NCBI RefSeq assembly: GCF_017313105.1
Contig: NZ_JAFLND010000002.1
Coordinates: 1-64,000 of the forward strand
Length of the DNA stretch: 64,000 nt
Reading direction: 5' to 3'
Origin: [Muricauda] lutisoli (nom. illeg.)
GTDB lineage: Bacteria > Bacteroidota > Bacteroidia > Flavobacteriales > Flavobacteriaceae
The notes beneath the pieces were generated by a model. It saw only the letters and a program-made list of their open reading frames with translations, did not search any database and was not told the origin of the DNA. A program made the position numbers and the translations under genes. Shown here piece after piece: positions 1 to 64,000 of the stretch; position 1 is the stretch's first letter, and the number at the start of each line of letters is the position of its first letter.

Positions 1-69
1 TATTAATTCTACGCTGTCGTTACAATATGTATATGAACTTCTTCTCTTATATTTTACTTCCGAAATCAT
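1..69 (-). CDS. Partial unknown protein, N-terminus only
   Basis: An open frame starts with ATG at 69 on the minus strand and runs off the left edge of the window after 23 codons (MISEVKYKRR...). I cannot recognise the product from so few residues. Support comes from what lies upstream: a well-formed Bacteroidota promoter at 116-148 predicts a leader of about 40 nt ending at this ATG. The residues are basic and polar, with no signal peptide. The frame also stays open upstream of the ATG, but the promoter makes 69 the sensible start. Confidence 0.4.
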   Translation of the reverse strand, partial: MISEVKYKRRSSYTYCNDSVELI

Positions 70-115
70 CCTCTCGGCCCCTCGGAAGCGCCCTGCCTTA
101 TCAGCTAAGCGGGTG

Positions 116-148
116 CAAATATACGCACGTTATTTTGTCTCCACAAAA
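116..148 (-). promoter_or_regulatory. Bacteroidota-type promoter
   Basis: On the minus strand TTTTG (148-144) is followed after 20 nt by TATATTTG (123-116), matching the Bacteroidota sigma-A consensus TTTG/TAnnTTTG. It should start transcription near 110, towards the partial gene ending the window on the left. Confidence 0.6.
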
Positions 149-235
149 TGTTTTTCAATATTTTTTTCGAAAAAAAATCAATTAATTTATAACTGCTTGT
201 TTCTCAGGTTTTCCTTTTTTTCTCCTTAACATATT

Positions 236-2278
236 TTATGAAAAGAAATTCCAGACCAACCCAAATCTGATCACAAAATCCCGGTAAGGGTAGTTTGGTG
301 CGGAATAGTAATTAGGCTCGGAAAAAATTGAGTTTATGTGTTCCGCTTTTAGATAAATTCTTGTTTGCCTCACTTTAGCGTTTATAAAAAAGTCCAATAA
401 GGGATACCCCCCCAACTCTTCATTGTTCTGAATATAAAATTCACCCAACAAAGGATTGTATGCATTCATATTATATGAAGTGAAATATTTAAAGGTGACC
501 CCCGTCTGTAAAAACATAGCTTTTTTAAACACATCGCTTGAAAAGTACAGGGTGTTCCTTGTAACAACTTGCGGAAGATTGAGCACCTGATTGTCTTGGG
601 TTACTTCTTGATACATTACCGTATTCATCAGCGCCCATTTTCGCCAGCCGATTTCCTTGGTATATTTTACCTTAAGGTGATTTATGGTCCCAGATTCTTG
701 AAACGGTCTAACAAAAGCTGTTTCCTGATTCAATTCTATCTCCTCTTGACTAGCCGTGGATGCAAAGTAGGTGTAGTTATCCACTAAACTGTATTCAGCT
801 TCAAGTTGACCTATTTTTTTGGAATCCAAACCAAACCTTAGACTTTGAGTCTGTACGTTTTCGAAATCATTGTTGTTTTGCCAATTAAAGTTTCGATAAT
901 CACTTTGATACAGCAAATAATTAAAATCCGGCATACGTGAAGAAACATGGATGGCTCCCGTTAACGAGTTATTGTTATTTAATCTATAGGTAGCCAAGGC
1001 ATCCAAATTATTACCTGTAAGATCACCCGACACCGTATAGTTGATATTTCCTTTTAGAAACAAAGGACCAATTGTATTGTTATAGTAACCCCCGACTGAA
1101 ATTTCCTCTCCTTTTAGCTTGTTTTGAATAGTTTGCTCATCGGTAATCAATAGACTATTAAAGAAATAATTGTAACTATATAAACTCACGTTACCCGACA
1201 ACCTACCCAATGTCCTGTTCGAAAACGCTATGGTTCCTTTATTGAACATCGTTTTTAACCTGGCCCGATCTTCGATAGGGGTTAAAAAGGGATCTTGACC
1301 AAAAGCATCGTTCTGTCGGGTTTGCTCAAAGTCATATATTTTAGATTCATAACTAAACTCATGCCCTATGGCCAGGGTGGTAGGGTCTTTATCAGTTGAG
1401 TCCTTTTTATGATTAACCAGTTTGAATTGTTGTTCCAGAAAATAGCGTTTTCCCAGAATTCTATTGTTAGCATCGGTATACAGCAAATCGATTTTTGCCC
1501 GATCCTGAAAATCCGGTGCATCATCCTCAAATTGGCTCCTGTCCAACAACCCCCCACTTTCTTCACTTTGCATTTCTTGAGCGGCTATATGCCCTCTTAA
1601 TCCATACCTTCCATTTTGAGAGAGGTAATTGAAGGTTGCCCTGAATTTTCCATCTTGAGCCTCCTCATACCTATATTTTCCCAGAGAACGAAATCCATTA
1701 TAGGCAACAGAGGCATTGAATCGTTCGGAGAGATTAAAGGTTAACAAAGCATCCAAATACTGTCCTTGCTCCATGGTAGTCTTAAACATAAGCTCCGTCA
1801 TTGGAGTAGGGACATTATAATAGTCAATATCCTCCTTTTCAAAATAACCTGGGTGCTTTGCAGTTGCCCCAATACTGGGGTAATATATTGTTCTAGAAAA
1901 GGTTTTACCAAGTTCGTTATAGGGCTGCCCCATATTTGCGAAAGGCATTAATTCAAAGTCATCTTCCCGTATATAGTTGTACTTGTATTCCTTTCTTATG
2001 GTTAGGGTAGTGTCCAGATAAGTTGTATCCCGCTGATACGAGATTATTTTATAGTCCCGTATACTTAGCGAATCCTGCTTTGTGGATTTTGACTTCCCTG
2101 CTTTTTTACTTCCAATTTTAGCACGACCGCCCTGTATGGTATCTTTTGGGTTAATAACGTCTGGTTTGGTTTTTCCAGTACTTAACGAATCCATCCTTTT
2201 TGTTGCGGGAATTGAATCCTTCTGCGCTACCGCAGATTGGGTAAAAAACAAAAGTAGGGTCAACAATATTAATCTCAT
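236..2278 (-). CDS. Putative porin, outer-membrane beta-barrel (Bacteroidota 'putative porin' family)
   Basis: A 680-residue protein with a clear signal peptide (MRLILLTLLLFFTQSAVAQ), a linker rich in Lys, Asp and Ser up to about residue 75, then alternating aromatic/polar strands and a terminal aromatic (…VWNFFS) typical of an outer-membrane barrel. The pattern and length match the flavobacterial family annotated only as putative porin; its substrate is unknown. The frame extends seven codons further up to a TTG at 2299, but the promoter -7 element covers 2297-2304, so the ATG at 2278 is the real start. It stands alone on the minus strand; the hairpin at 2344-2373 separates it from the susD 3' end upstream. 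Confidence 0.75.
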   Translation of the reverse strand: MRLILLTLLLFFTQSAVAQKDSIPATKRMDSLSTGKTKPDVINPKDTIQGGRAKIGSKKAGKSKSTKQDSLSIRDYKIISYQRDTTYLDTTLTIRKEYKYNYIREDDFELMPFANMGQPYNELGKTFSRTIYYPSIGATAKHPGYFEKEDIDYYNVPTPMTELMFKTTMEQGQYLDALLTFNLSERFNASVAYNGFRSLGKYRYEEAQDGKFRATFNYLSQNGRYGLRGHIAAQEMQSEESGGLLDRSQFEDDAPDFQDRAKIDLLYTDANNRILGKRYFLEQQFKLVNHKKDSTDKDPTTLAIGHEFSYESKIYDFEQTRQNDAFGQDPFLTPIEDRARLKTMFNKGTIAFSNRTLGRLSGNVSLYSYNYFFNSLLITDEQTIQNKLKGEEISVGGYYNNTIGPLFLKGNINYTVSGDLTGNNLDALATYRLNNNNSLTGAIHVSSRMPDFNYLLYQSDYRNFNWQNNNDFENVQTQSLRFGLDSKKIGQLEAEYSLVDNYTYFASTASQEEIELNQETAFVRPFQESGTINHLKVKYTKEIGWRKWALMNTVMYQEVTQDNQVLNLPQVVTRNTLYFSSDVFKKAMFLQTGVTFKYFTSYNMNAYNPLLGEFYIQNNEELGGYPLLDFFINAKVRQTRIYLKAEHINSIFSEPNYYSAPNYPYRDFVIRFGLVWNFFS

Positions 2279-2296
2279 TCCACGATATTGGTTGGG

Positions 2297-2304
2297 CAAA
2301 GGTA
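2297..2304 (-). promoter_or_regulatory. -7 element for the putative porin
   Basis: TACCTTTG on the minus strand matches TAnnTTTG exactly and lies 18 nt upstream of the porin ATG, giving a very short leader. A convincing TTG -33 box is not seen, so the call rests on the -7 element. Confidence 0.45.
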
Positions 2305-2343
2305 AAAGTTTTGTTTCTAAAGAAATGTGAAAACTTTGGGCAT

Positions 2344-2373
2344 AAAAAAAGCCCCCAAAATAATGGGGGCTTT
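2344..2373 (-). terminator. Intrinsic terminator after susD
   Basis: GCCCCC (2351-2356) pairs with GGGGGC (2365-2370), extended by AAA/TTT, with a run of seven T on the minus strand. It lies 35 nt beyond the susD stop, between susD and the porin gene. Confidence 0.8.
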
Positions 2374-2407
2374 AATATATAAGGCTACATAGCCATTCAA
2401 ATAATTA

Positions 2408-3796
2408 TTAGTAGTCAGCGTTCTGTTCAATGTTAGAATTCGCGTTGATCTCACCAATTGGAATTGGCCAAGGGAACAAGTTGTTAGGATAGCTCAACGT
2501 ACCCAAACTATTTTGTGCAGTACCCCAGTAAGGCATGTCCATTCCTGTTCTCATCATGTCATCAAAACGGAACCCTTCGAACATCAATTCCTTTCTTCGC
2601 TCGTTAAGGATGTCTTCCTTGGTAACAGTAGCGTAGGCAGAAGCTCCACGGTTAGCCGTGATCAAGTTGATCTGTGTAAGAGCATCGCCACCTGTCTCCA
2701 ACAATGCTTCCGCATAGTTCAAGATCACCTCTTCATATCGGAAAAGTGGAATGTTATCGGCACCAACAGCTGTATCAGGATATTTACCCATATTTCTCAA
2801 ACGTGTACCACCATCTTGATAACCCAAGATATCAGCCCTTACATCACCATCTTCAAATAGGTCTATTACCGTGCTCACTACTTCGATGTCACCATAACCG
2901 GCAGGGGCATCTTCTGGGAAACGATAGATATAGGACAATGCATTTGAACCGCGGTTATCCGCGCTGGTGAAAGCCAACTCAAACAACACATTGGAACCAC
3001 CATCCGCTGTCCAGCTACTCACGTACGAATCAGCACTTACAATGGAATACAATCCTGAGTTGATCACAGCTTCGGAAGCAGATACCGCTCTACCCCAGTC
3101 ACCAAAATATACTGCAACACGAGCTTCCAAAGCTTTGGCTACATATTTGGAAACAATGGTCTTGTCAGTGTCATATGCAGAATCCATCATATTGAAAGCA
3201 GTTTGCAAATCGTTATAGATCGCAGCTTTCACTTCATCAATAGTATTTCTGCTTGGGTCCAAATTCTCACCTTTGAACTCAGTAACGACAGGCACACCTA
3301 AGTTTCCACTGGTCGCAGCATTTTGCTGACCATATACCCTCAACAAATCGTAGTGGGCAAGAGCACGCAAAATCATGGCCGCACCTTGTAAGTGTTCACC
3401 ATAGGCTTGATCACCTTCCAACGTAGTTACATCGGTATTGATGATAATGTTGGCGTTTGCAATGGTTTCATAAGCTTCTTCCCATATGAACCCGGTGTTT
3501 GCATTCTGCTCGTATTCACCTTGCGTGGTAAACCTTCCCGAGTTACCGTTGGAGAAACAGTTGTCTGAACGAACCTCGCTTGTCGCGATCATGTCTCTAC
3601 CATAATAACCAGCACCGGTCATAATGTTATGGGCACCTTTTAGAATACTATAAAGGTTGTCAACTTTTGTAATACTTCCCTCAACAGTTTTGTTCTGCGT
3701 AAGGGTTGGTTCAAGACTGTCCGCTGTACAAGACCCCAAAATAAGTCCGGCACCGGCCAACAGCATAATATTGAATTTATAAAATGTTCTTTTCAT
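2408..3796 (-). CDS. SusD/RagB-family nutrient-binding lipoprotein
   Basis: A 462-residue surface lipoprotein. The N-terminus carries a lipobox (LILGSC, Cys23). The helical TPR-like body holds segments typical of SusD: an early 'W-x-x-x-Y-x-x-I-x-x-A-N' region (about 103-116), 'A-x-x-L-R-A-x-x-H-Y-D-L-L-R-x-Y-G' (about 138-156), and 'R-Y-x-E-x-x-L-x-Y-A-E' followed by the 'I-L-x-E-R-R-K-E-L-x-F-E-G' block near residues 350-410. It forms the lid over the SusC barrel and presents oligomeric substrates. It starts 10 nt after the susC stop, so the two are co-transcribed. No glycosidase or peptidase adjoins it, so the substrate cannot be inferred. Confidence 0.93.
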   Translation of the reverse strand: MKRTFYKFNIMLLAGAGLILGSCTADSLEPTLTQNKTVEGSITKVDNLYSILKGAHNIMTGAGYYGRDMIATSEVRSDNCFSNGNSGRFTTQGEYEQNANTGFIWEEAYETIANANIIINTDVTTLEGDQAYGEHLQGAAMILRALAHYDLLRVYGQQNAATSGNLGVPVVTEFKGENLDPSRNTIDEVKAAIYNDLQTAFNMMDSAYDTDKTIVSKYVAKALEARVAVYFGDWGRAVSASEAVINSGLYSIVSADSYVSSWTADGGSNVLFELAFTSADNRGSNALSYIYRFPEDAPAGYGDIEVVSTVIDLFEDGDVRADILGYQDGGTRLRNMGKYPDTAVGADNIPLFRYEEVILNYAEALLETGGDALTQINLITANRGASAYATVTKEDILNERRKELMFEGFRFDDMMRTGMDMPYWGTAQNSLGTLSYPNNLFPWPIPIGEINANSNIEQNADY

Positions 3797-3806
3797 CTTC
3801 TTTTTC

Positions 3807-6800
3807 TTAGAAATTTATGTTTACACCTAATGAAATTGAACGGGCAGGAGGAGTTTCTAGACCTGTTTCCCCTGGATCTACCGTACCATTCTGGCTAGAG
3901 ATATCCACTTCAGGGTCGAACAACAAATTATCATCTTTCACCCACGTAGCCAAGTTATTACCTCTTAGGAAAAAGCTCAACTTCGTCAAACCAATTTTCT
4001 CAAGTGCTTTGGAAGGCACATTGTAACCTACCGTTACAGAACGCAATCTCATGAAGTCTGCATCGTAAAGATATTTGGAGTGTCTCTGCCATGGTGTTGC
4101 AGAAGTGGTAAATGCACCATTTCTTGCAATGTCCCCTGGCTGTTGCCATCTATCCAACAAGGAAGTATACCCTTGGAAAGCCAAAATTGGATAAGCATTT
4201 GATTCGTTCAAATATCTGTGCCATCCTTCATAGATCTTGTGACCTCCGGCATAATATCCGTTGGCATTCAAGAAAAATCCTTTGAACCTAACGTTCAAGT
4301 TAAGACCTGCAGTTGTTTTAGGAATCGCATTTCCTCCTTGGAACACAGCTTCAGCTTCGTTAAAGTTGGTAGTGGTTTCACCATCAACACCGTTGATGTA
4401 CCATTCCTCTACACCAGTATCAGGATTAACTCCCGCCCATGTTGGCATGTACCAAGCATATGCTGGTTGACCAGTCTCTATCCTTGTTCTAACAGTTGTA
4501 ATGGTTCTCTCTTCTCCATTTGGATCAAGAGGCAATTTGGTGATTTCGTTTTCCACGAAAGAAAGGTTACCTCCAACACTCAAACCGAAATCTTCGGTAT
4601 CAACCACGTTGAAGTTCAAATCCAATTCGAAACCTTTGTTGTTCAACTCACCAATGTTCTGAACTTGGCTTGTGAAACCGGTAGTTCTTGATAATGGCAC
4701 ATCCAACAAAAGATCTTTTGAATCTCTGTTGAAGTAAGCAAAGCTACCACTTACCGTATTGTTGAACAATCCAAAATCAACACCGATATCCAATGTGTTG
4801 GAAGTTTCCCAAGTTAAGTCTTCGTTACCGAAAGTATCCACGTACTGGGCACCTTCACCGGCGTAATCGGCAGAATAACCAAATAAGGATTGATAGTTGT
4901 TCAAACCGATGTTCGCGTTACCGGTCACACCATAAGAAGCACGTAGCTTAAGGGCGTTCACAATATCAGAATCTGCCAAGAAATCTTCTTTATTCAAGTT
5001 CCACGCAGCACCTACAGACCAGAAGTTACCCCAACGGTTGTCTTTACTGAAACGTGAGTTACCTTCCCTTCTGAAGGAAAGATCCAATACATAACGGCTA
5101 TCGAAAGCGGAATAGTTAACCAATCCCATATAAGCTCCTACATACCAATCGTTGTAGGAAGAGCTTACAGATGTTGGAGTACCCAAGTTGTCCAAGAACT
5201 CAAGACCTTCGTCTGCAAAGTTCTGACCGGCACCACCAACAAAGTAACGTCTGTTGGACTGGTATTCTTGAAGAACCTTGAACTTGAATCTGTGATCTGG
5301 GTTCAATTCCCAGTTGTAATCAAAATAGTTCTGGAATACGTAGAACACATTTGTCCTGTCATACTGACTGGCATCACCACTGGTTGGCGCTCCGTAACCG
5401 TATGTTGGGTTAGAGTATGATCTAAAGTTATATAGCTGGAAATCCACGTTGAACGTAGAACCAAAAGTCAAATTATCTGTCAAATCCCAAGTCACACCAT
5501 TGTTGGTAACGATACGGGTCAATCTGTTCTCGGCCGTATTGTTTTCTGTCAAGTACAATGGGTTTGGCAAAGATCCTCCGAACTGGTTGATGCTTCCATC
5601 CTCGTTGTATGGCTGAACCAAAGGAGAAAGGAAGAACTTCACAGTACGTGGGCTCTCAAAGTAAGCACTGGTTTCCAAGAATGCATTTTGAAGCATGTGG
5701 GAAGCCTGGTTATTTGATGAGAACGTAATGTTATCCGTCAAATCTTTGGAGAAGTTCAAGGAACCGGAGATTCTCTCGAAATCCGAACCGATTACGGTAG
5801 CCTCTTGCTGCATATATCCAAGGGAAGCGAAGAAAGTATGTCCTTCATCTCCACCTGAAGCAGAGAAACTGTGCTGCTGAATAACGGCATCCTTGTTACG
5901 AACTACTTGGTCCCAACGAGCTTCAGGACGTCCGTTGGCATCCCAATCGGCAAATGAAGTACCCAACAAATAATCTTGGGCTTCGGCCTTGGATGGGAAA
6001 ATGCCATCATTGAAATACGCTTCCGCTGTAAGTTCCAAACGATTAGCTGCTGATAACGGCACTGGACCGGTGATAGCGTCGTTTTGGAAACCGTAAGTAC
6101 TATTTATACTGAATACGGTTTTACCAGCTTTACCATCCTTGGTAGTAATAAGAATAACACCATTGGAACCACGAGCACCGTATTGTGCTGTCGCAGAGGC
6201 ATCCTTTAACACAGTAATGGACTCAATGTTGTTTTGGTCCAAACCTGCCAAGGCTGACAAAGACGAGTAAGCTCCACTTGTACCAACGTTGGTGTTGGAT
6301 ACTGGAACACCGTCAATAACATACAAAGGCTCATTACCCGCTGTAATGGAACTGATACCACGAATACGGATATTTGCAGTAGAACCAGGTGTACCGGATG
6401 TTGCCGACACAGTAAGACCGGAAACATTACCCTGAAGGGCCTGATCCACAGATGGAGCGATAATTTCCCCAAGTTTTTCTGAATCCACCTTTACCACGGA
6501 ACCTGTGATATCGGAACGTCTTTGAGAGGTATAACCTGTTACTACTACCTCTTCCAACGCTTGTGCATCTTCTTCCATCTGTACATTAATGGTACTTGAT
6601 GCTCCAATTGTTCTTTCAACGGTCTTCTGACCAATGTAACTGAAACGTAACACTTGGCCGTTTGAGGCCGAGATGGTGTAATTACCATCGAAATCTGTTT
6701 GTGTTCCGTTGGAGGTTCCCACCACCATTACAGAAACACCCGGCAGTGGCAAACCATTTTGGTCCGTCACATTACCTGAAACTGTTTTCTCTTGTCCAAA

Positions 6801-6860
6801 AGAGAAAGACATGCATAACACCAAAAAAGGTGTCAGCATCCATGCTAACTTAGCTCTCAT
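3807..6860 (-). CDS. SusC/RagA-family TonB-dependent outer-membrane transporter
   Basis: A 1017-residue TonB-dependent transporter. Signal peptide at 1-22; carboxypeptidase-regulatory-like (DUF4480-type) domain at about 25-97 with the GVSVMVVGT and DFDGNY blocks; TonB-box-like EEVVVTGY at 103-110; plug at about 115-235 containing IRIRGISS and PLYVIDGVP; then the 22-strand barrel ending in …SLGVNINF with terminal Phe. It imports oligomers across the outer membrane using TonB energy, together with the SusD partner 10 nt downstream. No ECF sigma/anti-sigma pair, hybrid two-component sensor or degradative enzyme is adjacent, unlike a full polysaccharide utilisation locus. No clear TAnnTTTG box was found in the 233 nt upstream. 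Confidence 0.95.
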   Translation of the reverse strand: MRAKLAWMLTPFLVLCMSFSFGQEKTVSGNVTDQNGLPLPGVSVMVVGTSNGTQTDFDGNYTISASNGQVLRFSYIGQKTVERTIGASSTINVQMEEDAQALEEVVVTGYTSQRRSDITGSVVKVDSEKLGEIIAPSVDQALQGNVSGLTVSATSGTPGSTANIRIRGISSITAGNEPLYVIDGVPVSNTNVGTSGAYSSLSALAGLDQNNIESITVLKDASATAQYGARGSNGVILITTKDGKAGKTVFSINSTYGFQNDAITGPVPLSAANRLELTAEAYFNDGIFPSKAEAQDYLLGTSFADWDANGRPEARWDQVVRNKDAVIQQHSFSASGGDEGHTFFASLGYMQQEATVIGSDFERISGSLNFSKDLTDNITFSSNNQASHMLQNAFLETSAYFESPRTVKFFLSPLVQPYNEDGSINQFGGSLPNPLYLTENNTAENRLTRIVTNNGVTWDLTDNLTFGSTFNVDFQLYNFRSYSNPTYGYGAPTSGDASQYDRTNVFYVFQNYFDYNWELNPDHRFKFKVLQEYQSNRRYFVGGAGQNFADEGLEFLDNLGTPTSVSSSYNDWYVGAYMGLVNYSAFDSRYVLDLSFRREGNSRFSKDNRWGNFWSVGAAWNLNKEDFLADSDIVNALKLRASYGVTGNANIGLNNYQSLFGYSADYAGEGAQYVDTFGNEDLTWETSNTLDIGVDFGLFNNTVSGSFAYFNRDSKDLLLDVPLSRTTGFTSQVQNIGELNNKGFELDLNFNVVDTEDFGLSVGGNLSFVENEITKLPLDPNGEERTITTVRTRIETGQPAYAWYMPTWAGVNPDTGVEEWYINGVDGETTTNFNEAEAVFQGGNAIPKTTAGLNLNVRFKGFFLNANGYYAGGHKIYEGWHRYLNESNAYPILAFQGYTSLLDRWQQPGDIARNGAFTTSATPWQRHSKYLYDADFMRLRSVTVGYNVPSKALEKIGLTKLSFFLRGNNLATWVKDDNLLFDPEVDISSQNGTVDPGETGLETPPARSISLGVNINF

Positions 6861-7093
6861 TTATTTCATTTTTTGAATTAGTCCGCTCAAAAATCAAAAT
6901 AAAAACTTAATATTCAAAAAAATTAACAACCCCAGAAACCCGCTTAAACAGTCATGAAAATCAAACTTTTTCATAATTTTAACATAATATATTTATGTAA
7001 ACACCCGATTATTTTTCATGTAGGAAAATTTTTAACCATTTTATTGATAATTCCATTTTTTTACATAATCGATTTACTAAGATTTCAGCCATT

Positions 7094-7690
7094 ATGTTAA
7101 ATTTATGTTATCATTCATCCTCCGAAGCGGGGACCGATGAAGCGGGAAGAGGCTGCCTTGCAGGCCCAGTAACGGCTTCGGCAATCATACTTCCAGAAAA
7201 TTTCAGCAACACAATACTAAATGACTCCAAACAACTTTCCGAAAATAAAAGGGCCTTATTAAAGCCGATTTTGGAAAAAGAGTCGGTTTCCTTTTCCGTT
7301 TGTCACGTTTTTCAAGATGAAATTGACGAAATAAACATTTTAAACGCCTCCTTCTTGGCCATGCACCGTGCCATAGCAAAACTGGAACCTGCTCCCGACT
7401 TTATCATTGTTGATGGAAACCGTTTTAAACCTTACCCTAATATTGAACATGAATGCATTGTTAAGGGAGATGGGAAATACATGAGCATTGCCGCTGCATC
7501 TGTTTTGGCCAAAACATATCGGGACGATTATATGACAAAGATCCACGAAGAATTCCCTATGTACAATTGGAAGAAAAACAAGGGATATCCCACCAGAGAG
7601 CATCGAGAGGCGATAAAAAAATACGGACTCACCAAGTATCACCGAAAAAGCTTTAGACAACTGCCCGAACAATTGACCTTGGATATTTAA
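7094..7690 (+). CDS. rnhB: Ribonuclease HII
   Basis: A 198-residue enzyme cleaving the RNA strand of RNA-DNA hybrids and initiating removal of single ribonucleotides from DNA. The RNase HII signature DEAGRG (15-20) gives catalytic Asp15 and Glu16; IIVDGN gives Asp107; [17 protein letters not shown] gives Asp126. All four carboxylates sit at the family spacing, and the length is normal. The C-terminal block with GYPTREH is also typical. It is divergent from susC and followed closely by a lipoprotein gene that has its own promoter overlapping the rnhB 3' end. Confidence 0.97.
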
Positions 7691-7704
7691 AAATCCTAAC
7701 TTTG
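7673..7704 (+). promoter_or_regulatory. Bacteroidota-type promoter inside the rnhB 3' end
   Basis: TTG (7673-7675), 21 nt, then TAACTTTG (7697-7704), an exact TAnnTTTG. Transcription would start near 7710, ten nt before the ATG at 7720, so the downstream lipoprotein can be expressed independently of rnhB. Confidence 0.6.
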
Positions 7705-7719
7705 TGTCAAAATTTAAGA

Positions 7720-10176
7720 ATGAGATTAAAGGTACTTTTTTGTTTGCTCCCCATTTTTATTGCATCCTGTACTAAAGAGGTAAAAACCAAAGATTCCCTT
7801 TTGGGACATTTACCCCCCAACCCTGCACTCGTTCTTAAAGTCAACAACCTTACCAATTTTAAAAGCGAGCTCAAGAACAATGCACTACTAAAAAGCATCG
7901 AAGGTCTCTCAACCCTAAGCGAAGTATCGGACAAAATTGAGGGATTGAACCAGCTGTCTACAGACAAAACCTGCGTGCTCGCCCTTTATGAAATAGGTAA
8001 GGACAATTACGATTACATACTCGCCACAAAAAACGTTTCGGGACTCTTTAATATTGACAGCATCTCCGACAAAAAGGTGGAAACCCTCACCTACGAAGGT
8101 GCCAAAATCACCAAATATAATCTTGATGGCCTAGAAGTGTTCAGCCTTCAAAAAAACAACGATATCTTGATGAGCTCATCGATGATGCTCATGGAAAACC
8201 TCATCAGAATTAGTGAGACTACTTTGGTGGACACGACCTTAAAAAAACTTTACGAAGCAAGTTCGCCCGACAAATCGGCAACCTTTTTCATCAATCCTAG
8301 CGAAAACATCTCCCTGTTATCCCTAAAAACACCGGACCAAGCACTGGAGACCCCGTTCTCTTCATGGATTTCTCTGGATTTTACAGCAAACTCCGACGAA
8401 GTCAACCTGAACGGCGTGGCCATGGCACCCGATTCCACTAAAAATTTTGTCAACCTATTTAAGGGAACTTCTCCTTTGGCCAACAAAACACCAACCTATG
8501 CTCCTTTAAATGCCCAAGCTACGGTATCCTATACTTTTGATGATTACCAGGTATTTGCCAAAAACCAAAATACCTATTTGGACAGGGTCAAACAAACCGA
8601 TTCCCTCTTCAACACCATTGAGGAAGTCGGGATAATTTATTTGAACAACGAAAAGGTCACGCTTTTAAAGTCCTTTGGCACGGAAACCTTGTACGATTAT
8701 TTGGAAAGTAAAAAAACAGCATCGGAAGAATATCAGGGCAGCGAAATCTTGATTCTTGACGAACCCAACTTGATTGAGGAAGGTTTTACACCATTGGTGA
8801 CGAACTTTCAATCAAACTATTGCACCATCTTGGAAAACAGTTTCATCTTCTCGGAAGAAAAAGAGGCCCTGCAGACCATTATAAGCAATCACAAAAGCTC
8901 TTCTTCTTTTGAAAACGACCAAGGGTACAAAACCGCCAAAGCGTCTTTGGCCAGCGAATCCAGCATGCTTTTCGTTTCCAACGCATCAGGTATTGGATTT
9001 TTTACCGAACGGACGCTTGCTCCCGAAATATCGGAAGATATCAACGAAGATGATTTAAAGGAGCAAGTTTTTGCTTCGCAAATGGTCATGGACAACGGTT
9101 TCGGACATTTCAACATATTGGCATCAAAAATTGAAAAGAACCAGGAGAGGAATACGGTATCCCCCCTATTTACACTGGAACTGAATACCGATCTGGCCAC
9201 AGATCCCCAATTTGTAAAAAACCACAGGACCAAGCAACAAGAAATTGTGGTACAAGATCAAAATAATGTGCTCTATTTAATTTCCACCGACGGAAAAGTT
9301 CTTTGGACCAAGCAATTGAAGGGTAGGATTCAAGGAAAAATACAACAAGTGGATATTTACAAAAACGGAAAACTACAACTCGCTTTTACCACCAACGATC
9401 AATTTTTGATATTGGACCGCAATGGCGACGAAGTTGCCCCATTTAATATCGCGTTTGAAGGCGGCAACCTAAACCCTTTGGCCGTTTTTGATTACGATGG
9501 CAGTAGGAACTATCGTTTTTTGATAACACAAGGACGCAAAGTTCACATGTACAACAACCAAGGTAAAATCGTTCGTGGATTCACCTTTACCGAGGCCCCT
9601 GCTAATATTCTGGGCGCTCCAAAACATTTTAGAGTGGGAAACCGGGATTATTTGGTATTTAAGCAAGACAATGGTACCCTAAGAATTTTACATCGGGTTG
9701 GCAGTGACAGAATAAAAGTGCCGGAAAAAATAGATTTCTCCAACAACGAAGTGTTCCTTTATAAGAATAAATTTTCGGTGACCAACAAAACCGGTGTGCT
9801 ACATCAAATTGATACCAATGGGAAACTTGTCGCCACCAATTTCAACCTAAATCCCGACCACGGATTCTATGCCACAAGCAATACGCTTGTATTTATGGAT
9901 GATAACGTCTTAAGTATAAAAGGAAGAAAAGTAGAGTTGGCGCTAGGTGTCTATTCCAAACCCAAAATATTTTACATCTACGATAAAATATATGTTGCCG
10001 TGACGGATATTCAGAACCATCAAATTTATTTGTACGACAGCCAAGCGGAACCCATTCCAAATTTCCCGGTATTCGGCAGTTCTTTAATTGACCTCACCGA
10101 TATGGACAACGACAGGAAGTTGGAACTGGTGGCCAAAGACCAAGACAATTCGTTGATTGTTTACAAAATGAACTAA
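7720..10176 (+). CDS. Large lipoprotein with C-terminal beta-propeller-like region
   Basis: 818 residues from the ATG at 7720; the frame extends six codons further up, but these lie over the promoter. The N-terminus is a lipoprotein signal with lipobox FIASC (Cys17). Residues about 20-490 form a mixed domain without motifs I can name. From about 500 to the end, repeated short blocks alternate hydrophobic strands with 'DG.VLW', 'DRNGDEVAPF', 'NNQGKIVRGF' and 'DSQAEPIPNFPV', ending in 'DMDNDRKLELVAKDQDNSLIVY'; this looks like PQQ/FG-GAP propeller blades. It follows rnhB, an arrangement I believe is common in flavobacteria, but its function is unknown. An intrinsic terminator follows. Confidence 0.8.
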   Translation: MRLKVLFCLLPIFIASCTKEVKTKDSLLGHLPPNPALVLKVNNLTNFKSELKNNALLKSIEGLSTLSEVSDKIEGLNQLSTDKTCVLALYEIGKDNYDYILATKNVSGLFNIDSISDKKVETLTYEGAKITKYNLDGLEVFSLQKNNDILMSSSMMLMENLIRISETTLVDTTLKKLYEASSPDKSATFFINPSENISLLSLKTPDQALETPFSSWISLDFTANSDEVNLNGVAMAPDSTKNFVNLFKGTSPLANKTPTYAPLNAQATVSYTFDDYQVFAKNQNTYLDRVKQTDSLFNTIEEVGIIYLNNEKVTLLKSFGTETLYDYLESKKTASEEYQGSEILILDEPNLIEEGFTPLVTNFQSNYCTILENSFIFSEEKEALQTIISNHKSSSSFENDQGYKTAKASLASESSMLFVSNASGIGFFTERTLAPEISEDINEDDLKEQVFASQMVMDNGFGHFNILASKIEKNQERNTVSPLFTLELNTDLATDPQFVKNHRTKQQEIVVQDQNNVLYLISTDGKVLWTKQLKGRIQGKIQQVDIYKNGKLQLAFTTNDQFLILDRNGDEVAPFNIAFEGGNLNPLAVFDYDGSRNYRFLITQGRKVHMYNNQGKIVRGFTFTEAPANILGAPKHFRVGNRDYLVFKQDNGTLRILHRVGSDRIKVPEKIDFSNNEVFLYKNKFSVTNKTGVLHQIDTNGKLVATNFNLNPDHGFYATSNTLVFMDDNVLSIKGRKVELALGVYSKPKIFYIYDKIYVAVTDIQNHQIYLYDSQAEPIPNFPVFGSSLIDLTDMDNDRKLELVAKDQDNSLIVYKMN

Positions 10177-10193
10177 TCCCGAAGCCCAGAGTT

Positions 10194-10225
10194 AAAAAAA
10201 CCGAGGTGCGAGCCTCGGTTTTTCT
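10194..10225. terminator. Bidirectional intrinsic terminator
   Basis: CCGAGG (10201-10206) pairs with CCTCGG (10213-10218); A-run on the left and T-run on the right make it usable on both strands. It lies between convergent genes ending at 10176 and 10226. Confidence 0.85.
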
Positions 10226-10909
10226 TTATTCTTTATCTTCCGGTAAAGGGGATATCATAATGTGTGCCCTGTGCGTGCCGGGATTCATGATCCAAGGATG
10301 GTTTGGACCTACGGGTCTTTCTGGAAGCCCAGTAGATTCGGCCGTGGCAAACGGTAAATACACCACATACCGATAATGCGCCCCTTCCACTTCATTGGTT
10401 TCAGGATTGTATTGATCACTTTCCCCATAATAAATATGAAGTGTGGCACCCGGTTTTCCCATATCCAGTTTGCCCGATTTGGCCTCTTCTTCACGAATAT
10501 CAAAAATTTCGGGACCTGTTTTACCTTCGGCCCGCAATTCACGACCTCTTGCCATAAAAGGCTCCAAGCTTTTGTGGTAGCAAGCCGCATTAAATCCCGA
10601 TTGTTGGGGGTTATCGGCGAGGACAATGAATTCGTTGTCCCCTTCCCGGAATGTAACAAATTCTCCGGCCATGTTATACCCAATTACTTTACAACCATCG
10701 CGACTCTCTTCAGGAGCTGCCATTAACGATGCGGCAATCAAGGCTTCGTCAGAATCTATGGGAACATAGTTGACTTTGGGTTGGTTGGCAGTATTATTCT
10801 CCATTGCTTCTGAAACAGTCGATTCACCTGCCTCATTTTTGTTTTCGCCAGTATTCTTGCAGGCCATTAGGCTTCCTGCCAAGGCAATAGTCAAAAGAAA
10901 TCTTTTCAT
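10226..10909 (-). CDS. Lipoprotein of unknown function
   Basis: 227 residues with a lipobox SLMAC (Cys17) followed by a Glu/Asn-rich linker to about residue 45. The folded part has Cys73 and Cys109, and conserved-looking Gly/Pro segments such as 'GPNHPWIMNPGTHRAHIMISP' near the C-terminus (only part quoted) with two His residues. I do not recognise the family. It is monocistronic, facing the propeller lipoprotein, with a -7 element at 10951-10958 and a shared terminator. Confidence 0.75.
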   Translation of the reverse strand: MKRFLLTIALAGSLMACKNTGENKNEAGESTVSEAMENNTANQPKVNYVPIDSDEALIAASLMAAPEESRDGCKVIGYNMAGEFVTFREGDNEFIVLADNPQQSGFNAACYHKSLEPFMARGRELRAEGKTGPEIFDIREEEAKSGKLDMGKPGATLHIYYGESDQYNPETNEVEGAHYRYVVYLPFATAESTGLPERPVGPNHPWIMNPGTHRAHIMISPLPEDKE

Positions 10910-10950
10910 TGTATTTAAGTTTAGTTATCGGCAACATGATGGGAGCCGGG

Positions 10951-10958
10951 CAAACATA
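10951..10958 (-). promoter_or_regulatory. -7 element upstream of the 10226-10909 lipoprotein
   Basis: TATGTTTG on the minus strand matches TAnnTTTG; the leader to the ATG at 10909 would be about 35 nt. No TTG box at the expected spacing, so moderate support only. Confidence 0.4.
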
Positions 10959-11167
10959 AATCCATTTCACCGATGATACCCACCTGCACCTATTTTGTGC
11001 AACCAGTAAGTTAAGAATTTTTGCAACAAGGTTTTTTTGGGGATGCACTTATCGATTAGCGAAATGTCGTTTCAATGATGTTTTGATATAATAATCGTGT
11101 TATCATTTTTCCAAAACTTCATTCCAAATTCACGAATGGCCCTTTAAATCAAAGAATAAAGAACAAT

Positions 11168-11884
11168 CTATACCCCAGCCTTTTCTTTAACCAATTCAGC
11201 TTCAAAAAGTGTGGTAAAATGTTTGAGCAGTTTTTGCTTCACTTCGGCCATGTCCACTTCCTTTTGGCCCAGTTCCACATTGAGGGAGGTTACTGCTTTG
11301 TCCTTGATGCCACAGGGAATCATCATGTCAAAATATCCCAAATCGGCATTTACGTTAAGTGCAAAACCGTGCATGGTCACCCAACGGCTGGCTCGAACGC
11401 CCATCGCACATATTTTACGGGCAAAGGGGGTGCCCACATCCAACCAAACCCCGGTCTCTCCTTTGGACCGTTCGCCCTTTAGGCCGTATTCGGCTAGTGT
11501 TAAAATGACCATTTCCTCCAAAAAACGAAGGTATTTATGGATATCCGTGAAGAAGTTATCCAGATCTAGGATCGGATACCCCACGATTTGTCCCGGACCA
11601 TGATAGGTAATATCGCCGCCACGGTTGATTTTGTAGAAAGTCGCACCCTTTTCGGCCAGTTTTTTTTCATCTACCAACAAGTTGTTGATGTCGCCGCTCT
11701 TGCCCAAAGTGTACACATGTGGGTGCTCCACAAATAAAAAATGGTTTGGGGTTTCAAGGCCGGCGTCCTCACGTCTGTTGCGCACCTTGGTATCGACAAT
11801 ATCCTTGAAAAGCACTTCTTGGTAATCCCAAGTTTCCTTGTAATCCTTAAATCCTAAATCCTGTAGGGCTACTTTCTTGTTCAT
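11168..11884 (-). CDS. lipB: Lipoyl(octanoyl) transferase
   Basis: A 238-residue cytoplasmic enzyme that moves octanoyl from acyl carrier protein to the lipoyl domains of 2-oxoacid dehydrogenases and GcvH, first step of lipoate synthesis. The family signature is complete: RGGDITYHGPGQIVGYP at 88-104, RKICAMGVR with catalytic Lys157, and IPCGI with the acyl-accepting Cys191. Length is at the upper end of the family. It lies 32 nt downstream of a lipoprotein gene on the same strand but has its own -7 element immediately before the ATG. lipA is not in the window. Confidence 0.97.
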   Translation of the reverse strand: MNKKVALQDLGFKDYKETWDYQEVLFKDIVDTKVRNRREDAGLETPNHFLFVEHPHVYTLGKSGDINNLLVDEKKLAEKGATFYKINRGGDITYHGPGQIVGYPILDLDNFFTDIHKYLRFLEEMVILTLAEYGLKGERSKGETGVWLDVGTPFARKICAMGVRASRWVTMHGFALNVNADLGYFDMMIPCGIKDKAVTSLNVELGQKEVDMAEVKQKLLKHFTTLFEAELVKEKAGV

Positions 11885-11888
11885 GCCA

Positions 11889-11896
11889 CAAAGATA
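11889..11896 (-). promoter_or_regulatory. -7 element at the lipB start
   Basis: TATCTTTG on the minus strand matches TAnnTTTG and ends five nt before the lipB ATG, which would give a nearly leaderless transcript. No clear -33 box. Confidence 0.4.
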
Positions 11897-11916
11897 CGAA
11901 GCTCTTTCCTGGAAAA

Positions 11917-12654
11917 CTATTTCTCCAACTCCACCTCTAAGTCCAGAACGGATGGATCTTTCATCAAATCCAAGAATTTTACTTCATAGATCAACGTTTT
12001 GCCGTCTTGACTAAAAGTAGCTGCTTCGGCAGTCGTGGATTTTATTTTTTTAGGAAAATGATATTTAAGTGTGTATGTAGAACCCGATAGGAACATCTCT
12101 GCTCCCTGAAGACTGTCCAGCTGCTGCTCGAACAATGCTTGGTCCACAATTTTGGCGGTACGGGTGAACTTGTTTTGATTGAACGAATAATGTACCTCTG
12201 TTGGCTGTTCCGTGGGTTTCATTTGTTCTGGTTGTGGACTTGCCTTCGCCCCCATGGAACTGGCATCTTGGAATGCGCCGAAGGCATCGTTCACCTCGCT
12301 CACATTCTTAAATTCACTGAATAAATCGAACATCATCACCTTTTTTTCAGGATCCATCACCATCCGCATGTTAAAGTGCTCCAATTTTTTCAGTTTTTCT
12401 TGTTCTTCTTGAGGCAATTGGGCAATACTGTCCTTTTTTTTCTCTAAAAAATCCTTGAAAGAAATGATGGAATCAATGGGTTTCTCATCGGTCTTGGCCA
12501 ATTCATCCCCAGCCATGTCCATCATCTCTGAACCGTCAAAATTAATGGAAAGCTTTCCGGAACCATCCTCTTTTAAATGAATCTCTTCCGTGAAATTACA
12601 GGATGCAGCCAAAAAAATGATTGCCACAGTGATTGCGTAATGAATTTTCTTCAT
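11917..12654 (-). CDS. Lipoprotein of unknown function
   Basis: 245 residues. Lipobox FLAASC (Cys19). After 'FTEEIHLKEDGSGKLSINFD' at the start of the mature protein (a two-strand pattern seen in some LppM-like lipoproteins), there is a charged helical segment at about 55-95, a Ser/Pro/Gln-rich stretch at about 130-150, and a beta-rich C-terminus. The opening resembles proteins annotated only as lipoproteins in flavobacteria; I assign no function. It precedes lipB by 32 nt on the same strand. Confidence 0.75.
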   Translation of the reverse strand: MKKIHYAITVAIIFLAASCNFTEEIHLKEDGSGKLSINFDGSEMMDMAGDELAKTDEKPIDSIISFKDFLEKKKDSIAQLPQEEQEKLKKLEHFNMRMVMDPEKKVMMFDLFSEFKNVSEVNDAFGAFQDASSMGAKASPQPEQMKPTEQPTEVHYSFNQNKFTRTAKIVDQALFEQQLDSLQGAEMFLSGSTYTLKYHFPKKIKSTTAEAATFSQDGKTLIYEVKFLDLMKDPSVLDLEVELEK

Positions 12655-12818
12655 GATGTTCTTCTTAATGGTTAGTGTTATTAAATATTTTTTGAGGCTG
12701 AAAAAGATTGACTATTGGGTTAAAAATACCATAATCGGCACATATTCACAATGCAACCCGATCATTTTGGGAACATCACATCCCAACCAGTCGCCCCCAA
12801 TGAAAGAAACAATGAATT

Positions 12819-12974
12819 TTAATTAGGATTGTTCAAAATTACCAAAGCGGCAATTACGCCTGGGACCCAACCACAAAGGGTCAATAAAAAAACGATAAGA
12901 ATAGATCCACATCCCTTGCCTATCACAGACAACGGAGGGAATAAAATGGCCAGTAATACTCTCCAAAAACTCAT
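12819..12974 (-). CDS. YqaE/Pmp3-family membrane peptide
   Basis: A 51-residue peptide starting at the ATG at 12974. It has two hydrophobic helices (about 6-20 and 23-47) and family-typical residues: 'ILFPPLSVI' in the first helix, a 'GKGCG' turn, and 'LLTLCGWVPGVIAALVIL' in the second. This is the Pmp3/YqaE/stress-induced UPF0057 pattern, small inner-membrane proteins linked to membrane potential and stress responses in other organisms. Monocistronic, minus strand, between a lipoprotein gene and lysS. Confidence 0.88.
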   Translation of the reverse strand: MSFWRVLLAILFPPLSVIGKGCGSILIVFLLTLCGWVPGVIAALVILNNPN

Positions 12975-13147
12975 GATTATAAGATTTGATTGATGACACT
13001 ATATAAGTAGTCCAAAAGCATATTTTGTTACAGGAATGCCAAGATATTCCTCAAGAAATTTAAAGACGGAACCCCTTGCAAATACATTCAATGTCAAATT
13101 ACACACATTAAACCATACCAAAGGCGAGGATTTAATAGACAAAAGTG

Positions 13148-13155
13148 TAATTTTG
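13148..13155 (+). promoter_or_regulatory. -7 element for lysS
   Basis: TAATTTTG matches TAnnTTTG and lies 23 nt upstream of the lysS ATG. A clear TTG -33 box is not visible. Confidence 0.5.
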
Positions 13156-13177
13156 CGCTTTAAATTTTTTACAGATT

Positions 13178-14869
13178 ATGCAACTATCGGAACAAGAGAT
13201 CGTTCGAAGGGAAAAATTGACCAAACTCAGGGAAATGGGCATCAACCCATATCCCGCAGCATTGTATCCTGTTGATGCCACCTCCAAGAGCATCAAGAAT
13301 GATTTTGAAGAAGGAAAAAAGGTGGTGATTTCCGGTAGATTGATGTCACGAAGAATCCAAGGAAAGGCTTCTTTTGCCGAACTACAGGACAGCGAGGGCC
13401 GTATCCAAGTCTACTTTAACCGTGATGAAATTTGCCCAGGTGATGATAAAACCCTGTACAACGATGTGTACAAAAAATTGTTGGACATCGGTGACATCAT
13501 CGGTATCGAGGGAGAGCTTTTCACTACGCAAGTAGGTGAAAAAACCGTGATGGTGAAGAACTTTAAGCTCTTGAGCAAGAGTTTAAGACCATTGCCGCTA
13601 CCAAAAGTAGATGACGAAGGTAAAGTCTACGATGCCTTCAACGACCCCGAGCTACGGTACCGTCAGCGGTACGTGGATTTGGTAGTGAACCCTCATGTAA
13701 AGGACACATTCATCAAAAGAACCAAGATCACCAACAGTATACGGGAATTCTACAACCAAAAAGGATATTTGGAAGTAGAGACCCCGATTCTACAGCCCAT
13801 TCCAGGAGGAGCAGCGGCACGTCCGTTCTTAACGCACCACAATGCATTGAACATTCCTTTGTATTTGCGCATAGCCAACGAATTGTATCTAAAAAGGTTG
13901 ATTGTCGGTGGGTTTGATGGCGTGTACGAATTTTCCAAGGATTTCCGCAACGAAGGAATGGACCGTACCCACAATCCGGAATTTACCGTAATGGAACTCT
14001 ATGTGGCCTACAAGGACTACAACTGGATGATGGATACCACTGAAAAGCTATTGGAAAAAGTGGCCATTGATGCCACCGGAAGCTCCAAAGTAAAAGTGGG
14101 CGATCACGAAATAGAGTTCAAAGCTCCATACCCAAGGGTTCCCATTTTGGAAGCCATTAAAATACATACTGGTTACGATGTTGCCGAAATGGAGGAAGAT
14201 GAGCTTCGAGAAGTGGCCAAAAAATTGGACATTGAAGTGGATGAGACCATGGGTGTAGGTAAATTGATCGACGAGATTTTTGGTGAAAAATGCGAGCACC
14301 ATTACATTCAACCAACCTTTATCATCGATTACCCCAAAGAAATGAGTCCGTTGACCAAAGAGCACCGTACCAATCCAAGGCTTACGGAGCGTTTTGAATT
14401 GATGGTGAACGGCAAGGAGTTGGCAAATGCCTACTCTGAGCTAAACGATCCCATTGATCAACGTGAGCGTTTTGAAGACCAGTTGAAACTTTCCGAAAAA
14501 GGAGATGACGAAGCCATGTTCATTGACCAGGATTTCCTGCGTGCATTGGAATATGGTATGCCCCCTACCTCAGGCATCGGTATTGGAATAGATCGCCTGG
14601 TCATGTTAATGACCAATAATTCGTCTATACAAGAAGTGCTGTTCTTCCCGCAAATGCGACCGGAGAAAAAGCAGGTGGAGCTGACCGAAGAGGAAAAATC
14701 CATTTTGGACATTCTTAAACCACAGGGTGAAATGCATTTGGCCGACCTAAAGGAAAAAGCAGGTTTGAGCAACAAAAAATGGGATAAGAGCACCAAAGGG
14801 CTTACCAAACATGGCTTGATCAAGGTAGAAAAAACAGAGGACGCCCTTCTTGTAAAGTATACAGGTTGA
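13178..14869 (+). CDS. lysS: Lysyl-tRNA synthetase, class II
   Basis: 563 residues. An N-terminal OB-fold anticodon-binding domain (about 45-145) is followed by the class II catalytic core: motif 1 near '[21 protein letters not shown]' (split here: YLEVETPIL at 197-205), motif 2 '[15 protein letters not shown]' at about 256-270, and motif 3 '[15 protein letters not shown]' at about 467-481. Beyond the usual end (about residue 500) there is an extension of roughly 60 residues with a winged-helix-like pattern ([16 protein letters not shown]...[11 protein letters not shown]). It attaches lysine to tRNA-Lys in the cytoplasm. The E. coli enzyme has about 505 residues, so the tail is extra. Confidence 0.97.
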
Positions 14870-14879
14870 TTTTTGTATC

Positions 14880-14906
14880 TTGTTGAAGACCAATCAGCTT
14901 CAACAA
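14880..14906 (+). promoter_or_regulatory. Stem-loop directly before the VOC gene start
   Basis: TTGTTGAAG (14880-14888) pairs perfectly with CTTCAACAA (14898-14906) around a 9-nt loop; the ATG follows at 14908. It lies 10 nt after the lysS stop and is not followed by a T-run, so it is not a normal terminator. It would hide the ribosome-loading region of the downstream gene. Confidence 0.45.
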
Positions 14907-14907
14907 A

Positions 14908-15285
14908 ATGAATACAATCGCTTTTTTCGAAATCCAGTCTACCAATCCCAAACGAGAGGTCGAGTTTTACAAGTCCATTTTTGGCTGGGAAGCCACTTTG
15001 GACACATCGGCCCCCATTGAGCTCTATCGCTTGGAAACAGATGGCCTGCAAGGGGCCATATTAAAAAGACCCGTGGACACTCCGCCTACCTATCAAGGCA
15101 CCAATGCGTTTACTTGCTCGATTCAGGTGGACGATTACGACCAAAAGGAGAAAATCATCATAAAAAATGGTGGACAAGTGGCCATGCCAAAATTTGCGGT
15201 TCCTGGCAAATGTTGGCAAGGTTATTTTTTGGATGCCGACCATAATGTTTTCGGCATCTTCGAAATGGATAAAAATGCGAAATAG
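14908..15285 (+). CDS. VOC (glyoxalase/bleomycin-resistance fold) family protein
   Basis: 125 residues with the two beta-alpha-beta-beta-beta halves of the vicinal-oxygen-chelate fold: 'IAFFEIQSTNPKREVEFYKSIFGWE' pattern at 4-28 and 'PGKCWQGYFLDADHNVFGIFE' pattern near the end. Such single-domain proteins include glyoxalases and antibiotic-binding proteins; nothing visible fixes a substrate. It follows lysS by 38 nt, separated by a strong stem-loop, so co-transcription is possible. Confidence 0.88.
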   Translation: MNTIAFFEIQSTNPKREVEFYKSIFGWEATLDTSAPIELYRLETDGLQGAILKRPVDTPPTYQGTNAFTCSIQVDDYDQKEKIIIKNGGQVAMPKFAVPGKCWQGYFLDADHNVFGIFEMDKNAK

Positions 15286-15329
15286 TATTTTTTTCAAGTT
15301 TCAATTAAAAATCCTAGCTTAGGACCCCA

Positions 15330-16760
15330 ATGGAACTAAGCAAAAAAATTGGGCTGGTCCTCGGACCTGTTGTCTTTCTTGTATTGAACCTGTTGCCTTT
15401 TGAAATGGTATCCGAAAAAGGCGACCCTGTAATTTCAATTGCGGCATGGATGCTGATCTGGTGGATTACCGAAGCAGTCTCCATTTCAGTAACGGCACTC
15501 CTACCCTTGCTTTTGTTACCTATTTTAAAGGTGTTGCCCATTGCAGAGGTCGGCGCCAATTATGGCAGCCCTATCGTATTCCTGTTTTTTGGTGGCTTTG
15601 TAATGGCCTTGGCCTTGGAGAAGGTCAATCTGCATCGGAGAATCGCTTTAAACATCATAAAACTCACGGGGACAACCCCGAACAAGGTAATATTGGGCTT
15701 TATGATCGCTACGGCCACTTTAAGTATGTGGATCAGTAATACGGCCAGCACAGTGGTTATGCTGCCCATCGCGGTTTCGGTTATCAATCTTCTGATCAAT
15801 GATGAAGATGGTTTTACCAAAAGTGACCAGAATTTTGCTTTGAGTGTAATGCTGGGTATCGCTTTTTCCGCCAACGCGGGTGGAATTGCAACAGTCATCG
15901 GAACACCTCCGAACTCTGTCCTCATCGGTTTGTTGGAAAATGAATACAACACAGAGATCTCCTTTTTAAAATGGATGACCATTGGTTTACCCTTCTCCAT
16001 TATCATGGTCGGGATTTGCTATTTGGTTTTGGTGAAATGGATGTTTCCCAACAGAGATTTAAAGTTCAGCGCTTCCAAAGATGTAATCTATACCGAGCTG
16101 GAAAAGTTAGGTCCAACTTCAGGGAAAGAAAAAATGGTTCTTATCATTTTTGGCGTTACTGTTTTTCTATGGATTTTTAGGACCTTGATCAATAATGTAT
16201 TCCCCAATTTGGGACTGACTGATACCATGATCAGTATTTTGGCAGCTGTTGCGCTATTTGGGATTCCTTACAACATAAAAAAAGGTGATTTTATAATTAT
16301 TTGGAAAGATACTTCCAAACTGGCATGGGGTATTTTAGTTCTCTTTGGCGGAGGTTTGGCCCTTGCCCAAGGAATGTCTGCAAGTGGGATTGTGGACATG
16401 GTGGCCAATTCCATAGCACAAAGTGAAATAAGTGTTTTATTCACAGCCGCACTGTTGATTTTCTTGATGTTGTTTATGACGGAGTTGATGAGCAATGTAG
16501 CCTTAGTGGCCGTTTTGGCACCTGTTGTGGCCGGTATTGCCATTGGTTTGGATATTCCAATGCTGCACTTATTGATTCCGGTTACCATTGCCAGTAGCTG
16601 TGCCTTTATGCTACCTATGGCCACGCCACCCAATGCCATTGTGTTTGCGAGTGGCTATGTGAAAATTCCTCAAATGGCACGCGTTGGGGTCATCTTAAAC
16701 CTTATTGCCGTAGTACTTCTTATTTTGGTTTTTCAGTTTGTAATTCCACTATTGTTCTAA
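15330..16760 (+). CDS. DASS (SLC13)-family sodium:dicarboxylate/anion symporter
   Basis: A 476-residue inner-membrane protein with about 11-12 hydrophobic segments. Both SNT motifs of the divalent anion:Na+ symporter family are visible: 'SMWISNTASTVVMLP' at about 132-146 and 'MTELMSNVALVAV' at about 382-394, each followed by a TPPN sequence ('GTPPNSVLIG', 'ATPPNAIVFASG'). These re-entrant hairpins bind Na+ and the carboxylate (succinate, malate, citrate) or sulfate. The exact substrate cannot be told. It stands 44 nt after the VOC gene and is closed by a strong terminator. Confidence 0.93.
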   Translation: MELSKKIGLVLGPVVFLVLNLLPFEMVSEKGDPVISIAAWMLIWWITEAVSISVTALLPLLLLPILKVLPIAEVGANYGSPIVFLFFGGFVMALALEKVNLHRRIALNIIKLTGTTPNKVILGFMIATATLSMWISNTASTVVMLPIAVSVINLLINDEDGFTKSDQNFALSVMLGIAFSANAGGIATVIGTPPNSVLIGLLENEYNTEISFLKWMTIGLPFSIIMVGICYLVLVKWMFPNRDLKFSASKDVIYTELEKLGPTSGKEKMVLIIFGVTVFLWIFRTLINNVFPNLGLTDTMISILAAVALFGIPYNIKKGDFIIIWKDTSKLAWGILVLFGGGLALAQGMSASGIVDMVANSIAQSEISVLFTAALLIFLMLFMTELMSNVALVAVLAPVVAGIAIGLDIPMLHLLIPVTIASSCAFMLPMATPPNAIVFASGYVKIPQMARVGVILNLIAVVLLILVFQFVIPLLF

Positions 16761-16763
16761 ACT

Positions 16764-16795
16764 AAAAATGCCCTTCCGGGCGGAAGGGCATTTTT
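16764..16795. terminator. Strong bidirectional terminator
   Basis: A 14-bp perfect stem, AAAAATGCCCTTCC (16764-16777) with GGAAGGGCATTTTT (16782-16795), loop GGGC. It closes the anion symporter gene on the plus strand, and on the minus strand it would end the candidate small RNA that starts near 16880. Confidence 0.92.
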
Positions 16796-16880
16796 ACAAA
16801 CTAACTAACTCAAAAAAATGTAAGAAACTAACTTAACTAACGCTACTGGCTTTTAAGCAAGTGTGGCGTAACTCTTTGTT
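16764..16880 (-). ncRNA. Candidate small RNA, about 117 nt
   Basis: On the minus strand an exact TAACTTTG (16893-16886) is followed, with no plausible ORF, by about 117 nt ending in TTGAGTTAG (16813-16805) and then the strong hairpin 16764-16795. The same 3' module (TTGAGTTAG then hairpin) ends another candidate RNA at 23210-23308 and the 3' UTR of the gene at 17189. Promoter plus terminator without a reading frame is the evidence; no known RNA family was recognised. Confidence 0.35.
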
Positions 16881-17126
16881 AGGTACAAAGTTATAACTCT
16901 TTTTGGGAAAGATTATTGTAATTAGATTTTTGTTAACGTAGCCATTCAAAAAGCAGGGTGGTTCGTTTTTCAGTTTTAAACTAAAAAGAGTGCATTAATT
17001 TCAGCCTACGGTAAAAAACGTTGATCATTCTGCACATTAAAAAGCTTTTCACTAAAGATTCCACTTAATGAAAGTCCAATGTTATTTTTTTGTTAACCAG
17101 TACTTTATAGGATTTTATTAACAAAC
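16796..17126. other. Non-coding stretch
   Basis: AT-rich, no credible ORF. The left part holds the candidate small RNA and repeated TAAC words (AAACTAACTAACTC, CTTAACTAACG). I see nothing else definable between about 16900 and the terminator at 17128. Confidence 0.5.
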
Positions 17127-17164
17127 AAAAACCCCTCGGTAGAGGGGTTTTATAGCTAACTCAA
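17127..17164 (-). terminator. Terminator with upstream TTGAGTTAG word
   Basis: AAAACCCCTC (17128-17137) pairs with GAGGGGTTTT (17142-17151), loop GGTA. On the minus strand the word TTGAGTTAG (17164-17156) precedes it by four nt. It ends the transcript of the repeat-protein gene whose stop codon is at 17189-17191. Confidence 0.85.
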
Positions 17165-17188
17165 ATAAGTTGTAAAATGAAAAACATC

Positions 17189-17911
17189 TTACTGTATTGA
17201 TCCAGAGTAAGGATCAAAGTTTTCTGGGAGATACTTGGAAGTATCAAAACCCAAATCCATTTCTTCTTCCTCCATATAGTTGATGGAAGTAATCGCTATC
17301 ACATCGGTGTAAGGGTCAAAACCTTCTGGCAACAAATACTTGCTGTTTATTCCTAATTCAAGTTCAAATTCTTCCTCTACATATGAAATCGATTTTAAAT
17401 CCACATAAGCCTCATAAGGAGAGAAATCTTCTGGCAAGTAATCTTTGGTATCAAAACCTAGGTCCATGTCCTCTTCCTCCATATAATTGATGGAATGCAC
17501 ATCCACCACCTCTGTGTAAGGGTCAAAATTTTCCGGCAAATACTCTTTGGTATCAAAACCTAATGCGGGTTCAACTTTGTTTTCGAGGTATATGATGGAA
17601 TTCAAATCAAAATAGCTTTCGTAAGGATTAAAGTCCTCGGGAAGGTAATCAGTGGTGTCAAAACCTAAATCCAAATCAGGTTCTTCCTCTAAATACACTA
17701 TTTCGTTCAAATTCAATTCATACGATGCATAATCCGTCATCTCTGAAGTTGAATCGTTTATCTCAGCACTGATGTTCAATGTGGTTAAACTGTTCTCTAA
17801 ACTACCGGGTGTCTCGGATTGAACCTCGACAACCTTGGTATTTTGTTGGTCGTTTGCTATGGCGGTACTACTTAATAATACACTTCCATAAATTAATAAT
17901 AACTTGTTCAT
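17189..17911 (-). CDS. Exported acidic protein with five tandem ~34-residue repeats
   Basis: 240 residues from ATG 17911 (signal peptide MNKLLLIYGSVLLSSTAIA). The frame extends 57 codons upstream, but that part lacks a signal peptide and looks non-coding. After a polar linker (20-65) come five repeats at about 67-97, 102-132, 137-166, 171-201 and 206-235. Consensus: I-x-Y-[LMV]-E-E-E, spacer, L-G-[FI]-[DN], spacer, Y-L-P-E-[DNG]-F-[DNS]-P-Y. The invariant LPE-F-PY core and alternating acidic blocks suggest a repetitive periplasmic or surface ligand-binding or Ca2+-binding structure; that is inference. No C-terminal sorting domain is seen. I do not recognise a named family, though I believe similar LPExFxPY repeats occur in other flavobacteria. 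Confidence 0.8.
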   Translation of the reverse strand: MNKLLLIYGSVLLSSTAIANDQQNTKVVEVQSETPGSLENSLTTLNISAEINDSTSEMTDYASYELNLNEIVYLEEEPDLDLGFDTTDYLPEDFNPYESYFDLNSIIYLENKVEPALGFDTKEYLPENFDPYTEVVDVHSINYMEEEDMDLGFDTKDYLPEDFSPYEAYVDLKSISYVEEEFELELGINSKYLLPEGFDPYTDVIAITSINYMEEEEMDLGFDTSKYLPENFDPYSGSIQ

Positions 17912-18179
17912 TTTTTGATTGAATTTTATGATTGATGTTATGCCTATAAGACTACTCAAAACCCAAAACGTTACAGTCTTTAGGATTTTTTTACGAAATT
18001 TAAATACTCCCTGAGCCCAGCTATACAGGGCGATTCGCTCCAAACCATCAGTAAAACGCAGGACTCCCAAAGGTTGAGGCATTCCGTTAAAAAAATGACT
18101 GTTAATATATATTTAACAGTTAATTTTCGCGATTTTTAGGTTCTTTGAATCTTCTTACTTATTCAAACGGACTTAAAAA

Positions 18180-20681
18180 ATGATTAAAAATTTACTGCCT
18201 CGACTATTAGTAGTCTTTATTCTATTGGGAACCGTTCAAAATTTGGACGCCCAACTTTTCAAAAAGAAAAAGAAACAAACCGAACAAAAAAAGGACGACA
18301 AGTCCAAACCTGGTGACATAAAGCCTTACGATAAGGTAATCACCAAAGACGCAAAAACCGACGAAGGACTTTTTAGCGTCCATACCGTGGATGACAAACA
18401 TTATTACGAAATTCCGGACTCCCTGTTCAACCGTGAAATGCTCATGGTAAGCCGAATCTCCAAAACTGCCACAGGAATTGGTTTTGGTGGTGGAAAAATA
18501 AACACACAGGTACTGCGCTGGGAGAAAAAGGACAAAAAGGTATTGGTTCGCGTAGCTTCCTACGAAAATGTAGCGGCCGATTCATTGCCAGTTCACGAAG
18601 CCGTGGTAAACTCAAACTTTGAACCCGTACTTTATTCTTTTGACATCAAGGCCATCAATAAAAAAGATTCTTTGAATCCAGCTACGGTGATAGAAATTGA
18701 CCCCTTGTTCTCCAAGGATGTAAAAGCCCTTGGATTTCCGGACCGATACAGAAAAAGGTACAAGGTTACACGACTGGATGGAGACCGAAGCTATATCGAA
18801 TCCATTAAAAGTTATCCTCTTAATATTGAGGCCCGTCACGTAAAAACATACTTTTCCAACGACCCTCCCAGTAATTCGAGTCTAGGTTCCATTTCGTTGG
18901 AAATCAACAACTCCATGATCTTGTTGCCCAAAGAACCGATGAAACGTCGTTATTTCGATCAACGCGTGGGCTGGTTCGCCAGAGGACAGGTAGATTACGG
19001 TCTTGACGCCCAAGAAAGCAAAACGGTTACCTATTTGGACCGTTGGAGACTCGAGGTCAAAGACGAAGATATCGAAAAATACAAGGCCGGTGAATTGGTT
19101 GAGCCAAAGAAACCAATTGTTTATTATGTAGACCGAGCTACTCCAAAAGAGTGGGTACCTTTCATAAAACAAGGCATAGAAGATTGGCAAGTTGCCTTTG
19201 AAGCGGCTGGCTTTAAAAACGCTATTATCGCCAAGGACCCTCCTTCCCCAGAAGAAGACCCTGAATGGTCTCCGGAAGATGTGAGGTATTCTGTGGTGCG
19301 TTATTTGGCCTCTCCTATTCCAAACGCCAATGGTCCACACGTAAGTGACCCTAGAAGTGGTGAAATCTTGGAATCGGACATCAACTGGTACCACAATGTA
19401 ATGAGCTTGCTGCGCGGTTGGTATTTTGTGCAGACAGCGGCCATTAATCCTGCTGCGCAGAAAACAGAATTCGAAGAAAAAGTCATGGGACGTTTGATAC
19501 GTTTTGTATCCTCCCACGAAGTAGGTCACACTCTTGGATTGCCCCACAACATGGGAAGCAGCGTTGCTTACCCTGTTGATTCTTTGCGTTCGGCCAGTTT
19601 TACCAAAAAGTATGGAACCGCTCCTTCCATTATGGACTATGCCCGTTTCAACTATGTGGCCCAACCAGGTGACGAAGGCGTTGCATTGATGCCCAATATT
19701 GGTGTTTACGATAAATATGCCATTAAATGGGGATACAAACCCATTTTGGACAAAACGGCCAAAGAAGAAAAACCTATCCTGAACAGTTGGATTTTGGAGC
19801 ACGCCGGAGACCCGATGTACCGTTTTGGCCACCAGCAAGTTGGTGACATCCATGATCCAAGTTCCCAGACCGAAGATTTAGGGGACGATGCCATTAAGGC
19901 AAGCTTATATGGTATCGAAAACTTAAAACGTATTGTTCCCAAATTGATGGAATGGACCACCGAAGAGGGTGAAAACTATGATGACCTGGAAACCATGTAC
20001 GGACATGTAGTCGCGCAGTTCCGTAGATACATGGGGCATGTATCCAACAATATTGGTGGTGTTTACGAATATCACAAAACAGCCGACCAAGAGGGAGCCG
20101 TTTATACGCATGTAAGCAAGGAGCACCAAAAAAATGCGATGAACTTTATGCAGGAACAACTCTTTGAAACCCCTGAGTGGTTGATCGATCAAAACATTTT
20201 CAATAAAATTGAATACTCTGGTTCGGTAGAACGTATCCGTGCTACCCAAGAACGTTATTTGAACACTATGTTGCAATTGGGCAAATTGGCTCGAATTATT
20301 GAAAACGAGACCTTGAACGGTGATGAAGCCTATGGATTGGTAGAAATGATGCGTGACCTTCGTAGGGGAATATGGTCCGAAACACGAAGTGGCAGAAGCA
20401 TAGACACCTATCGCAGAAACCTTCAAAAGGCGCATATTGATCGTTTGGAGTATTTAATGACTGCGGATAGCCAAAGTAAGCAGCCAGATTTTGGAGGGTA
20501 TAGAAAATCTACCCCTATCAATACAAGCCAATCCGATATACGTTCAGTTGCACGCGCTGAACTCAATAACTTAAAAAGAGATATCAGAGGCGGTCTTGCC
20601 AGGATTTCGGACACGATGAGCCGTTACCATTTACAGGACGCTTTGGAACGTATAGATCTTATTTTGGAGCCTGCTAAATAG
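18180..20681 (+). CDS. Exported zinc-dependent metalloprotease (DUF5117/DUF5118 type)
   Basis: 833 residues with a signal peptide (1-24). A basic KKKKK stretch follows. The order matches the bacterial zinc-dependent metalloproteases carrying DUF5118, DUF5117 and a C-terminal DUF4953-type region: N-terminal module about 45-100, central module about 100-310, catalytic module about 380-560. The metzincin-like site HEVGHTLGLPHN gives His446, Glu447, His450 and His456, followed by 'SIMDYARFNYVAQPGD', a Met-turn-like SIMDY. It acts in the periplasm or outside; the substrate is unknown. It is monocistronic, divergent from the repeat-protein gene, and followed by a strong terminator. Confidence 0.93.
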   Translation: MIKNLLPRLLVVFILLGTVQNLDAQLFKKKKKQTEQKKDDKSKPGDIKPYDKVITKDAKTDEGLFSVHTVDDKHYYEIPDSLFNREMLMVSRISKTATGIGFGGGKINTQVLRWEKKDKKVLVRVASYENVAADSLPVHEAVVNSNFEPVLYSFDIKAINKKDSLNPATVIEIDPLFSKDVKALGFPDRYRKRYKVTRLDGDRSYIESIKSYPLNIEARHVKTYFSNDPPSNSSLGSISLEINNSMILLPKEPMKRRYFDQRVGWFARGQVDYGLDAQESKTVTYLDRWRLEVKDEDIEKYKAGELVEPKKPIVYYVDRATPKEWVPFIKQGIEDWQVAFEAAGFKNAIIAKDPPSPEEDPEWSPEDVRYSVVRYLASPIPNANGPHVSDPRSGEILESDINWYHNVMSLLRGWYFVQTAAINPAAQKTEFEEKVMGRLIRFVSSHEVGHTLGLPHNMGSSVAYPVDSLRSASFTKKYGTAPSIMDYARFNYVAQPGDEGVALMPNIGVYDKYAIKWGYKPILDKTAKEEKPILNSWILEHAGDPMYRFGHQQVGDIHDPSSQTEDLGDDAIKASLYGIENLKRIVPKLMEWTTEEGENYDDLETMYGHVVAQFRRYMGHVSNNIGGVYEYHKTADQEGAVYTHVSKEHQKNAMNFMQEQLFETPEWLIDQNIFNKIEYSGSVERIRATQERYLNTMLQLGKLARIIENETLNGDEAYGLVEMMRDLRRGIWSETRSGRSIDTYRRNLQKAHIDRLEYLMTADSQSKQPDFGGYRKSTPINTSQSDIRSVARAELNNLKRDIRGGLARISDTMSRYHLQDALERIDLILEPAK

Positions 20682-20710
20682 GCGACTTTTTATACATTGT
20701 ACAAATTGCA

Positions 20711-20752
20711 AAGGTGTAACCGATTCGTTTATCGGTTACACCTTGTTTTTTT
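20711..20752 (+). terminator. Intrinsic terminator
   Basis: A 14-bp perfect stem, AAGGTGTAACCGAT (20711-20724) with ATCGGTTACACCTT (20731-20744), loop TCGTTT, then G and eight T. It closes the metalloprotease gene. Confidence 0.93.
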
Positions 20753-20843
20753 AAACATTCACATCCATTCAAGGTCGTTTCACAACAAATCGGTGAAAAT
20801 CCCGTTAGGTTTAATTACATTAGTAATCCCAAATCTCAACATC

Positions 20844-21035
20844 ATGACCTACAAGACAAAAAGCCTTATTTATTTTATTTGTTTCGTGGCAGCTTCCACA
20901 CTATACTACGTTGTGGACAAGCACGATGAATTCCAAAATCAAATCAATTCAGAAACTTACGTCGAGACTAATTTCCAAGACGCCGACGATTATACTGATG
21001 ATACCAAAGAAGATTTGGAAAAAGAACTCAAGTAA
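20844..21035 (+). CDS. Small membrane-anchored acidic protein, unknown
   Basis: 63 residues from ATG 20844. One hydrophobic segment (about 7-22, SLIYFICFVAASTLYYVV) is followed by a strongly acidic tail rich in Asp, Glu and Thr ending EDLEKELK. The frame is open back to 20697, but this overlaps the preceding terminator, so the internal ATG is chosen. It is probably a single-pass protein with the tail in the periplasm. No family recognised; it could still be spurious. Confidence 0.45.
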   Translation: MTYKTKSLIYFICFVAASTLYYVVDKHDEFQNQINSETYVETNFQDADDYTDDTKEDLEKELK

Positions 21036-21097
21036 TTTCCCTAAAACACATTTGTACTGTTAAATGCTTCATAAACTATGTTGCAATGATTAAACCT

Positions 21098-21118
21098 TTG
21101 GACACCGTATCTGTCCAA
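21098..21118 (+). promoter_or_regulatory. Inverted repeat upstream of the Spy-like gene
   Basis: TTGGACA (21098-21104) and TGTCCAA (21112-21118) form a 7-bp inverted repeat with a 7-nt spacer, 26 nt before the ATG at 21145. It has no T-run, so an operator or leader stem-loop is more likely than a terminator. Confidence 0.35.
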
Positions 21119-21144
21119 GGAATAAATCATTAAAGTTTAGACAT

Positions 21145-21594
21145 ATGAAACGATTAACAGTAGTATTGGTTATGCTCATGAGCATTGGCATGGCCGCGCA
21201 AAGAAATGATGGCCCCAGAATGCGTAAAGGTCCGAAAATGGACATGACCGCGGAGCAAATGGCCACATTGCAGACAAAACACATGACCTTGGCACTGGAT
21301 TTGACCAAGGCACAACAGGATAAGGTGTATGAGATCAGTTTGGAAAATGCCCAATTTAGAAAAGCCAAATGGGATGAGATAAAAGCTTTAAAAGAGAGCG
21401 GTGATTGGAAAAGGCCATCTTCTGAGGAGCGATTTGAAATGGAAAATGCCCGATTGGACCGTCAAATTGCGATGCAGGGAAAAATGAAAAAAGTACTGGA
21501 TGAAAAACAGTATGAAACTTGGCAAAAAATGCAGAAAAGCAGAAAAGCCAAACACGGCAAAAAGAGAATGGAGGAGAGAGGGAGAAGACGATAG
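21145..21594 (+). CDS. Spy/CpxP-like periplasmic protein (LTxxQ type)
   Basis: 149 residues: signal peptide (MKRLTVVLVMLMSIGMAA), then a basic/Met-rich linker and a long amphipathic helical region. 'LALDLTKAQQDKVYEI' at about 49-64 resembles the LTxxQ motif (LTxxQxxKI) of the Spy/CpxP chaperone fold, and 'MKKVLDEKQYETWQKM' at about 113-128 is the second, degenerate copy. The tail is very basic (KHGKKRMEERGRRR). Related proteins are ATP-independent periplasmic chaperones under envelope-stress control; here that role is inferred. Confidence 0.72.
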   Translation: MKRLTVVLVMLMSIGMAAQRNDGPRMRKGPKMDMTAEQMATLQTKHMTLALDLTKAQQDKVYEISLENAQFRKAKWDEIKALKESGDWKRPSSEERFEMENARLDRQIAMQGKMKKVLDEKQYETWQKMQKSRKAKHGKKRMEERGRRR

Positions 21595-21611
21595 TGTTTT
21601 TTGTTGATTTT

Positions 21612-21650
21612 AAGAAGCCGCGCCTGCCATGGTCGCGGTTTCTTTTTTTT
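21612..21650 (+). terminator. Intrinsic terminator
   Basis: AAGAAGCCGCG (21612-21622) pairs with CGCGGTTTCTT (21634-21644) with one G-T pair, then T-run. It ends the Spy-like gene. Confidence 0.8.
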
Positions 21651-21661
21651 ATCGCCTTTAT

Positions 21662-21697
21662 TATCGATATTTTGATATATCGGTTTTTTTATCGATA
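21662..21697 (+). promoter_or_regulatory. Candidate operator: repeated TATCGATA palindromes
   Basis: Two copies of the palindrome TATCGATA (21662-21669 and 21690-21697) lie 28 bp apart, with a related inverted repeat CGATAT...ATATCG (21665-21682) between. They sit 34-69 nt before the satD-like start, between it and the preceding terminator. Spacing of 28 bp (nearly three helical turns) fits cooperative binding, perhaps by the downstream HTH protein itself; that is inference. Confidence 0.45.
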
Positions 21698-21730
21698 TTT
21701 GTTTGAATCGTCAAATTAAACGATAAAAAA

Positions 21731-22330
21731 ATGATAGCCGTACTTACTGGAGACATCAAAAACTCCAAAGATCATGAAGCCAACATATGGTTGCCCGTAT
21801 TAAAAGCGGCATTGGATCATTATGGTTCCGAACCATCGGACTGGGAGATTTATAGGGGTGATAGCTTTCAGCTGCAAACCACTCCAGAACAAGCCCTGGA
21901 AGCCGCCATCTTTATAAAGGCCAGCATCAAACAAATACGACACTTGGATGTACGGATAGCTATTGGTCTGGGCAAAAAAAATCATACTGCAGCCAAAATC
22001 ACGGAGTCCAATGGGGAAGCTTTTGTAAATTCTGGCGAATGTTTCGACCAGTTAAAAAAACAGACCTTGGCCCTAAAATCCAACGCCGATGCTTTCAACG
22101 ATACCCTGAATACCATGCTGCAATTGGCCGCATTGACCATGGACAATTGGTTGCCCGCTACCGCTACCGTGGTTAAAAACACCATGGAACATCCCGAGGC
22201 CAACCAAAAAGAACTGGCAACCCTGCTGGGCAAATCCCAAAGCACCATAAGCGAGGCATTAATCAGGGCAGGATTTGACGAAGTCCAAAAAATGATTGAA
22301 TTTTACAGAACACAACTCGCCCAATTATGA
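21731..22330 (+). CDS. SatD-family protein with C-terminal HTH
   Basis: 199 residues. The start 'MIAVLTGDIKNSK' and the 'DWEIYRGDSFQL' and 'VRIAIGLG' blocks match the SatD family, whose N-terminal part resembles a nucleotide-cyclase-like ferredoxin fold. The C-terminus has a helix-turn-helix: 'NQKELATLLGKSQSTISEALIRAGF' pattern at about 155-179. It overlaps the next gene (DUF3307 membrane protein) by four nt (ATGA), an association I know for SatD-like proteins in many bacteria; its role is not established to my knowledge. Palindromes upstream suggest autoregulation. Confidence 0.8.
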   Translation: MIAVLTGDIKNSKDHEANIWLPVLKAALDHYGSEPSDWEIYRGDSFQLQTTPEQALEAAIFIKASIKQIRHLDVRIAIGLGKKNHTAAKITESNGEAFVNSGECFDQLKKQTLALKSNADAFNDTLNTMLQLAALTMDNWLPATATVVKNTMEHPEANQKELATLLGKSQSTISEALIRAGFDEVQKMIEFYRTQLAQL

Positions 22331-23058
22331 TGCTTTTAGCCCTAAAATTGATACTTGCCCATTTTATAGGAGATTTTGTTCTACAACCGGCACATTGGGT
22401 GAAAGACAAACTAAAAAACAAAGGCAAGTCAAAATATCTCTACTTTCATATCGGGGTGCATGCTTTGGCACTTTTGCTCCTATTGCAATTTCAATATTTG
22501 GGTGCCATTGCGGTTATTATTGTGACCCATTACCTCATCGATTTGGGAAAATTGTCACTCACTAATCCTAAAAATTACCGTTGGCTCTTTGTAGTGGATC
22601 AAGTGCTTCATTTGTTGGTGTTGTTCGGCATGCTGTATTGGATATTCCCTTTTACATTGGATTTCAAAACCATTTTCACGGAGAACACCCTACTGTTGAT
22701 TACTTTTTTGGTCTTTGTCACCTACGTATCCGGCATTGTTATGCGCATGTTTCTGGCACCGTATATTGATGAGGTGGCCAAAAGCGATGAACCTGGAGAG
22801 GGAGGTTCCCTTAAAAATGCCGGCACCTACATTGGCATGTTGGAACGCCTTTTTGTATTCGGGTTTATACTCATGCAGCAATGGGCCGCCATTGGATTGC
22901 TTATCGCTGCAAAATCCGTGTTCCGTTTCGGGGACCTGAACAAGGGCAAAAACCGAAAACTTACCGAGTATGTGCTCATTGGTACGCTGTTGAGTTTTGG
23001 ACTCGCCATACTTTCGGGCATGTTGTACCTCTATTTAACGGACCAGCTGGCCCCATAA
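22327..23058 (+). CDS. DUF3307 membrane protein
   Basis: 243 residues with about six or seven hydrophobic segments. The N-terminal 'LALKLILAHFIGDFVLQP' pattern, with HFIGDFVLQ at about 11-19, is the hallmark of DUF3307, followed by 'HIGVHALALL' and 'VTHYLIDLGK' with family His/Asp residues that could face the membrane interior. Function unknown. It is translationally coupled to the SatD-like gene through an ATGA overlap and ends in a terminator, so the two form a bicistronic unit. Confidence 0.85.
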   Translation: MMLLALKLILAHFIGDFVLQPAHWVKDKLKNKGKSKYLYFHIGVHALALLLLLQFQYLGAIAVIIVTHYLIDLGKLSLTNPKNYRWLFVVDQVLHLLVLFGMLYWIFPFTLDFKTIFTENTLLLITFLVFVTYVSGIVMRMFLAPYIDEVAKSDEPGEGGSLKNAGTYIGMLERLFVFGFILMQQWAAIGLLIAAKSVFRFGDLNKGKNRKLTEYVLIGTLLSFGLAILSGMLYLYLTDQLAP

Positions 23059-23086
23059 AAAAACCGTCCCAAAGGGACGGCTTTCT
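23058..23086 (+). terminator. Intrinsic terminator
   Basis: CCGTCCC (23064-23070), loop AAA, GGGACGG (23074-23080), flanked by A-rich and CTTTCT sequence. It starts at the DUF3307 stop codon. The downstream T-run is short. Confidence 0.65.
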
Positions 23087-23197
23087 CCGAATAAAAAATC
23101 TACTTTATTAAAACACTTTGTATGTATGGCATTGGAGCATCATAACATCCGTATAAAGGTACTTAAAAATTTTTATTTAGATTTATTTTAAATTATT

Positions 23198-23308
23198 TAA
23201 TTTTGTTGTCAGATGCATAAAGAAAAAGTGTCACATCAATCTTTTTTATCTCTTTGCATTCTATTGAGTTAGTTTAAGTGAAAAGCGGGGCCATGTCCCG
23301 CTTTTTTT
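23198..23308 (+). ncRNA. Candidate small RNA with promoter and terminator
   Basis: TAATTTTG (23198-23205), an exact -7 element, predicts a start near 23210. About 100 nt later comes TTGAGTTAG (23264-23272) and then a terminator: AAAAGCGGG (23281-23289) with CCCGCTTTT (23297-23305), loop GCCATGT, followed by T. No reading frame fits inside. The 3' layout equals that of the candidate RNA at 16764-16880. It could instead be the leader of the ArsC-like gene at 23392, with an attenuator. Confidence 0.38.
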
Positions 23309-23391
23309 GTGGTTTTACGATACAAAATAATTGGATAGCGTTAAACACAGCCATCAAAAAAGTGTTAGTTTACAGTAAATTACAGTTTTTA

Positions 23392-23796
23392 ATGAAGAAA
23401 GACATGGGAGTAATAGCAACAAACAACCGAGAAATAAACCTATACTACAACGCCGAGACCAATAAGGGCATGCAGACCCTGGCCTATGTACAATCTTCCA
23501 AGAAAAAAGTGTTGGACGTGGATTTGTCCAAAACCAAGGTAACGGGTACCCAATGGACTGAACTCGCCAAACGTTTGGGCAAGCCCATTAAAGAATTGAT
23601 CAATACGGAACATCCTGATTTTATAAACGACTACGGAAAAAACCACAACCTCCAAAGCGACGAAGATTGGCTAAAAGTGTTGGAAAACAACCCAAAAGTA
23701 GTGACCCAACCCATTTTGGTACAGGGAGACAAAGCCGTACAAATTGATACTCCTTCGGAAGTAATGGTATTTTTGGAAGAAGAAGACCAAAGCTAA
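23392..23796 (+). CDS. ArsC/Spx-like thioredoxin-fold protein lacking the catalytic cysteine
   Basis: 134 residues from ATG 23392 (an ATG at 23404 is also possible; an open frame back to 23278 crosses a terminator and is rejected). The fold signature of ArsC-family proteins is visible: strand 'REINLYYN', helix 'TLAYVQS', then 'VLDVDLSKTKVTGTQWTELAKRLGKPIKELIN' pattern, and 'DWLKVLENNPKVVTQPILV', the standard 'L..NP.L..RPI' block. In place of NPRCSKSR it has NAETNKGM (20-27), so the catalytic Cys is Thr23 and no cysteine remains. It cannot be a normal arsenate reductase; a Spx-like regulatory role is possible but unproven. Confidence 0.8.
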   Translation: MKKDMGVIATNNREINLYYNAETNKGMQTLAYVQSSKKKVLDVDLSKTKVTGTQWTELAKRLGKPIKELINTEHPDFINDYGKNHNLQSDEDWLKVLENNPKVVTQPILVQGDKAVQIDTPSEVMVFLEEEDQS

Positions 23797-24303
23797 GTCC
23801 CTACCCTTAAAAGCAGACAGCTGATAGCTTAAAGCTAATACTCCCAACCTATTTCATTTTCAATTTTCAACTTTCCATTCCTTCACCTTTCACCTTTTCA
23901 CCCTTCACCCAACACCCCTTAACCCTTAACCTATCACCCTTTACCTTTCACCTTTCACCCCCATTGTAAATCACACCTTGCTTATTGATAATTGTCAACT
24001 GTTTATTGCCTATTGTAGATTTACCCTAATTTTTTAAGGTTTTCTAACAGCATGGTATCATAGATATTGATTACTTTGCAACCTCAACCTCCCTTAAATT
24101 TATTCCAACACGTATTGCAACTGTGACCCAATGTCATAGGATAACCTCCTTTACCTGTTAGTCAAAAAACTAAGAGGTTGCAAACGGACTGGCCATCCAA
24201 CGTCAAAATATGTGAAAGCCAAAAAAAGACACCAAAAATAATTGGACGAGATATCCGAAAATCGAAAGAGTAGGTTATTACTAACATCTTAAATTTTAAG
24301 ATA
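23797..24303. repeat. Non-coding spacer with pyrimidine-rich degenerate tandem words (copy A)
   Basis: 507 nt without a gene. 23860-23965 is built from degenerate CCTTTCACC / CCCTTAACC words. It is followed by TAATTGTCAACTG (23989-24001) and TTTTTTAAGGTTTT (24030-24043). The same three elements, in the same order, recur at 25505-25654 on the other side of the two genes 24304-25473. Not CRISPR: the units are short, unequal and lack spacers. Confidence 0.6.
24286..24302 (+). promoter_or_regulatory. Palindrome abutting the 24304 start codon
   Basis: ATCTTAAA (24286-24293) and TTTAAGAT (24295-24302) form an 8-bp inverted repeat around one central T, ending one base before the ATG. It could be an operator or a translation-blocking hairpin. 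Confidence 0.35.
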
Positions 24304-25044
24304 ATGTTCAATTACCGTAAAACACTTAACCTGATTCTTGCATTGGTTTTATTAGCCTCATGCACCGAAAATACAGCTGAAGAAAATGACATCGTAAAAT
24401 CATCGGATATAAATGAGACTTCTTTAACTATTCGCGAAAATGGCAAATTTCATAACGAAGCAATACTATCCATCTTGGACAAGAGTAAATTTAATGACCC
24501 ACTAATAACAACTGGTGAGGTCTTAAAACTAATGTACTATGAAATGTCAAGTAAGTATCCTGATAAATTTCACAAAACTGACCTATCTACACTTGATCAA
24601 GTTTTTGATTTTGACCAAAAGTATTCTGATTTCAAATTTGATTCCGAATTTTATGAATCCCTAAAATCTAAAATTGGTAAAAACAATATTGAGCAAAATA
24701 TTCTTTCTTTTTTGGACAAAGCTTTTTATGAGGGACAGGTAACAGAAAAGGAATTCGTTGCTTTTGATACCAAAACCGGTTCTTCAAACATACAAATCGA
24801 AATCTTTAAGTCTTATTATGAAGCTTCTGAAATTCTTTGGACGCAAGACGCTGGAAAGACATTTGCAATTAATCCAACCGCAAAATGTGATGCAGCAAGT
24901 CAAGTAATAATAGCCGATGCAGTCGGAGGAACCTTAATTGGCATATTAACCGGTGGAGCCGGTGGTCCGTTGGGAGGAGGAGCTGTTTCCCTTGCAGTGA
25001 GACAAGCACAAATTGAGGAGTATGGAGGAGGTTGCATCGAATAA
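24304..25044 (+). CDS. Lipoprotein with glycine-rich hydrophobic C-terminus
   Basis: 246 residues. Lipobox VLLASC (Cys20), then a charged, mostly helical middle (25-190) without recognised motifs. The last 50 residues change character: a Cys at about 198 (KCDAASQ), then a hydrophobic Gly-rich helix 'ADAVGGTLIGILTGGAGGPLGGGA' pattern (glycine zipper, about 206-230), and a final 'YGGGCIE' with a second Cys. Glycine zippers of this type occur in class II bacteriocins and membrane-inserting toxins, and similar C-termini occur in uncharacterised Bacteroidota proteins. The gene is AT-rich and 9 nt upstream of a 2-TM protein gene. Function unknown. Confidence 0.7.
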   Translation: MFNYRKTLNLILALVLLASCTENTAEENDIVKSSDINETSLTIRENGKFHNEAILSILDKSKFNDPLITTGEVLKLMYYEMSSKYPDKFHKTDLSTLDQVFDFDQKYSDFKFDSEFYESLKSKIGKNNIEQNILSFLDKAFYEGQVTEKEFVAFDTKTGSSNIQIEIFKSYYEASEILWTQDAGKTFAINPTAKCDAASQVIIADAVGGTLIGILTGGAGGPLGGGAVSLAVRQAQIEEYGGGCIE

Positions 25045-25053
25045 TTTTAATTA

Positions 25054-25473
25054 ATGCCCATGATAACCCTAAAACGAAAAAAAGACCTAATCGACCTACT
25101 GATACCTTATAGGTATTGTGTAAATGGCAGGGAAGGTCAAATAAAGGCGGGAGAAACGGTTCCACTAGAGTTTGAGGATGACTATGTTTTCTTTCAGCTC
25201 AAATACCTCTACTTCAAATCGCCCAAAATACTCTTGAAAAAAGATGTAAAAACGGAAATTACGGTAGGAACGGCTATCAGCAATTCGTTTATACTCACCG
25301 TGATTCCATTCTTGATTTTGATATTTATTCTAATCTCCTTTACCAAGCAAGACATAGGAATTTGGAACGATGTAGCTAAGATTATTGGTATAGCATACTT
25401 TGGTGTGCTTTGTTACTTCCCCACTTTTGGCTATAAAAAGTATCTAAGCATAGACATTGCATTTGAAGAATAA
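25054..25473 (+). CDS. Two-TM membrane protein, unknown
   Basis: 139 residues. A basic N-terminal part (MITLKRKKDLIDLLIPYRYCV) with a compact beta-like region to about residue 70, then two hydrophobic segments (about 83-102, FILTVIPFLILIFILISF, and 111-127, KIIGIAYFGVLCYFPTF). The soluble part probably faces the cytoplasm. It follows the Gly-rich lipoprotein by 9 nt and a weak terminator follows, so the two form one unit. A partner or immunity role is possible but is only an inference from position. Confidence 0.65.
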   Translation: MPMITLKRKKDLIDLLIPYRYCVNGREGQIKAGETVPLEFEDDYVFFQLKYLYFKSPKILLKKDVKTEITVGTAISNSFILTVIPFLILIFILISFTKQDIGIWNDVAKIIGIAYFGVLCYFPTFGYKKYLSIDIAFEE

Positions 25474-25477
25474 AAAT

Positions 25478-25505
25478 AAGGCGGTGCGTATGCTCCGCTT
25501 TTTTC
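25478..25505 (+). terminator. Probable terminator
   Basis: GCGG (25481-25484) pairs with CCGC (25495-25498), extended by AA(G)/(C)TT, then six T. Short stem, but correctly placed five nt after the 25473 stop. Confidence 0.5.
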
Positions 25506-25848
25506 TTTCATCTCCCCCCTCCCATTAAACTTTTATCAATTTACCTTTTACCCTTAACTCTTCACCCCTTCTTAATTGTCAACTGAATTGCCTTCGTACT
25601 TCCGACTTCATACTTCGTATTCATGGAAAACCCCCCAGTTTTTTTAAGGTTTTTGTACAACGCTGTTTTGTTAACATTTGGTAATTTGCTGACCGCAGCC
25701 CCTTTCCCCAAGAATTTTATAGCACCGATTTATGGCTTACAAATAGATGTCTGAATACATTAGTTATCTCCTGATTTTGGCATATAGAAGAGCATTTTAA
25801 TATTCAACAAGCTAGCAGCAATAAAAGTTAATCCATATAGAACAAAAA
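25506..25848. repeat. Non-coding spacer, copy B of the pyrimidine-rich unit
   Basis: 343 nt without a gene. Contains CT-rich words (25508-25570), TAATTGTCAACTG (25573-25585), a run of CTTCGTACTTCC / CTTCATACTTCG words (25591-25621) and TTTTTTAAGGTTTT (25640-25654). Two exact words of 13 and 14 nt are shared with copy A at 23989 and 24030. No promoter for the helicase gene is obvious. Confidence 0.6.
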
Positions 25849-28800
25849 ATGGAAATTAAATTACCAAATATTGAAAAACTAATCTACGAAAATGGAGACA
25901 ATCATATTAAACAATATTATGAGGATTCACCAACCTTAGATTTTGAATTCGTGCAAAGCACACCATTCATAATTTCTTCAAATGGAGAATCTTATTTCAT
26001 AACAAATAAAACTGATGATGAGATTCCCCAAGATTGCAACTATGCTTTACTTGCTACAAGAAAACCATCTAAGAAATATTTTTTAGCTAATAGCTTAAAA
26101 CTATATAGATGGATAAAACATCCCTCTTTTGAAGATTTAACTCCACAAGATGTATTGACTTCATGGAAAGGCAAATTCAAGTTCATTAAGGAAGATCTTG
26201 AGAATGACATAAAAGGATTAAGACCACCACAATTGGGAGCATTATATTCCATCTTAGCTCATACACAAAGCCCTGAAGATAAAGGGGTTGTTGTGATGCC
26301 TACTGGAACGGGCAAAACAGAAACAATGTTATCGACCTTAGTAGCCAATGAATGTGAGAAGCTCTTGGTGGCGGTTCCATCTGATTCACTGCGCACCCAA
26401 TTATCAAACAAATTCTCTAAGCTTGGATTGTTAAGGGAATTCGGAATGGTAGATGACACTTGCCATAATCCAATAGTTGGAGTAATACAATCAAAGTTTG
26501 AAAGCAAGGAAAGCCTATTAGAATTCATTACTAAAACAAATGTAGTGGTTACTACAATGAGTATTCTTGGGGGGGGCGATTACCAACATCAAATGGCTTT
26601 CTCCGATTCCTTTTCGCATCTATTTGTTGACGAAGCTCATCATTCAGCAGCTAGTACATGGAAGAAATTCATAAACCGATTCGATAAGGAGAAAGTGTTT
26701 CTATTTACAGCAACTCCTTTTAGGAACGATGGGAAGAATCTAGATGGCAAATTCATTTTCAACTTTTCACTTAAAGAAGCACAAAGACAAGGGTACTACA
26801 AACAGATAAATTATTTACCCATTAGAGAGTATGATAAGGATGAGGCTGACAAAAAAATAGCAGATAGAGCAGTAGAGCAATTGAGAGAAGATTTAGCTAA
26901 TGGATATCCACATATAATCATGGCAAGATGTGTTTCAAAAAGTAGGGCTAAAGATGTCTTTAAACATTATAAAGAGCATGAAGATTTAAACCCTGTTATT
27001 GTCTATACAGGAGTTCCTGGTCTAAAGGATAAGGTGAAAGCTATAAAGGCGAAACAACATGGTATTATTGTATGTGTAAACATGCTAGGAGAAGGGTTTG
27101 ACCTTCCAGAACTCAAAATTGCGGCCATACATGATGAAAGACAAAGCCTTCCAATTACACTTCAATTTGTTGGCAGGTTTACGAGAACATCTTTTGCAGA
27201 CCTTGGCAATGCAAGTTTCGTAACAAACATTGCTTATCCACCTATTCAACAAGAGCTTAATCATCTTTATGCTAAAAATGCGGACTGGAATTTACTACTT
27301 CCAAACATAAGCGAAGGTGCCACTGATAAGGAAATTAATTTCCAAGAATTTTTAGATGGATTCAATGATCTTGAGAACTCAAAAATACCTTTTCAGAATA
27401 TTAATCCTGCGATGAGTTCGGTTGTATTTCGTAATAATGGAGATGTTTGGAACCCTAAAAATTGGAAGGAAGGCATTAACAATATTGGAACTTATGAGCA
27501 TCAATTTAGTAGGATTAATAACGAGAAAGGCACGTTAGTAATTATCTTGGGCAAAGTTGATAAGGTAGAGTGGGGTGATTTCGATGTGGTACAAAATATG
27601 GATTGGAATATGATAGTAGTCCATTGGGACACTAGACCCAACAAGAATTTGGTTTTTATACATACTTCCCTAAAAAACCTATCATATACTAAACTTGTTA
27701 AATCAATATTTGGAGATGAGGTTTCCCAAATTAAAGGGATGGATGTGTTCAAAATCTTTCATGAAGTTAAAAGACTTACCTTATATAATGTTGGCGCAAG
27801 GAAAGGTACTGGCCGTGATATAAGCTTTCAATCCTTTTTTGGAAAGGGAGTGCAAGATGGAATAAAACTATTGGAGCAAGGAACTTTTATTAAAAATAAT
27901 TTCTTCGGAGTTGGTTATAAAGATGGAGAAAAAGTATCCCTGGGATGTTCTGTAAAGGGCAAGGTGTGGTCTTATTTAAGGGGTAATTTAGATGAATTAA
28001 TTAAATGGTGCAAGGATGTAGGGGATGTACTAATAAACCCAAATATCAATCCTAATACTGTTTTAGAAAACACTCTTATACCTAAAACTATCACGGTAAA
28101 ACCAGAAGTTACTCCAATTGCAGTTGAATGGCACCATGAGATGTTTCAACATGCTGAAAATAGATATAGGATTAGTATCAATGGGAGCACCTATGATCTT
28201 TCTAATTCTGAATTGAATATTGTGGAAAGCCCTAATCACGCTCCATTACGTTTTTGCTTCAAATGCGAAGATTATTGCATTGAATATGATTTAGTTTTGG
28301 GAGCTAAAATCGTTGATGGAAAAGAAGTTGCTTTCCATAAAGTCACAAAAAAATCTATTGAGAATCCTATTATTGAACATGGTAGTAAAAGAGAAAATTT
28401 AGGGAGCTTCTTACAAGAGTTCACCCCTATTTTTTGGTTTGCAGATGGTAGTCAATTATTTCAAAATAGCTATGTTGTTCCTAAGCCTTGGGTTGATGGA
28501 ATTTCATTGGATAATATTATACCAATGAATTGGGAAGGTGTTTCAATAGGAAAGGAGGCGCAAGGAATTGTACCTTATGAAACAGATTCAATACAATATC
28601 ATTTCATCAATCAGATTAGAGCTGATTATGAAATCATTTATGATGATGATGGGTCAGGAGAGATTGCTGATGTTATAGGAATTAATGATGGAGATAATAA
28701 AATTGATATTCACCTATTTCATTTGAAGTATGCTAAAAATGGACATACAGGAAACGACATAGGAAACTTCTATGAGGTATGTGGTCAGGCACAAAAATCT

Positions 28801-29091
28801 CTTAATTGGAAGTATCGTAACGGTAAAGACTTTTTTGACCATCTATTAAGAAGAGTAACTAAGAAAAAGAACGGTGCTACTTGTAGTAGAATAATAAAGG
28901 GTAGTGAAGATGATTTAGAACGTCTGTTAAATGCTGCGAAATGGACAAAGGAGATGAAGTTTCATATTTGCATAGTTCAACCTAGTTTAGTGAAAGGAGA
29001 GGGTTCTAATAATATTATGTTGCTCTTGGGAAACACCCATCATTATCTACATACAGTCGGAAATGTTGAATTAAAAGTTTATTCCAGCTAA
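25849..29091 (+). CDS. SF2 DEAD/DEAH helicase fused to a nuclease-like C-terminal domain; candidate defence protein
   Basis: 1080 residues. After a 120-residue N-terminal domain comes a complete superfamily 2 core: RPPQ (125-128), Walker A PTGTGKT (151-157), DEAH (261-264), TATP (287-290), motif V MLGEGFDLP (412-420) and motif VI QFVGRFTRT (439-447). The middle (450-900) has no motif I recognise. Near 930-965 a PD-(D/E)xK-like pattern appears: acidic DDDGSGEIAD, then DIHLFHLKY with the Lys, followed by 'FYEVCGQAQKSLNW', a block I associate with large restriction-like helicases. It is thus a single-polypeptide helicase-nuclease, plausibly anti-phage. It is AT-richer than its neighbours, has no partner gene, and sits between hemL and the spacer repeats. 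Confidence 0.85.
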   Translation: MEIKLPNIEKLIYENGDNHIKQYYEDSPTLDFEFVQSTPFIISSNGESYFITNKTDDEIPQDCNYALLATRKPSKKYFLANSLKLYRWIKHPSFEDLTPQDVLTSWKGKFKFIKEDLENDIKGLRPPQLGALYSILAHTQSPEDKGVVVMPTGTGKTETMLSTLVANECEKLLVAVPSDSLRTQLSNKFSKLGLLREFGMVDDTCHNPIVGVIQSKFESKESLLEFITKTNVVVTTMSILGGGDYQHQMAFSDSFSHLFVDEAHHSAASTWKKFINRFDKEKVFLFTATPFRNDGKNLDGKFIFNFSLKEAQRQGYYKQINYLPIREYDKDEADKKIADRAVEQLREDLANGYPHIIMARCVSKSRAKDVFKHYKEHEDLNPVIVYTGVPGLKDKVKAIKAKQHGIIVCVNMLGEGFDLPELKIAAIHDERQSLPITLQFVGRFTRTSFADLGNASFVTNIAYPPIQQELNHLYAKNADWNLLLPNISEGATDKEINFQEFLDGFNDLENSKIPFQNINPAMSSVVFRNNGDVWNPKNWKEGINNIGTYEHQFSRINNEKGTLVIILGKVDKVEWGDFDVVQNMDWNMIVVHWDTRPNKNLVFIHTSLKNLSYTKLVKSIFGDEVSQIKGMDVFKIFHEVKRLTLYNVGARKGTGRDISFQSFFGKGVQDGIKLLEQGTFIKNNFFGVGYKDGEKVSLGCSVKGKVWSYLRGNLDELIKWCKDVGDVLINPNINPNTVLENTLIPKTITVKPEVTPIAVEWHHEMFQHAENRYRISINGSTYDLSNSELNIVESPNHAPLRFCFKCEDYCIEYDLVLGAKIVDGKEVAFHKVTKKSIENPIIEHGSKRENLGSFLQEFTPIFWFADGSQLFQNSYVVPKPWVDGISLDNIIPMNWEGVSIGKEAQGIVPYETDSIQYHFINQIRADYEIIYDDDGSGEIADVIGINDGDNKIDIHLFHLKYAKNGHTGNDIGNFYEVCGQAQKSLNWKYRNGKDFFDHLLRRVTKKKNGATCSRIIKGSEDDLERLLNAAKWTKEMKFHICIVQPSLVKGEGSNNIMLLLGNTHHYLHTVGNVELKVYSS

Positions 29092-29143
29092 TAGCCAGTT
29101 AATAAAAATAGCTATAAGTAATGGCCCAGCACTCACCTGCTTC

Positions 29144-30421
29144 TTAAAACACCTTCCCCACCGCTTCAATGGTCTTATCCAAATCGGCATAGCTGAGGGC
29201 GTCGTTTAAAAAGTAGCTTTCAAAAGCAGAAGGCGGTAAGTATACCCCGTTCTCCAGCATCCCGTGGAAGTATTTCTTAAACGTTTCGTTGTTCCCCTTC
29301 GCCGAACTGGCAAAATCCACCACAGGTTCCTCCGTAAAGTGTACGGAGATCATACTGCCATAACGGTTGATCTGGTGGGTCACCCCTTTTTTGGTCAACA
29401 CCATGGCAATGCCTTTGTGCAGATACTCCGTTTTTTCGGCCAAACTGGTAAAAATTTCAGGTTGGTTGTTCAAGGCGGTGAGCATCGCCAGTCCGGCACT
29501 CATCGCCAAAGGGTTTCCGCTCAAAGTTCCTGCTTGGTACACGGGGCCTTCGGGTGCCAAATGTGCCATGATCTCGGCCCGGGCCGCGAACGCTCCAACG
29601 GGCAGTCCACCACCGATCACTTTCCCGAACATTACAATATCGGCATCAATGCCCAAGGCTTCTTGCGCCCCTCCTTTTCCCAAACGAAAGCCTGTCATCA
29701 CCTCATCAAACAACAACAAAATGCCTTCTTGAGTACAGAGTTCGCGCAATCCTTTTATAAATTCCTCTTTGGGGATAATACAACCCATGTTCCCTGCCAC
29801 GGGTTCCAAAATAATAGCAGCAATTTCACCTTTATTGGCTTCCACCAAGGCTTTTACGCCTTCCAAATCGTTGTAATCGGCCAATAGCGTATCCTTGGCC
29901 GTGCCCTGCGTTACCCCAGGGCTGTTGGGGCTACCAAACGTAACGGCACCGCTTCCCGCTTGTATTAAAAAAGAGTCGGAGTGGCCGTGGTAGCAACCCG
30001 CAAATTTGATGATTTTTTCCTTGCCCGTGTACCCACGCGCGAGGCGTACCGCACTCATACATGCTTCGGTTCCGCTGTTCACAAAACGGATTTTGTCAAT
30101 GTTCGGCACCATGGAAACCGCCAGTTTAGCAATTTCTGTCTCAATCTCGGTGGGCGTTCCAAAGGAAGTTCCTTTTTTGGCCTTATCGATCACCGCATCG
30201 ATCACCGGTTGGTAGGCATGACCCAAAATTAGCGGACCCCACGAAGCAATGTAGTCGATGAGTTGGTTACCGTCTTCATCGTACAGGTAGGCCCCTTTGG
30301 CCTCCTTGATAAAAATAGGGTCGCCCCCAACGGCTTTAAACGCTCGTACAGGTGAATTTACTCCTCCGGGAATGTATTTTTTGGCCTCTGCGAACAAGGC
30401 GCTGCTTCGTTGGTAGATCAT
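29144..30421 (-). CDS. hemL: Glutamate-1-semialdehyde 2,1-aminomutase
   Basis: 425 residues. Fold type I PLP enzyme that converts glutamate-1-semialdehyde to 5-aminolevulinate in the C5 haem pathway. N-terminal '[11 protein letters not shown]' and '[14 protein letters not shown]' are typical of HemL; PLP contacts '[15 protein letters not shown]' (115-129), 'FDEVMTGFR' (238-246) and the Schiff-base Lys267 in '[15 protein letters not shown]'; '[16 protein letters not shown]' follows. Length is normal. No other hem gene is nearby. Its leader region is occupied by hairpin-rich repeats, one copy of which carries a candidate -7 element. Confidence 0.97.
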
Positions 30422-30432
30422 ATATGCTCTAT

Positions 30433-30690
30433 GTCATTCCCGTGAAGACGGGAATCTATTTTAGTATTCTCTTGCTTGTCATTCCTGCATTCGCATGAAT
30501 GACATTCGTGCAGCAAAGGTAATGAGGATCATTCGTTTTGGGAAATGGTTTTCTGTGAATGCCCATCTGTCATTCCTGTGAAAGCAGGAATCCATTTTAC
30601 CCAGTGGATTCCGCATCGGGTGCGGAATGACATTCTTCCAGCAAAGGCAATGAGGATCGTTCGCTTTGGGAAATGGTTTTTGTGGTTATG
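30433..30690. repeat. Two tandem copies of a hairpin-rich repeat unit
   Basis: Each copy opens with a small palindromic element beginning GTCATTCC and ending GAATGAC (30433-30503; 30569-30631, the latter with exact 8-bp terminal inverted repeats GTCATTCC/GGAATGAC) and continues with the near-identical arm 'CAGCAAAGG.AATGAGGATC' and 'TTTGGGAAATGGTTTT'. The arms are offset by 128 bp. The second element folds as two hairpins (ATTCCTG/CAGGAAT and ATTCCGCA/TGCGGAAT). This looks like a non-autonomous REP/MITE-like unit duplicated in place. Confidence 0.65.
30514..30521 (-). promoter_or_regulatory. Candidate hemL -7 element inside the repeat
   Basis: TACCTTTG on the minus strand matches TAnnTTTG and lies 93 nt before the hemL ATG. 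The corresponding position in the second repeat copy reads TGCCTTTG, one mismatch. No clear -33 box. Confidence 0.35.
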
Positions 30691-30818
30691 GGAGATGCTT
30701 CGTTTCACTCAGCATGACAAATAAACTACGAAAGTATTAGCCACCATGGACAACCGAACAAAAAACCTACAATCGAACCATCGAACCACCCATCAAGCCA
30801 ATTTCGAAATCCTAAAGT

Positions 30819-31661
30819 TTACTGCGCCCTTCGGATATTGAGGGTTTGTCCTATGGAAATTATGTTGTCGTTCAAATTATTGAGGCGGCGAAGTTCCTCC
30901 ACGGAGATATCATATCTTTTGGAAATCCCATACAGGGTATCCCCTTTTTGCACTTCGTGGGTAAACACCTCGTAGTTTTTGGGTTCCCGCACTGTTGCCA
31001 ATCCACTATGAACCACTTCTTCATCATATTTATCCAAATCGTAGCGTTCAATGAGCGCAATCAACTTTTGCGGATACTTGCGATCAGTAGCGTAGCCTGC
31101 TTGGCGAAGCCCATGCGCCCATTTTTTATAATCGTCCCGTTTGTAGTTGAACAAAAACGCATAGCGTGACCGTGTGGACAGAAAAATACTGTGGTCTCGG
31201 AAGGAGTACATTGGATGGTTGTACTTACGAAAACATTCTCCCTTGGCATCATCATCATGAAAATCGAACTCGCCCTGCCAACCTGTATGGCATTTGATAC
31301 CAAAATGGTTGTTGGTCTTTAACGTCAATTCACCACGGCCAGAGCCACTTTCCAAAATACCCTGCGCCAAGGTAATACTGGCAGGAATACCATAGGCACG
31401 CATTTCGTACTGGGCTATTTCGGCAAAGGTTTCAATATAGTCTTGGGTATCGGAAATAGGAAAACGTTCAAAACGCCCAGTATCCTCAGGCATGGGGTAC
31501 AAACCATCGTCTTCTTTGGTATCCTTGCTACGGTTGGCGTTGGTGTTTTCCGAATTACTGATTACGGGAGCTCCTTTCCTATGGGTAGTTCGTCTTTTTT
31601 TTGCACCGCAGCTAGTAAGCAAAAGTGCTGCTATCAATATATATCCTATTCGCCTGATCAT
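30819..31661 (-). CDS. Lipoprotein glucosaminidase (GH73) with LysM domain
   Basis: 280 residues. Lipobox LLLTSC (Cys18), basic/Ser-rich linker to about 55, a mannosyl-glycoprotein endo-beta-N-acetylglucosaminidase-like domain (about 70-215) with 'ASITLAQGILESGSGRG' (putative catalytic Glu104) and 'TNNHFGIKC', then a C-terminal LysM domain (about 233-276, 'VQKGDTLYGISKRYDIS'). It cuts peptidoglycan glycan strands in the periplasm. The start overlaps the end of the ACC deaminase-like gene by four nt, so it is the last gene of a three-gene operon read from the -7 element at 32929. Confidence 0.93.
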   Translation of the reverse strand: MIRRIGYILIAALLLTSCGAKKRRTTHRKGAPVISNSENTNANRSKDTKEDDGLYPMPEDTGRFERFPISDTQDYIETFAEIAQYEMRAYGIPASITLAQGILESGSGRGELTLKTNNHFGIKCHTGWQGEFDFHDDDAKGECFRKYNHPMYSFRDHSIFLSTRSRYAFLFNYKRDDYKKWAHGLRQAGYATDRKYPQKLIALIERYDLDKYDEEVVHSGLATVREPKNYEVFTHEVQKGDTLYGISKRYDISVEELRRLNNLNDNIISIGQTLNIRRAQ

Positions 31662-32566
31662 ACGTTCAATAACGGTAAATTCTTCTTTTCCAGTAAAAGG
31701 TTCATGCCTTTTATGCCCTGCAATCCCCCTGTATGTATCGCCAAGATCTGGGTTCCTGGTTCAAAAAAATCCTGTTTTATAAGGTCAAAAATACCAAAAA
31801 GCATCTTACCTGTATATATAGGATCCAATGCTATGCCTGTTTCACTTTTGAAGAGGTTGATAAATGCAATCAATTGCTGGTCTACTTTCGCATAACCTCC
31901 AAAATGATAATCGGTTACGAGTTTCCAACCCTTGTTTTGGGTAAAGGTACGAATCTCCTCGATTAAAAAATTACCCTTGAGTGCCGGGAACCCCAAAACG
32001 GTTTGATGGGACTGGGCAGCATTGATCAATCCTGCCACGGTGCCACCTGTGCCCACGGCACTGCAGATGTAATCAAATGTTGCATCTTCTTCGGTCAATA
32101 TTTCGGAACAACCCTTTACGGCCAAGGCATTGGTTCCACCTTCGGGCAAAACATAAACATCGCCAAACGCTTCCTTTAATTTTTGAATGAACGATGGCTC
32201 GTTTTTGAGCCGGTAATCGCTACGGGACACAAAATGGAACCGCATACCGTCTTCGTGAGCCAATTTTAGGGTCGGATTGTCCTGCCATTTGTCTGCCAGT
32301 TCTTCACCACGAATCACACCAATGGTTTTTATGCCCCCCTCATGCCCTGCAAAGGCGGCAGCCGCAATGTGGTTGGAAAAAGCCCCACCAAAAGTGAGCA
32401 AGGTATCTTTGCCCTGTTTTTTGGCTTCGAGCAGGTTGTACTTGAGCTTACGGTATTTGTTCCCGGAAATAAACGGATGGATGGTATCTTCCCTTTTTAG
32501 GTAAAGACGAACCTTCTTTTCTCGAAAAAGAGGCATATCAATATGCTGATTGGGTATCTTCAACAC
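31658..32566 (-). CDS. ACC deaminase / D-cysteine desulfhydrase family PLP enzyme
   Basis: 302 residues, fold type II PLP enzyme. 'YLKREDTIHPFISGNKYRKLKYN' pattern with the Schiff-base Lys37 in GNKYRK, 'TFGGAFSNHIAAAA' binding the cofactor, 'YVLPEGGTNALAVKGC' and 'CSAVGTGGTVAGLI' are the family blocks; 'AIHTGGLQG' closes it. Members deaminate 1-aminocyclopropane-1-carboxylate or degrade D-cysteine. Which reaction is done here cannot be told from the sequence; D-cysteine desulfhydrase activity is common in such bacterial homologues. It sits between a HExxH mini-protein (6 nt upstream) and the glucosaminidase (4-nt overlap). Confidence 0.9.
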   Translation of the reverse strand: MLKIPNQHIDMPLFREKKVRLYLKREDTIHPFISGNKYRKLKYNLLEAKKQGKDTLLTFGGAFSNHIAAAAFAGHEGGIKTIGVIRGEELADKWQDNPTLKLAHEDGMRFHFVSRSDYRLKNEPSFIQKLKEAFGDVYVLPEGGTNALAVKGCSEILTEEDATFDYICSAVGTGGTVAGLINAAQSHQTVLGFPALKGNFLIEEIRTFTQNKGWKLVTDYHFGGYAKVDQQLIAFINLFKSETGIALDPIYTGKMLFGIFDLIKQDFFEPGTQILAIHTGGLQGIKGMNLLLEKKNLPLLNV

Positions 32567-32572
32567 AAGAAA

Positions 32573-32902
32573 TTAACGGGTCAAGTACTGCAAAAAGCCA
32601 AAGGTTCGGCGCTTGGAAAGATACTGCATATCCTTTTCGTTGGCATAGGCCTCACGTTCAAAACTAATATTTTGATAAGCACGATAACTGTTCAAATAGA
32701 GTACGGTTCTAATCAACCATTCCATCAAATAGATAATGTAAAAAGGCAGGATCAACAGTTCCCTCTGCTGCTTTAAATGGATACGCTCATGATTGATGAG
32801 CACCTCATCCGCCTTTAAGGAGTCTTCCTTTACAATAATGAAAGGCCACAATGAGAGCCCCACATAATTTTTATAAAAGAAATGTTTAAAGACTAGTATC
32901 AC
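32573..32902 (-). CDS. Small membrane protein with HExxH motif, M56-like
   Basis: 109 residues. 'KADEVLINHERIHLKQQREL' pattern: HERIH (38-42) is an HExxH site, followed by a hydrophobic segment 'LLILPFYIIYLMEWLIRTVLY' (in parts) at about 50-68 and 'SFEREAYANEKD' with a possible third ligand Glu. The order HExxH, TM, ExxA resembles the peptidase part of BlaR1/MecR1-type (M56) proteins reduced to a minimal form, with 'NHExIHxxQ' conserved. Whether it is proteolytic is unknown. First gene of the operon continuing into the PLP enzyme and the glucosaminidase. Confidence 0.72.
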   Translation of the reverse strand: MILVFKHFFYKNYVGLSLWPFIIVKEDSLKADEVLINHERIHLKQQRELLILPFYIIYLMEWLIRTVLYLNSYRAYQNISFEREAYANEKDMQYLSKRRTFGFLQYLTR

Positions 32903-32928
32903 CTGATTGCTATCATTAGGTTTCCCAA

Positions 32929-32936
32929 CAAATATA
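32929..32936 (-). promoter_or_regulatory. -7 element of the three-gene operon 32902-30819
   Basis: TATATTTG on the minus strand is an exact match to TAnnTTTG, 26 nt upstream of the ATG at 32902. A TTTTG lies only 15 nt further up, shorter than usual. Confidence 0.5.
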
Positions 32937-33076
32937 ACTGCAAAAACCGCTCAAAATTGGATAGTTAGCAGAAATCAATCAACATTTTCGGTGAACAACG
33001 TTCTTTTGAAAAGGTTAAAACCTTCGTCCTATTCCCACTAAAACCGTAAATTTATATAGTAAAATGGTTGCTATAC

Positions 33077-33238
33077 ATGAAAGAGCGCATTCCCTTGGAA
33101 GAGGGGGATTATTACTTATCGGAACAAGGGTATAAGGTGTTTACCGAAAAATACCTTTTAAAACGTGGTTATTGTTGCGAGAGTGGTTGCCGCCATTGCC
33201 CCTATGGATATAATGCCAAAACCAACACTCAAAATTAG
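33077..33238 (+). CDS. DUF5522-type cysteine-rich small protein
   Basis: 53 residues from ATG 33077. The sequence reads a charged N-terminal half (YYLSEQGYKVFTEKYLLKRG) followed by the Cys cluster CCESGCRHCPYGY (33-45). The GYCCxxGCRHCPY block is the signature of DUF5522 proteins, small flavobacterial proteins that may bind a metal or Fe-S centre through four Cys and one His. Too short to be listed by usual length filters. It is followed by the DUF4136 lipoprotein gene at 60 nt. Confidence 0.82.
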   Translation: MKERIPLEEGDYYLSEQGYKVFTEKYLLKRGYCCESGCRHCPYGYNAKTNTQN

Positions 33239-33298
33239 GGATTCGGCATAATATTTGTGGGTTAGTTAAAGACATCTCAAGAATTTAAAAATAACGCT

Positions 33299-33868
33299 AT
33301 GAAAACTTTACAACGCTTTGCACTCCTTGCATTCTCCTTTGGTTTGTTGGCCTCCTGTTCCTCTGTTCGGGTAGTTTCGGATTATGACCGACAAGCCGAC
33401 TTCAACAATTATAAAAGCTATGCTTTTTACAAAACAGGGATAGACAAGGCCCAAATCTCGGATTTGGACAAGAAAAGAATTTTAAGGGCCATTGAGGCCG
33501 AACTGGGATCCCGCGGATTCGTAAAATCCGACAACCCAGATGTATTGATCAGCATTTTTACCAAAGAACGCGAACGCGTGGATGTATACAACAACTACGG
33601 CTGGGGCTGGGGCGGCTTTTATAGTCCATGGGCCTGGGGTCCCGGTTGGGGCTGGGGCTGGGGCGGCAACAATGTGAGCACCCGTACCGAAGGCTCCCTA
33701 TATATTGACGTAATAGATGCGGATAAGAAAGAGTTGGTATGGCAAGGTCGTGGCGTAGGAACGTTGAACAACACCAAAAACATAGAAAAGAAGGAACAGC
33801 GCATCAAAGAATTTGTTTCGCAGATCCTAGAAGAGTACCCGCCGCAAATGGCAGTGGCCTCTAACTAA
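33299..33868 (+). CDS. DUF4136 lipoprotein
   Basis: 189 residues. Lipobox GLLASC (Cys20). The domain runs to about residue 180: 'VSDYDRQADFNNYKSYAFY' pattern at the start and 'GSLYIDVIDADKKELVWQGRG' near 130-150 are DUF4136 hallmarks. Between them lies a Gly/Trp/Tyr-rich loop (about 98-125: repeated GWGWG). Function unknown; the family is often in envelope contexts. Closed by a terminator. Confidence 0.9.
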   Translation: MKTLQRFALLAFSFGLLASCSSVRVVSDYDRQADFNNYKSYAFYKTGIDKAQISDLDKKRILRAIEAELGSRGFVKSDNPDVLISIFTKERERVDVYNNYGWGWGGFYSPWAWGPGWGWGWGGNNVSTRTEGSLYIDVIDADKKELVWQGRGVGTLNNTKNIEKKEQRIKEFVSQILEEYPPQMAVASN

Positions 33869-33875
33869 AACACAG

Positions 33876-33899
33876 ACCGCCCGGTTGGGCGGTTTTTTT
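33876..33899 (+). terminator. Intrinsic terminator
   Basis: ACCGCCC (33876-33882), loop GGTT, GGGCGGT (33887-33893), then T6. Eight nt after the DUF4136 stop. Confidence 0.9.
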
Positions 33900-33971
33900 A
33901 TCGCACTTAACTTTCCTTAAGATAATTTCCGTTCCCTATTTCGTATCTTTAAGTCGCACAAAAAACTACTT

Positions 33972-35723
33972 ATGAGCTACGAATCCAATCCTATACTGGA
34001 CAAACTACCAAAGCACCTTAAACAATTCATAAAACCACAGAATTATGAAGAGTATACCGCCATTGACCAAGCGGTTTGGCGCTATGTTATGCGAAAAAAT
34101 GTGGATTACCTCAGCAAGGTGGCCCATAAATCGTATGTGGACGGCTTAAAAAAGACAGGGATATCCATTGACCATATTCCCAATATGTACGGAATGAACC
34201 GTATCCTGAAAGAAATCGGATGGGCGGCCGTTGCGGTGGACGGTTTTATCCCGCCCTCTGCTTTTATGGAATTCCAGGCCTACAACGTATTGGTAATTGC
34301 TTCAGATATTCGTCAGCTTGAAAACATTGAATATACCCCTGCCCCCGATATCATTCACGAAGGGGCCGGACACGCACCCATTATCGCCAATCCAGAATAT
34401 GCAGAATACCTGCGTAGGTTCGGGGAAATTGGCTGCAAGGCCATTTCCAGCGCGAAAGATTATGAACTGTACAACGCGGTGCGCCACCTTTCCATTATAA
34501 AAGAAGCCAACGGCACGCCCCAAAGTGAGATCGATGAAGCCGAAAAACACATTGAGCACTTACAAGAAAATATGGGAGAGCCCAGCGAGATGGCCCTTAT
34601 TCGAAACTTACATTGGTGGACCGTGGAATACGGTTTGATCGGCACTGTGGAAAACCCCAAAATTTATGGTGCAGGACTACTTTCATCCATTGGTGAAAGT
34701 ACGTGGTGCATGACGGACAAAGTGAAAAAGATTCCTTACTCCATTGAAGCGGCCCACACGGAGTTTGACATCACCAAACCACAACCACAGCTATTTGTAA
34801 CCCCCGATTTTGCCTTTTTGAGTCAGGTGTTGGAGGATTTCGCCAATACCATGGCCGTGCGGACGGGAGGGCTATCCGGAATCAAAAAATTGATAGGCTC
34901 CAAGGCATTGGGAACCATTGAACTGAGCACGGGACTACAAATCTCGGGAGAATTCAGCAATGTCCTGGAAGATGATGGCAAACCCATCTATATCCAAACT
35001 ACCGGCGGTACGGCATTGGCCTATCGCGAAAAAGAATTGGTAGGGCACAGTATTGCCCACCATGCAGATGGTTTTGGGTCCCCCATCGGAAAATTGAAGG
35101 GCATCAACATTGCCATTGAGGATATGGGACCCCGTGATCTTAAGGCCTATAAAATTTATGAGGGTGAACAAATTGCCCTGGAGTTTGAGGGAGGTGTAAA
35201 AGTTGAAGGAACCATCATCACAGGAACCCGAAACTTAATGGGAAAAATTATCTTGATCACATTTGAAGATTGCACCGTTACCCATAACGACAAAGTTCTA
35301 TTTCAGCCCGAATGGGGCTTGTATCACATGGCAGTTGGCCAAAACATCGTATCAGCCTATAATGGCCCTGCAGACTTGAACAGTTTCGATCTGATCACGC
35401 ATCAGATTACGGAAAGTACCATCAAATCCAAAAAAGATGAAAAACGATTGGAACTGGAGCGATTCTATGAGCAGATAAGACATTTTAGGGAAGGAAAAAA
35501 CACCACGGTTTCCCGAAACAAAGTATTCCAGGCCCTAAAAAAAGACCATCCCAAAGACTGGTTATTGCCCGTAGAATTGTACGAACTTGCCAAGCAGGAC
35601 AACAATCTAGAATTTCAGCAAGAGATTTTGGATCACTTGGAACATATTAAACGGGACAATCCAAAAGTTGGCCATTTAATTGATGACGGCCTGCAATTGG
35701 TGGACACTGCTTTGGTAAGCTAA
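33972..35723 (+). CDS. Biopterin-dependent aromatic amino acid hydroxylase (phenylalanine 4-monooxygenase) with long C-terminal extension
   Basis: 583 residues. The catalytic domain (about 25-300) has the iron-binding 2-His-1-carboxylate set: His129 and His134 in PDIIHEGAGHAP and Glu219 in HWWTVEYGL. 'YGAGLLSSIGE' (about 231-241) and 'QPQLFVTPDF' follow. It would hydroxylate phenylalanine to tyrosine with tetrahydrobiopterin and O2. Typical bacterial PhhA ends at about 270-300 residues; here another 280 residues follow: a beta-rich module (about 305-475) and a charged helical tail. I believe this long form is common in Bacteroidota, but the extension's role is unknown. The stop overlaps that of the convergent peptidase gene (CTAA). 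Confidence 0.9.
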   Translation: MSYESNPILDKLPKHLKQFIKPQNYEEYTAIDQAVWRYVMRKNVDYLSKVAHKSYVDGLKKTGISIDHIPNMYGMNRILKEIGWAAVAVDGFIPPSAFMEFQAYNVLVIASDIRQLENIEYTPAPDIIHEGAGHAPIIANPEYAEYLRRFGEIGCKAISSAKDYELYNAVRHLSIIKEANGTPQSEIDEAEKHIEHLQENMGEPSEMALIRNLHWWTVEYGLIGTVENPKIYGAGLLSSIGESTWCMTDKVKKIPYSIEAAHTEFDITKPQPQLFVTPDFAFLSQVLEDFANTMAVRTGGLSGIKKLIGSKALGTIELSTGLQISGEFSNVLEDDGKPIYIQTTGGTALAYREKELVGHSIAHHADGFGSPIGKLKGINIAIEDMGPRDLKAYKIYEGEQIALEFEGGVKVEGTIITGTRNLMGKIILITFEDCTVTHNDKVLFQPEWGLYHMAVGQNIVSAYNGPADLNSFDLITHQITESTIKSKKDEKRLELERFYEQIRHFREGKNTTVSRNKVFQALKKDHPKDWLLPVELYELAKQDNNLEFQQEILDHLEHIKRDNPKVGHLIDDGLQLVDTALVS

Positions 35724-37402
35724 AACCCCAGTTTTTCACTATTCTCGGAAGTGGGCTCCAATTGGGGCACCGCAGCTTTTGTAATAGGGTAAAAGGAAAT
35801 GTTGAGCTTTTCCCCATTTCTTCTTAGGCCCAGCTCAACTTCATGGTCGATACTGCCCTGCCACATGCTCCGGGAAAACACTTCATCCCCTGCTCGCACA
35901 CCTGCTTCCCATGCCTTGCTTCCTTCAGTTACGCTCGCAATGCCTTTTCGGTCCTCTGTAAACTCGAATCCAAGCTCGTAAATGTCACTTTCTGGGCTGT
36001 ATTCCAATCCCAGTTCATCAAACAATGCCACTAAATCCACTTTTTGACCTTCTTCGATATGCTTTTGGAAAATCGTTTCAAAATCTCCATCCCAAAAGGC
36101 ATCCACTACCCCAACAAAATAATCATGGGTCAGTTTTTGATCCTTGGTGGTCGCATCGGTATAAACTTGATGCATCACATCGTCCAAACTTTGGTTGCCC
36201 TCACTTATTTGTTGAATTTTCTGATCAAGGTAAAACGCAAAAATCGCCCCTCTCCAATAAGGCAGTTTGGAATACTCGTAATTGGTCCAAAAATTGTCGT
36301 AATTGATTTCAGAATTGGGAGCCTCTCCTACCGATGAGGCATATAAATCTCGAATGGTTCGGTTGAATTCATCCATAAAAAAGTTGGCTTCCAAACCATT
36401 GATCCTGTTCTTTGCAATGTTTTTATAAGTGTAATATTCGGTAAATCCTTCACTAAACCAATATTGCTCCTCTTCGTTATCGTTCTGGATGGCATGTCCG
36501 ATCCAATTGTGCATCAACTCGTGATTGAAAAGGTATACCATTTGGCCAATATCCGTCTGATCATTATTGGAAACAGAGGTCGCAAAAGAGTTGGTCAATC
36601 CCGTTCCTTGGAAACTACTGCCGTTTTCTTGTGGAAAAGGTTGCATGGTCACTGTAAAATATTCTTGGGAATGGTCGTTCCAAAAATTACGTTGGCAGGT
36701 AAGGGTTTCTTCCAGCACCTTAAAGACTTCTTCGTCTATAAATGGAATCCATTCACCACGCGTAGCCAAACTGATTTGATTCCCCTGTATCTCACCAGTG
36801 AAGACCCTAAAATCACCTCCGACAAAAATGGCGCTACCGAAGAGGTCCATGTTTTGGTCGTTCAACATTTGGACTTTTTCCTTGCTCCCAAAACTGTTGT
36901 GAATGGTATATTCCGTTGGAAACGAAGACCAATCCAGTAGAATATCCTGATGATCTTCCACATTTTCGGGCACCATGAACATATTGTGTGAAAACACGTG
37001 GAAATAGTCTTGGTTGATGATGGGCCGATAAATCCGACGCGTAGAAATATCCCCTTCGAAATCCTGCTTTAAGAAATATTCAAACTCCAATTCTTTGACA
37101 TCCTTCGGGTGCATTAAAACTATGCGTCCACTATCAGCATCTTTTTCAATGGCCCCTTCTACATTTAACAGCTGCATTTTTCCCAGGGAATTGTATAGTC
37201 CTTCCTGCCCCCAAGCATCATCTGGAAACGACAATTCCGTTGTTCCATCCGGATTGGCGGCCAAAGTCATTTTAATCTTAAGTTGTGGAATACTATCGAT
37301 TACTACGGGTGATATTTCGTAGCTGATATCAGATTCGGATTTTTTCTGACAGGAAAATAAAAAAGTGGCTAAAAGGGCGGTTAGTAATACTCTTTTAAAC
37401 AT
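35720..37402 (-). CDS. Exported M1/M61-type aminopeptidase with PDZ domain, lipoprotein
   Basis: 560 residues. Lipobox FLFSC (Cys18). A beta-rich N-terminal region (25-230) precedes a gluzincin catalytic domain: HELMHNW gives His294, Glu295 and His298, and FSEGFTEYY gives the third ligand Glu318. A PDZ-like domain (about 475-540: 'GFEFTEDRKGIASVTEGSKAWEAGVRAGDEV' pattern) closes it. The order beta domain, gluzincin, PDZ fits the M61 glycyl-aminopeptidase group. It probably acts on peptides in the periplasm. Last gene of the alaS operon, 56 nt after the DUF4230 gene; it converges with the hydroxylase gene, and their stop codons overlap. Confidence 0.88.
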   Translation of the reverse strand: MFKRVLLTALLATFLFSCQKKSESDISYEISPVVIDSIPQLKIKMTLAANPDGTTELSFPDDAWGQEGLYNSLGKMQLLNVEGAIEKDADSGRIVLMHPKDVKELEFEYFLKQDFEGDISTRRIYRPIINQDYFHVFSHNMFMVPENVEDHQDILLDWSSFPTEYTIHNSFGSKEKVQMLNDQNMDLFGSAIFVGGDFRVFTGEIQGNQISLATRGEWIPFIDEEVFKVLEETLTCQRNFWNDHSQEYFTVTMQPFPQENGSSFQGTGLTNSFATSVSNNDQTDIGQMVYLFNHELMHNWIGHAIQNDNEEEQYWFSEGFTEYYTYKNIAKNRINGLEANFFMDEFNRTIRDLYASSVGEAPNSEINYDNFWTNYEYSKLPYWRGAIFAFYLDQKIQQISEGNQSLDDVMHQVYTDATTKDQKLTHDYFVGVVDAFWDGDFETIFQKHIEEGQKVDLVALFDELGLEYSPESDIYELGFEFTEDRKGIASVTEGSKAWEAGVRAGDEVFSRSMWQGSIDHEVELGLRRNGEKLNISFYPITKAAVPQLEPTSENSEKLGF

Positions 37403-37458
37403 GGTTTATAATCAATTGATGTGTCTAATAGACGCATCAGATCAAGAAATGTGACAGC

Positions 37459-38073
37459 TCAATCGATAAAAGTTTTCAACTGCTCGGTATTTTCCACAGG
37501 AGTGTTGTTGTATACCAGCGTCCAGCCCATGGTATTGGTCAGCACCAAAATTCGTGAAAGCTCGCTCACCAAGCGATTCTCCGCATTGGCACGCAGTGCG
37601 GAAGCCTCGATTTTACCCATCAAAGATGCGTTTACGTTTCGCTTTATCGTATTATAATCATCCGCATTGAAGGGATTCAAGTAATCTGCTGTCACATCGT
37701 AATACTCAAAATCGGGACTGATCTTTATTTCCGGCTCGGGTATCCGAGTAATCTTGAGCAATTTTTGCCCTTCGTCCACTTCGTACTTGATTTTGGACAT
37801 ATCGTAGGCAATGGATACATCGGCATTGACCACCACCAAAGCTTTTTTATGGGCAGTGACCAAGGGACCGAACAGCTCTTTGGAATCCTTATAATTGTAC
37901 ACCTCGGCAAAATGCCCTTCGGTGACCACCAATTTGGAAACATTCCGTAACTCCTGCCGAATCAGCATTGAATTTTCTTCCAAAATCGATTTTTGATCAC
38001 GGTCATCGGTGCACGATTTATAGATCAAAACCGACGCTAACGCAATTAGTGCTCCAAATAATACTTTCTTCAT
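37459..38073 (-). CDS. DUF4230 protein
   Basis: 204 residues. An N-terminal hydrophobic segment (4-20) anchors it; Cys21 follows 'IYKS', a poor lipobox, so a membrane anchor is likelier. The body matches DUF4230: 'LVVTEGHFAEVYNYKD', 'KALVVVNADVSIAYDMSKI' and 'LKITRIPEPEIKISPDFEYYD' patterns. Function unknown. Its ATG directly follows the GSCFA stop codon with no gap, so translation is coupled in the alaS operon. Confidence 0.88.
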   Translation of the reverse strand: MKKVLFGALIALASVLIYKSCTDDRDQKSILEENSMLIRQELRNVSKLVVTEGHFAEVYNYKDSKELFGPLVTAHKKALVVVNADVSIAYDMSKIKYEVDEGQKLLKITRIPEPEIKISPDFEYYDVTADYLNPFNADDYNTIKRNVNASLMGKIEASALRANAENRLVSELSRILVLTNTMGWTLVYNNTPVENTEQLKTFID

Positions 38074-39021
38074 TTAACCGAATTTCATGAAAGGATACCT
38101 TTCTTGAAGATACGTAATTTTTGCACGGAGCGATGTTTTGAACTTTTGATGGGCTTCGGAATCTGGGTTAAAGGGTCGGTGCAGCAATCCTTTTTGAAAA
38201 GCATCCACTTCATCCATAACAGGGTAAGCATCCTGGGAAATCCAAGCGGACCTAAAACGTTCCCAAATATAATCCACCGCGAGTTGGTTAGGATGGACCA
38301 TATCGGTTCCATAAAAACGGTAATCCCGTAGCTCGTCCATCATAATTTCATAGGATGGAAAGTAGGACACATTGTGCCCATTTATTATTTGATGCAGAGC
38401 GGTAATTAACTGCGCCTTGCTGCGTTGATTTTCCACAAAACCATCTTTTAAATGGCGAACGGGCGAAATGGTGAAGGTAATATATGCCTTGGGATTCACC
38501 TTTTGAATCAGCGCTATCACATTTTGAAGACTTGATTCAATCTCGGCTACGGTCAATAACTTTTTTGTGAATTGCTTCTGCGGAACCTTATGGCAATTGG
38601 CCACCGTTTTGCCTGACGAATTGTACTCGTACACCCAAGCCGTCCCCAAGGTGATGAAGATATGGGAAGAGGTTTCCAGTCCAACTTTGGCACCCTTCAA
38701 TCGTTGATTTAACAGGCGCAACAATGCTTCGGGTTTATCGGAACGCAAATCGGAATGCGCATCAAAACAGCGCCAAACCCCATCCTGTTCAAAAATCTCT
38801 TCTTGCTGATATGCTTTTTCCTCAATGGCTCGTTGAACCAAATTCTCAATGGCCACGGGATGAAACAATATCCCAAAGGGATTCTGTAAGTGTTGGAACT
38901 TAAAATAATCCAGCTTAGCTCCAATATTTTCAACAAAACAAGACCCTAACAACACCAGCTTACTCTGATAATCGATGGGATTATCACTGAGCGTTAAAGG
39001 TATTCTTGTTTGTAGTTCCAT
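38074..39021 (-). CDS. GSCFA-domain protein
   Basis: 315 residues from ATG 39021, which shares one base with the alaS stop codon (TAATG). The frame is open 60 codons further, but these overlap alaS in another frame. 'KLVLLGSCFVENIGAKL' with GSCF at 26-29 is the defining motif, followed by 'NPFGILFHP' and 'FITLGTAWVYE', and 'YRFYGTDMVHPNQLAVDYIW' at about 228-250. The GSCFA domain belongs to the SGNH/GDSL hydrolase superfamily: Ser27 of the motif and Asp/His of 'DMVHPN' would form the active site. Substrate unknown. Part of the alaS operon. Confidence 0.93.
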   Translation of the reverse strand: MELQTRIPLTLSDNPIDYQSKLVLLGSCFVENIGAKLDYFKFQHLQNPFGILFHPVAIENLVQRAIEEKAYQQEEIFEQDGVWRCFDAHSDLRSDKPEALLRLLNQRLKGAKVGLETSSHIFITLGTAWVYEYNSSGKTVANCHKVPQKQFTKKLLTVAEIESSLQNVIALIQKVNPKAYITFTISPVRHLKDGFVENQRSKAQLITALHQIINGHNVSYFPSYEIMMDELRDYRFYGTDMVHPNQLAVDYIWERFRSAWISQDAYPVMDEVDAFQKGLLHRPFNPDSEAHQKFKTSLRAKITYLQERYPFMKFG

Positions 39022-41633
39022 TAAGAAAGGTATTCCTTCACTTTGTCGAGTGCTTCGGGAATTCCAGCAGGGTTTTTGCCACCGGCGGTAGCGAAGAAGG
39101 GTTGCCCACCGCCACCACCTTGGATGTACTTCCCAAGTTCGCGGACAATGGTTCCGGCATTCAAGTCTTTTCCTGCCACCAAATCTTTTGAAATGTAGCA
39201 AGATAATATGGCTTTCCCATCCTTTTCGGAAGCAAGCAACAGGAACAGCTTATCCACTTGACCGCCCATTTCAAAGGCTAAATCTTTAATGCCTCCAGCA
39301 TCCAAATCCACTTTTTTGGCTAAGAATTGGATACCGTTTACTTCTTCCAGTTCAGCAATGAGTTCATTTTTGAGTCCCCTGGCCTTGTCTTTCAACAATT
39401 GCTCCACCTGTTTTTTCAGGGCTAGGTTTTCTTCTTGCAAACTGGCAACGGATTTTACAGGGTCTTGAGAATTCTTCAACATGTCCTTGATCTCGAAGAG
39501 CATACGGTTATTGTTGAAGTAAAATTCTTTAACGGCATCCGAAGTAATGGCCTCAATTCTACGAATTCCAGCAGCAACCGCCCCTTCCGAAACAATTTTA
39601 AAATGCCAGATATCGGCCGTGTTCTTCACGTGGGTCCCACCACAAAGTTCAATGGATTGCCCAAAACGTATGGTTCGCACCGTATCACCATATTTTTCTC
39701 CAAAAAGTGCCATTGCACCTTGTTCCATAGCTTCCTTCATAGGGACATTACGGCTTTCTTCCAAAGGAAGGTGTCCATCGATACGGGCATTTACAAAGTT
39801 TTCAACTTCCCGGAGCTCTTCAGTGGTCAATTTTGAAAAATGGGAAAAATCGAATCGTAAATACTTGGAATGTACCGCAGAGCCTTTTTGTTCCACGTGG
39901 GTTCCCAAAACTTCACGCAATGCCTGATGCAACAAGTGCGTGGCGGTATGGTTACAGGCCGTTCGCCAACGTTGTTTTTTGTCCACCACCGCTTTAAAGG
40001 TTCCCGAAACTTCCTTGGGCAAGGATTTTGCAAAATGCACAATCTCGTTGTTCTCCCTTTTGGTATCCACGATATAGGTTACATCACCATTGGATGCTTC
40101 CAAATAACCCTTATCCCCAACCTGACCACCGCCTTCGGCGTAGAACGGGGTAAGATTGAACACCATTTGGTACTGATCCCCTTCCTTTTTGCTGGTGACT
40201 TTACGGTATTTTACCAGTTTCACATCGGCTTCCAAACTATCGTAACCGATGAACTCCTGCTCGGTATCTGTCTTCAAGATATTCCAATCATCCTTGGACA
40301 CTTCGGATGCTGCCCGGGAACGGTCTTTTTGTGCTTTCAATGCTTTTTCGAAACCTTCCTTGTCCAATTGATAGCCTTTCTCTTCCAAGATCAGAGCGGT
40401 CAAATCTATCGGAAATCCAAAAGTGTCGTACAGTTCAAAAGCCTTATCCCCTGCAATGGTTTTATCTTTTGATGATTTGATCACGGAATCCAACAACACC
40501 AAACCTTGCTCCAAGGTACTCAAGAAGGAACTTTCCTCCTCTTTGATCACATTTTCTATCAACTGGTATTGCTCTTTCAACTCTGGGAAAGCTTTGCCCA
40601 TTTGTTCGCTCAAAACTCTTACCAATCTGTAAATAAACGGTTTGTTGGTATCCAAAAAGGTGAATCCGTAGCGAATGGCACGGCGTAAAATCCTTCGAAT
40701 CACATAACCTGCACCCGTGTTGCTCGGCAATTGCCCATCGGCAATGGAAAATGCTACAGCTCTCACGTGATCGGATATAACACGGATGGCGATATCGGTT
40801 TCTTCGTCCTTACCGTATTTTTTTCCGGTAATAATTTCCACTTCGCGAATCAAAGGGGTAAAAACATCGGTGTCGTAATTGGATTGTTTGCCTTGCAGCA
40901 CCATGCACAAACGCTCAAAACCCATTCCCGTATCGATATGCTTTTCCGGAAGCGGTTCCAAACTACCATTGGCCTTACGGTTGAACTGCATAAAAACCAA
41001 GTTCCATATTTCCACCACCTGCGGATGGTCTTGGTTCACCAAAGAAGCACCATCAACTTTTGCTTTTTCCTCTTTGGAACGAATATCCACATGAATTTCG
41101 GAGCAGGGTCCACAAGGGCCTTGATCACCCATTTCCCAAAAGTTGTCCTTTTTGTTTCCCTTGATGATTCTGTCTTCGGGCACAATCGCCTTCCATAAAT
41201 CGTATGCTTCTTGATCTAGTGGCAATCCATCATCTTCGCTTCCTTCAAAAACAGAAACGTATAAACTATCCTTGTCGATTTTATATACCTCGGTAAGCAA
41301 TTCCCATGCCCATGCGATGGCTTCTTTTTTAAAATAATCCCCAATACTCCAATTCCCCAACATCTCGAACATGGTATGGTGATAGGTATCTTTACCTACC
41401 TCCTCGAGGTCGTTGTGCTTACCGCTTACCCTCAAACATTTTTGGGAATCGGTAAGGCGTTTGCTCTTAGGAACCGAATTTCCCAAAAAGTACTCCTTGA
41501 ACTGGTTCATACCTGCATTGGTGAACATCAAGGTAGGGTCGTCCTTCATCACCATGGGTGCCGATGGTACAATTTTGTGGTTCTTTTCTTTGAAAAAGTT
41601 TAAAAACTGGTTTCTAACTTCTTGGGATGTCAT
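39021..41633 (-). CDS. alaS: Alanyl-tRNA synthetase
   Basis: 870 residues. Class II synthetase: N-terminal catalytic core (1-460) beginning [14 protein letters not shown] with '[14 protein letters not shown]' (motif 1 region) and the '[10 protein letters not shown]' block; the editing domain has the zinc site HTATH (His562, His566) and CGGTH (Cys664, His668); a coiled-coil linker (about 725-760) and a C-Ala domain ('[14 protein letters not shown]' near the end) complete it. It charges tRNA-Ala and removes mischarged Ser/Gly. It leads the operon alaS-GSCFA-DUF4230-peptidase, divergent from the M23 gene. Confidence 0.98.
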
Positions 41634-41682
41634 TGAATTCCTAGGGTTTTCTTAAATTTAACAGTTTAAGCAAAACAATTTT

Positions 41683-41690
41683 TATATTTG
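41683..41690 (+). promoter_or_regulatory. -7 element of the M23 peptidase operon
   Basis: TATATTTG, exact TAnnTTTG, 48 nt before the M23 ATG in the 104-nt divergent region with alaS. No matching element was found for alaS itself. Confidence 0.5.
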
Positions 41691-41737
41691 TTTGTTCTGT
41701 TTAAAATGAGTGAGCAAAAATAGGATAAAATCCATTC

Positions 41738-42715
41738 ATGTCTAAAGTAAAGTACTATTACGATCCCGATACACTTTCGTACAGAAAGATTGAGCCGAAA
41801 AAATCCAAGCGATATAGGAATATTTTCCTGTTCTTGTTAGGCTCAGCGTTGTTCGGCTTCCTTGGACTGATCATCCTTTTGAACACCCGATGGGTAAATA
41901 CCCCAAAAGAGCTTTCCTTGGAACGTGAAGTTCGCAATTATGAGCTCCAATACGACATCCTTAGCCGAAAAATGGACCAAATGGAACAGGTTTTGGCAAA
42001 CATTGAGGAAAGGGACAACAATATTTACAGATTATATTTTGAAGCCAACCCCATACCCGAGGAGCAGCGAAGAGCTGGTTTTGGAGGGGTAAACCGCTAC
42101 AAGGACCTTGAAGGCTTCAACAATTCCGAGATAATCATCGATGCTACCAAACGCTTGGATATCATCCAGAAAGAAATGGTCATACAATCCAAATCCTTGG
42201 ATGAAATCGCCAAATTAGCGGAAGAAAAAGAAAAACTATTGGCTTCCATTCCTGCCATTCAGCCCGTAAGCAACGAAGACCTTACCCGAATGGCCTCCGG
42301 TTATGGATGGCGCTCCGACCCATTTACCAAAGCACGTAAAATGCATTGGGGGATGGACTTTACCGCTCCGCGGGGAACCCCGATATATGCTTCCGGTGAT
42401 GGAAAGGTGGTACGTGCCGACAATAGATCTTCTGGATACGGAAAACACGTGCGTATAGATCATGGGTATGGTTACATCTCTTTGTACGGACACATGAGCA
42501 AATACAATGTTACCGTAGGCCAAAAAGTCAAAAGAGGTGACCTCATCGGCTTTGTTGGCAGCACGGGACGTTCCCAAGCACCACACGTACACTACGAAGT
42601 GTTCAAGGATGGGGAACGCATCAACCCCATTAACTTCTATTACGGAAGTTTGTCTGCTGAAGAATTCGAGAATATGCTCAGGTTGGCAAACCAAGAGAAC
42701 CAATCACTGGATTAA
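41738..42715 (+). CDS. Membrane-anchored M23-family metallopeptidase
   Basis: 325 residues. Basic cytoplasmic N-terminus, one TM helix (about 29-49), coiled coil (about 58-95 and 140-168), then a LytM/M23 domain: 'SGYGWRSDPFTKARKMHWGMDFTAP' pattern with His203 and Asp207, and 'APHVHYEV' with His283 and His285 complete the zinc and catalytic set. Not degenerate, so a real D,D-endopeptidase of peptidoglycan cross-links is likely. The TAATG overlap with the MerR gene indicates coupling. Confidence 0.93.
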   Translation: MSKVKYYYDPDTLSYRKIEPKKSKRYRNIFLFLLGSALFGFLGLIILLNTRWVNTPKELSLEREVRNYELQYDILSRKMDQMEQVLANIEERDNNIYRLYFEANPIPEEQRRAGFGGVNRYKDLEGFNNSEIIIDATKRLDIIQKEMVIQSKSLDEIAKLAEEKEKLLASIPAIQPVSNEDLTRMASGYGWRSDPFTKARKMHWGMDFTAPRGTPIYASGDGKVVRADNRSSGYGKHVRIDHGYGYISLYGHMSKYNVTVGQKVKRGDLIGFVGSTGRSQAPHVHYEVFKDGERINPINFYYGSLSAEEFENMLRLANQENQSLD

Positions 42716-43044
42716 TGCACATAGATCTACCCGAAAAACGATATTATGGCATTGGCGAAGTGGCCAAAGCCTTTGGAGTGAACACCTCCCTGATTCGTTT
42801 TTGGGAAAAAGAGTTTGATTTGCTCCAGCCCAAAAAAAATGCCAAAGGCAATCGTAAGTTCACGCCACAGGACATCCAAAATCTTCAATTGATCTATCAC
42901 TTGGTCAAAGAACGTGGATTTACTTTGGAAGGAGCCAAAATCCATCTGAAAGAGGAGAAGCAAAAGGCCCTTTCCAATTTTGAGGTGATTCAAAAACTGC
43001 AAAAGGTAAAAGCAGAGCTCCTGAAAATAAAAGAACAACTATAA
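42715..43044 (+). CDS. MerR-family transcriptional regulator
   Basis: 109 residues. N-terminal MerR winged helix: 'YYGIGEVAKAFGVNTSLIRFWEKEF' at about 10-34, then 'NRKFTPQDIQNLQLIYHLVKERGFTLEGAKIHL' as the wing and helix 3-4 pattern, ending in a short coiled coil (80-109) for dimerisation. No effector-binding domain and no Cys, so metal sensing is unlikely. It overlaps the M23 stop by one base and is followed by lemA after 19 nt. In Bacteroidota this small MerR commonly accompanies lemA, as far as I know. Confidence 0.92.
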   Translation: MHIDLPEKRYYGIGEVAKAFGVNTSLIRFWEKEFDLLQPKKNAKGNRKFTPQDIQNLQLIYHLVKERGFTLEGAKIHLKEEKQKALSNFEVIQKLQKVKAELLKIKEQL

Positions 43045-43063
43045 ACACTTTAACCAATAAAAA

Positions 43064-43663
43064 ATGAAAAAAGGTATAATAGCCATTATTGTCCTAGGAA
43101 TATTGGGGGTAATCATCGTGGGCTGGTATGTAAGAACCAACAACAACCTCATCAACATGAAAGGACAGGCGACCAAACAATGGGCGAATGTGGAGAGTTC
43201 TTACCAACGTAGGAGCGATTTGATCGGAAACTTGGTAAAAACGGTTCAGGGTGCAGCGGATTTTGAACGTGAGACCCTTTCGGAAGTTATCGAAGCTAGG
43301 GCCAAAGCCACATCCACCAATATTGATGCAAACAATATTACGCCAGAACAAATGGCAGAGTTTCAACAAGCGCAATCGGGGCTATCATCCGCTCTGTCCA
43401 GATTATTGGTTACGGTGGAGCGTTATCCCGACCTTAAGGCAAGCCAAAACTTTTTGGAACTTCAATCGCAATTGGAGGGCACTGAGAACAGAATCAATGT
43501 GGAGCGTAACCGCTTTAATGATTTAGCGGGCGAATACAATATTAAAATTCAACAAATTCCGACAAACATAGTGGCTAGCATTGGAAATTTTGACCCTATG
43601 GCACTCTTTGCATCGGATGCAGGTTCCGAAAGTGCCCCCGATGTGAACTTCGAATTCAACTAA
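43064..43663 (+). CDS. LemA family protein
   Basis: 199 residues. N-terminal TM helix (5-22, IIAIIVLGILGVIIVGWYV) followed by the LemA helical bundle with 'VESSYQRRSDLIGNLVKTVQG', 'RAKATS', 'LSRLLVTVERYPDLKASQNFLELQSQLEGTENRI' and 'ARN/ERNRFNDLAGEYN' patterns (quoted in parts). Membrane protein of unknown biochemical role. LemA with two TPM-domain proteins downstream is a well-known gene group. Confidence 0.95.
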   Translation: MKKGIIAIIVLGILGVIIVGWYVRTNNNLINMKGQATKQWANVESSYQRRSDLIGNLVKTVQGAADFERETLSEVIEARAKATSTNIDANNITPEQMAEFQQAQSGLSSALSRLLVTVERYPDLKASQNFLELQSQLEGTENRINVERNRFNDLAGEYNIKIQQIPTNIVASIGNFDPMALFASDAGSESAPDVNFEFN

Positions 43664-43666
43664 ATT

Positions 43667-44104
43667 ATGTCGCACGTAGAAGAGTTTTTGACTGCTGAGG
43701 AAGAAAGTGATATTGTAAATGCCATTGTTGAGGCCGAAAACAATACTTCTGGTGAAATACGGGTGCACATTGAGGCATCGTCAAAAATAGACCACTTTAG
43801 TAGGGCACAACAGCTATTCCACTTCCTGAAAATGGATAACACCAAAGAAGGAAACGGTGTTTTATTGTACGTAGCCGTGGACGACAGAAAATTTGTGATC
43901 TATGGCGGTGAGGGTATTGACAGGGCCGTTCCCAAAGGATTTTGGGACACCACCAAGGATGTAATCGCCTCCCACTTTAAAAAAGGAAATTTTAAAAAAG
44001 GAATTGTTGAAGGTATCCTAATGGCGGGCAAGGAACTACAAACCCATTTCCCATGGGACCAAGATGACACCAATGAACTGAAAGATGCTATATCCAAAGG
44101 GTAG
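43667..44104 (+). CDS. TPM-domain protein, soluble
   Basis: 145 residues, no signal peptide. TPM (TLP18.3/Psb32/MOLO-1) fold: 'FLTAEEESDIVNAIVEAENNTSGEIRVHIE' pattern at the start, 'GVLLYVAVDDRKFVIYGGEGID' at about 64-85, and 'IASHFKKGNFKKGIVEGI' near 105-122. Directly after lemA (3 nt gap). Its last 20 nt overlap the start of the next TPM gene. TPM proteins have been proposed as phosphatases, but this is not settled. Confidence 0.9.
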   Translation: MSHVEEFLTAEEESDIVNAIVEAENNTSGEIRVHIEASSKIDHFSRAQQLFHFLKMDNTKEGNGVLLYVAVDDRKFVIYGGEGIDRAVPKGFWDTTKDVIASHFKKGNFKKGIVEGILMAGKELQTHFPWDQDDTNELKDAISKG

Positions 44105-44873
44105 TTTTTTACTGTTTTTTTTATGGGTTTCCCTAGCTTGGGGGCAGTTTACCATACCCGAAAAGCCGCAAAAAGAAACGAGTGTTTACGATTATGTGAA
44201 CCTGTTGCCCCCTTCACAGAGCAATGCACTGGAGCAAAAGCTGGTACGATATTCCGATAGTACATCCACCCAAATTGTAGTTGCCATTATAAGCTCTACC
44301 GAAGGTGAGGAAATCAATTTCTTGGGAGCACAGTGGGGACAAAAGTGGGGCATTGGACAAGAGGACAAGGATAATGGTGTGCTTATACTTTTGGCCAGGG
44401 ACGACCGTAGAATTGCAATCAACACAGGCTATGGTGTGGAGGGCAGGCTTACCGATTTAATGTCGAGACGCATTATAGAAACCGTTATTATCCCCGAATT
44501 TAAAAAGGGCGATTATTATGGCGGTCTGGACAAAGGTTCCGATGCCATTTTTAAAGTTTTAACCGGTGAATTTACCGAGGACCGCTCTTTTGGTAGCGGC
44601 AAAAAAATCCCGATAGATGCCCTCTTTCCCATCATTATTTTTATTGTGATCATTATTATTTTGTGGAGTCGCAAAAACAAGGGTGGCGGTGGTCGCGGTG
44701 GCCGTAGAGGCCGGGGGCTCGATATTTGGGACATGATCATACTTAGCAACATGGGGCGTAGTTCCGGGTCTTCCGGTGGCTTTGGCAGTGGAGGCTTTGG
44801 CGGTAGCGGTGGTTTTGGTGGCGGTTTCGGTGGTGGAGGCTTTGGAGGCGGAGGTGCCTCTGGCGGATGGTAA
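44085..44873 (+). CDS. TPM-domain membrane protein with Gly-rich tail (YgcG-like)
   Basis: 262 residues. Signal peptide (1-20), TPM domain (about 30-165: 'VYDYVNLLPPSQSNALEQKL', 'STQIVVAIISSTEGEEI', 'NGVLILLARDDRRIAINTGYGVEG'), one TM helix (about 181-197, LFPIIIFIVIIIILW), a basic stretch and a Gly/Phe/Ser-rich C-terminal tail with repeated GGFGG. The tail is typical of YgcG-type proteins. It overlaps the previous TPM gene by 20 nt. Last gene of the M23-merR-lemA-TPM-TPM unit. Confidence 0.92.
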   Translation: MLYPKGSFLLFFLWVSLAWGQFTIPEKPQKETSVYDYVNLLPPSQSNALEQKLVRYSDSTSTQIVVAIISSTEGEEINFLGAQWGQKWGIGQEDKDNGVLILLARDDRRIAINTGYGVEGRLTDLMSRRIIETVIIPEFKKGDYYGGLDKGSDAIFKVLTGEFTEDRSFGSGKKIPIDALFPIIIFIVIIIILWSRKNKGGGGRGGRRGRGLDIWDMIILSNMGRSSGSSGGFGSGGFGGSGGFGGGFGGGGFGGGGASGGW

Positions 44874-44927
44874 ATCCATGCGAAAGCAACCAAAACATCT
44901 TGTCATCATCTTCTCGGTAAAGCTGTT

Positions 44928-45419
44928 ATGTCAAAGAAAATCCTTCTTCTACTTGTTACGGTTCTGGCCTTCTCATGCAATGCTGATAACGATTCAATAG
45001 ATTTAGATTGTTCAGCCGTTCTTTGTGCTGCAGCGGACAATATGCTTTATCTTAAGTTTTTGAATCCAGAAAACGATGAGGACTTATTGGCCAATGGAAC
45101 TATCAACATCAACCTGATTGAAATAGTGAATGAAAAAAGTGCTGATGTGACCTTTACGGTTGAAGAATATCCTGACATGGGTATGTTTTTGATCATTCCT
45201 ATTTCTACGGAATCGTTTGGTCAAAAAAGTTTCACAATAGATTTTTACGAAGGTGATTCGTTCACTGTCAGTTTTGAAACAAGTCTCCTCGATGATGGAG
45301 GATGTTGCGGCCCATATACGACCATAGCGAGTTTTAGCCTAGACAACTATTCACATGAATTGGTGGAACCTTCGTTTCTGCCCGTTTTCAGTACTGTCTA
45401 TATTCCAAATCTTGATTAA
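44928..45419 (+). CDS. Lipoprotein of unknown function
   Basis: 163 residues. Lipobox LAFSC (Cys17). The mature part has a Cys pair near the start (CSAVLC, about 28-33) and another near the C-terminus (GGCCGPY), and a beta-rich pattern suggestive of an immunoglobulin-like sandwich. I do not recognise a family. It lies 54 nt after the TPM gene; no terminator is seen between them. Confidence 0.7.
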   Translation: MSKKILLLLVTVLAFSCNADNDSIDLDCSAVLCAAADNMLYLKFLNPENDEDLLANGTININLIEIVNEKSADVTFTVEEYPDMGMFLIIPISTESFGQKSFTIDFYEGDSFTVSFETSLLDDGGCCGPYTTIASFSLDNYSHELVEPSFLPVFSTVYIPNLD

Positions 45420-45686
45420 AACCTCATAAACCGAGGGCCACCTCTTTTATTTGGAGCTCCCTTGCCAACAAAGGAATCAAACATTATAGTTAAACTGCCC
45501 ATAAGGATCTTTTAAGTACGGTTCCTTGAAAATCCAGCACAAAAAAATTAATGGGATGGGATAAAGCTCGAGACTTGTTCCATTTATAAATTCAATAAGG
45601 CCATCTGTAAACTATCAGGTTTTCCAATGGCCATTTTTAACTATCTTGCTGTTAGATAAAATTCTGAATTAAATATTCTCTTCTAC

Positions 45687-48600
45687 ATGTTTCAGTCCTA
45701 TAAAGCGCTCCTTATTGCATTCTTCATCCTTTTCACATCCTGTAAAAACAAGAACGGTTCGGAAACGGACAACCTTTTTAAGTTCAAGGATTACATTAGC
45801 TATCACACCAATGCCAACCAAAGTATTTCCACTCCCATTACCATAGCCTTGGCCCAGCAACTGGAGCAGTTTGAATTGACCCAAGAACTTCCCAAGGAAT
45901 ATCTGGACATTTCACCAGAGGTGGATGGCAAGTTGATCATCGAAAACGGCAGGCAGCTCACCTTTCAGCCAACAGAACACCTAAAACCAAATACCGAATA
46001 CACCATTAGTTTGAAGCTCGACAAACTCTTCGAGGAAATTGAGAGTGAGTTCAAGACCTACACTTTTAAGTTTAAGACCATTGCGCCAAATTTTAGAGTC
46101 AATCTGGGGGATTTGCAATCTTACAGCAAAGATTGGCAGTACCTCACGGGCACTTTGGATGCTTCGGACATGCTGGATGCCTCAAAAATAAAAACGGTAC
46201 TGAGTGTTAAGCAAGGAGAAGAAAACATTCCCGTAAAATGGGACAACATTTCGGATAATGCACAGTACTTCAGTTTCAGAATTGATAGCATTTCCAGAAA
46301 AACGGACGATAGTGAACTTACAATCGAATGGACAGGCGACGCCTACAATATTGAGAATCAAGGTTCGGAAACCTATCCCATACCGGGCAAGAACAAATTT
46401 GTAATCGTTGACGCCAAAACCACAGCGGCACCCAATGCAGTGCTTACCCTAAATTTCTCGGAACCCTTGGAGCAAGAGCAAAACCTGAATGGTTTGGTAA
46501 CCATTGAAAACGCTGAAAGCCTACGATACGAAATCAACGGAAACGTTTTGAGTATATACCCCTCCAACCGGATTTTGGGCGAAGTACGCGTCAATGCCTT
46601 TCAAGGTATCAAAAGCGAATATGGATTTACCTTGAAGGATAATTTCTCCGAGCTAGTCTCTTTTGAGCAGTTAAAACCGGCCGTTCGATTGATTTCCAAA
46701 GGAAGCATACTGCCCAATGCAGCTTCCACACCAATTTACTTTGAAACGGTCAACCTTGCAGCAGTTGAAGTTCGAGTGATTCAGGTGTACGAGGACAATA
46801 TGCTTCAATACCTCCAATTCTATGATTTGACTGAAAACTACAGTCCAGATTTTAGACCGGTGGGGCGCAGGGTTGCCTATAAAGTAATCCCGCTCACGGA
46901 AGATGGAAACAAAAATACCAGCTATTGGCAGGCGCACGGTTTGGATTTATCCGAATTGATCAAAATACATCCAGGTTCGCTGTATCGGGTCGAGTTCAGT
47001 TTCAAGAAAGAGCATACCACATACGATTGCGGGGACAGTGCTGCAACCGAAGAAACACCTACGGCCTATGCATTAGAGCAAAGCTCCGATGAGGCCTCGG
47101 AAGAAGAACGCTATTGGGACAACGAAATCTACGATTACAGAAACTACGACTACAATTGGGAACAGCGGGACAATCCCTGTCACTCTGCCTACTACAACTA
47201 CGATAGAATAGCCGCAACCAATTTATTGGGAAGCGATTTGGGGCTAATCGTTAAAAAAGGAAGCAACCGCTCCCATCATTTTGCAGTGACCAATCTGCTT
47301 ACCACCCAACCCGTGGCGGGCGCCAAAATAAAGCTCTATAATTACCAGCAACAACTTGTCGGCGAAACCACGACCGATGCGAAAGGCCTTTCCGTTTACG
47401 ATAGCGACAAAGGCTTTGCTTTTGCCGTAGCGGAGCACAGTAACAACTTTGCCTACGCTAAACTTGCGGACGGCAATGCATTGTCACTTAGTAAATTCGA
47501 TGTGTCAGGTGAAAAGCTCCAGAAAGGCCTACAAGGCTATTTATATACCGAAAGAGGTGTGCACAGACCAGGCGATGTCATCCATTTAACCTTTGTTCTG
47601 GATGATAATGCCAATCCCTTGCCCAAAGGGCATCCGGTGACTTTGGAAATTAGCGATGCGCGCGGCAAATTGATACAGCGAAATGTTTTAAAAGAGGGAA
47701 GCATTCCAGTTGCTGATGGTTTGTATGCAAAAAAAGAAAAGAATTTTTACTACTTCCCCATTCCAACGGAAGCTACGGCCCCAACAGGGAATTGGTCGGC
47801 CAAAGTAATCGTGGGGGGAGCGCAATTCAGTAAAACCTTAAAAGTGGCCACGGTAAAGCCGAATCGATTAAAAGTGGATTTCTCTTTTGATGACGAAGTA
47901 CTGGAAGCCAATTCCTTCAACAGAGGAAAAGCCGAGGTGAAATGGTTGCACGGTGCTCCCGCCCGAAACCTTAAAATCGACATTAATGCCACGTTGAGTC
48001 AAACTTCCACGGCCTTTCCAAAGTATAGAAATTATATTTTCCAAGATCCCGTGCGAACCTTCAACCAGACCGAATTGCAGTGGGTTTCATCAAATTTGAA
48101 TGCCAATGGCGTACTGGATATCAACAAAAAAATAGATGTGAACGGCAATGCTCCAGGAATGTTACAAGCCACCTTTACCACAAAGGTTTTTGAAGGTGGA
48201 GGCGACTTTTCCATAGATGTGTTCTCCAAAAATTTGGCGCCGTTTTCCAATTTTGTAGGGCTCCGTTCACCAGAAGCCAAACAATATGGGTCTTTCTTAA
48301 CGGACGATAACAATACATTTGATGTGGTTACGGTTGATGCGCAAGGAAACCCATCGGGCAATCGAAAATTAAAAGTGAACGTATTCAAAATTGAATGGCG
48401 CTGGTGGTGGAACCGCGGGTATGACAACCTATCACGCTATGAAAATGCCACCGTTCACCGACCTTTCAAAGAAATGGAGATCACTACGGGAAGTGATGGC
48501 AAGGCCAATTTCAATATCAATGTCCCGGATGAGCAAGGCGGACGTTTTCTGATTCGGGTAATCGATGAAGTTTCCGGTCACGCCACAGGTCGTACCGCGT

Positions 48601-51245
48601 ATTTCTACCGCAATTGGTGGCGAAGACCAGCATCTGCAGATGCCGAGAGCTCCAAAGTTTTGATTTTCTCCACCGACAAGGAAACATATACCCTTGGAGA
48701 AGAAGCAAGAGTCACTTTCCCATCGGATAACGGCGGCCGTGCGCTGATCAGCATCGAAAATGGCACCGAAGTACTCTCACAACAATGGATAGAAACCTCT
48801 ACCAAAGAAACTAGGGCCACCATCCCGATTACAGCGGAAATGGCACCGAATGCCTATGTGAACATTTCCTTGTTGCAACCACACAGCCAGGCTAAAAATG
48901 ACCTGCCCATCCGATTGTACGGCGTTGTTCCGCTCTTGGTAGAAAATCCCGCAACATTTTTAGAGCCACAGATCAGTATGCCCAATGTGCTGCAACCGGA
49001 AACATCATATAATGTTACAGTTTCAGAAGCGGGCGAAAAACCAATGACCTATTCGTTAGCGGTTGTGGATGATGGCCTTTTGGACCTCACCCGTTTTAGT
49101 ACTCCTGACATTCACAGTTCTTTCTATGCTAGACAAGCACTGGGCGTAAAGACTTTCGATATATTTGACGATGTGATGGGAGCCTACTCAGTGAGTGTGG
49201 ACAATATTTACGCCATTGGCGGTGGTGGCATTGGCGCAGGTGGCAAAAACCGAAAAGCACAACGTTTCAAGCCAGTGGTGACGTATTTAGGCCCGTTTAC
49301 CTTGAAAGCAGGAGAAAAAGCAGTACACACCATTGACATGCCCAATTATGTCGGCTCTGTCCGAACCATGGTAGTTGCAGGAAATTTGAACAGTGCTTAC
49401 GGCAATGCAGAGAAAACCACACCTGTCCGCAAGCCGTTGATGGTATTGACTTCGATTCCACGAAAATTATCTCCCGGAGAGACGGTGACCATTCCCGTTA
49501 CCGTATTTGCAATGGAGTCCAAAGTAAAAAACGTAACGGTCAATATCGATGCAGGAAAGGCATTGGAACCCATCAATGGAACATCCAAAAACATCATCTT
49601 CAATGCGGTTGGGGAACAGATCGTCAATTTTGATTTTAAAGTCAATCCAACATCATCGTTCCAAACCATAAAAGTTACCGCTTCGGGAGCTGGGGAAAGT
49701 GCGTCCAACGAGACCGAAATCGATGTGGAAAACCCAAATCCTATTACCACCAAAAGCGAATTGTACACTTTAGAGGCCAATGATTCTCAAACCATCTCAA
49801 TGGAAACTTTTGGTACGTCGGGAACCAATGAAGCATTCATAGAATTCTCAACGCTTCCACCCATGGATTTCTCCAAACGAATGGATTATCTGTTGCGTTA
49901 CCCTCACGGATGCGTGGAACAGGTCACTTCCGCAGCCTTCCCTCAATTGTTCTTGCCGGATGTATTGGATATCACTTTTGATAGAAAAAAGGACATTGAG
50001 AACAACATAAAGGCTGCCATTGATAAGTTGGGCGATTTCCAGATTCCCAATGGGGGATTGAGCTACTGGCCCGGTTATGGCGCTGCCGATGATTGGGGAA
50101 CCTCTTATGCAGGGCATTTTATGTTGGAAGCCAAAAAAGAAGGGTATCAACTCCCCTTGACGTTCTTGAGCAATTGGTTGAGATATCAAAAAAATGCCGC
50201 GCGCCAATGGAGCAACCAGAGCACCTATTACAACGATGATGTTTCGCAAGCATACCGTTTGTACACCTTGGCCTTGGCACAACAACCCGAACTGGCCGCG
50301 ATGAACCGTTTACGGGAAACCGCAAACCTCAGCAACGAGGCTAAATGGAGATTGGCTGCCGCTTATGCCTTGGTTGGCAAAAAAGAGGTCGCAGAAGCCA
50401 TTGCACAAAAGGCAAGCATCAATTTCACACCCAACAGTTACAATTATAGAACCTATGGTTCCGTATTCCGAAACCGAGCTATGGCGTTGGAAACCATGGT
50501 CATATTGGGCGACTCACAACAAAGGGAACTGGCCATTTCCTTGGCCAAAAATTTATCATCACAGCGGTGGTACAGCACACAGGAAACTGCGTTTGCTCTC
50601 TTGGCCATGTCGAAAATGGTAATGAAAAATGGAGGCAGGTCCATCGACCTCACCTTTACCAGTAATGGAAAGGATATCAATGTTAAAACCGATAGGGCCA
50701 TAGCGCAACGGGAACTTTCCGTTACTTCCTTTAAAGAAGACATCGAAGTGAAAAACAACGAAGCAAATATCATCTACGTTACCCTCACACAAACTGGAAA
50801 ATTACCTGTTGGTGAGGAGTTGGCACAGCAACAAAATCTACGATTGTCGGTGAATTACGTAGATCCGCTTGGCAACTCGGTGAATGTGGGCGAGTTGCGA
50901 CAGGGAACAGAGTTCGAAGCAAAAGTGACCATTTTCAACAGTTCCGACGACTATATTGACAATGTTGCCTTGACACATATTATACCCAGCGGATGGGAAA
51001 TAGTGGACAACTCTTTTGTAAGCGGTGATAATGAAAATGCATCCAAAGCGGATTATGTGGATACTCGGGATGACCGAACCCATTTGTATTTTGATTTGGA
51101 CGCGAAAAAATCCAAAACCTTTACTATCAAGTTGAACGCATCGTTCTTGGGCGATTACTATTTACCCGGAGCCCAGGCTGAAGCGATGTACGACAACAAC
51201 TATCAAGCCCGAAACAAAGGGCAATGGGTAAAAATAGTTCAGTAA
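45687..51245 (+). CDS. Bacterial alpha-2-macroglobulin lipoprotein
   Basis: 1852 residues. Lipobox ILFTSC (Cys19), an Ig-like N-terminal region, then the MG-domain series: the 'GYLYTERGVHRPGDVIHLTF' block (about 610-630) and 'KETYTLGEEARVTFPS' are typical. Thioester motif CVEQ at Cys1409-Gln1412 within 'YPHGCVEQVTSAAFPQLFLP' is intact, followed by the alpha-helical TED toroid (about 1400-1680) and a C-terminal receptor-binding-like domain. It traps attacking proteases covalently in the periplasm. It is followed by pbpC after 7 nt, the standard bacterial A2M arrangement, coupling protease defence to repair of the wall. Confidence 0.95.
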   Translation: MFQSYKALLIAFFILFTSCKNKNGSETDNLFKFKDYISYHTNANQSISTPITIALAQQLEQFELTQELPKEYLDISPEVDGKLIIENGRQLTFQPTEHLKPNTEYTISLKLDKLFEEIESEFKTYTFKFKTIAPNFRVNLGDLQSYSKDWQYLTGTLDASDMLDASKIKTVLSVKQGEENIPVKWDNISDNAQYFSFRIDSISRKTDDSELTIEWTGDAYNIENQGSETYPIPGKNKFVIVDAKTTAAPNAVLTLNFSEPLEQEQNLNGLVTIENAESLRYEINGNVLSIYPSNRILGEVRVNAFQGIKSEYGFTLKDNFSELVSFEQLKPAVRLISKGSILPNAASTPIYFETVNLAAVEVRVIQVYEDNMLQYLQFYDLTENYSPDFRPVGRRVAYKVIPLTEDGNKNTSYWQAHGLDLSELIKIHPGSLYRVEFSFKKEHTTYDCGDSAATEETPTAYALEQSSDEASEEERYWDNEIYDYRNYDYNWEQRDNPCHSAYYNYDRIAATNLLGSDLGLIVKKGSNRSHHFAVTNLLTTQPVAGAKIKLYNYQQQLVGETTTDAKGLSVYDSDKGFAFAVAEHSNNFAYAKLADGNALSLSKFDVSGEKLQKGLQGYLYTERGVHRPGDVIHLTFVLDDNANPLPKGHPVTLEISDARGKLIQRNVLKEGSIPVADGLYAKKEKNFYYFPIPTEATAPTGNWSAKVIVGGAQFSKTLKVATVKPNRLKVDFSFDDEVLEANSFNRGKAEVKWLHGAPARNLKIDINATLSQTSTAFPKYRNYIFQDPVRTFNQTELQWVSSNLNANGVLDINKKIDVNGNAPGMLQATFTTKVFEGGGDFSIDVFSKNLAPFSNFVGLRSPEAKQYGSFLTDDNNTFDVVTVDAQGNPSGNRKLKVNVFKIEWRWWWNRGYDNLSRYENATVHRPFKEMEITTGSDGKANFNINVPDEQGGRFLIRVIDEVSGHATGRTAYFYRNWWRRPASADAESSKVLIFSTDKETYTLGEEARVTFPSDNGGRALISIENGTEVLSQQWIETSTKETRATIPITAEMAPNAYVNISLLQPHSQAKNDLPIRLYGVVPLLVENPATFLEPQISMPNVLQPETSYNVTVSEAGEKPMTYSLAVVDDGLLDLTRFSTPDIHSSFYARQALGVKTFDIFDDVMGAYSVSVDNIYAIGGGGIGAGGKNRKAQRFKPVVTYLGPFTLKAGEKAVHTIDMPNYVGSVRTMVVAGNLNSAYGNAEKTTPVRKPLMVLTSIPRKLSPGETVTIPVTVFAMESKVKNVTVNIDAGKALEPINGTSKNIIFNAVGEQIVNFDFKVNPTSSFQTIKVTASGAGESASNETEIDVENPNPITTKSELYTLEANDSQTISMETFGTSGTNEAFIEFSTLPPMDFSKRMDYLLRYPHGCVEQVTSAAFPQLFLPDVLDITFDRKKDIENNIKAAIDKLGDFQIPNGGLSYWPGYGAADDWGTSYAGHFMLEAKKEGYQLPLTFLSNWLRYQKNAARQWSNQSTYYNDDVSQAYRLYTLALAQQPELAAMNRLRETANLSNEAKWRLAAAYALVGKKEVAEAIAQKASINFTPNSYNYRTYGSVFRNRAMALETMVILGDSQQRELAISLAKNLSSQRWYSTQETAFALLAMSKMVMKNGGRSIDLTFTSNGKDINVKTDRAIAQRELSVTSFKEDIEVKNNEANIIYVTLTQTGKLPVGEELAQQQNLRLSVNYVDPLGNSVNVGELRQGTEFEAKVTIFNSSDDYIDNVALTHIIPSGWEIVDNSFVSGDNENASKADYVDTRDDRTHLYFDLDAKKSKTFTIKLNASFLGDYYLPGAQAEAMYDNNYQARNKGQWVKIVQ

Positions 51246-51252
51246 TTGTTGA

Positions 51253-53625
51253 ATGAGTGAATTTTTATCGCCAGTAAAGAGAATATTTATCAACCATAAG
51301 ATCAAGTTCGGTGTATTTTCCATTGTTTTGACTTTATGGTTGTTTTGCCTGCCCAATAATCTGTTCGAAGACCCAACATCCACAGTCGTTGAAAGCTCGG
51401 AAGGCTCACTCATCGGGGCACGAATTGCGGACGATGGCCAATGGCGATTTCCTAAAATGGATGCTGTTCCCGAACGCTTTAAGCAGAGTATCCTACTTTT
51501 TGAGGACGAGTATTTTTATCGGCATCCAGGGTTTAATCCGATTTCCATCCTTAAGGCTATCGGGCATAATCTTACCAAAGAAACCAGAAGGGGCGGCAGT
51601 ACCATCACCCAGCAAGTGATAAGATTGAGCAGAAAAAACCAAAGCAGAACCTACTGGGAGAAACTCATCGAAGTATTTATGGCGACCCGATTGGAACTAC
51701 GCTACTCCAAGGAAGAAATTTTGAAACTATACGCATCCCACACACCTTATGGTGGTAATGTCGTAGGATTGGAGACAGCGGCTTGGCGCTATTTTAGGAT
51801 TCCAGCACACGAATTGAGCTGGGGACAATCCGCCGCCTTGGCCGTTTTGCCCAATGCACCTGCCCTTATTTTCCCAGGTAGAAACGAACAGGCTTTTTTG
51901 GACAAGCGCAACCGATTGTTGAAAAAGCTATGGGAAAAAGAAGTCATTGATGAGACTACCTACGAATTGGCCGTAGCCGAACCTTTGCCACAAAAACCTT
52001 TCCCTTTGCCCGATGTGGCGCCCCATCTTACCGAACGTATCAGAAACGAGCATCCTGGCAAACGTGTCACCACTTCGCTGCAACGACCATTGCAACAACG
52101 ACTGAATCTTTTGGCAGAACGGCATTATCGGCAATTGCAAAGCAACGAGATACACAATTTGGCTATTTTGGTAATGGATGTAGAAACCCGTAAAGTGCTC
52201 GGGTATGTGGGGAATTCGCCTTCGGAAGAAACACACGCCAACTATGTGGACATCATCACAAAAAAAAGAAGCACGGGCAGTACCTTAAAGCCCTTTTTAT
52301 TTGCTTCCTTGTTGAATGAAGGCCAATTGTTACCGAACAGTCTGGTGGAAGATGTTCCTACGGTGATCAACGGATATAATCCCAAAAACTTTGATTTGAG
52401 CCATGCTGGGGCGGTACCTGCAAGCAAAGCACTGTCCCGTTCACTGAACGTGCCCGCCGTCCGTTTGTTACGTGCATATGGGCTTCAAAAGTTCTATAAC
52501 AAGCTCCACAAAATGAAGATGGAATCTTTGGACAAACCATCATCCTACTATGGACTCTCCTTGATTCTCGGTGGTGCGGAAAGTTCCCTTTGGGAAGTAA
52601 CCTCAACGTATGCCGCAATGGCCTCCAGTCTAAATTATTTTTTGACCCATTCCAGCACGTATAGAAACCAAGAATTTACCAAGGCTACCTATTTACAAAA
52701 TGAGACCAAGGATTTTGGCAAGGAACAGTTTGACCCTTTGGTTTTCGGCGCTGGGGCCATCTACAACACTTTTCAGTCCATGTACGAGGTCAACCGACCT
52801 GAAGGCGACGAAAATTGGCAATTTTTTGATTCTTCCCAACCCATTGCCTGGAAAACCGGGACAAGTTTCGGATTTAAAGATGCATGGGCCGTGGGGGTCA
52901 CGCCAAAATACGCCATTGGGGTATGGGCCGGCAATGCCGATGGCGAGGGCAGACCGGGGCTTACGGGCATCACGGCCGCCGCCCCTCTACTTTTTGATGT
53001 GCTGGACGCCCTACCACAAAGCGGTTGGTTCCAAGAACCTTTTGATGACCTTGTTGAGCTGGAAGTTTGTGCCCAAAGTGGATTTCGTGCTTCGGTTTAT
53101 TGTGATGAAATCAAAAAAGAATGGGTCCCCACACATGGTACAAGAAGTGGCCCATGCCCATATCATCAACAGTTGTTTTTAGATGCTTCGGAACAGTATA
53201 GAGTAAATTCAGAGTGCTATCCTTTAGAAGATATGGTAGCCAAAAACTGGTTGGTGCTCCCCCCTATTCCCGAATATTATTATGCTTCTTCAAATCCAAA
53301 CTATAAACCTTTACCACCTTATCTGGAAGGTTGTTCCACTTTGGAAAACAATTTGATGGAATTCATCTACCCGAAGAAAAACGAAGTCGTGCTACTTCCG
53401 AAGGATTTGGGCACCAAAACATCAGAAATCATTCTAAAACTGGCGCACCAACAATCCAAAGCCATCATTTATTGGTATTTGGATGAACTATTTGTCGGCA
53501 AGACCGAGAATTTTCACGAGCTGATGCTACCCGTCGAACCTGGGGAATATATGCTCACAGCCGTAGATGATAAGGGCAACCGGATTCAACAAAATATTCA
53601 AGTTCGATTGGCTTCGGGCGAATAA
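51253..53625 (+). CDS. pbpC: Penicillin-binding protein 1C
   Basis: 790 residues. TM anchor (about 18-34). GT51 transglycosylase domain (about 60-230) with catalytic Glu84 in FEDEYFYRHPG and 'RRGGSTITQQVIRLS'. Transpeptidase (about 300-560): SxxK at Ser343-Lys346 (STLK), SLN at about 395-397 (SRSLNVPA), KTGT at 534-537. A C-terminal BiPBP_C domain (about 700-785) marks class 1C. Periplasmic peptidoglycan polymerase, paired with alpha-2-macroglobulin in one operon. Its stop codon abuts the convergent der stop codon. Confidence 0.96.
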   Translation: MSEFLSPVKRIFINHKIKFGVFSIVLTLWLFCLPNNLFEDPTSTVVESSEGSLIGARIADDGQWRFPKMDAVPERFKQSILLFEDEYFYRHPGFNPISILKAIGHNLTKETRRGGSTITQQVIRLSRKNQSRTYWEKLIEVFMATRLELRYSKEEILKLYASHTPYGGNVVGLETAAWRYFRIPAHELSWGQSAALAVLPNAPALIFPGRNEQAFLDKRNRLLKKLWEKEVIDETTYELAVAEPLPQKPFPLPDVAPHLTERIRNEHPGKRVTTSLQRPLQQRLNLLAERHYRQLQSNEIHNLAILVMDVETRKVLGYVGNSPSEETHANYVDIITKKRSTGSTLKPFLFASLLNEGQLLPNSLVEDVPTVINGYNPKNFDLSHAGAVPASKALSRSLNVPAVRLLRAYGLQKFYNKLHKMKMESLDKPSSYYGLSLILGGAESSLWEVTSTYAAMASSLNYFLTHSSTYRNQEFTKATYLQNETKDFGKEQFDPLVFGAGAIYNTFQSMYEVNRPEGDENWQFFDSSQPIAWKTGTSFGFKDAWAVGVTPKYAIGVWAGNADGEGRPGLTGITAAAPLLFDVLDALPQSGWFQEPFDDLVELEVCAQSGFRASVYCDEIKKEWVPTHGTRSGPCPYHQQLFLDASEQYRVNSECYPLEDMVAKNWLVLPPIPEYYYASSNPNYKPLPPYLEGCSTLENNLMEFIYPKKNEVVLLPKDLGTKTSEIILKLAHQQSKAIIYWYLDELFVGKTENFHELMLPVEPGEYMLTAVDDKGNRIQQNIQVRLASGE

Positions 53626-54927
53626 TTACTTCTTTCGCATAAAAATGGTCATGGGAACTCCTGTAAAATCAAAATTCTGCCTGATTTTATTCTCCAAAAA
53701 CCGTTTGTAAGGATCCTTCACATATTGGGGCAAGTTACAGAAAAAGGCAAACTGCGGATATGGTGTGGGCAATTGGGTGCAGAACTTGATCTTCACATAC
53801 TTTCCTTTGGTGGATGGTGGTGGTGTTTTTTCAATGATGGGAAGCATAATATCGTTCAACTTTCGTGTTGGGATGCGCCTTGAACGGTTATTGTATACTT
53901 CTACAGCCGTTTCGATAGCCTTGAAAATTCGTTGTTTGTTCAAAACTGAAATAAACAAAATCGGTACATCTTCAAAAGGGGAGATCACTTCTTTTATGCC
54001 TTTGGTGTACTCTTTTACCGAATTGGTCTCTTTTTCCACCAAATCCCATTTATTCACCAAGATCACTATGCCCTTATTGTTGCGCTGTGCGAGCCAAAAT
54101 ATGTTCTGTACCTGTCCATCAAAACCTCTAGTGGCATCCAACATCAAAATACATACATCACAATGTTCTATGGCACGAACCGAACGCATTACGGAGTAGA
54201 ACTCCAAATCCTCCTTTACTTTGGACTTTCTGCGGATACCGGCAGTATCCACTAAATTGAACTCGAACCCATACCGATTGTATTTGGTATCGATACTATC
54301 ACGGGTTGTCCCCGCAATGTCAGTAACAATATATCTATCCTCACCTATCAATGCATTGATAAAGGATGATTTTCCCGCATTTGGCCTTCCTACAACAGCG
54401 AACCTGGGCAACTCACTTTCTTCTTCCGCTTCGTCGGGAAGCACTTCCACAAGGGCATCCAATAAGTCTCCTGTACCGCTACCATTAATACTGGATATGG
54501 TATAGTATTCACCCAATCCCAGAGAATAAAACTCTACGGCATCGGCCAATCGTTTGTTGTTGTCCACTTTGTTGACAGCCAAAAAAGTAGGCTTATCGGC
54601 CCTGCGCAGGAGCTTGGCGACATCTTCGTCCATACCTGTTACTCCCGATTCCACATCCACCATAAAAATGATGGCATCCGCCTCATCAATGGCCAGTTCA
54701 ACTTGTTTGTCGATCTCTTTTTCAAACACGTCGTCGCTACCTACCACGTAACCACCGGTATCAATCAAAGAAAACTCTTTGCCGTTCCAATCACTTTTGC
54801 CGTAATGGCGGTCCCGTGTAACACCACTTACGGCATCGACAATCGCTTCACGGCGCTGAATGAGTCGGTTAAAAAAAGTGGACTTCCCAACATTGGGTCT
54901 TCCTACAATGGCTACGATAGCTCCCAT
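53626..54927 (-). CDS. der: Ribosome-biogenesis GTPase Der
   Basis: 433 residues with two tandem G domains and a KH-like C-terminus. First domain: GRPNVGKS (9-16), DTGG (56-59), NKVD (119-122). Second: GRPNAGKS (180-187), DTAG and NKWD. The C-terminal region ('[24 protein letters not shown]' pattern) is the KH-like domain. It acts in 50S subunit maturation. era lies 590 bp further on the same strand, after one plus-strand gene. A -7 element is at 54944-54951. Confidence 0.98.
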
Positions 54928-54943
54928 TAGGTTTAATTTTTGG

Positions 54944-54951
54944 CAAAAATA
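54944..54951 (-). promoter_or_regulatory. -7 element for der
   Basis: TATTTTTG on the minus strand matches TAnnTTTG, 16 nt upstream of the der ATG. No clear TTG box. Confidence 0.4.
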
Positions 54952-54997
54952 CCATTTATTATGAAGAAAAAATGATACCTTTTTTCATCATTTTCAA

Positions 54998-55519
54998 ATG
55001 ATTATGAGCGACTTGACCAACGAGATAGTTTTACGGCCCCGTTTTCGTGTCTCCCTGAAGGCAAATTTAGAACAATTGGAGTCCATTTTTGATAACGCCT
55101 CGGCGAATCCGTTTTTGGTAAAAAGACTGGACGAGCACATTTTTGTCAAGTTCAAAAAGGCTGAAACTACTTTTTGGACGCCGCAACTTCATCTGGAGCT
55201 TTCCTCATTTGAGGAGGGTGTGAGCAATATTCGCGGTGTTTTTGGCCCCAACCCCACCCTTTGGACCTTTTTTATGTTCTTGCATTTTGGTGTCGGTACG
55301 GTTTTTATCATTCTGGGAATTTTTGCTTATTCCAACTATTCCTTGGGCAAGGACATTACCTTTTGGTTAGTGGGCATGTTCTTTTTAGTGGTTGTTTGGT
55401 TCGCACTTTACGCCTTTGGTCGTATGGGAAAATCGAAAGGAAAAGGACAAATGGAGCAGCTAAAGCAATTTGTTCGGGACACCATTGCTCCCTTTGAACG
55501 CATCAACAACGATGCCTAG
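54998..55519 (+). CDS. Two-TM membrane protein between der and era, unknown
   Basis: 173 residues from ATG 54998 (a second ATG at 55004 gives MSDLTNEI...). A soluble N-terminal region with 'RPRFRVSLKANLEQLESIF' pattern and 'VFGPNPTLWTFFMFLHF' leads into two TM helices (about 85-107 and 118-140, split by a short Ser/Gly/Lys loop), ending with a charged helix. Cytoplasmic N-terminus likely. I believe it is conserved next to era in flavobacteria, but know no function. Its stop overlaps the era stop (CTAG). Confidence 0.72.
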   Translation: MIMSDLTNEIVLRPRFRVSLKANLEQLESIFDNASANPFLVKRLDEHIFVKFKKAETTFWTPQLHLELSSFEEGVSNIRGVFGPNPTLWTFFMFLHFGVGTVFIILGIFAYSNYSLGKDITFWLVGMFFLVVVWFALYAFGRMGKSKGKGQMEQLKQFVRDTIAPFERINNDA

Positions 55520-56415
55520 CCATTGTACCCAAAGCGCTTGAGCTGTTGGGAATTACTTCGCCAGTTCTTGTTTACTTTTACATAAAGTTCGATATGGACC
55601 TGTTTGGCAAAGAATTTTTCCAGGTCTTTACGGGCCTCCACCCCTACTTTTTTAATCGCACTTCCCTTGTGCCCGATGATGATTCCTTTTTGTGTATTGC
55701 GCTCCACCATGATCACAGAACGGATCCTGATGATATCCTCATCTTCCAAGAACTCCTCGGTCTCCACCTCAACGGAATAAGGGATTTCCTTTTTATAATT
55801 GAGCAAGATCTTTTCGCGGATGGTCTCGTTCACGAAAAAGCGCTCGGGCTTGTCCGTCATTTGGTCTTTTGGATAATACGGAGGTCCTTCTGGCAATAGC
55901 TCCAAAATACGGTTGAACACTTCGGTGACGTTAAAGTTTTCCAGAGCGGAAATGGGATGGATCTCCGCATTGGGCAATTGTTCCTGCCAATATTGCATTT
56001 GCTCTTCGAGCTTTTCCTGGTCGGATGTATCTATCTTGTTGAGGAGCAATAACACAGGTATTTTACTGTTCTGTATTTTTTTAAAGAAGCCTTCATCCTT
56101 AAGGGCTTTCTCCCCTATTTCCACCATATAGAGCAACACATCTGCATCCTCAAAAGCGGATTTCACAAAATCCATCATGGAACTTTGCAGTTCATATGCG
56201 GGTTTTATGATACCGGGCGTGTCGGACAAAATCACTTGGAAATCATCTCCGTTGACTATCCCCAGAATACGATGACGGGTAGTCTGTGCCTTGGAGGTAA
56301 TAATGGACAGTTTTTCGCCCACGAAGGCATTCATCAATGTGGACTTGCCCACATTGGGATTCCCGATAATATTTACAAATCCAGATTTATGCGCCACCTT
56401 TCTTTCTTTTTTCAA
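55516..56415 (-). CDS. era: GTPase Era
   Basis: 299 residues. G domain: GNPNVGKS (18-25), the Era-specific 'SKAQTTRHRI' effector region (41-50), DTPG (65-68) and NKID (about 126-129); C-terminal KH domain with 'IIGHKGSAIKKVGVEAR' (about 247-263) and a family-typical end 'WRSNSQQLKRFGYNG'. It binds the 3' end of 16S rRNA in 30S assembly. Its start lies inside the end of the symporter gene (29-nt overlap), indicating co-transcription with it. Confidence 0.98.
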   Translation of the reverse strand: MKKERKVAHKSGFVNIIGNPNVGKSTLMNAFVGEKLSIITSKAQTTRHRILGIVNGDDFQVILSDTPGIIKPAYELQSSMMDFVKSAFEDADVLLYMVEIGEKALKDEGFFKKIQNSKIPVLLLLNKIDTSDQEKLEEQMQYWQEQLPNAEIHPISALENFNVTEVFNRILELLPEGPPYYPKDQMTDKPERFFVNETIREKILLNYKKEIPYSVEVETEEFLEDEDIIRIRSVIMVERNTQKGIIIGHKGSAIKKVGVEARKDLEKFFAKQVHIELYVKVNKNWRSNSQQLKRFGYNG

Positions 56416-57751
56416 AATATTGTTTGGATGCTGCGTTCACTTTTGGTGAAAGATACAGCACAGCTATCATATTGGGAATGACCATCAATGCATATGATAG
56501 GTCAATCAGGTTTTTCACCAATTTTAAAGATGCGATTGCCGCAAAAACAATCATCACTATAAAAAATACATTGTACCATTTTCCAATTTTGGCGTTGGTC
56601 AAAAATGACAAACTCTTAACGCCATAGTACGAATACGTAAACAGGGTCGACAAGGCAAATGCAGCCACAATGACCATAAGAAGCACATCTCCTATTCCAT
56701 ATAGCGTGGTCTCAAAAGCGGTCATCGTCATGGTGATTCCACTACCATCCTCGAGATAGGCCCCGCTTAAAATAATGACCACCGCCGTAAAGGTACACAC
56801 TAATATAGTATCGATAAACGGACCCAACATGGCCACGAGCCCTTCTTTTGCCGGTTCGTCGTTACGGGATTGCCCGTGGTACATGGGTGCACTACCGAGA
56901 CCTGCTTCGTTCGAGAACATCGCTCTGCGAACACCTACAATCACGAGACCCCAGAAACCGCCCGTAACGGCAGAGTCGAAATTCCAAGCTTCGACCAAGA
57001 TCATTTTTAAGGCGGGCCAAACTTCCCCAGCGTGACTTGCCATCACAAAAACGACCGCCAAAAGATAAATCCCCACCATAAAAGGCACTATGGCCGAAGC
57101 TACTTTGGCTATCTTGGTCAATCCGCCAAATATGACAATAGAGGTGATAATGGCAAGAAAAAAGCCTATTCCGAGTTTCCAATTGAATTCGCTGGTGGCC
57201 AAAAGGGTCTCGTGGGGTTGCACAACACCCATAAAAGCTTCGGTAAACTGATTGGCGGTAAAGACGCCCAAAAATCCGAACAACCCACAAATACTGAAAA
57301 ATATGGCCATGGGTTTTGCCCATTTGCCCATCCCTTGAGTGATATAGAACATTGGCCCACCCTGCATATGTCCATCGGAATCGGTACCTCGGTACATAAT
57401 GGCCAAACTGCCCGAATAATATTTGATGCCCATCCCCAAAAGTGCGGTCATCCAGATCCAGAAGACCACACCAGGGCCCCCATCGTGAATGGCAATGGCC
57501 ACCCCGGATATATTCCCCAAGCCCACCGTAGCAGCAACCGCAGCGGACAATGCCTGGAACGAACTTACATCTCCTTTTGCATTTTTATCATCGTACTTAC
57601 CGGATACAACCGCTATTGCATGACCAAAATGCCGAAAGGGTGCAAATTTTGAATAAAAGGCCAAAAATAGTCCCCCACCAATCAATAGAATGAACATGGG
57701 CCATTCTGTGTAAGGTAAAAGGGAGGATATAAAATCGTTGATTGCGTCCAT
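56387..57751 (-). CDS. AGCS-family sodium:alanine (amino acid) symporter
   Basis: 454 residues with about 11 TM segments. Family signatures are intact: 'ATVGLGNISGVAIAI' at about 75-89, 'GGPMFYI', and the 'FSNEAGLGSAPM' block at about 286-297 (Na+/alanine symporter signature). It imports alanine or glycine with Na+. It precedes era with a 29-nt overlap, so they are co-transcribed. Confidence 0.95.
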   Translation of the reverse strand: MDAINDFISSLLPYTEWPMFILLIGGGLFLAFYSKFAPFRHFGHAIAVVSGKYDDKNAKGDVSSFQALSAAVAATVGLGNISGVAIAIHDGGPGVVFWIWMTALLGMGIKYYSGSLAIMYRGTDSDGHMQGGPMFYITQGMGKWAKPMAIFFSICGLFGFLGVFTANQFTEAFMGVVQPHETLLATSEFNWKLGIGFFLAIITSIVIFGGLTKIAKVASAIVPFMVGIYLLAVVFVMASHAGEVWPALKMILVEAWNFDSAVTGGFWGLVIVGVRRAMFSNEAGLGSAPMYHGQSRNDEPAKEGLVAMLGPFIDTILVCTFTAVVIILSGAYLEDGSGITMTMTAFETTLYGIGDVLLMVIVAAFALSTLFTYSYYGVKSLSFLTNAKIGKWYNVFFIVMIVFAAIASLKLVKNLIDLSYALMVIPNMIAVLYLSPKVNAASKQYFEKRKKGGA

Positions 57752-57821
57752 AAAGTCAAAACGCCGAATTTATGGATTTTGCTCGGTTTAGTCCCTAGTG
57801 AAAAAGGAATATTAAGTTTAG

Positions 57822-57854
57822 TTTGGAAAAGAAGTAAAAAGGGTTGTATATTTG
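57822..57854 (+). promoter_or_regulatory. Consensus promoter of the tRNA-fMet gene
   Basis: TTTG (57822-57825), 21 nt, then TATATTTG (57847-57854), ten nt before the first base of the tRNA. This is the best-formed promoter in the window and fits a strongly expressed stable RNA. Confidence 0.8.
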
Positions 57855-57864
57855 CCGTCCACAT

Positions 57865-57937
<73 letters not shown>

Positions 57938-57946
57938 CTACATCAG

Positions 57947-57984
57947 AAGCCATTCACCTGAAAAACAGATGAATGGCTTTTTTT
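57947..57984 (+). terminator. Terminator of the tRNA-fMet gene
   Basis: AAGCCATTCA (57947-57956) pairs with TGAATGGCTT (57970-57979), with an inner CTG/CAG stem and A5 loop, then T7. Very good intrinsic terminator. Confidence 0.92.
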
Positions 57985-58045
57985 ATACCTGACCGGGAAG
58001 GGTCGACCGTAGTGTCCGACACGCTATTTGGGGACTAAATCCAAA

Positions 58046-60169
58046 TCACGCATTCACAGGATGATGTTTTTCCTTTACGATTTTTTCCTGGATGTTTCCT
58101 GGAACGGGCTCAAATGCCGAAAAGGTAGCCTGGAATGTGGCTTTGCCCTGTGTAAGCGACCTTAGCTCGGTAGAATATCCGTAAAGTTCCGCTTCAGGAA
58201 CGGTACACCGTAGAATCTGATATTGATCGGCACTTTCAATTCCCAAAATAACGGCCCGACGCGATTGCAGATCGGTCATGACCTGCCCAACAGCATCTTC
58301 CGGAACTTTTACATTAAGGTTACGGATGGGTTCCAGAAGTTTGGGTCTTGCATTCAAAAAGGCGGCCTTGAAAGCGTGGGCTCCCGCGATCTTGAAAGCA
58401 ATGTCATTGGAATCGACCGTGTGCATCTTGCCATCGTAGACCATGACACGAACGTCACGGATATAGGATTCGGTCAAAGGACCGGATTCCATCACTTCCA
58501 AAATTCCCTTTTTTATCGAAGGTAAAAACCGCAGATCGATAACACCGCCAACAATACAGTTATAAAAGACCAATTTACCGCCCCAAGGTAGTTCCACCTC
58601 TTCTTTTCCCCTTATATTAAAGCCCTCGGGCTCGGCCATATCCTGGTACCAGGGTTCGATCTTCATATGTACCTGCGCAAACTGACCAGCCCCGCCCGAT
58701 TGTTTCTTATGGCGATAGCTAGCCGTAGCAGGCTGGGTTATGGTTTCGCGGTACGCAATACGGGGTCGCGAAAAATTGGCCTTGACTCCATACCCGTTTT
58801 CTAAGGTCCATTTGATAACGGATAGTTGTAACTCGCCTTGACAGGCCAAGATCTGCTGTTTTAACTCATTGGAATAAGAAACCACCACCGTGGGATCTTC
58901 GCTGTGTATTTTTTTAAGGGCCTCCATCATTTTTTCCTCATCATGCTTTTCAACAGCGGCCACCGCCCTCCGGGCACGGGCCTCGGGATATTGAATAGGC
59001 TTGATGGTTACCGGATGTCCTTCGGTGTGCAAAGTATCGTTGGTTTCGGTATGTTTTAGTTTGAGCGAGGCACCGATATCACCGGCGCTCAATTTTGAAA
59101 CTGGCCGGCGCTCCTTGCCGTCCATGATAAACAATTGATTGAATGTCTCCGTTTCATCGTTCCGGGCATTGACCAGCTTGTCGTTTGTTTTGAGTTCTCC
59201 GGATTTTACCTTAAAAAATGTAATCTGGCCCACATTTGGCAAAAATTCCGTCTTAAATACGAAAAGCACAGTAGGTTCCGTAGGCAATGGCTTTACGGTT
59301 TTACCCTCGACGCTCTGCTCCGGTTTCATATCGCCCGCGGCCGGGGCAACATTATCTATAAAGCCCATAAGTCGGCCGCTGCCCATATCCTGAAGGGCCG
59401 AAACGCAGAAAACGGGAAAGAGTTCATGATTGAGCATGCCTAGTTTAATGCCTTGTCGCAGTTCTTCTTCGCTCAACGTTCCCTTCTCCACAAAGAGTTC
59501 CAATAGGTCCATGTCGTTTTCGGCGGCCTTTTCGACCAATTCGTTGTGCAATTGGTTTGCCAGTTCTTTTTGGTTATCGGGGATCGGCAATTTTTCGGGT
59601 TTTCCGCCGTCGGGACCAAATTTGTAAAGCTTCATTTTAAGTACGTCCACAATACACTGCGCCCCATCGATGATCAATGGATATTGAATTTTTACGGCAT
59701 TGGATCCGACAAGGGAGCGGATTCCTTTAAAACTATTCTCGAAATCCGCATTGGGATGATCAATCTGATTGATGACAAATATGGTGGGTTTGTTGTAGCG
59801 GGCAATATAGTTCCAAATGATCTCTGTGCCTATCTCCGCACCATACCGAGCATTAATAACGGTCACGATAGAATCGGCCACACGAATGGAAGAAAGGATC
59901 TCTCCGATAAAATCGTCAAGTCCGGGGGTGTCGATAATGTTGATCTTGTAGTTGCGCCACTCGGTATGCAGTGGGGTGGCAAGGACCGATGTCCCGCGTT
60001 CGTGTTCTATGTCATGGTGATCCGATACGGTATTCTTGCTTTCTACCGTTCCACGGCGGTTGATCAGGCCAGCCTCGAACAGCATGGTTTCGGCGAGTGT
60101 GGTTTTACCGCTTCCATGGGCACCTACGAATACCACATTCTTGATATGTTTGTCATCGTAAACTTTCAT
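58046..60169 (-). CDS. EF-G-like translational GTPase (EF-G2 type), altered G motifs
   Basis: 707 residues with the five-domain layout of elongation factor G. G1 GAHGSGKT (16-23) is intact; switch I reads HERGTS; G3 reads DTPGLDDF (80-87), so the catalytic His of canonical DTPGHVDF is Leu84; G4 reads NQID (134-137) instead of NKxD. Domain II-V blocks such as 'SYRHKKQSGGAGQFAQVHMKIEP' (quoted in parts) and 'VVGGVIDLRFLPSIKKGI' (in domain IV) are present. It is thus probably slow or inactive in GTP hydrolysis. A GTPase-independent EF-G2 has been described in Bacteroides thetaiotaomicron; this may be a counterpart. It converges with the tRNA-fMet gene. Confidence 0.9.
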   Translation of the reverse strand: MKVYDDKHIKNVVFVGAHGSGKTTLAETMLFEAGLINRRGTVESKNTVSDHHDIEHERGTSVLATPLHTEWRNYKINIIDTPGLDDFIGEILSSIRVADSIVTVINARYGAEIGTEIIWNYIARYNKPTIFVINQIDHPNADFENSFKGIRSLVGSNAVKIQYPLIIDGAQCIVDVLKMKLYKFGPDGGKPEKLPIPDNQKELANQLHNELVEKAAENDMDLLELFVEKGTLSEEELRQGIKLGMLNHELFPVFCVSALQDMGSGRLMGFIDNVAPAAGDMKPEQSVEGKTVKPLPTEPTVLFVFKTEFLPNVGQITFFKVKSGELKTNDKLVNARNDETETFNQLFIMDGKERRPVSKLSAGDIGASLKLKHTETNDTLHTEGHPVTIKPIQYPEARARRAVAAVEKHDEEKMMEALKKIHSEDPTVVVSYSNELKQQILACQGELQLSVIKWTLENGYGVKANFSRPRIAYRETITQPATASYRHKKQSGGAGQFAQVHMKIEPWYQDMAEPEGFNIRGKEEVELPWGGKLVFYNCIVGGVIDLRFLPSIKKGILEVMESGPLTESYIRDVRVMVYDGKMHTVDSNDIAFKIAGAHAFKAAFLNARPKLLEPIRNLNVKVPEDAVGQVMTDLQSRRAVILGIESADQYQILRCTVPEAELYGYSTELRSLTQGKATFQATFSAFEPVPGNIQEKIVKEKHHPVNA

Positions 60170-60611
60170 GATTGTTATTTGTTTTTTCAGTTCGCATCTT
60201 TAAAAATAAAGGTGCGGATTTAAAAAAAACATGACTTTTATCCATGTTGATCAATAAAAAAAGAGGCTTGGTGAACAAAACAGATATTAATTGCCATGAA
60301 AATATAAATCCAATAGCTATTCTTTAGACATGTACCCAAAGCGTTTTGGCCTGAAATAAGGAAGCTAATAAGGAGTTTACTGAAAAACGAACAGATAAAG
60401 GTGTCCATAGTTTTATAGATACCCATATTAAAGGCAGACCATTGGATTGACACCAAATTATAAAGGTGTTTTGAAGATGCTGTAAGTAACATATGATTTA
60501 GTGTTTCAACATCTAATATTGATTATTTTTAAAAGTTCAAATAAACGATGTGATTCAGGTCATTGTTTTTTGTAAGCTCCGAAAATATTTTTATCAAATA
60601 ATAACGGTAAA
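60170..60611. other. Non-coding stretch before the 60612 lipoprotein
   Basis: 442 nt. An 84-codon minus-strand frame (60238-60492) has no start context or recognisable features and is not called. The first copy of the recurrent 19-bp word lies at 60532-60550. No promoter match was found. Confidence 0.5.
60532..60550 (+). repeat. 19-bp word, copy 1
   Basis: AAAGTTCAAATAAACGATG. Same orientation as copies 2-4; lies between the EF-G-like gene and the 60612 lipoprotein. Confidence 0.7.
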
Positions 60612-60995
60612 ATGTCTCGGAGGTTTTTCACATACATGGCTGTAGCATTCATAGCCTTATTCGCCTTTTCCAATTGTAGTGGCGATGACTCATTTGAATT
60701 TTCACCAGACCCTACATGTGGCCGAAACATCAACTTCATTGTTGAAGTAATACCCCAAGGAGCTGGAATTGTCACTAGATCGGAATATGTCAATTCATTT
60801 GGGCTTAACGGGTTAATGCCTTTTCAGGTTATCGAATACTTTGCCATTCCTGCAGATGGGTATCAGTTCATAAAATGGGACTTGGCCCCAATAGCGGATA
60901 GAGAAGAAAATCCCATTTCCTTGATTCCATGTGATATAAATCCTGTTTATACCACCGTAAGAATCAAGGCCATTTTTGAAATACGGGAAGAATAG
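60612..60995 (+). CDS. Small lipoprotein of unknown function
   Basis: 127 residues. Lipobox AFSNC (Cys22), Ser/Asp-rich linker, then a beta-rich domain with Cys36 and a second Cys near 107 (IPCDIN), possibly a disulfide. 'VIPQGAGIVTRS' and 'PADGYQFIKWDL' resemble the β-strand pattern of small bacterial repeat (InlB/Big-like) domains ('GYxFxxW'). Single copy of the motif. Monocistronic and bracketed by two copies of the 19-bp word. Confidence 0.65.
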   Translation: MSRRFFTYMAVAFIALFAFSNCSGDDSFEFSPDPTCGRNINFIVEVIPQGAGIVTRSEYVNSFGLNGLMPFQVIEYFAIPADGYQFIKWDLAPIADREENPISLIPCDINPVYTTVRIKAIFEIREE

Positions 60996-61097
60996 TGAAT
61001 CCCCTGTAGTTGTAAAAATAATTTGGGAACGGTGTCGTCTATTCCAAATTTGCAAAAACTCAATTACCTTCTTTGGGATGTAGGATACTAAAGCGTC

Positions 61098-61116
61098 AAA
61101 GTTCGAATAAACGATG
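61098..61116 (+). repeat. 19-bp word, copy 2
   Basis: AAAGTTCGAATAAACGATG, one base different from copies 1 and 4. It lies between the lipoprotein and the esterase gene. Confidence 0.7.
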
Positions 61117-61265
61117 ATTTGGATGAAATTTTAGAAAAATCTATGTAGGGGAAGCTTACAATTCATTGTAATGAGTTCCACAATCAAACTTTAAATTAAG
61201 TACCCTTTGAATTGTTATGTAATGCGACCCTGTTTTTTATCGAAAAAAGAGCTCGTACAGTATAC

Positions 61266-62144
61266 CTATTTCCAAAAGGAATCACTTATAAATTTTAAGC
61301 CCACTGGCAAAGACTCACGCCAAAAAGGCCAAGTGTGTGCACCATCCCGGACCCTGTATTCATGAGGTATTTGCCTAACTACCAGCTCTTTGTGCAATTG
61401 GGCATTTCCGAGCGTAAGAAAATCGTCATCCCCACAATCAAAATATATTTTAACTGTTTTTAAACGTTCCGGATCCTTGTTTTTCACCAACTGAATCACA
61501 TCATATTCCCTATAGCTTTCACCTAATCTTTTTTTACCCTTGGTGCCTACCATATCGGGCATTGCTTTTGAAATATACCCATCCATGGCTTCTTGGTCGG
61601 AAGCAGTAACGGATTCCTCCGTAAATATAGCAGAGCTATATGCGGCACATGCCCCAAAATGTTCGTCATATTTCAATGCCAGTTTTAAGGAACCGGCCCC
61701 GCCCATGGAAAGGCCGCTAATCCCCGTATATCGTTTTCCTGTACGAATACGGTAATTGTTTTGAATATAGGGGAGCAATTCCTTCATAAACATATCCTCA
61801 TATGGGTAAGTGCCGTCCGATCTGTTCATGTAGAGTCTGTCATCCCCATCCGGCATTACAATCACCATTTTTTGGATATTTCCCTGTTCTATTTCACGAT
61901 CAACTATCCATTGCATTGCTCCAGATTCAATCCAACTTGTTTCGTCACCTGTATAACCGTTCAATAGATAAACTACGGGATAATAGCGTTCGGAATTTTC
62001 ATAGCCATCCGGTAAGTAAATGGAATATCTGACCTCTGTCTTTAAAAGGGCACTCTTCATAACCTGGCTTTCCATGACCTTACTTTGACCAAATAGCGTG
62101 CTATTGATAACAAGCCAAAGAAGAAGCAGTGAGTATTTTTGCAT
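61266..62144 (-). CDS. Exported esterase of the esterase D/feruloyl esterase family (alpha/beta hydrolase)
   Basis: 292 residues from ATG 62144 (the frame continues to a TTG at 62162, but the ATG heads a good signal peptide, MQKYSLLLLWLVINSTLFG). Family features: 'YSIYLPDGYENSERYYPVVYLLNGY' pattern at 40-64, nucleophile Ser146 in GLSMGG, Asp in 'FDCGDDDFL' (about 236-243) and His270 in 'RDGAHTWPFW'. The triad is complete. Putative esterase (PF00756-type) acting on small acyl or siderophore esters in the periplasm; substrate unknown. Bracketed by copies 2 and 3 of the 19-bp word. Confidence 0.88.
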   Translation of the reverse strand: MQKYSLLLLWLVINSTLFGQSKVMESQVMKSALLKTEVRYSIYLPDGYENSERYYPVVYLLNGYTGDETSWIESGAMQWIVDREIEQGNIQKMVIVMPDGDDRLYMNRSDGTYPYEDMFMKELLPYIQNNYRIRTGKRYTGISGLSMGGAGSLKLALKYDEHFGACAAYSSAIFTEESVTASDQEAMDGYISKAMPDMVGTKGKKRLGESYREYDVIQLVKNKDPERLKTVKIYFDCGDDDFLTLGNAQLHKELVVRQIPHEYRVRDGAHTWPFWRESLPVGLKFISDSFWK

Positions 62145-62270
62145 AAATATTGATATTTTCAATTAAAGTACCCGATCTAATATAAGGTGTACTTAGGCCA
62201 TTCATCACAAATCCATTTTTGAAAGATAACAAAAAACGATAAATAATATTCATTAATGATTTAATCCCAA

Positions 62271-62288
62271 TGTTCAAATAAACGATTG
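62271..62288 (+). repeat. 19-bp word, copy 3 (divergent)
   Basis: TGTTCAAATAAACGATTG; shares the GTTCAAATAAACGAT core with copies 1 and 4. It lies between the esterase and the DUF6090 gene. Confidence 0.6.
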
Positions 62289-62373
62289 CCAAACACCCCA
62301 AAAAACCTTACCCTTAATTTATTTAGCCACCCTAATTTCATAAAAATCATATCTTTAGAGAAACCAACCTCTA

Positions 62374-63141
62374 ATGATCAAGTTCTTTAGAAAAATTAGA
62401 CAAAAGTTACTTTCTGATAACAAAATCAGCAAGTATCTGATTTATGCTATCGGTGAGATCATTCTTGTGGTAATCGGTATTCTAATAGCCATTCAGCTAA
62501 ACGATTTTAACGGAGATAGAAAAGAACGTGAAAAGGAACTATCCTTTCTTCAAAAACTGAAAGATGATATCAATTTGGATATACAGGATTTAACGTTGAG
62601 AGATTCCATTTTAGCTGTTTATCAATCCAATCAAGAAAAAGGGTGGGAATTATTACTTGAAGCAAAATCAGTAAAGGACATTTTAACCCTTGATTCCCTC
62701 ATTCAATTCCGTTGGCAAAGTTTTGCAGTAAGTAGAAAGACCTATGATGAAATGATTAATACCAGTGGTATTTACATTATTACGAACAGGGTTTTGCTAA
62801 ATGATTTGAGTGATCATTATGCTTTGATAGAATTGTATCAACAAAACTTTAGAGAGATCAATGAAGATTCACGGGAGTATTATAAAGCCTCCAATTTAGA
62901 CCATTTTGATTTTATAAAGAGGCACTACAGAGACGAATCATTCGATATTACAAGTATTGATACCACTTGGATCAGCAATCATAATTCACCTACCTATTTA
63001 GCCTTATCCAGATTCTATGGTCATGTGATAAACGCTGTTAATGGAGTCCAGCGAAGGTACATCACAGAAATACTTGCAAATAGCAAAGAATTGGTAGCTG
63101 AAATAGACCTGGAATTAAGAAAAAATAATATCAGAAATTAA
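62374..63141 (+). CDS. DUF6090-family membrane protein
   Basis: 255 residues. The opening 'MIKFFRKIRQKLLSDNKISKYL' followed by one TM helix 'AIGEIILVVIGILIAIQLNDF' (quoted in part; about 25-45) is the DUF6090 signature, abundant in flavobacterial genomes in many copies. The rest is a charged helical domain (about 50-250), probably periplasmic. Function unknown. Bracketed by copies 3 and 4 of the 19-bp word. Confidence 0.88.
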   Translation: MIKFFRKIRQKLLSDNKISKYLIYAIGEIILVVIGILIAIQLNDFNGDRKEREKELSFLQKLKDDINLDIQDLTLRDSILAVYQSNQEKGWELLLEAKSVKDILTLDSLIQFRWQSFAVSRKTYDEMINTSGIYIITNRVLLNDLSDHYALIELYQQNFREINEDSREYYKASNLDHFDFIKRHYRDESFDITSIDTTWISNHNSPTYLALSRFYGHVINAVNGVQRRYITEILANSKELVAEIDLELRKNNIRN

Positions 63142-63194
63142 CGAAAGTACAACAATGTATATGCGGAGTGCGACCGCATTAACTTTACGTTGCC
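63141..63194 (+). other. Imperfect nested stem, attC-like
   Basis: ATGCGG (63161-63166) pairs with CCGCAT (63174-63179). Outside it AACG.AAAGT (63140-63149) can pair with ACTTTACGTT (63182-63191) with one extra unpaired base, or CAAC with GTTG. The nested imperfect arms with an extrahelical base recall integron attC sites, but the exact GTTRRRY core is not met and no integrase is near. No T-run follows, so it is not a normal terminator. Confidence 0.3.
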
Positions 63195-63213
63195 AAAGTT
63201 CAAATAAACGATG
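63195..63213 (+). repeat. 19-bp word, copy 4
   Basis: AAAGTTCAAATAAACGATG, identical to copy 1. It lies between the DUF6090 gene and the sigma factor gene, directly after the attC-like stem. Confidence 0.7.
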
Positions 63214-63242
63214 CTAAAACTGGATTAATCCTGATTATGAAC

Positions 63243-64000
63243 TTAATCCATATACTCCTTTAGAAGGTTTATTTTTGAAGATTTACGTAATCTTTTCAAT
63301 GCTTCTATTTTAATCTGCCTAACCCTTTCTGTTGTTAGGTCCAAATCATTGGCAATTTGCTCTATTCCCACAGGATTTTCCCCGCAAATTCCATACAGCA
63401 TCTTAATCACATAAGCCTCTTTATTGGACAGTAATTCCAAAATTCCGCCAACTTCTATCTGTAATGAAGTATTAACCAAGTTTTGATCTGGACTATTAAA
63501 ACCATCGGATTCAATAATATCGTATAAACTATAGCCTTCCTCTTCAGGTCGCAGGGACTTATCCATGGAGATTGGCCAAGAAGAATGTTCCAAACAAAGT
63601 TGGATTTCAGAAAGCGAAAAATCAATCAATTCTGAAATTTCATCAGCAGTTGGAGGTCTTTGGTGCGATTGCTCAAACTTTGTTGTTACCTCATTTATTT
63701 TATTTATGACATTTATTTTGTTCAAGGGTAACCGGACCATTCTAGATTTATCTGAAACGGCATGAATAATGCCTTGGCGAATCCACCATACGGCATAGGA
63801 TATAAACTTAAACCCCCTGGTCTCATCATATTTGGAGGCAGCCTTTACCAATCCATGATTGCCTTCCATGATAAGGTCATGTAAAGTGAGGCCTCGAGAC
63901 TGATACTGTTTTGCAACGGATACCACAAACCTCAGGTTTGAAACAATAAGTTTCTCCAATGCCTTGGCATCACCATTCCTAATCCGAACGGCTAGTTCCA
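63243..64000 (-). CDS. RpoD-related sigma-70 factor, 5' end outside the window
   Basis: The frame is open to the right edge: upstream of the TTG at 63959 it continues with 'ELAVRIRNGDAKALEKLIVS', typical region 2 lead-in, so the gene is partial at its N-terminus. Region 2 is well kept (NLRFVVSVAKQYQ, DETRGFKFISYAVWWIRQ), region 3 has 'RMVRLPLNKINVINKIN' and 'RPPTADEISELI', and region 4 has the HTH 'DLTTERVRQIKIEALKRLR'. Compared with the primary flavobacterial RpoD, region 3-4 diverges (for example SMDKSLRPEEEGYSLYDII, NKEAYVIKMLYGICGENPVGIEQI), so this is probably a second, group 2-type sigma factor. Confidence 0.88.
   Translation of the reverse strand, partial: ELAVRIRNGDAKALEKLIVSNLRFVVSVAKQYQSRGLTLHDLIMEGNHGLVKAASKYDETRGFKFISYAVWWIRQGIIHAVSDKSRMVRLPLNKINVINKINEVTTKFEQSHQRPPTADEISELIDFSLSEIQLCLEHSSWPISMDKSLRPEEEGYSLYDIIESDGFNSPDQNLVNTSLQIEVGGILELLSNKEAYVIKMLYGICGENPVGIEQIANDLDLTTERVRQIKIEALKRLRKSSKINLLKEYMD

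Follow-up and report, generated by a model that had tools for sequence, protein, structure and literature searches.

The gene at positions 25,849 to 29,091 of a 64,000-nucleotide stretch of the [Muricauda] lutisoli genome (contig NZ_JAFLND010000002.1; hereafter the window) is best explained as encoding a single-chain ATP-dependent DNA translocase-nuclease, which would act as a lone anti-phage effector and be carried as candidate defence cargo. We put the probability of this reading at about 0.68, the defence role being well supported but not proven. The original prediction of a candidate anti-phage protein gains support from two directions that agree, the predicted nuclease fold and the contexts in which homologues are found. 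A single chain combines a DNA motor with a predicted DNA-cutting domain. Relatives of this protein are widespread, and a word search of the main texts of open-licence papers returned no published name for the family. The features of the locus are:

23801..29143, no strand, low-GC (35.2%) insert of 5.3 kb between an arsC-like gene and the aminotransferase gene that we take to be hemL; left edge uncertain by ~170 bp
24304..25044, + strand, ORF of 246 aa on the low-GC insert, lipoprotein-like by visual inspection
25054..25473, + strand, ORF of 139 aa, on the low-GC insert
25849..29091, + strand, SF2 helicase - PD-(D/E)XK-type nuclease gene, ORF with ATG start, 1080 aa
26215..27288, + strand, helicase core, residues ~123-480 (Walker A K156, DEAH 261-264, TAT 287-289, R443/R446)
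27289..28500, + strand, family-conserved middle region, residues ~481-884, which may sense or clamp DNA
28501..29088, + strand, nuclease domain, residues ~885-1080, from predicted fold and invariant residues
29144..30421, - strand, class-III aminotransferase gene (presumed hemL), right edge of the variable site

The protein has the layout that had been claimed for it, in which an SF2 helicase is followed by about 400 conserved residues without assignment and then by a C-terminal nuclease-like domain. The SF2 motifs checked are present, with Walker A at P151-T157, DEAH at D261-H264, TAT behind it and the motif VI residues Q439/G442/R443/R446. None of K156, D261, E262 and R446 varies across the 37 sequences compared, of which the window's protein is one. 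Pfam assigns ResIII to residues 123-292 (E=1.1e-23), DEAD (E=3.6e-11) and Helicase_C to residues 394-447, the last at E=0.002 and below its curated cut-off. The middle region has no Pfam match, and searching the PDB with its sequence gave nothing convincing, a glutaredoxin at E=0.82 being a chance match. Eight of its residues (S523, W575, G649, G665, G699, G704, W707 and W720) are invariant in all 18 family members compared.

At the C-terminus, the elements named in the original prediction lie at residues 938-941 (EIAD), 958-961 (HLKY) and 975-984 (YEVCGQAQKS block), and the nuclease fold anticipated there is predicted by AlphaFold2 as a PD-(D/E)XK core within residues 875-1080 (pLDDT 89.5). 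The order of helix 915-926, strands 929-932, 942-947 and 951-959, and helix 972-984 gives, in the model, the alpha-beta3-alpha-beta core of the superfamily with D941 and K960 in place. E903, D933, E938, D941, H958, K960 and Q980 are the same in every one of the 37 sequences, and these include the suggested active-site residues D941, H958 and K960, the lysine of HLKY. The motif is unusual in having His instead of D/E before x-K in all 37 sequences, and this replacement of D/E-x-K by H-x-K could mean that cleavage is altered or lost. The top structural match of the domain in the VIA list is HamA of Hachiman (Z 8.9, 3.8 Å, 154 residues), tied with CdiA-CT at Z 8.8, on a scale where models with no clear match typically reach 7 to 8 and 8.9 is barely above. 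We take the top 19 VIA rows to be nuclease or nuclease-toxin entries. With the nuclease model as query, Foldseek found no PDB entry at E<=0.001 (the best being FokI at 0.26) and a single match in BFVD, an uncharacterised phage protein at 4.4e-4, while a sequence search of the PDB with the domain gave no match at E<=1.

The gene is AT-rich, as had been claimed, with a GC content of 34.6% versus 42.7% for the window outside 23801-29143, and none of 523 equal-length stretches outside the island matches it in this respect. The two other ORFs of the insert have no relatives in the other loci compared. A natural empty site is seen in the nearest congener (G016), which lacks the insert and has 132 bp in its place. 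In three of the 16 congener loci read, the hemL site holds defence-type genes, and the cargo found there in congeners comprises a Thoeris-like ThsB (2.6e-140), PDC-S46 (1.4e-252) and a HEC-04/PtuA-like AAA protein (6.2e-34). The helicase-nuclease gene itself is under purifying selection, with dN/dS values of 0.075, 0.087 and 0.089 against three relatives and with the same signal in every part of the gene.

The distribution of the gene is patchy. Counting its own genome each time, it was found in two of 59 genomes of relatives, in seven of 397 genomes of the family (match over >850 residues) and in seven of 395 of the phylum (E<=1e-30). Plasmid matches amount to 155 records, 54 of them with one place covering at least 80% of the query. 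Identities of the helicase and of hemL are discordant in congener G028 (57% vs 90%) and in Aquimarina muelleri (89% vs 79%); the same comparison does not show transfer for Maribacter (80% and 86%) or Kordia (77% and 78%), and the Polaribacter hemL match, at 48%, may be a paralogue. In the preferred explanation the gene is passed around as defence cargo. Because the tree of helicase-nuclease sequences contains several long-branched rows and some unsafe joins, it was read only for the sequences closest to the window's gene. In a viral scan with the whole alignment, 80 loci (L043-L122) matched over the helicase part only and were set aside, and a scan using the E. coli relative as query gave no viral match.

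Homologues do not occupy fixed housekeeping contexts, being patchy, on plasmids, at a variable site and beside defence genes, and the surroundings of six close copies, 112 ORFs in all, have only the helicase-nuclease gene in common. Neighbours of individual relatives include Lamassu (LmuB 2.7e-91, LmuA 1.3e-13), Septu (PtuA 1111.6 bits, PtuB 5.3e-108) and a defence reverse transcriptase (DRT; RT_UG14, 3.1e-216). In six of 13 plasmid neighbourhoods (L037, L038, L039, L040, L155, L156), whose gene tables are incomplete, no defence system could be named clearly, and in three of the five nearest relatives the two adjoining genes have no convincing PADLOC match. These counts of defence neighbours are raw tallies. 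The description of the gene as stand-alone holds for its own genome and the five closest relatives but not for the whole family, since relatives occur behind type I restriction-modification (RM) genes or in a nuclease-UvrD-helicase trio.

A search of the whole genome with four methylase and specificity profiles agrees with the claim that the gene has no linked methyltransferase or specificity partner. Methylase_S and N6_N4_Mtase had no matches, and N6_Mtase had a single marginal one on a different contig. Of the two C5-type DNA_methylase genes, one lies on another contig; the other shares the window's contig but is at 593 kb, over 500 kb distant. Lacking such linked genes, the protein is, as had been proposed, not an ordinary type I or III restriction enzyme.

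Several known systems share parts of this architecture. SauUSI (type IV, PDB 7clg) is likewise a stand-alone SF2 motor with a nuclease; its nuclease is an N-terminal PLD domain, and a SauUSI-like enzyme was rejected because Pfam finds no PLD domain in the window's protein (E<=1). Hna of Sinorhizobium meliloti is also one protein with an SF2 helicase first, a C-terminal PD-(D/E)XK nuclease and no partner. Hna is an 845-aa protein with a DinG/XPD-like helicase (PMC13381803), whereas the window's protein, at 1080 aa, has a core of the ResIII/RadD type, a middle region of 400 residues and H-x-K as its nuclease motif. The C-terminal PD-(D/E)XK nuclease in one chain is predicted here too, with His in place of D/E, but identity with Hna was rejected, since neither the length nor the type of helicase agrees, ResIII/DEAD/Helicase_C being found instead of Helicase_C_2. 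The latter is absent from the window's protein at E<=1 in Pfam and present in one of 18 members (E=0.0089). The Hna chain was not among the 41 solved sequences matched, its PDB entries possibly lying outside the library.

Hachiman similarly couples a helicase to a nuclease of REase fold, but does so with two proteins, HamA and HamB, of which HamB is Ski2-like and HamA uses E-x-K (PMC12278908), in contrast to the one chain and H-x-K seen here. An origin of the nuclease domain from HamA found no support in a profile comparison, with an hhalign probability of 0.2% against seven HamA sequences despite HamA heading the fold list, and PF08878 (HamA) has no match in the window's genome. The type-1 BREX-related helicase-nucleases also join an SF2 motor to a C-terminal PD-(D/E)XK domain; they are accompanied by an N6 methyltransferase and by an ATPase of the DUF499 type (PMC12839542), whereas no N6 methyltransferase is linked to the window's gene. 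Among PADLOC models, PbeA gives the lowest E-value (6.1e-14) and matches 17 of 18 members, but it was rejected with the match restricted to the helicase (positions 267-456 of a 672-position profile). The candidate PDC-S71 has a homologous nuclease domain, to which 18 of the 24 C-terminal domains match at E<=0.1, the lowest value being 3.9e-12, but membership was rejected, only its positions 401-547 of 589 matching (E=2e-8), with the helicase and middle region outside. A search of 198 genomes for a genuine PDC-S71 protein brought up only the window's gene and one relative. At the level of sequence similarity, apart from generic helicase matches, only the C-terminus resembles a PADLOC candidate, PDC-S71.

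In the mechanism we propose, the helicase core would engage phage DNA of abnormal structure, such as free ends, ssDNA-dsDNA junctions and replication or recombination intermediates. ATP hydrolysis would then move the DNA past the fused C-terminal nuclease or switch the nuclease on, with the middle 400 residues likely serving as sensor or clamp, and the H-x-K variant of the PD-(D/E)XK site would cut the phage DNA in cis. The outcome would be selective loss of phage DNA, or perhaps abortive infection. Since no methyltransferase or specificity gene is linked, the cue that separates self from non-self would more likely lie in the structure of the DNA or in foreign base chemistry than in a dedicated mark on host DNA, but because the genome has two C5-type methylases, a mark may be made by an unlinked gene of this kind.

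Three other explanations were weighed against a lone anti-phage effector. That the enzyme is type IV-like, its middle region reading modified bases in phage DNA in the manner of SauUSI, appears rather unlikely. Stand-alone genes without a methyltransferase are typical of type IV, SauUSI 7clg is the best PDB sequence match of the helicase core and the PADLOC mREase_IV models match 17 of 18 members, but the mREase_IV matches span only the helicase part of the window's protein, in which Pfam shows neither a PLD domain nor a recognised modified-base reader. It is unlikely that the protein is an accessory of restriction or BREX loci, an extra effector which degrades DNA cut or stalled by a partner and is alone here incidentally. 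Such a role would suit the E. coli relatives, where 6 or 12 bp separate the gene from the preceding hsdS in three of four chromosomal loci read, and the Vibrio relative, which is two genes away from the type I RM set in front of it. It would also suit the Mesorhizobium relative, which belongs to a nuclease-UvrD-helicase trio transcribed divergently from a complete BREX-1 set. Against it stand the lack of Methylase_S and N6_N4_Mtase matches in the window's genome and of any partner common to the six close copies.

A role in DNA repair or recombination, with a RadD/XPB-like helicase and a processing nuclease carried as accessory cargo without anti-phage function, is improbable. The closest solved folds of the helicase core are RadD (Z 23.3), then RIG-I-like proteins, XPB and other SF2 motors, and a relative adjoins radA on a Bernardetia plasmid. 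The NCBIfam RadD equivalog (NF053632) also matches, but its 38.6 bits compare with a cut-off of 720, and the protein was rejected as a RadD repair helicase. Moreover, the gene is missing from 34 of 36 genus genomes searched, its variable site takes defence genes in congeners and the six close copies share no neighbour.

More broadly, and tentatively, the lone effector may represent a branch of a widely spread, unnamed single-gene defence family, combining a sensor motor with a HamA-like H-x-K nuclease as a one-protein counterpart of Hachiman, and elsewhere also backing up type I restriction and BREX operons as a second line. Helicase-nuclease defences are a recurring type, built from one or two proteins (Hna, Nhi, Hachiman, SauUSI). 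The traits of note in this family are at least one branch without a partner, a spread over phyla and plasmids, an odd but invariant H-x-K and, in some E. coli, a place directly behind hsdS. Within the genus, the hemL site is a usable spot for finding more defence genes. Laboratory strains would make such a family easy to test, and it would reveal how a motor-nuclease on its own distinguishes phage from host DNA without a linked methylase.

The gene under study is an intact open reading frame with an ATG start, encoding a product of 1080 residues. It and other features of the window are:

17189-18082 (-): a 297-aa ORF in which an acidic repeat (motif around LGFDT..YLPE.F.PY) was spotted by eye several times over
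22327-23058: a gene matched in the congener survey
23801-29143: a low-GC insert carrying the helicase-nuclease gene and two small ORFs
25849-29091 (+): the helicase-nuclease gene
29144-30421 (-): a class-III aminotransferase gene, here called hemL

The gene has a GC content of 34.6%, against 42.7% for the window outside 23801-29143, and falls below all 523 equal-length stretches outside the island, in agreement with the original observation that it is AT-richer than its neighbours. It is under strong purifying selection, with dN/dS values of 0.075, 0.087 and 0.089 against three close relatives. The ratio is similar from part to part: 0.055 to 0.084 in the helicase, 0.069 to 0.080 in the middle region and 0.048 to 0.088 in the nuclease. 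Selection is looser on residues 1-122 (0.131 to 0.232).

The described order of an SF2 helicase followed by an unassigned region was borne out. Pfam places ResIII at residues 123-292 (1.1e-23), along with SWI2_SNF2, DEAD and a weak Helicase_C, and finds no family at E<=1 in residues 481-1080. By fold, the helicase core comes nearest to RadD (6jde, Z 23.3), narrowly ahead of other SF2 motors, RIG-I-like and XPB-like ones among them; the nearest solved sequence is SauUSI (7clg). The top PADLOC match, to PbeA (6.1e-14), is confined to the helicase part. The middle region (about 481-884) found no convincing match when the PDB was searched by sequence, and retains S523, W575, G649, G665, G699, G704, W707 and W720 in 18 of 18 members.

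The C-terminal domain is predicted to be a nuclease. AlphaFold2 (12 sequences) modelled the full-length protein at a mean pLDDT of 74; residues 875-1080, modelled separately, reached 89.5. The modelled order of helix 915-926, strands 929-932, 942-947 and 951-959, helix 972-984 and a late strand 1035-1044 is that of a PD-(D/E)XK core, in which D941 opens the second strand and H958-x-K960 closes the third; the nuclease fold proposed for this part thus gained support from both the model and the invariance of D941, H958 and K960. In full-protein numbering, W895, E903, D933, E938, D941, H958, K960, Q980, A981, W987, R1002, S1013, Q1044 and P1045 are invariant in 24 aligned C-terminal domains, and E903, D933, E938, D941, H958, K960, Q980, W987 and R1002 in 37 of 37 full-length sequences. 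A cut-off viral copy (L133), outside these 37, lacks W987 and keeps E938, D941, H958 and K960. The oddest feature is that the nuclease motif has an invariant His where D/E is usual; this residue may tune metal use or activity. Foldseek found no PDB match to the nuclease model at E<=0.001. VIA-align, given the best 999 chains from Foldseek, ranked HamA of Hachiman first (8vxy, Z 8.9, 3.8 A, 154 residues), followed by CdiA-CT (8.8), FokI (7.9) and Nt.BspD6I (7.4), although a Z of about 9 barely exceeds the usual score of models without a clear match. Rows 1-19 all come from nuclease or nuclease-toxin entries, and because the scores are so close to that level, assignment of the fold class draws on the full list combined with the conserved residues. 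When the domain was compared by profile with seven HamA sequences, the probability was 0.2%, which lends no support to a special relationship with HamA. A short ORF of about 128 aa resembling just the nuclease core (L179:4001-4381; 37% over query residues 73-204) is present in many Rhizobium plasmid records.

The interval between the arsC-like gene and hemL (window 23801-29143; congener loci L136-L151) is a variable site in the genus. In the nearest congener by hemL (98.8%; arsC-like gene 97.0%), 132 bp stand in place of window 23801-29143, suggesting that the gene and two small ORFs arrived as a 5.3 kb insert, or else were cleanly lost from that congener; a 70% match of 23871-23971 to the same linker leaves the insert's left edge uncertain by about 170 bp. 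Among 20 of the 35 other genus genomes, hemL was found in all 20 and the 22327-23058 gene in 19 (one weakly, 36%), both on one contig in 16. In 9 of these 16 the two flank the arsC-like gene, which was not found there in the other 7. A PADLOC scan covering 10 low-GC ORFs in 6 of these 16 genomes identified three Thoeris-like TIR genes (ThsB 2.6e-140, 6.4e-77, 5.1e-68) beside a SLOG gene in G011, a PDC-S46 gene (1.4e-252) in G017 and a HEC-04/PtuA-type AAA ATPase (6.2e-34) in G001, all between the arsC-like gene and hemL. An SMC/AAA-like gene in G018 had no PADLOC match, nor had the ORFs scanned in G005 and G013. Apart from the helicase-nuclease gene, then, defence cargo occupies this site in at least 3 of the 16 congeners.

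The helicase-nuclease gene is mobile cargo. It occurs in 2 of 59 genomes, its own included, and the copy in the second carrier, a congener, is 57% identical, yet hemL there is 90%. Among the copies found, the closest belong to Aquimarina muelleri (89%), an uncultured Aquimarina (82%), Maribacter (80%), Polaribacter (78%) and Kordia (77%). The hemL identity is only 79% in A. muelleri and 78% in the uncultured Aquimarina; hemL shows no such deficit in Maribacter (86%) or Kordia (78%), and the Polaribacter match (48%) may be a paralogue. Of 397 family genomes, 48 show a match of some kind at E<=0.001, but the alignment extends over more than 850 residues in only 7, own included; across the phylum, 7 of 395 match at E<=1e-30, own included. 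Matching records number 155 for plasmids (54 with one place covering at least 80% of the query) and 293 for phages (2 covering at least 80%), and an E. coli relative used as query matched 15 of 5426 E. coli genomes, 14 over at least 80%. A relative annotated as UvrB, matching query residues 124-1078 (29%, 88% coverage), is present in two records under the name Acinetobacter phage MD-2021a (H41, H42). Copies on Marivirga (L037) and Streptococcus dysgalactiae (L180) plasmids are split into several annotated ORFs.

Genes around the more distant relatives also point to defence. A clearly named system (the first six entries below) is present in 6 of the 13 plasmid neighbourhoods that were read with 8 or 10 kb flanks, a raw count from incomplete gene tables.

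Genes near relatives on plasmids
Vibrio: type I RM and an NsnB/HEC-like ATPase
Methylocystis: Lamassu LmuA/LmuB
Sinorhizobium: BREX-type DUF1819 and WYL genes
Mesorhizobium: full BREX-1
Burkholderia: type I M subunit
Comamonas: AbiEi antitoxin
Acinetobacter: gamma-mobile-trio element with a SIR2 gene
Phaeobacter, Paracoccus: nuclease-UvrD-helicase trio
E. coli: toxin and CDI-immunity genes
Marivirga, Bernardetia, Klebsiella, E. coli: no named defence system seen in the incomplete flank tables

On alphaproteobacterial plasmids (L158, L160, L153, L155, L156) the relative comes last in a trio of PD-(D/E)XK nuclease, UvrD helicase and SF2 helicase genes, possibly a multi-gene system of its own; the trio is divergent from BREX-1 in Mesorhizobium and stands behind TerB-N/ATPase/DEAD genes in Paracoccus, and the UvrD gene is not among the genes tabulated for Sinorhizobium. 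Four E. coli chromosomal loci were read: two have an unbroken R-M-S operon with the family gene 6 or 12 bp behind hsdS, one has an unbroken hsdS (12 bp away) with broken M and R genes, and one has R and M remnants only. At an E. coli tRNA-Leu island (L161, L163, L164), the family gene begins 6 or 12 bp past hsdS, and after it come a 1.3 kb gene with no assigned function and an integrase. A viral contig (L135) carries Septu PtuA and PtuB, and genes that look by eye like HsdS and HsdM, in front of the family gene. Among 10 flanking genes scanned around the five nearest relatives, one relative adjoins a defence reverse transcriptase (RT_UG14, 3.1e-216) and one has a weak PD-T7-4 match next door (7.1e-10), with no convincing defence match for the other three; a PsyrT match (2.7e-6) to a phosphoribosyl-pyrophosphokinase-like neighbour (L006) and a mad2 match (2.3e-15) to a methyltransferase on the other side in L004 were read as general domain matches.

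In its own genome the gene is without a partner. The six closest-copy loci (the window and L003-L007), read out to about 10 kb or, in L003, less, contain 112 ORFs of 100 aa or more; the only gene common to any two (E<=1e-5) is the helicase-nuclease itself. This strengthens the earlier claim that the gene stands alone. The two small ORFs of the insert recur in no other fetched locus. A type I or III restriction enzyme is ruled out by the lack of linked partners. The whole genome has no match to Methylase_S or N6_N4_Mtase and one marginal N6_Mtase match on another contig. It also encodes two C5-type methylases, both unlinked to the gene, which weakens the argument against any methylation mark on host DNA; a host mark from an unlinked methylation gene is thus possible.

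Comparison with known families ruled out Hna (helicase type and length), Hachiman (no PF08878, no profile match to HamA), SauUSI (the protein has no PLD) and RadD (38.6 of 720 bits), and the protein is not a full member of PDC-S71 or PbeA. A literature search, with most subscription journals and supplementary tables outside its scope, found no published name for the family. A motor fused to a nuclease, without a linked methyltransferase or specificity gene, fits a detector and degrader of invading DNA, where the enzyme would detect a feature of that DNA and then degrade it. Hna and Hachiman show two modes of helicase control over a nuclease. Hna is a 3'-5' ssDNA exonuclease whose ATP-bound dimer holds activity in check until a phage SSB releases it (PMC13381803), and for HamAB the activating signal is a free ssDNA end (PMC12278908). 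By analogy, the trigger here may lie in phage replication or recombination intermediates; the main rival is a type IV-like trigger, in which modified bases are recognised. The protein is distinct from each named family but alike in mode of working, and it is best filed as a variant of the helicase-nuclease defence proteins.
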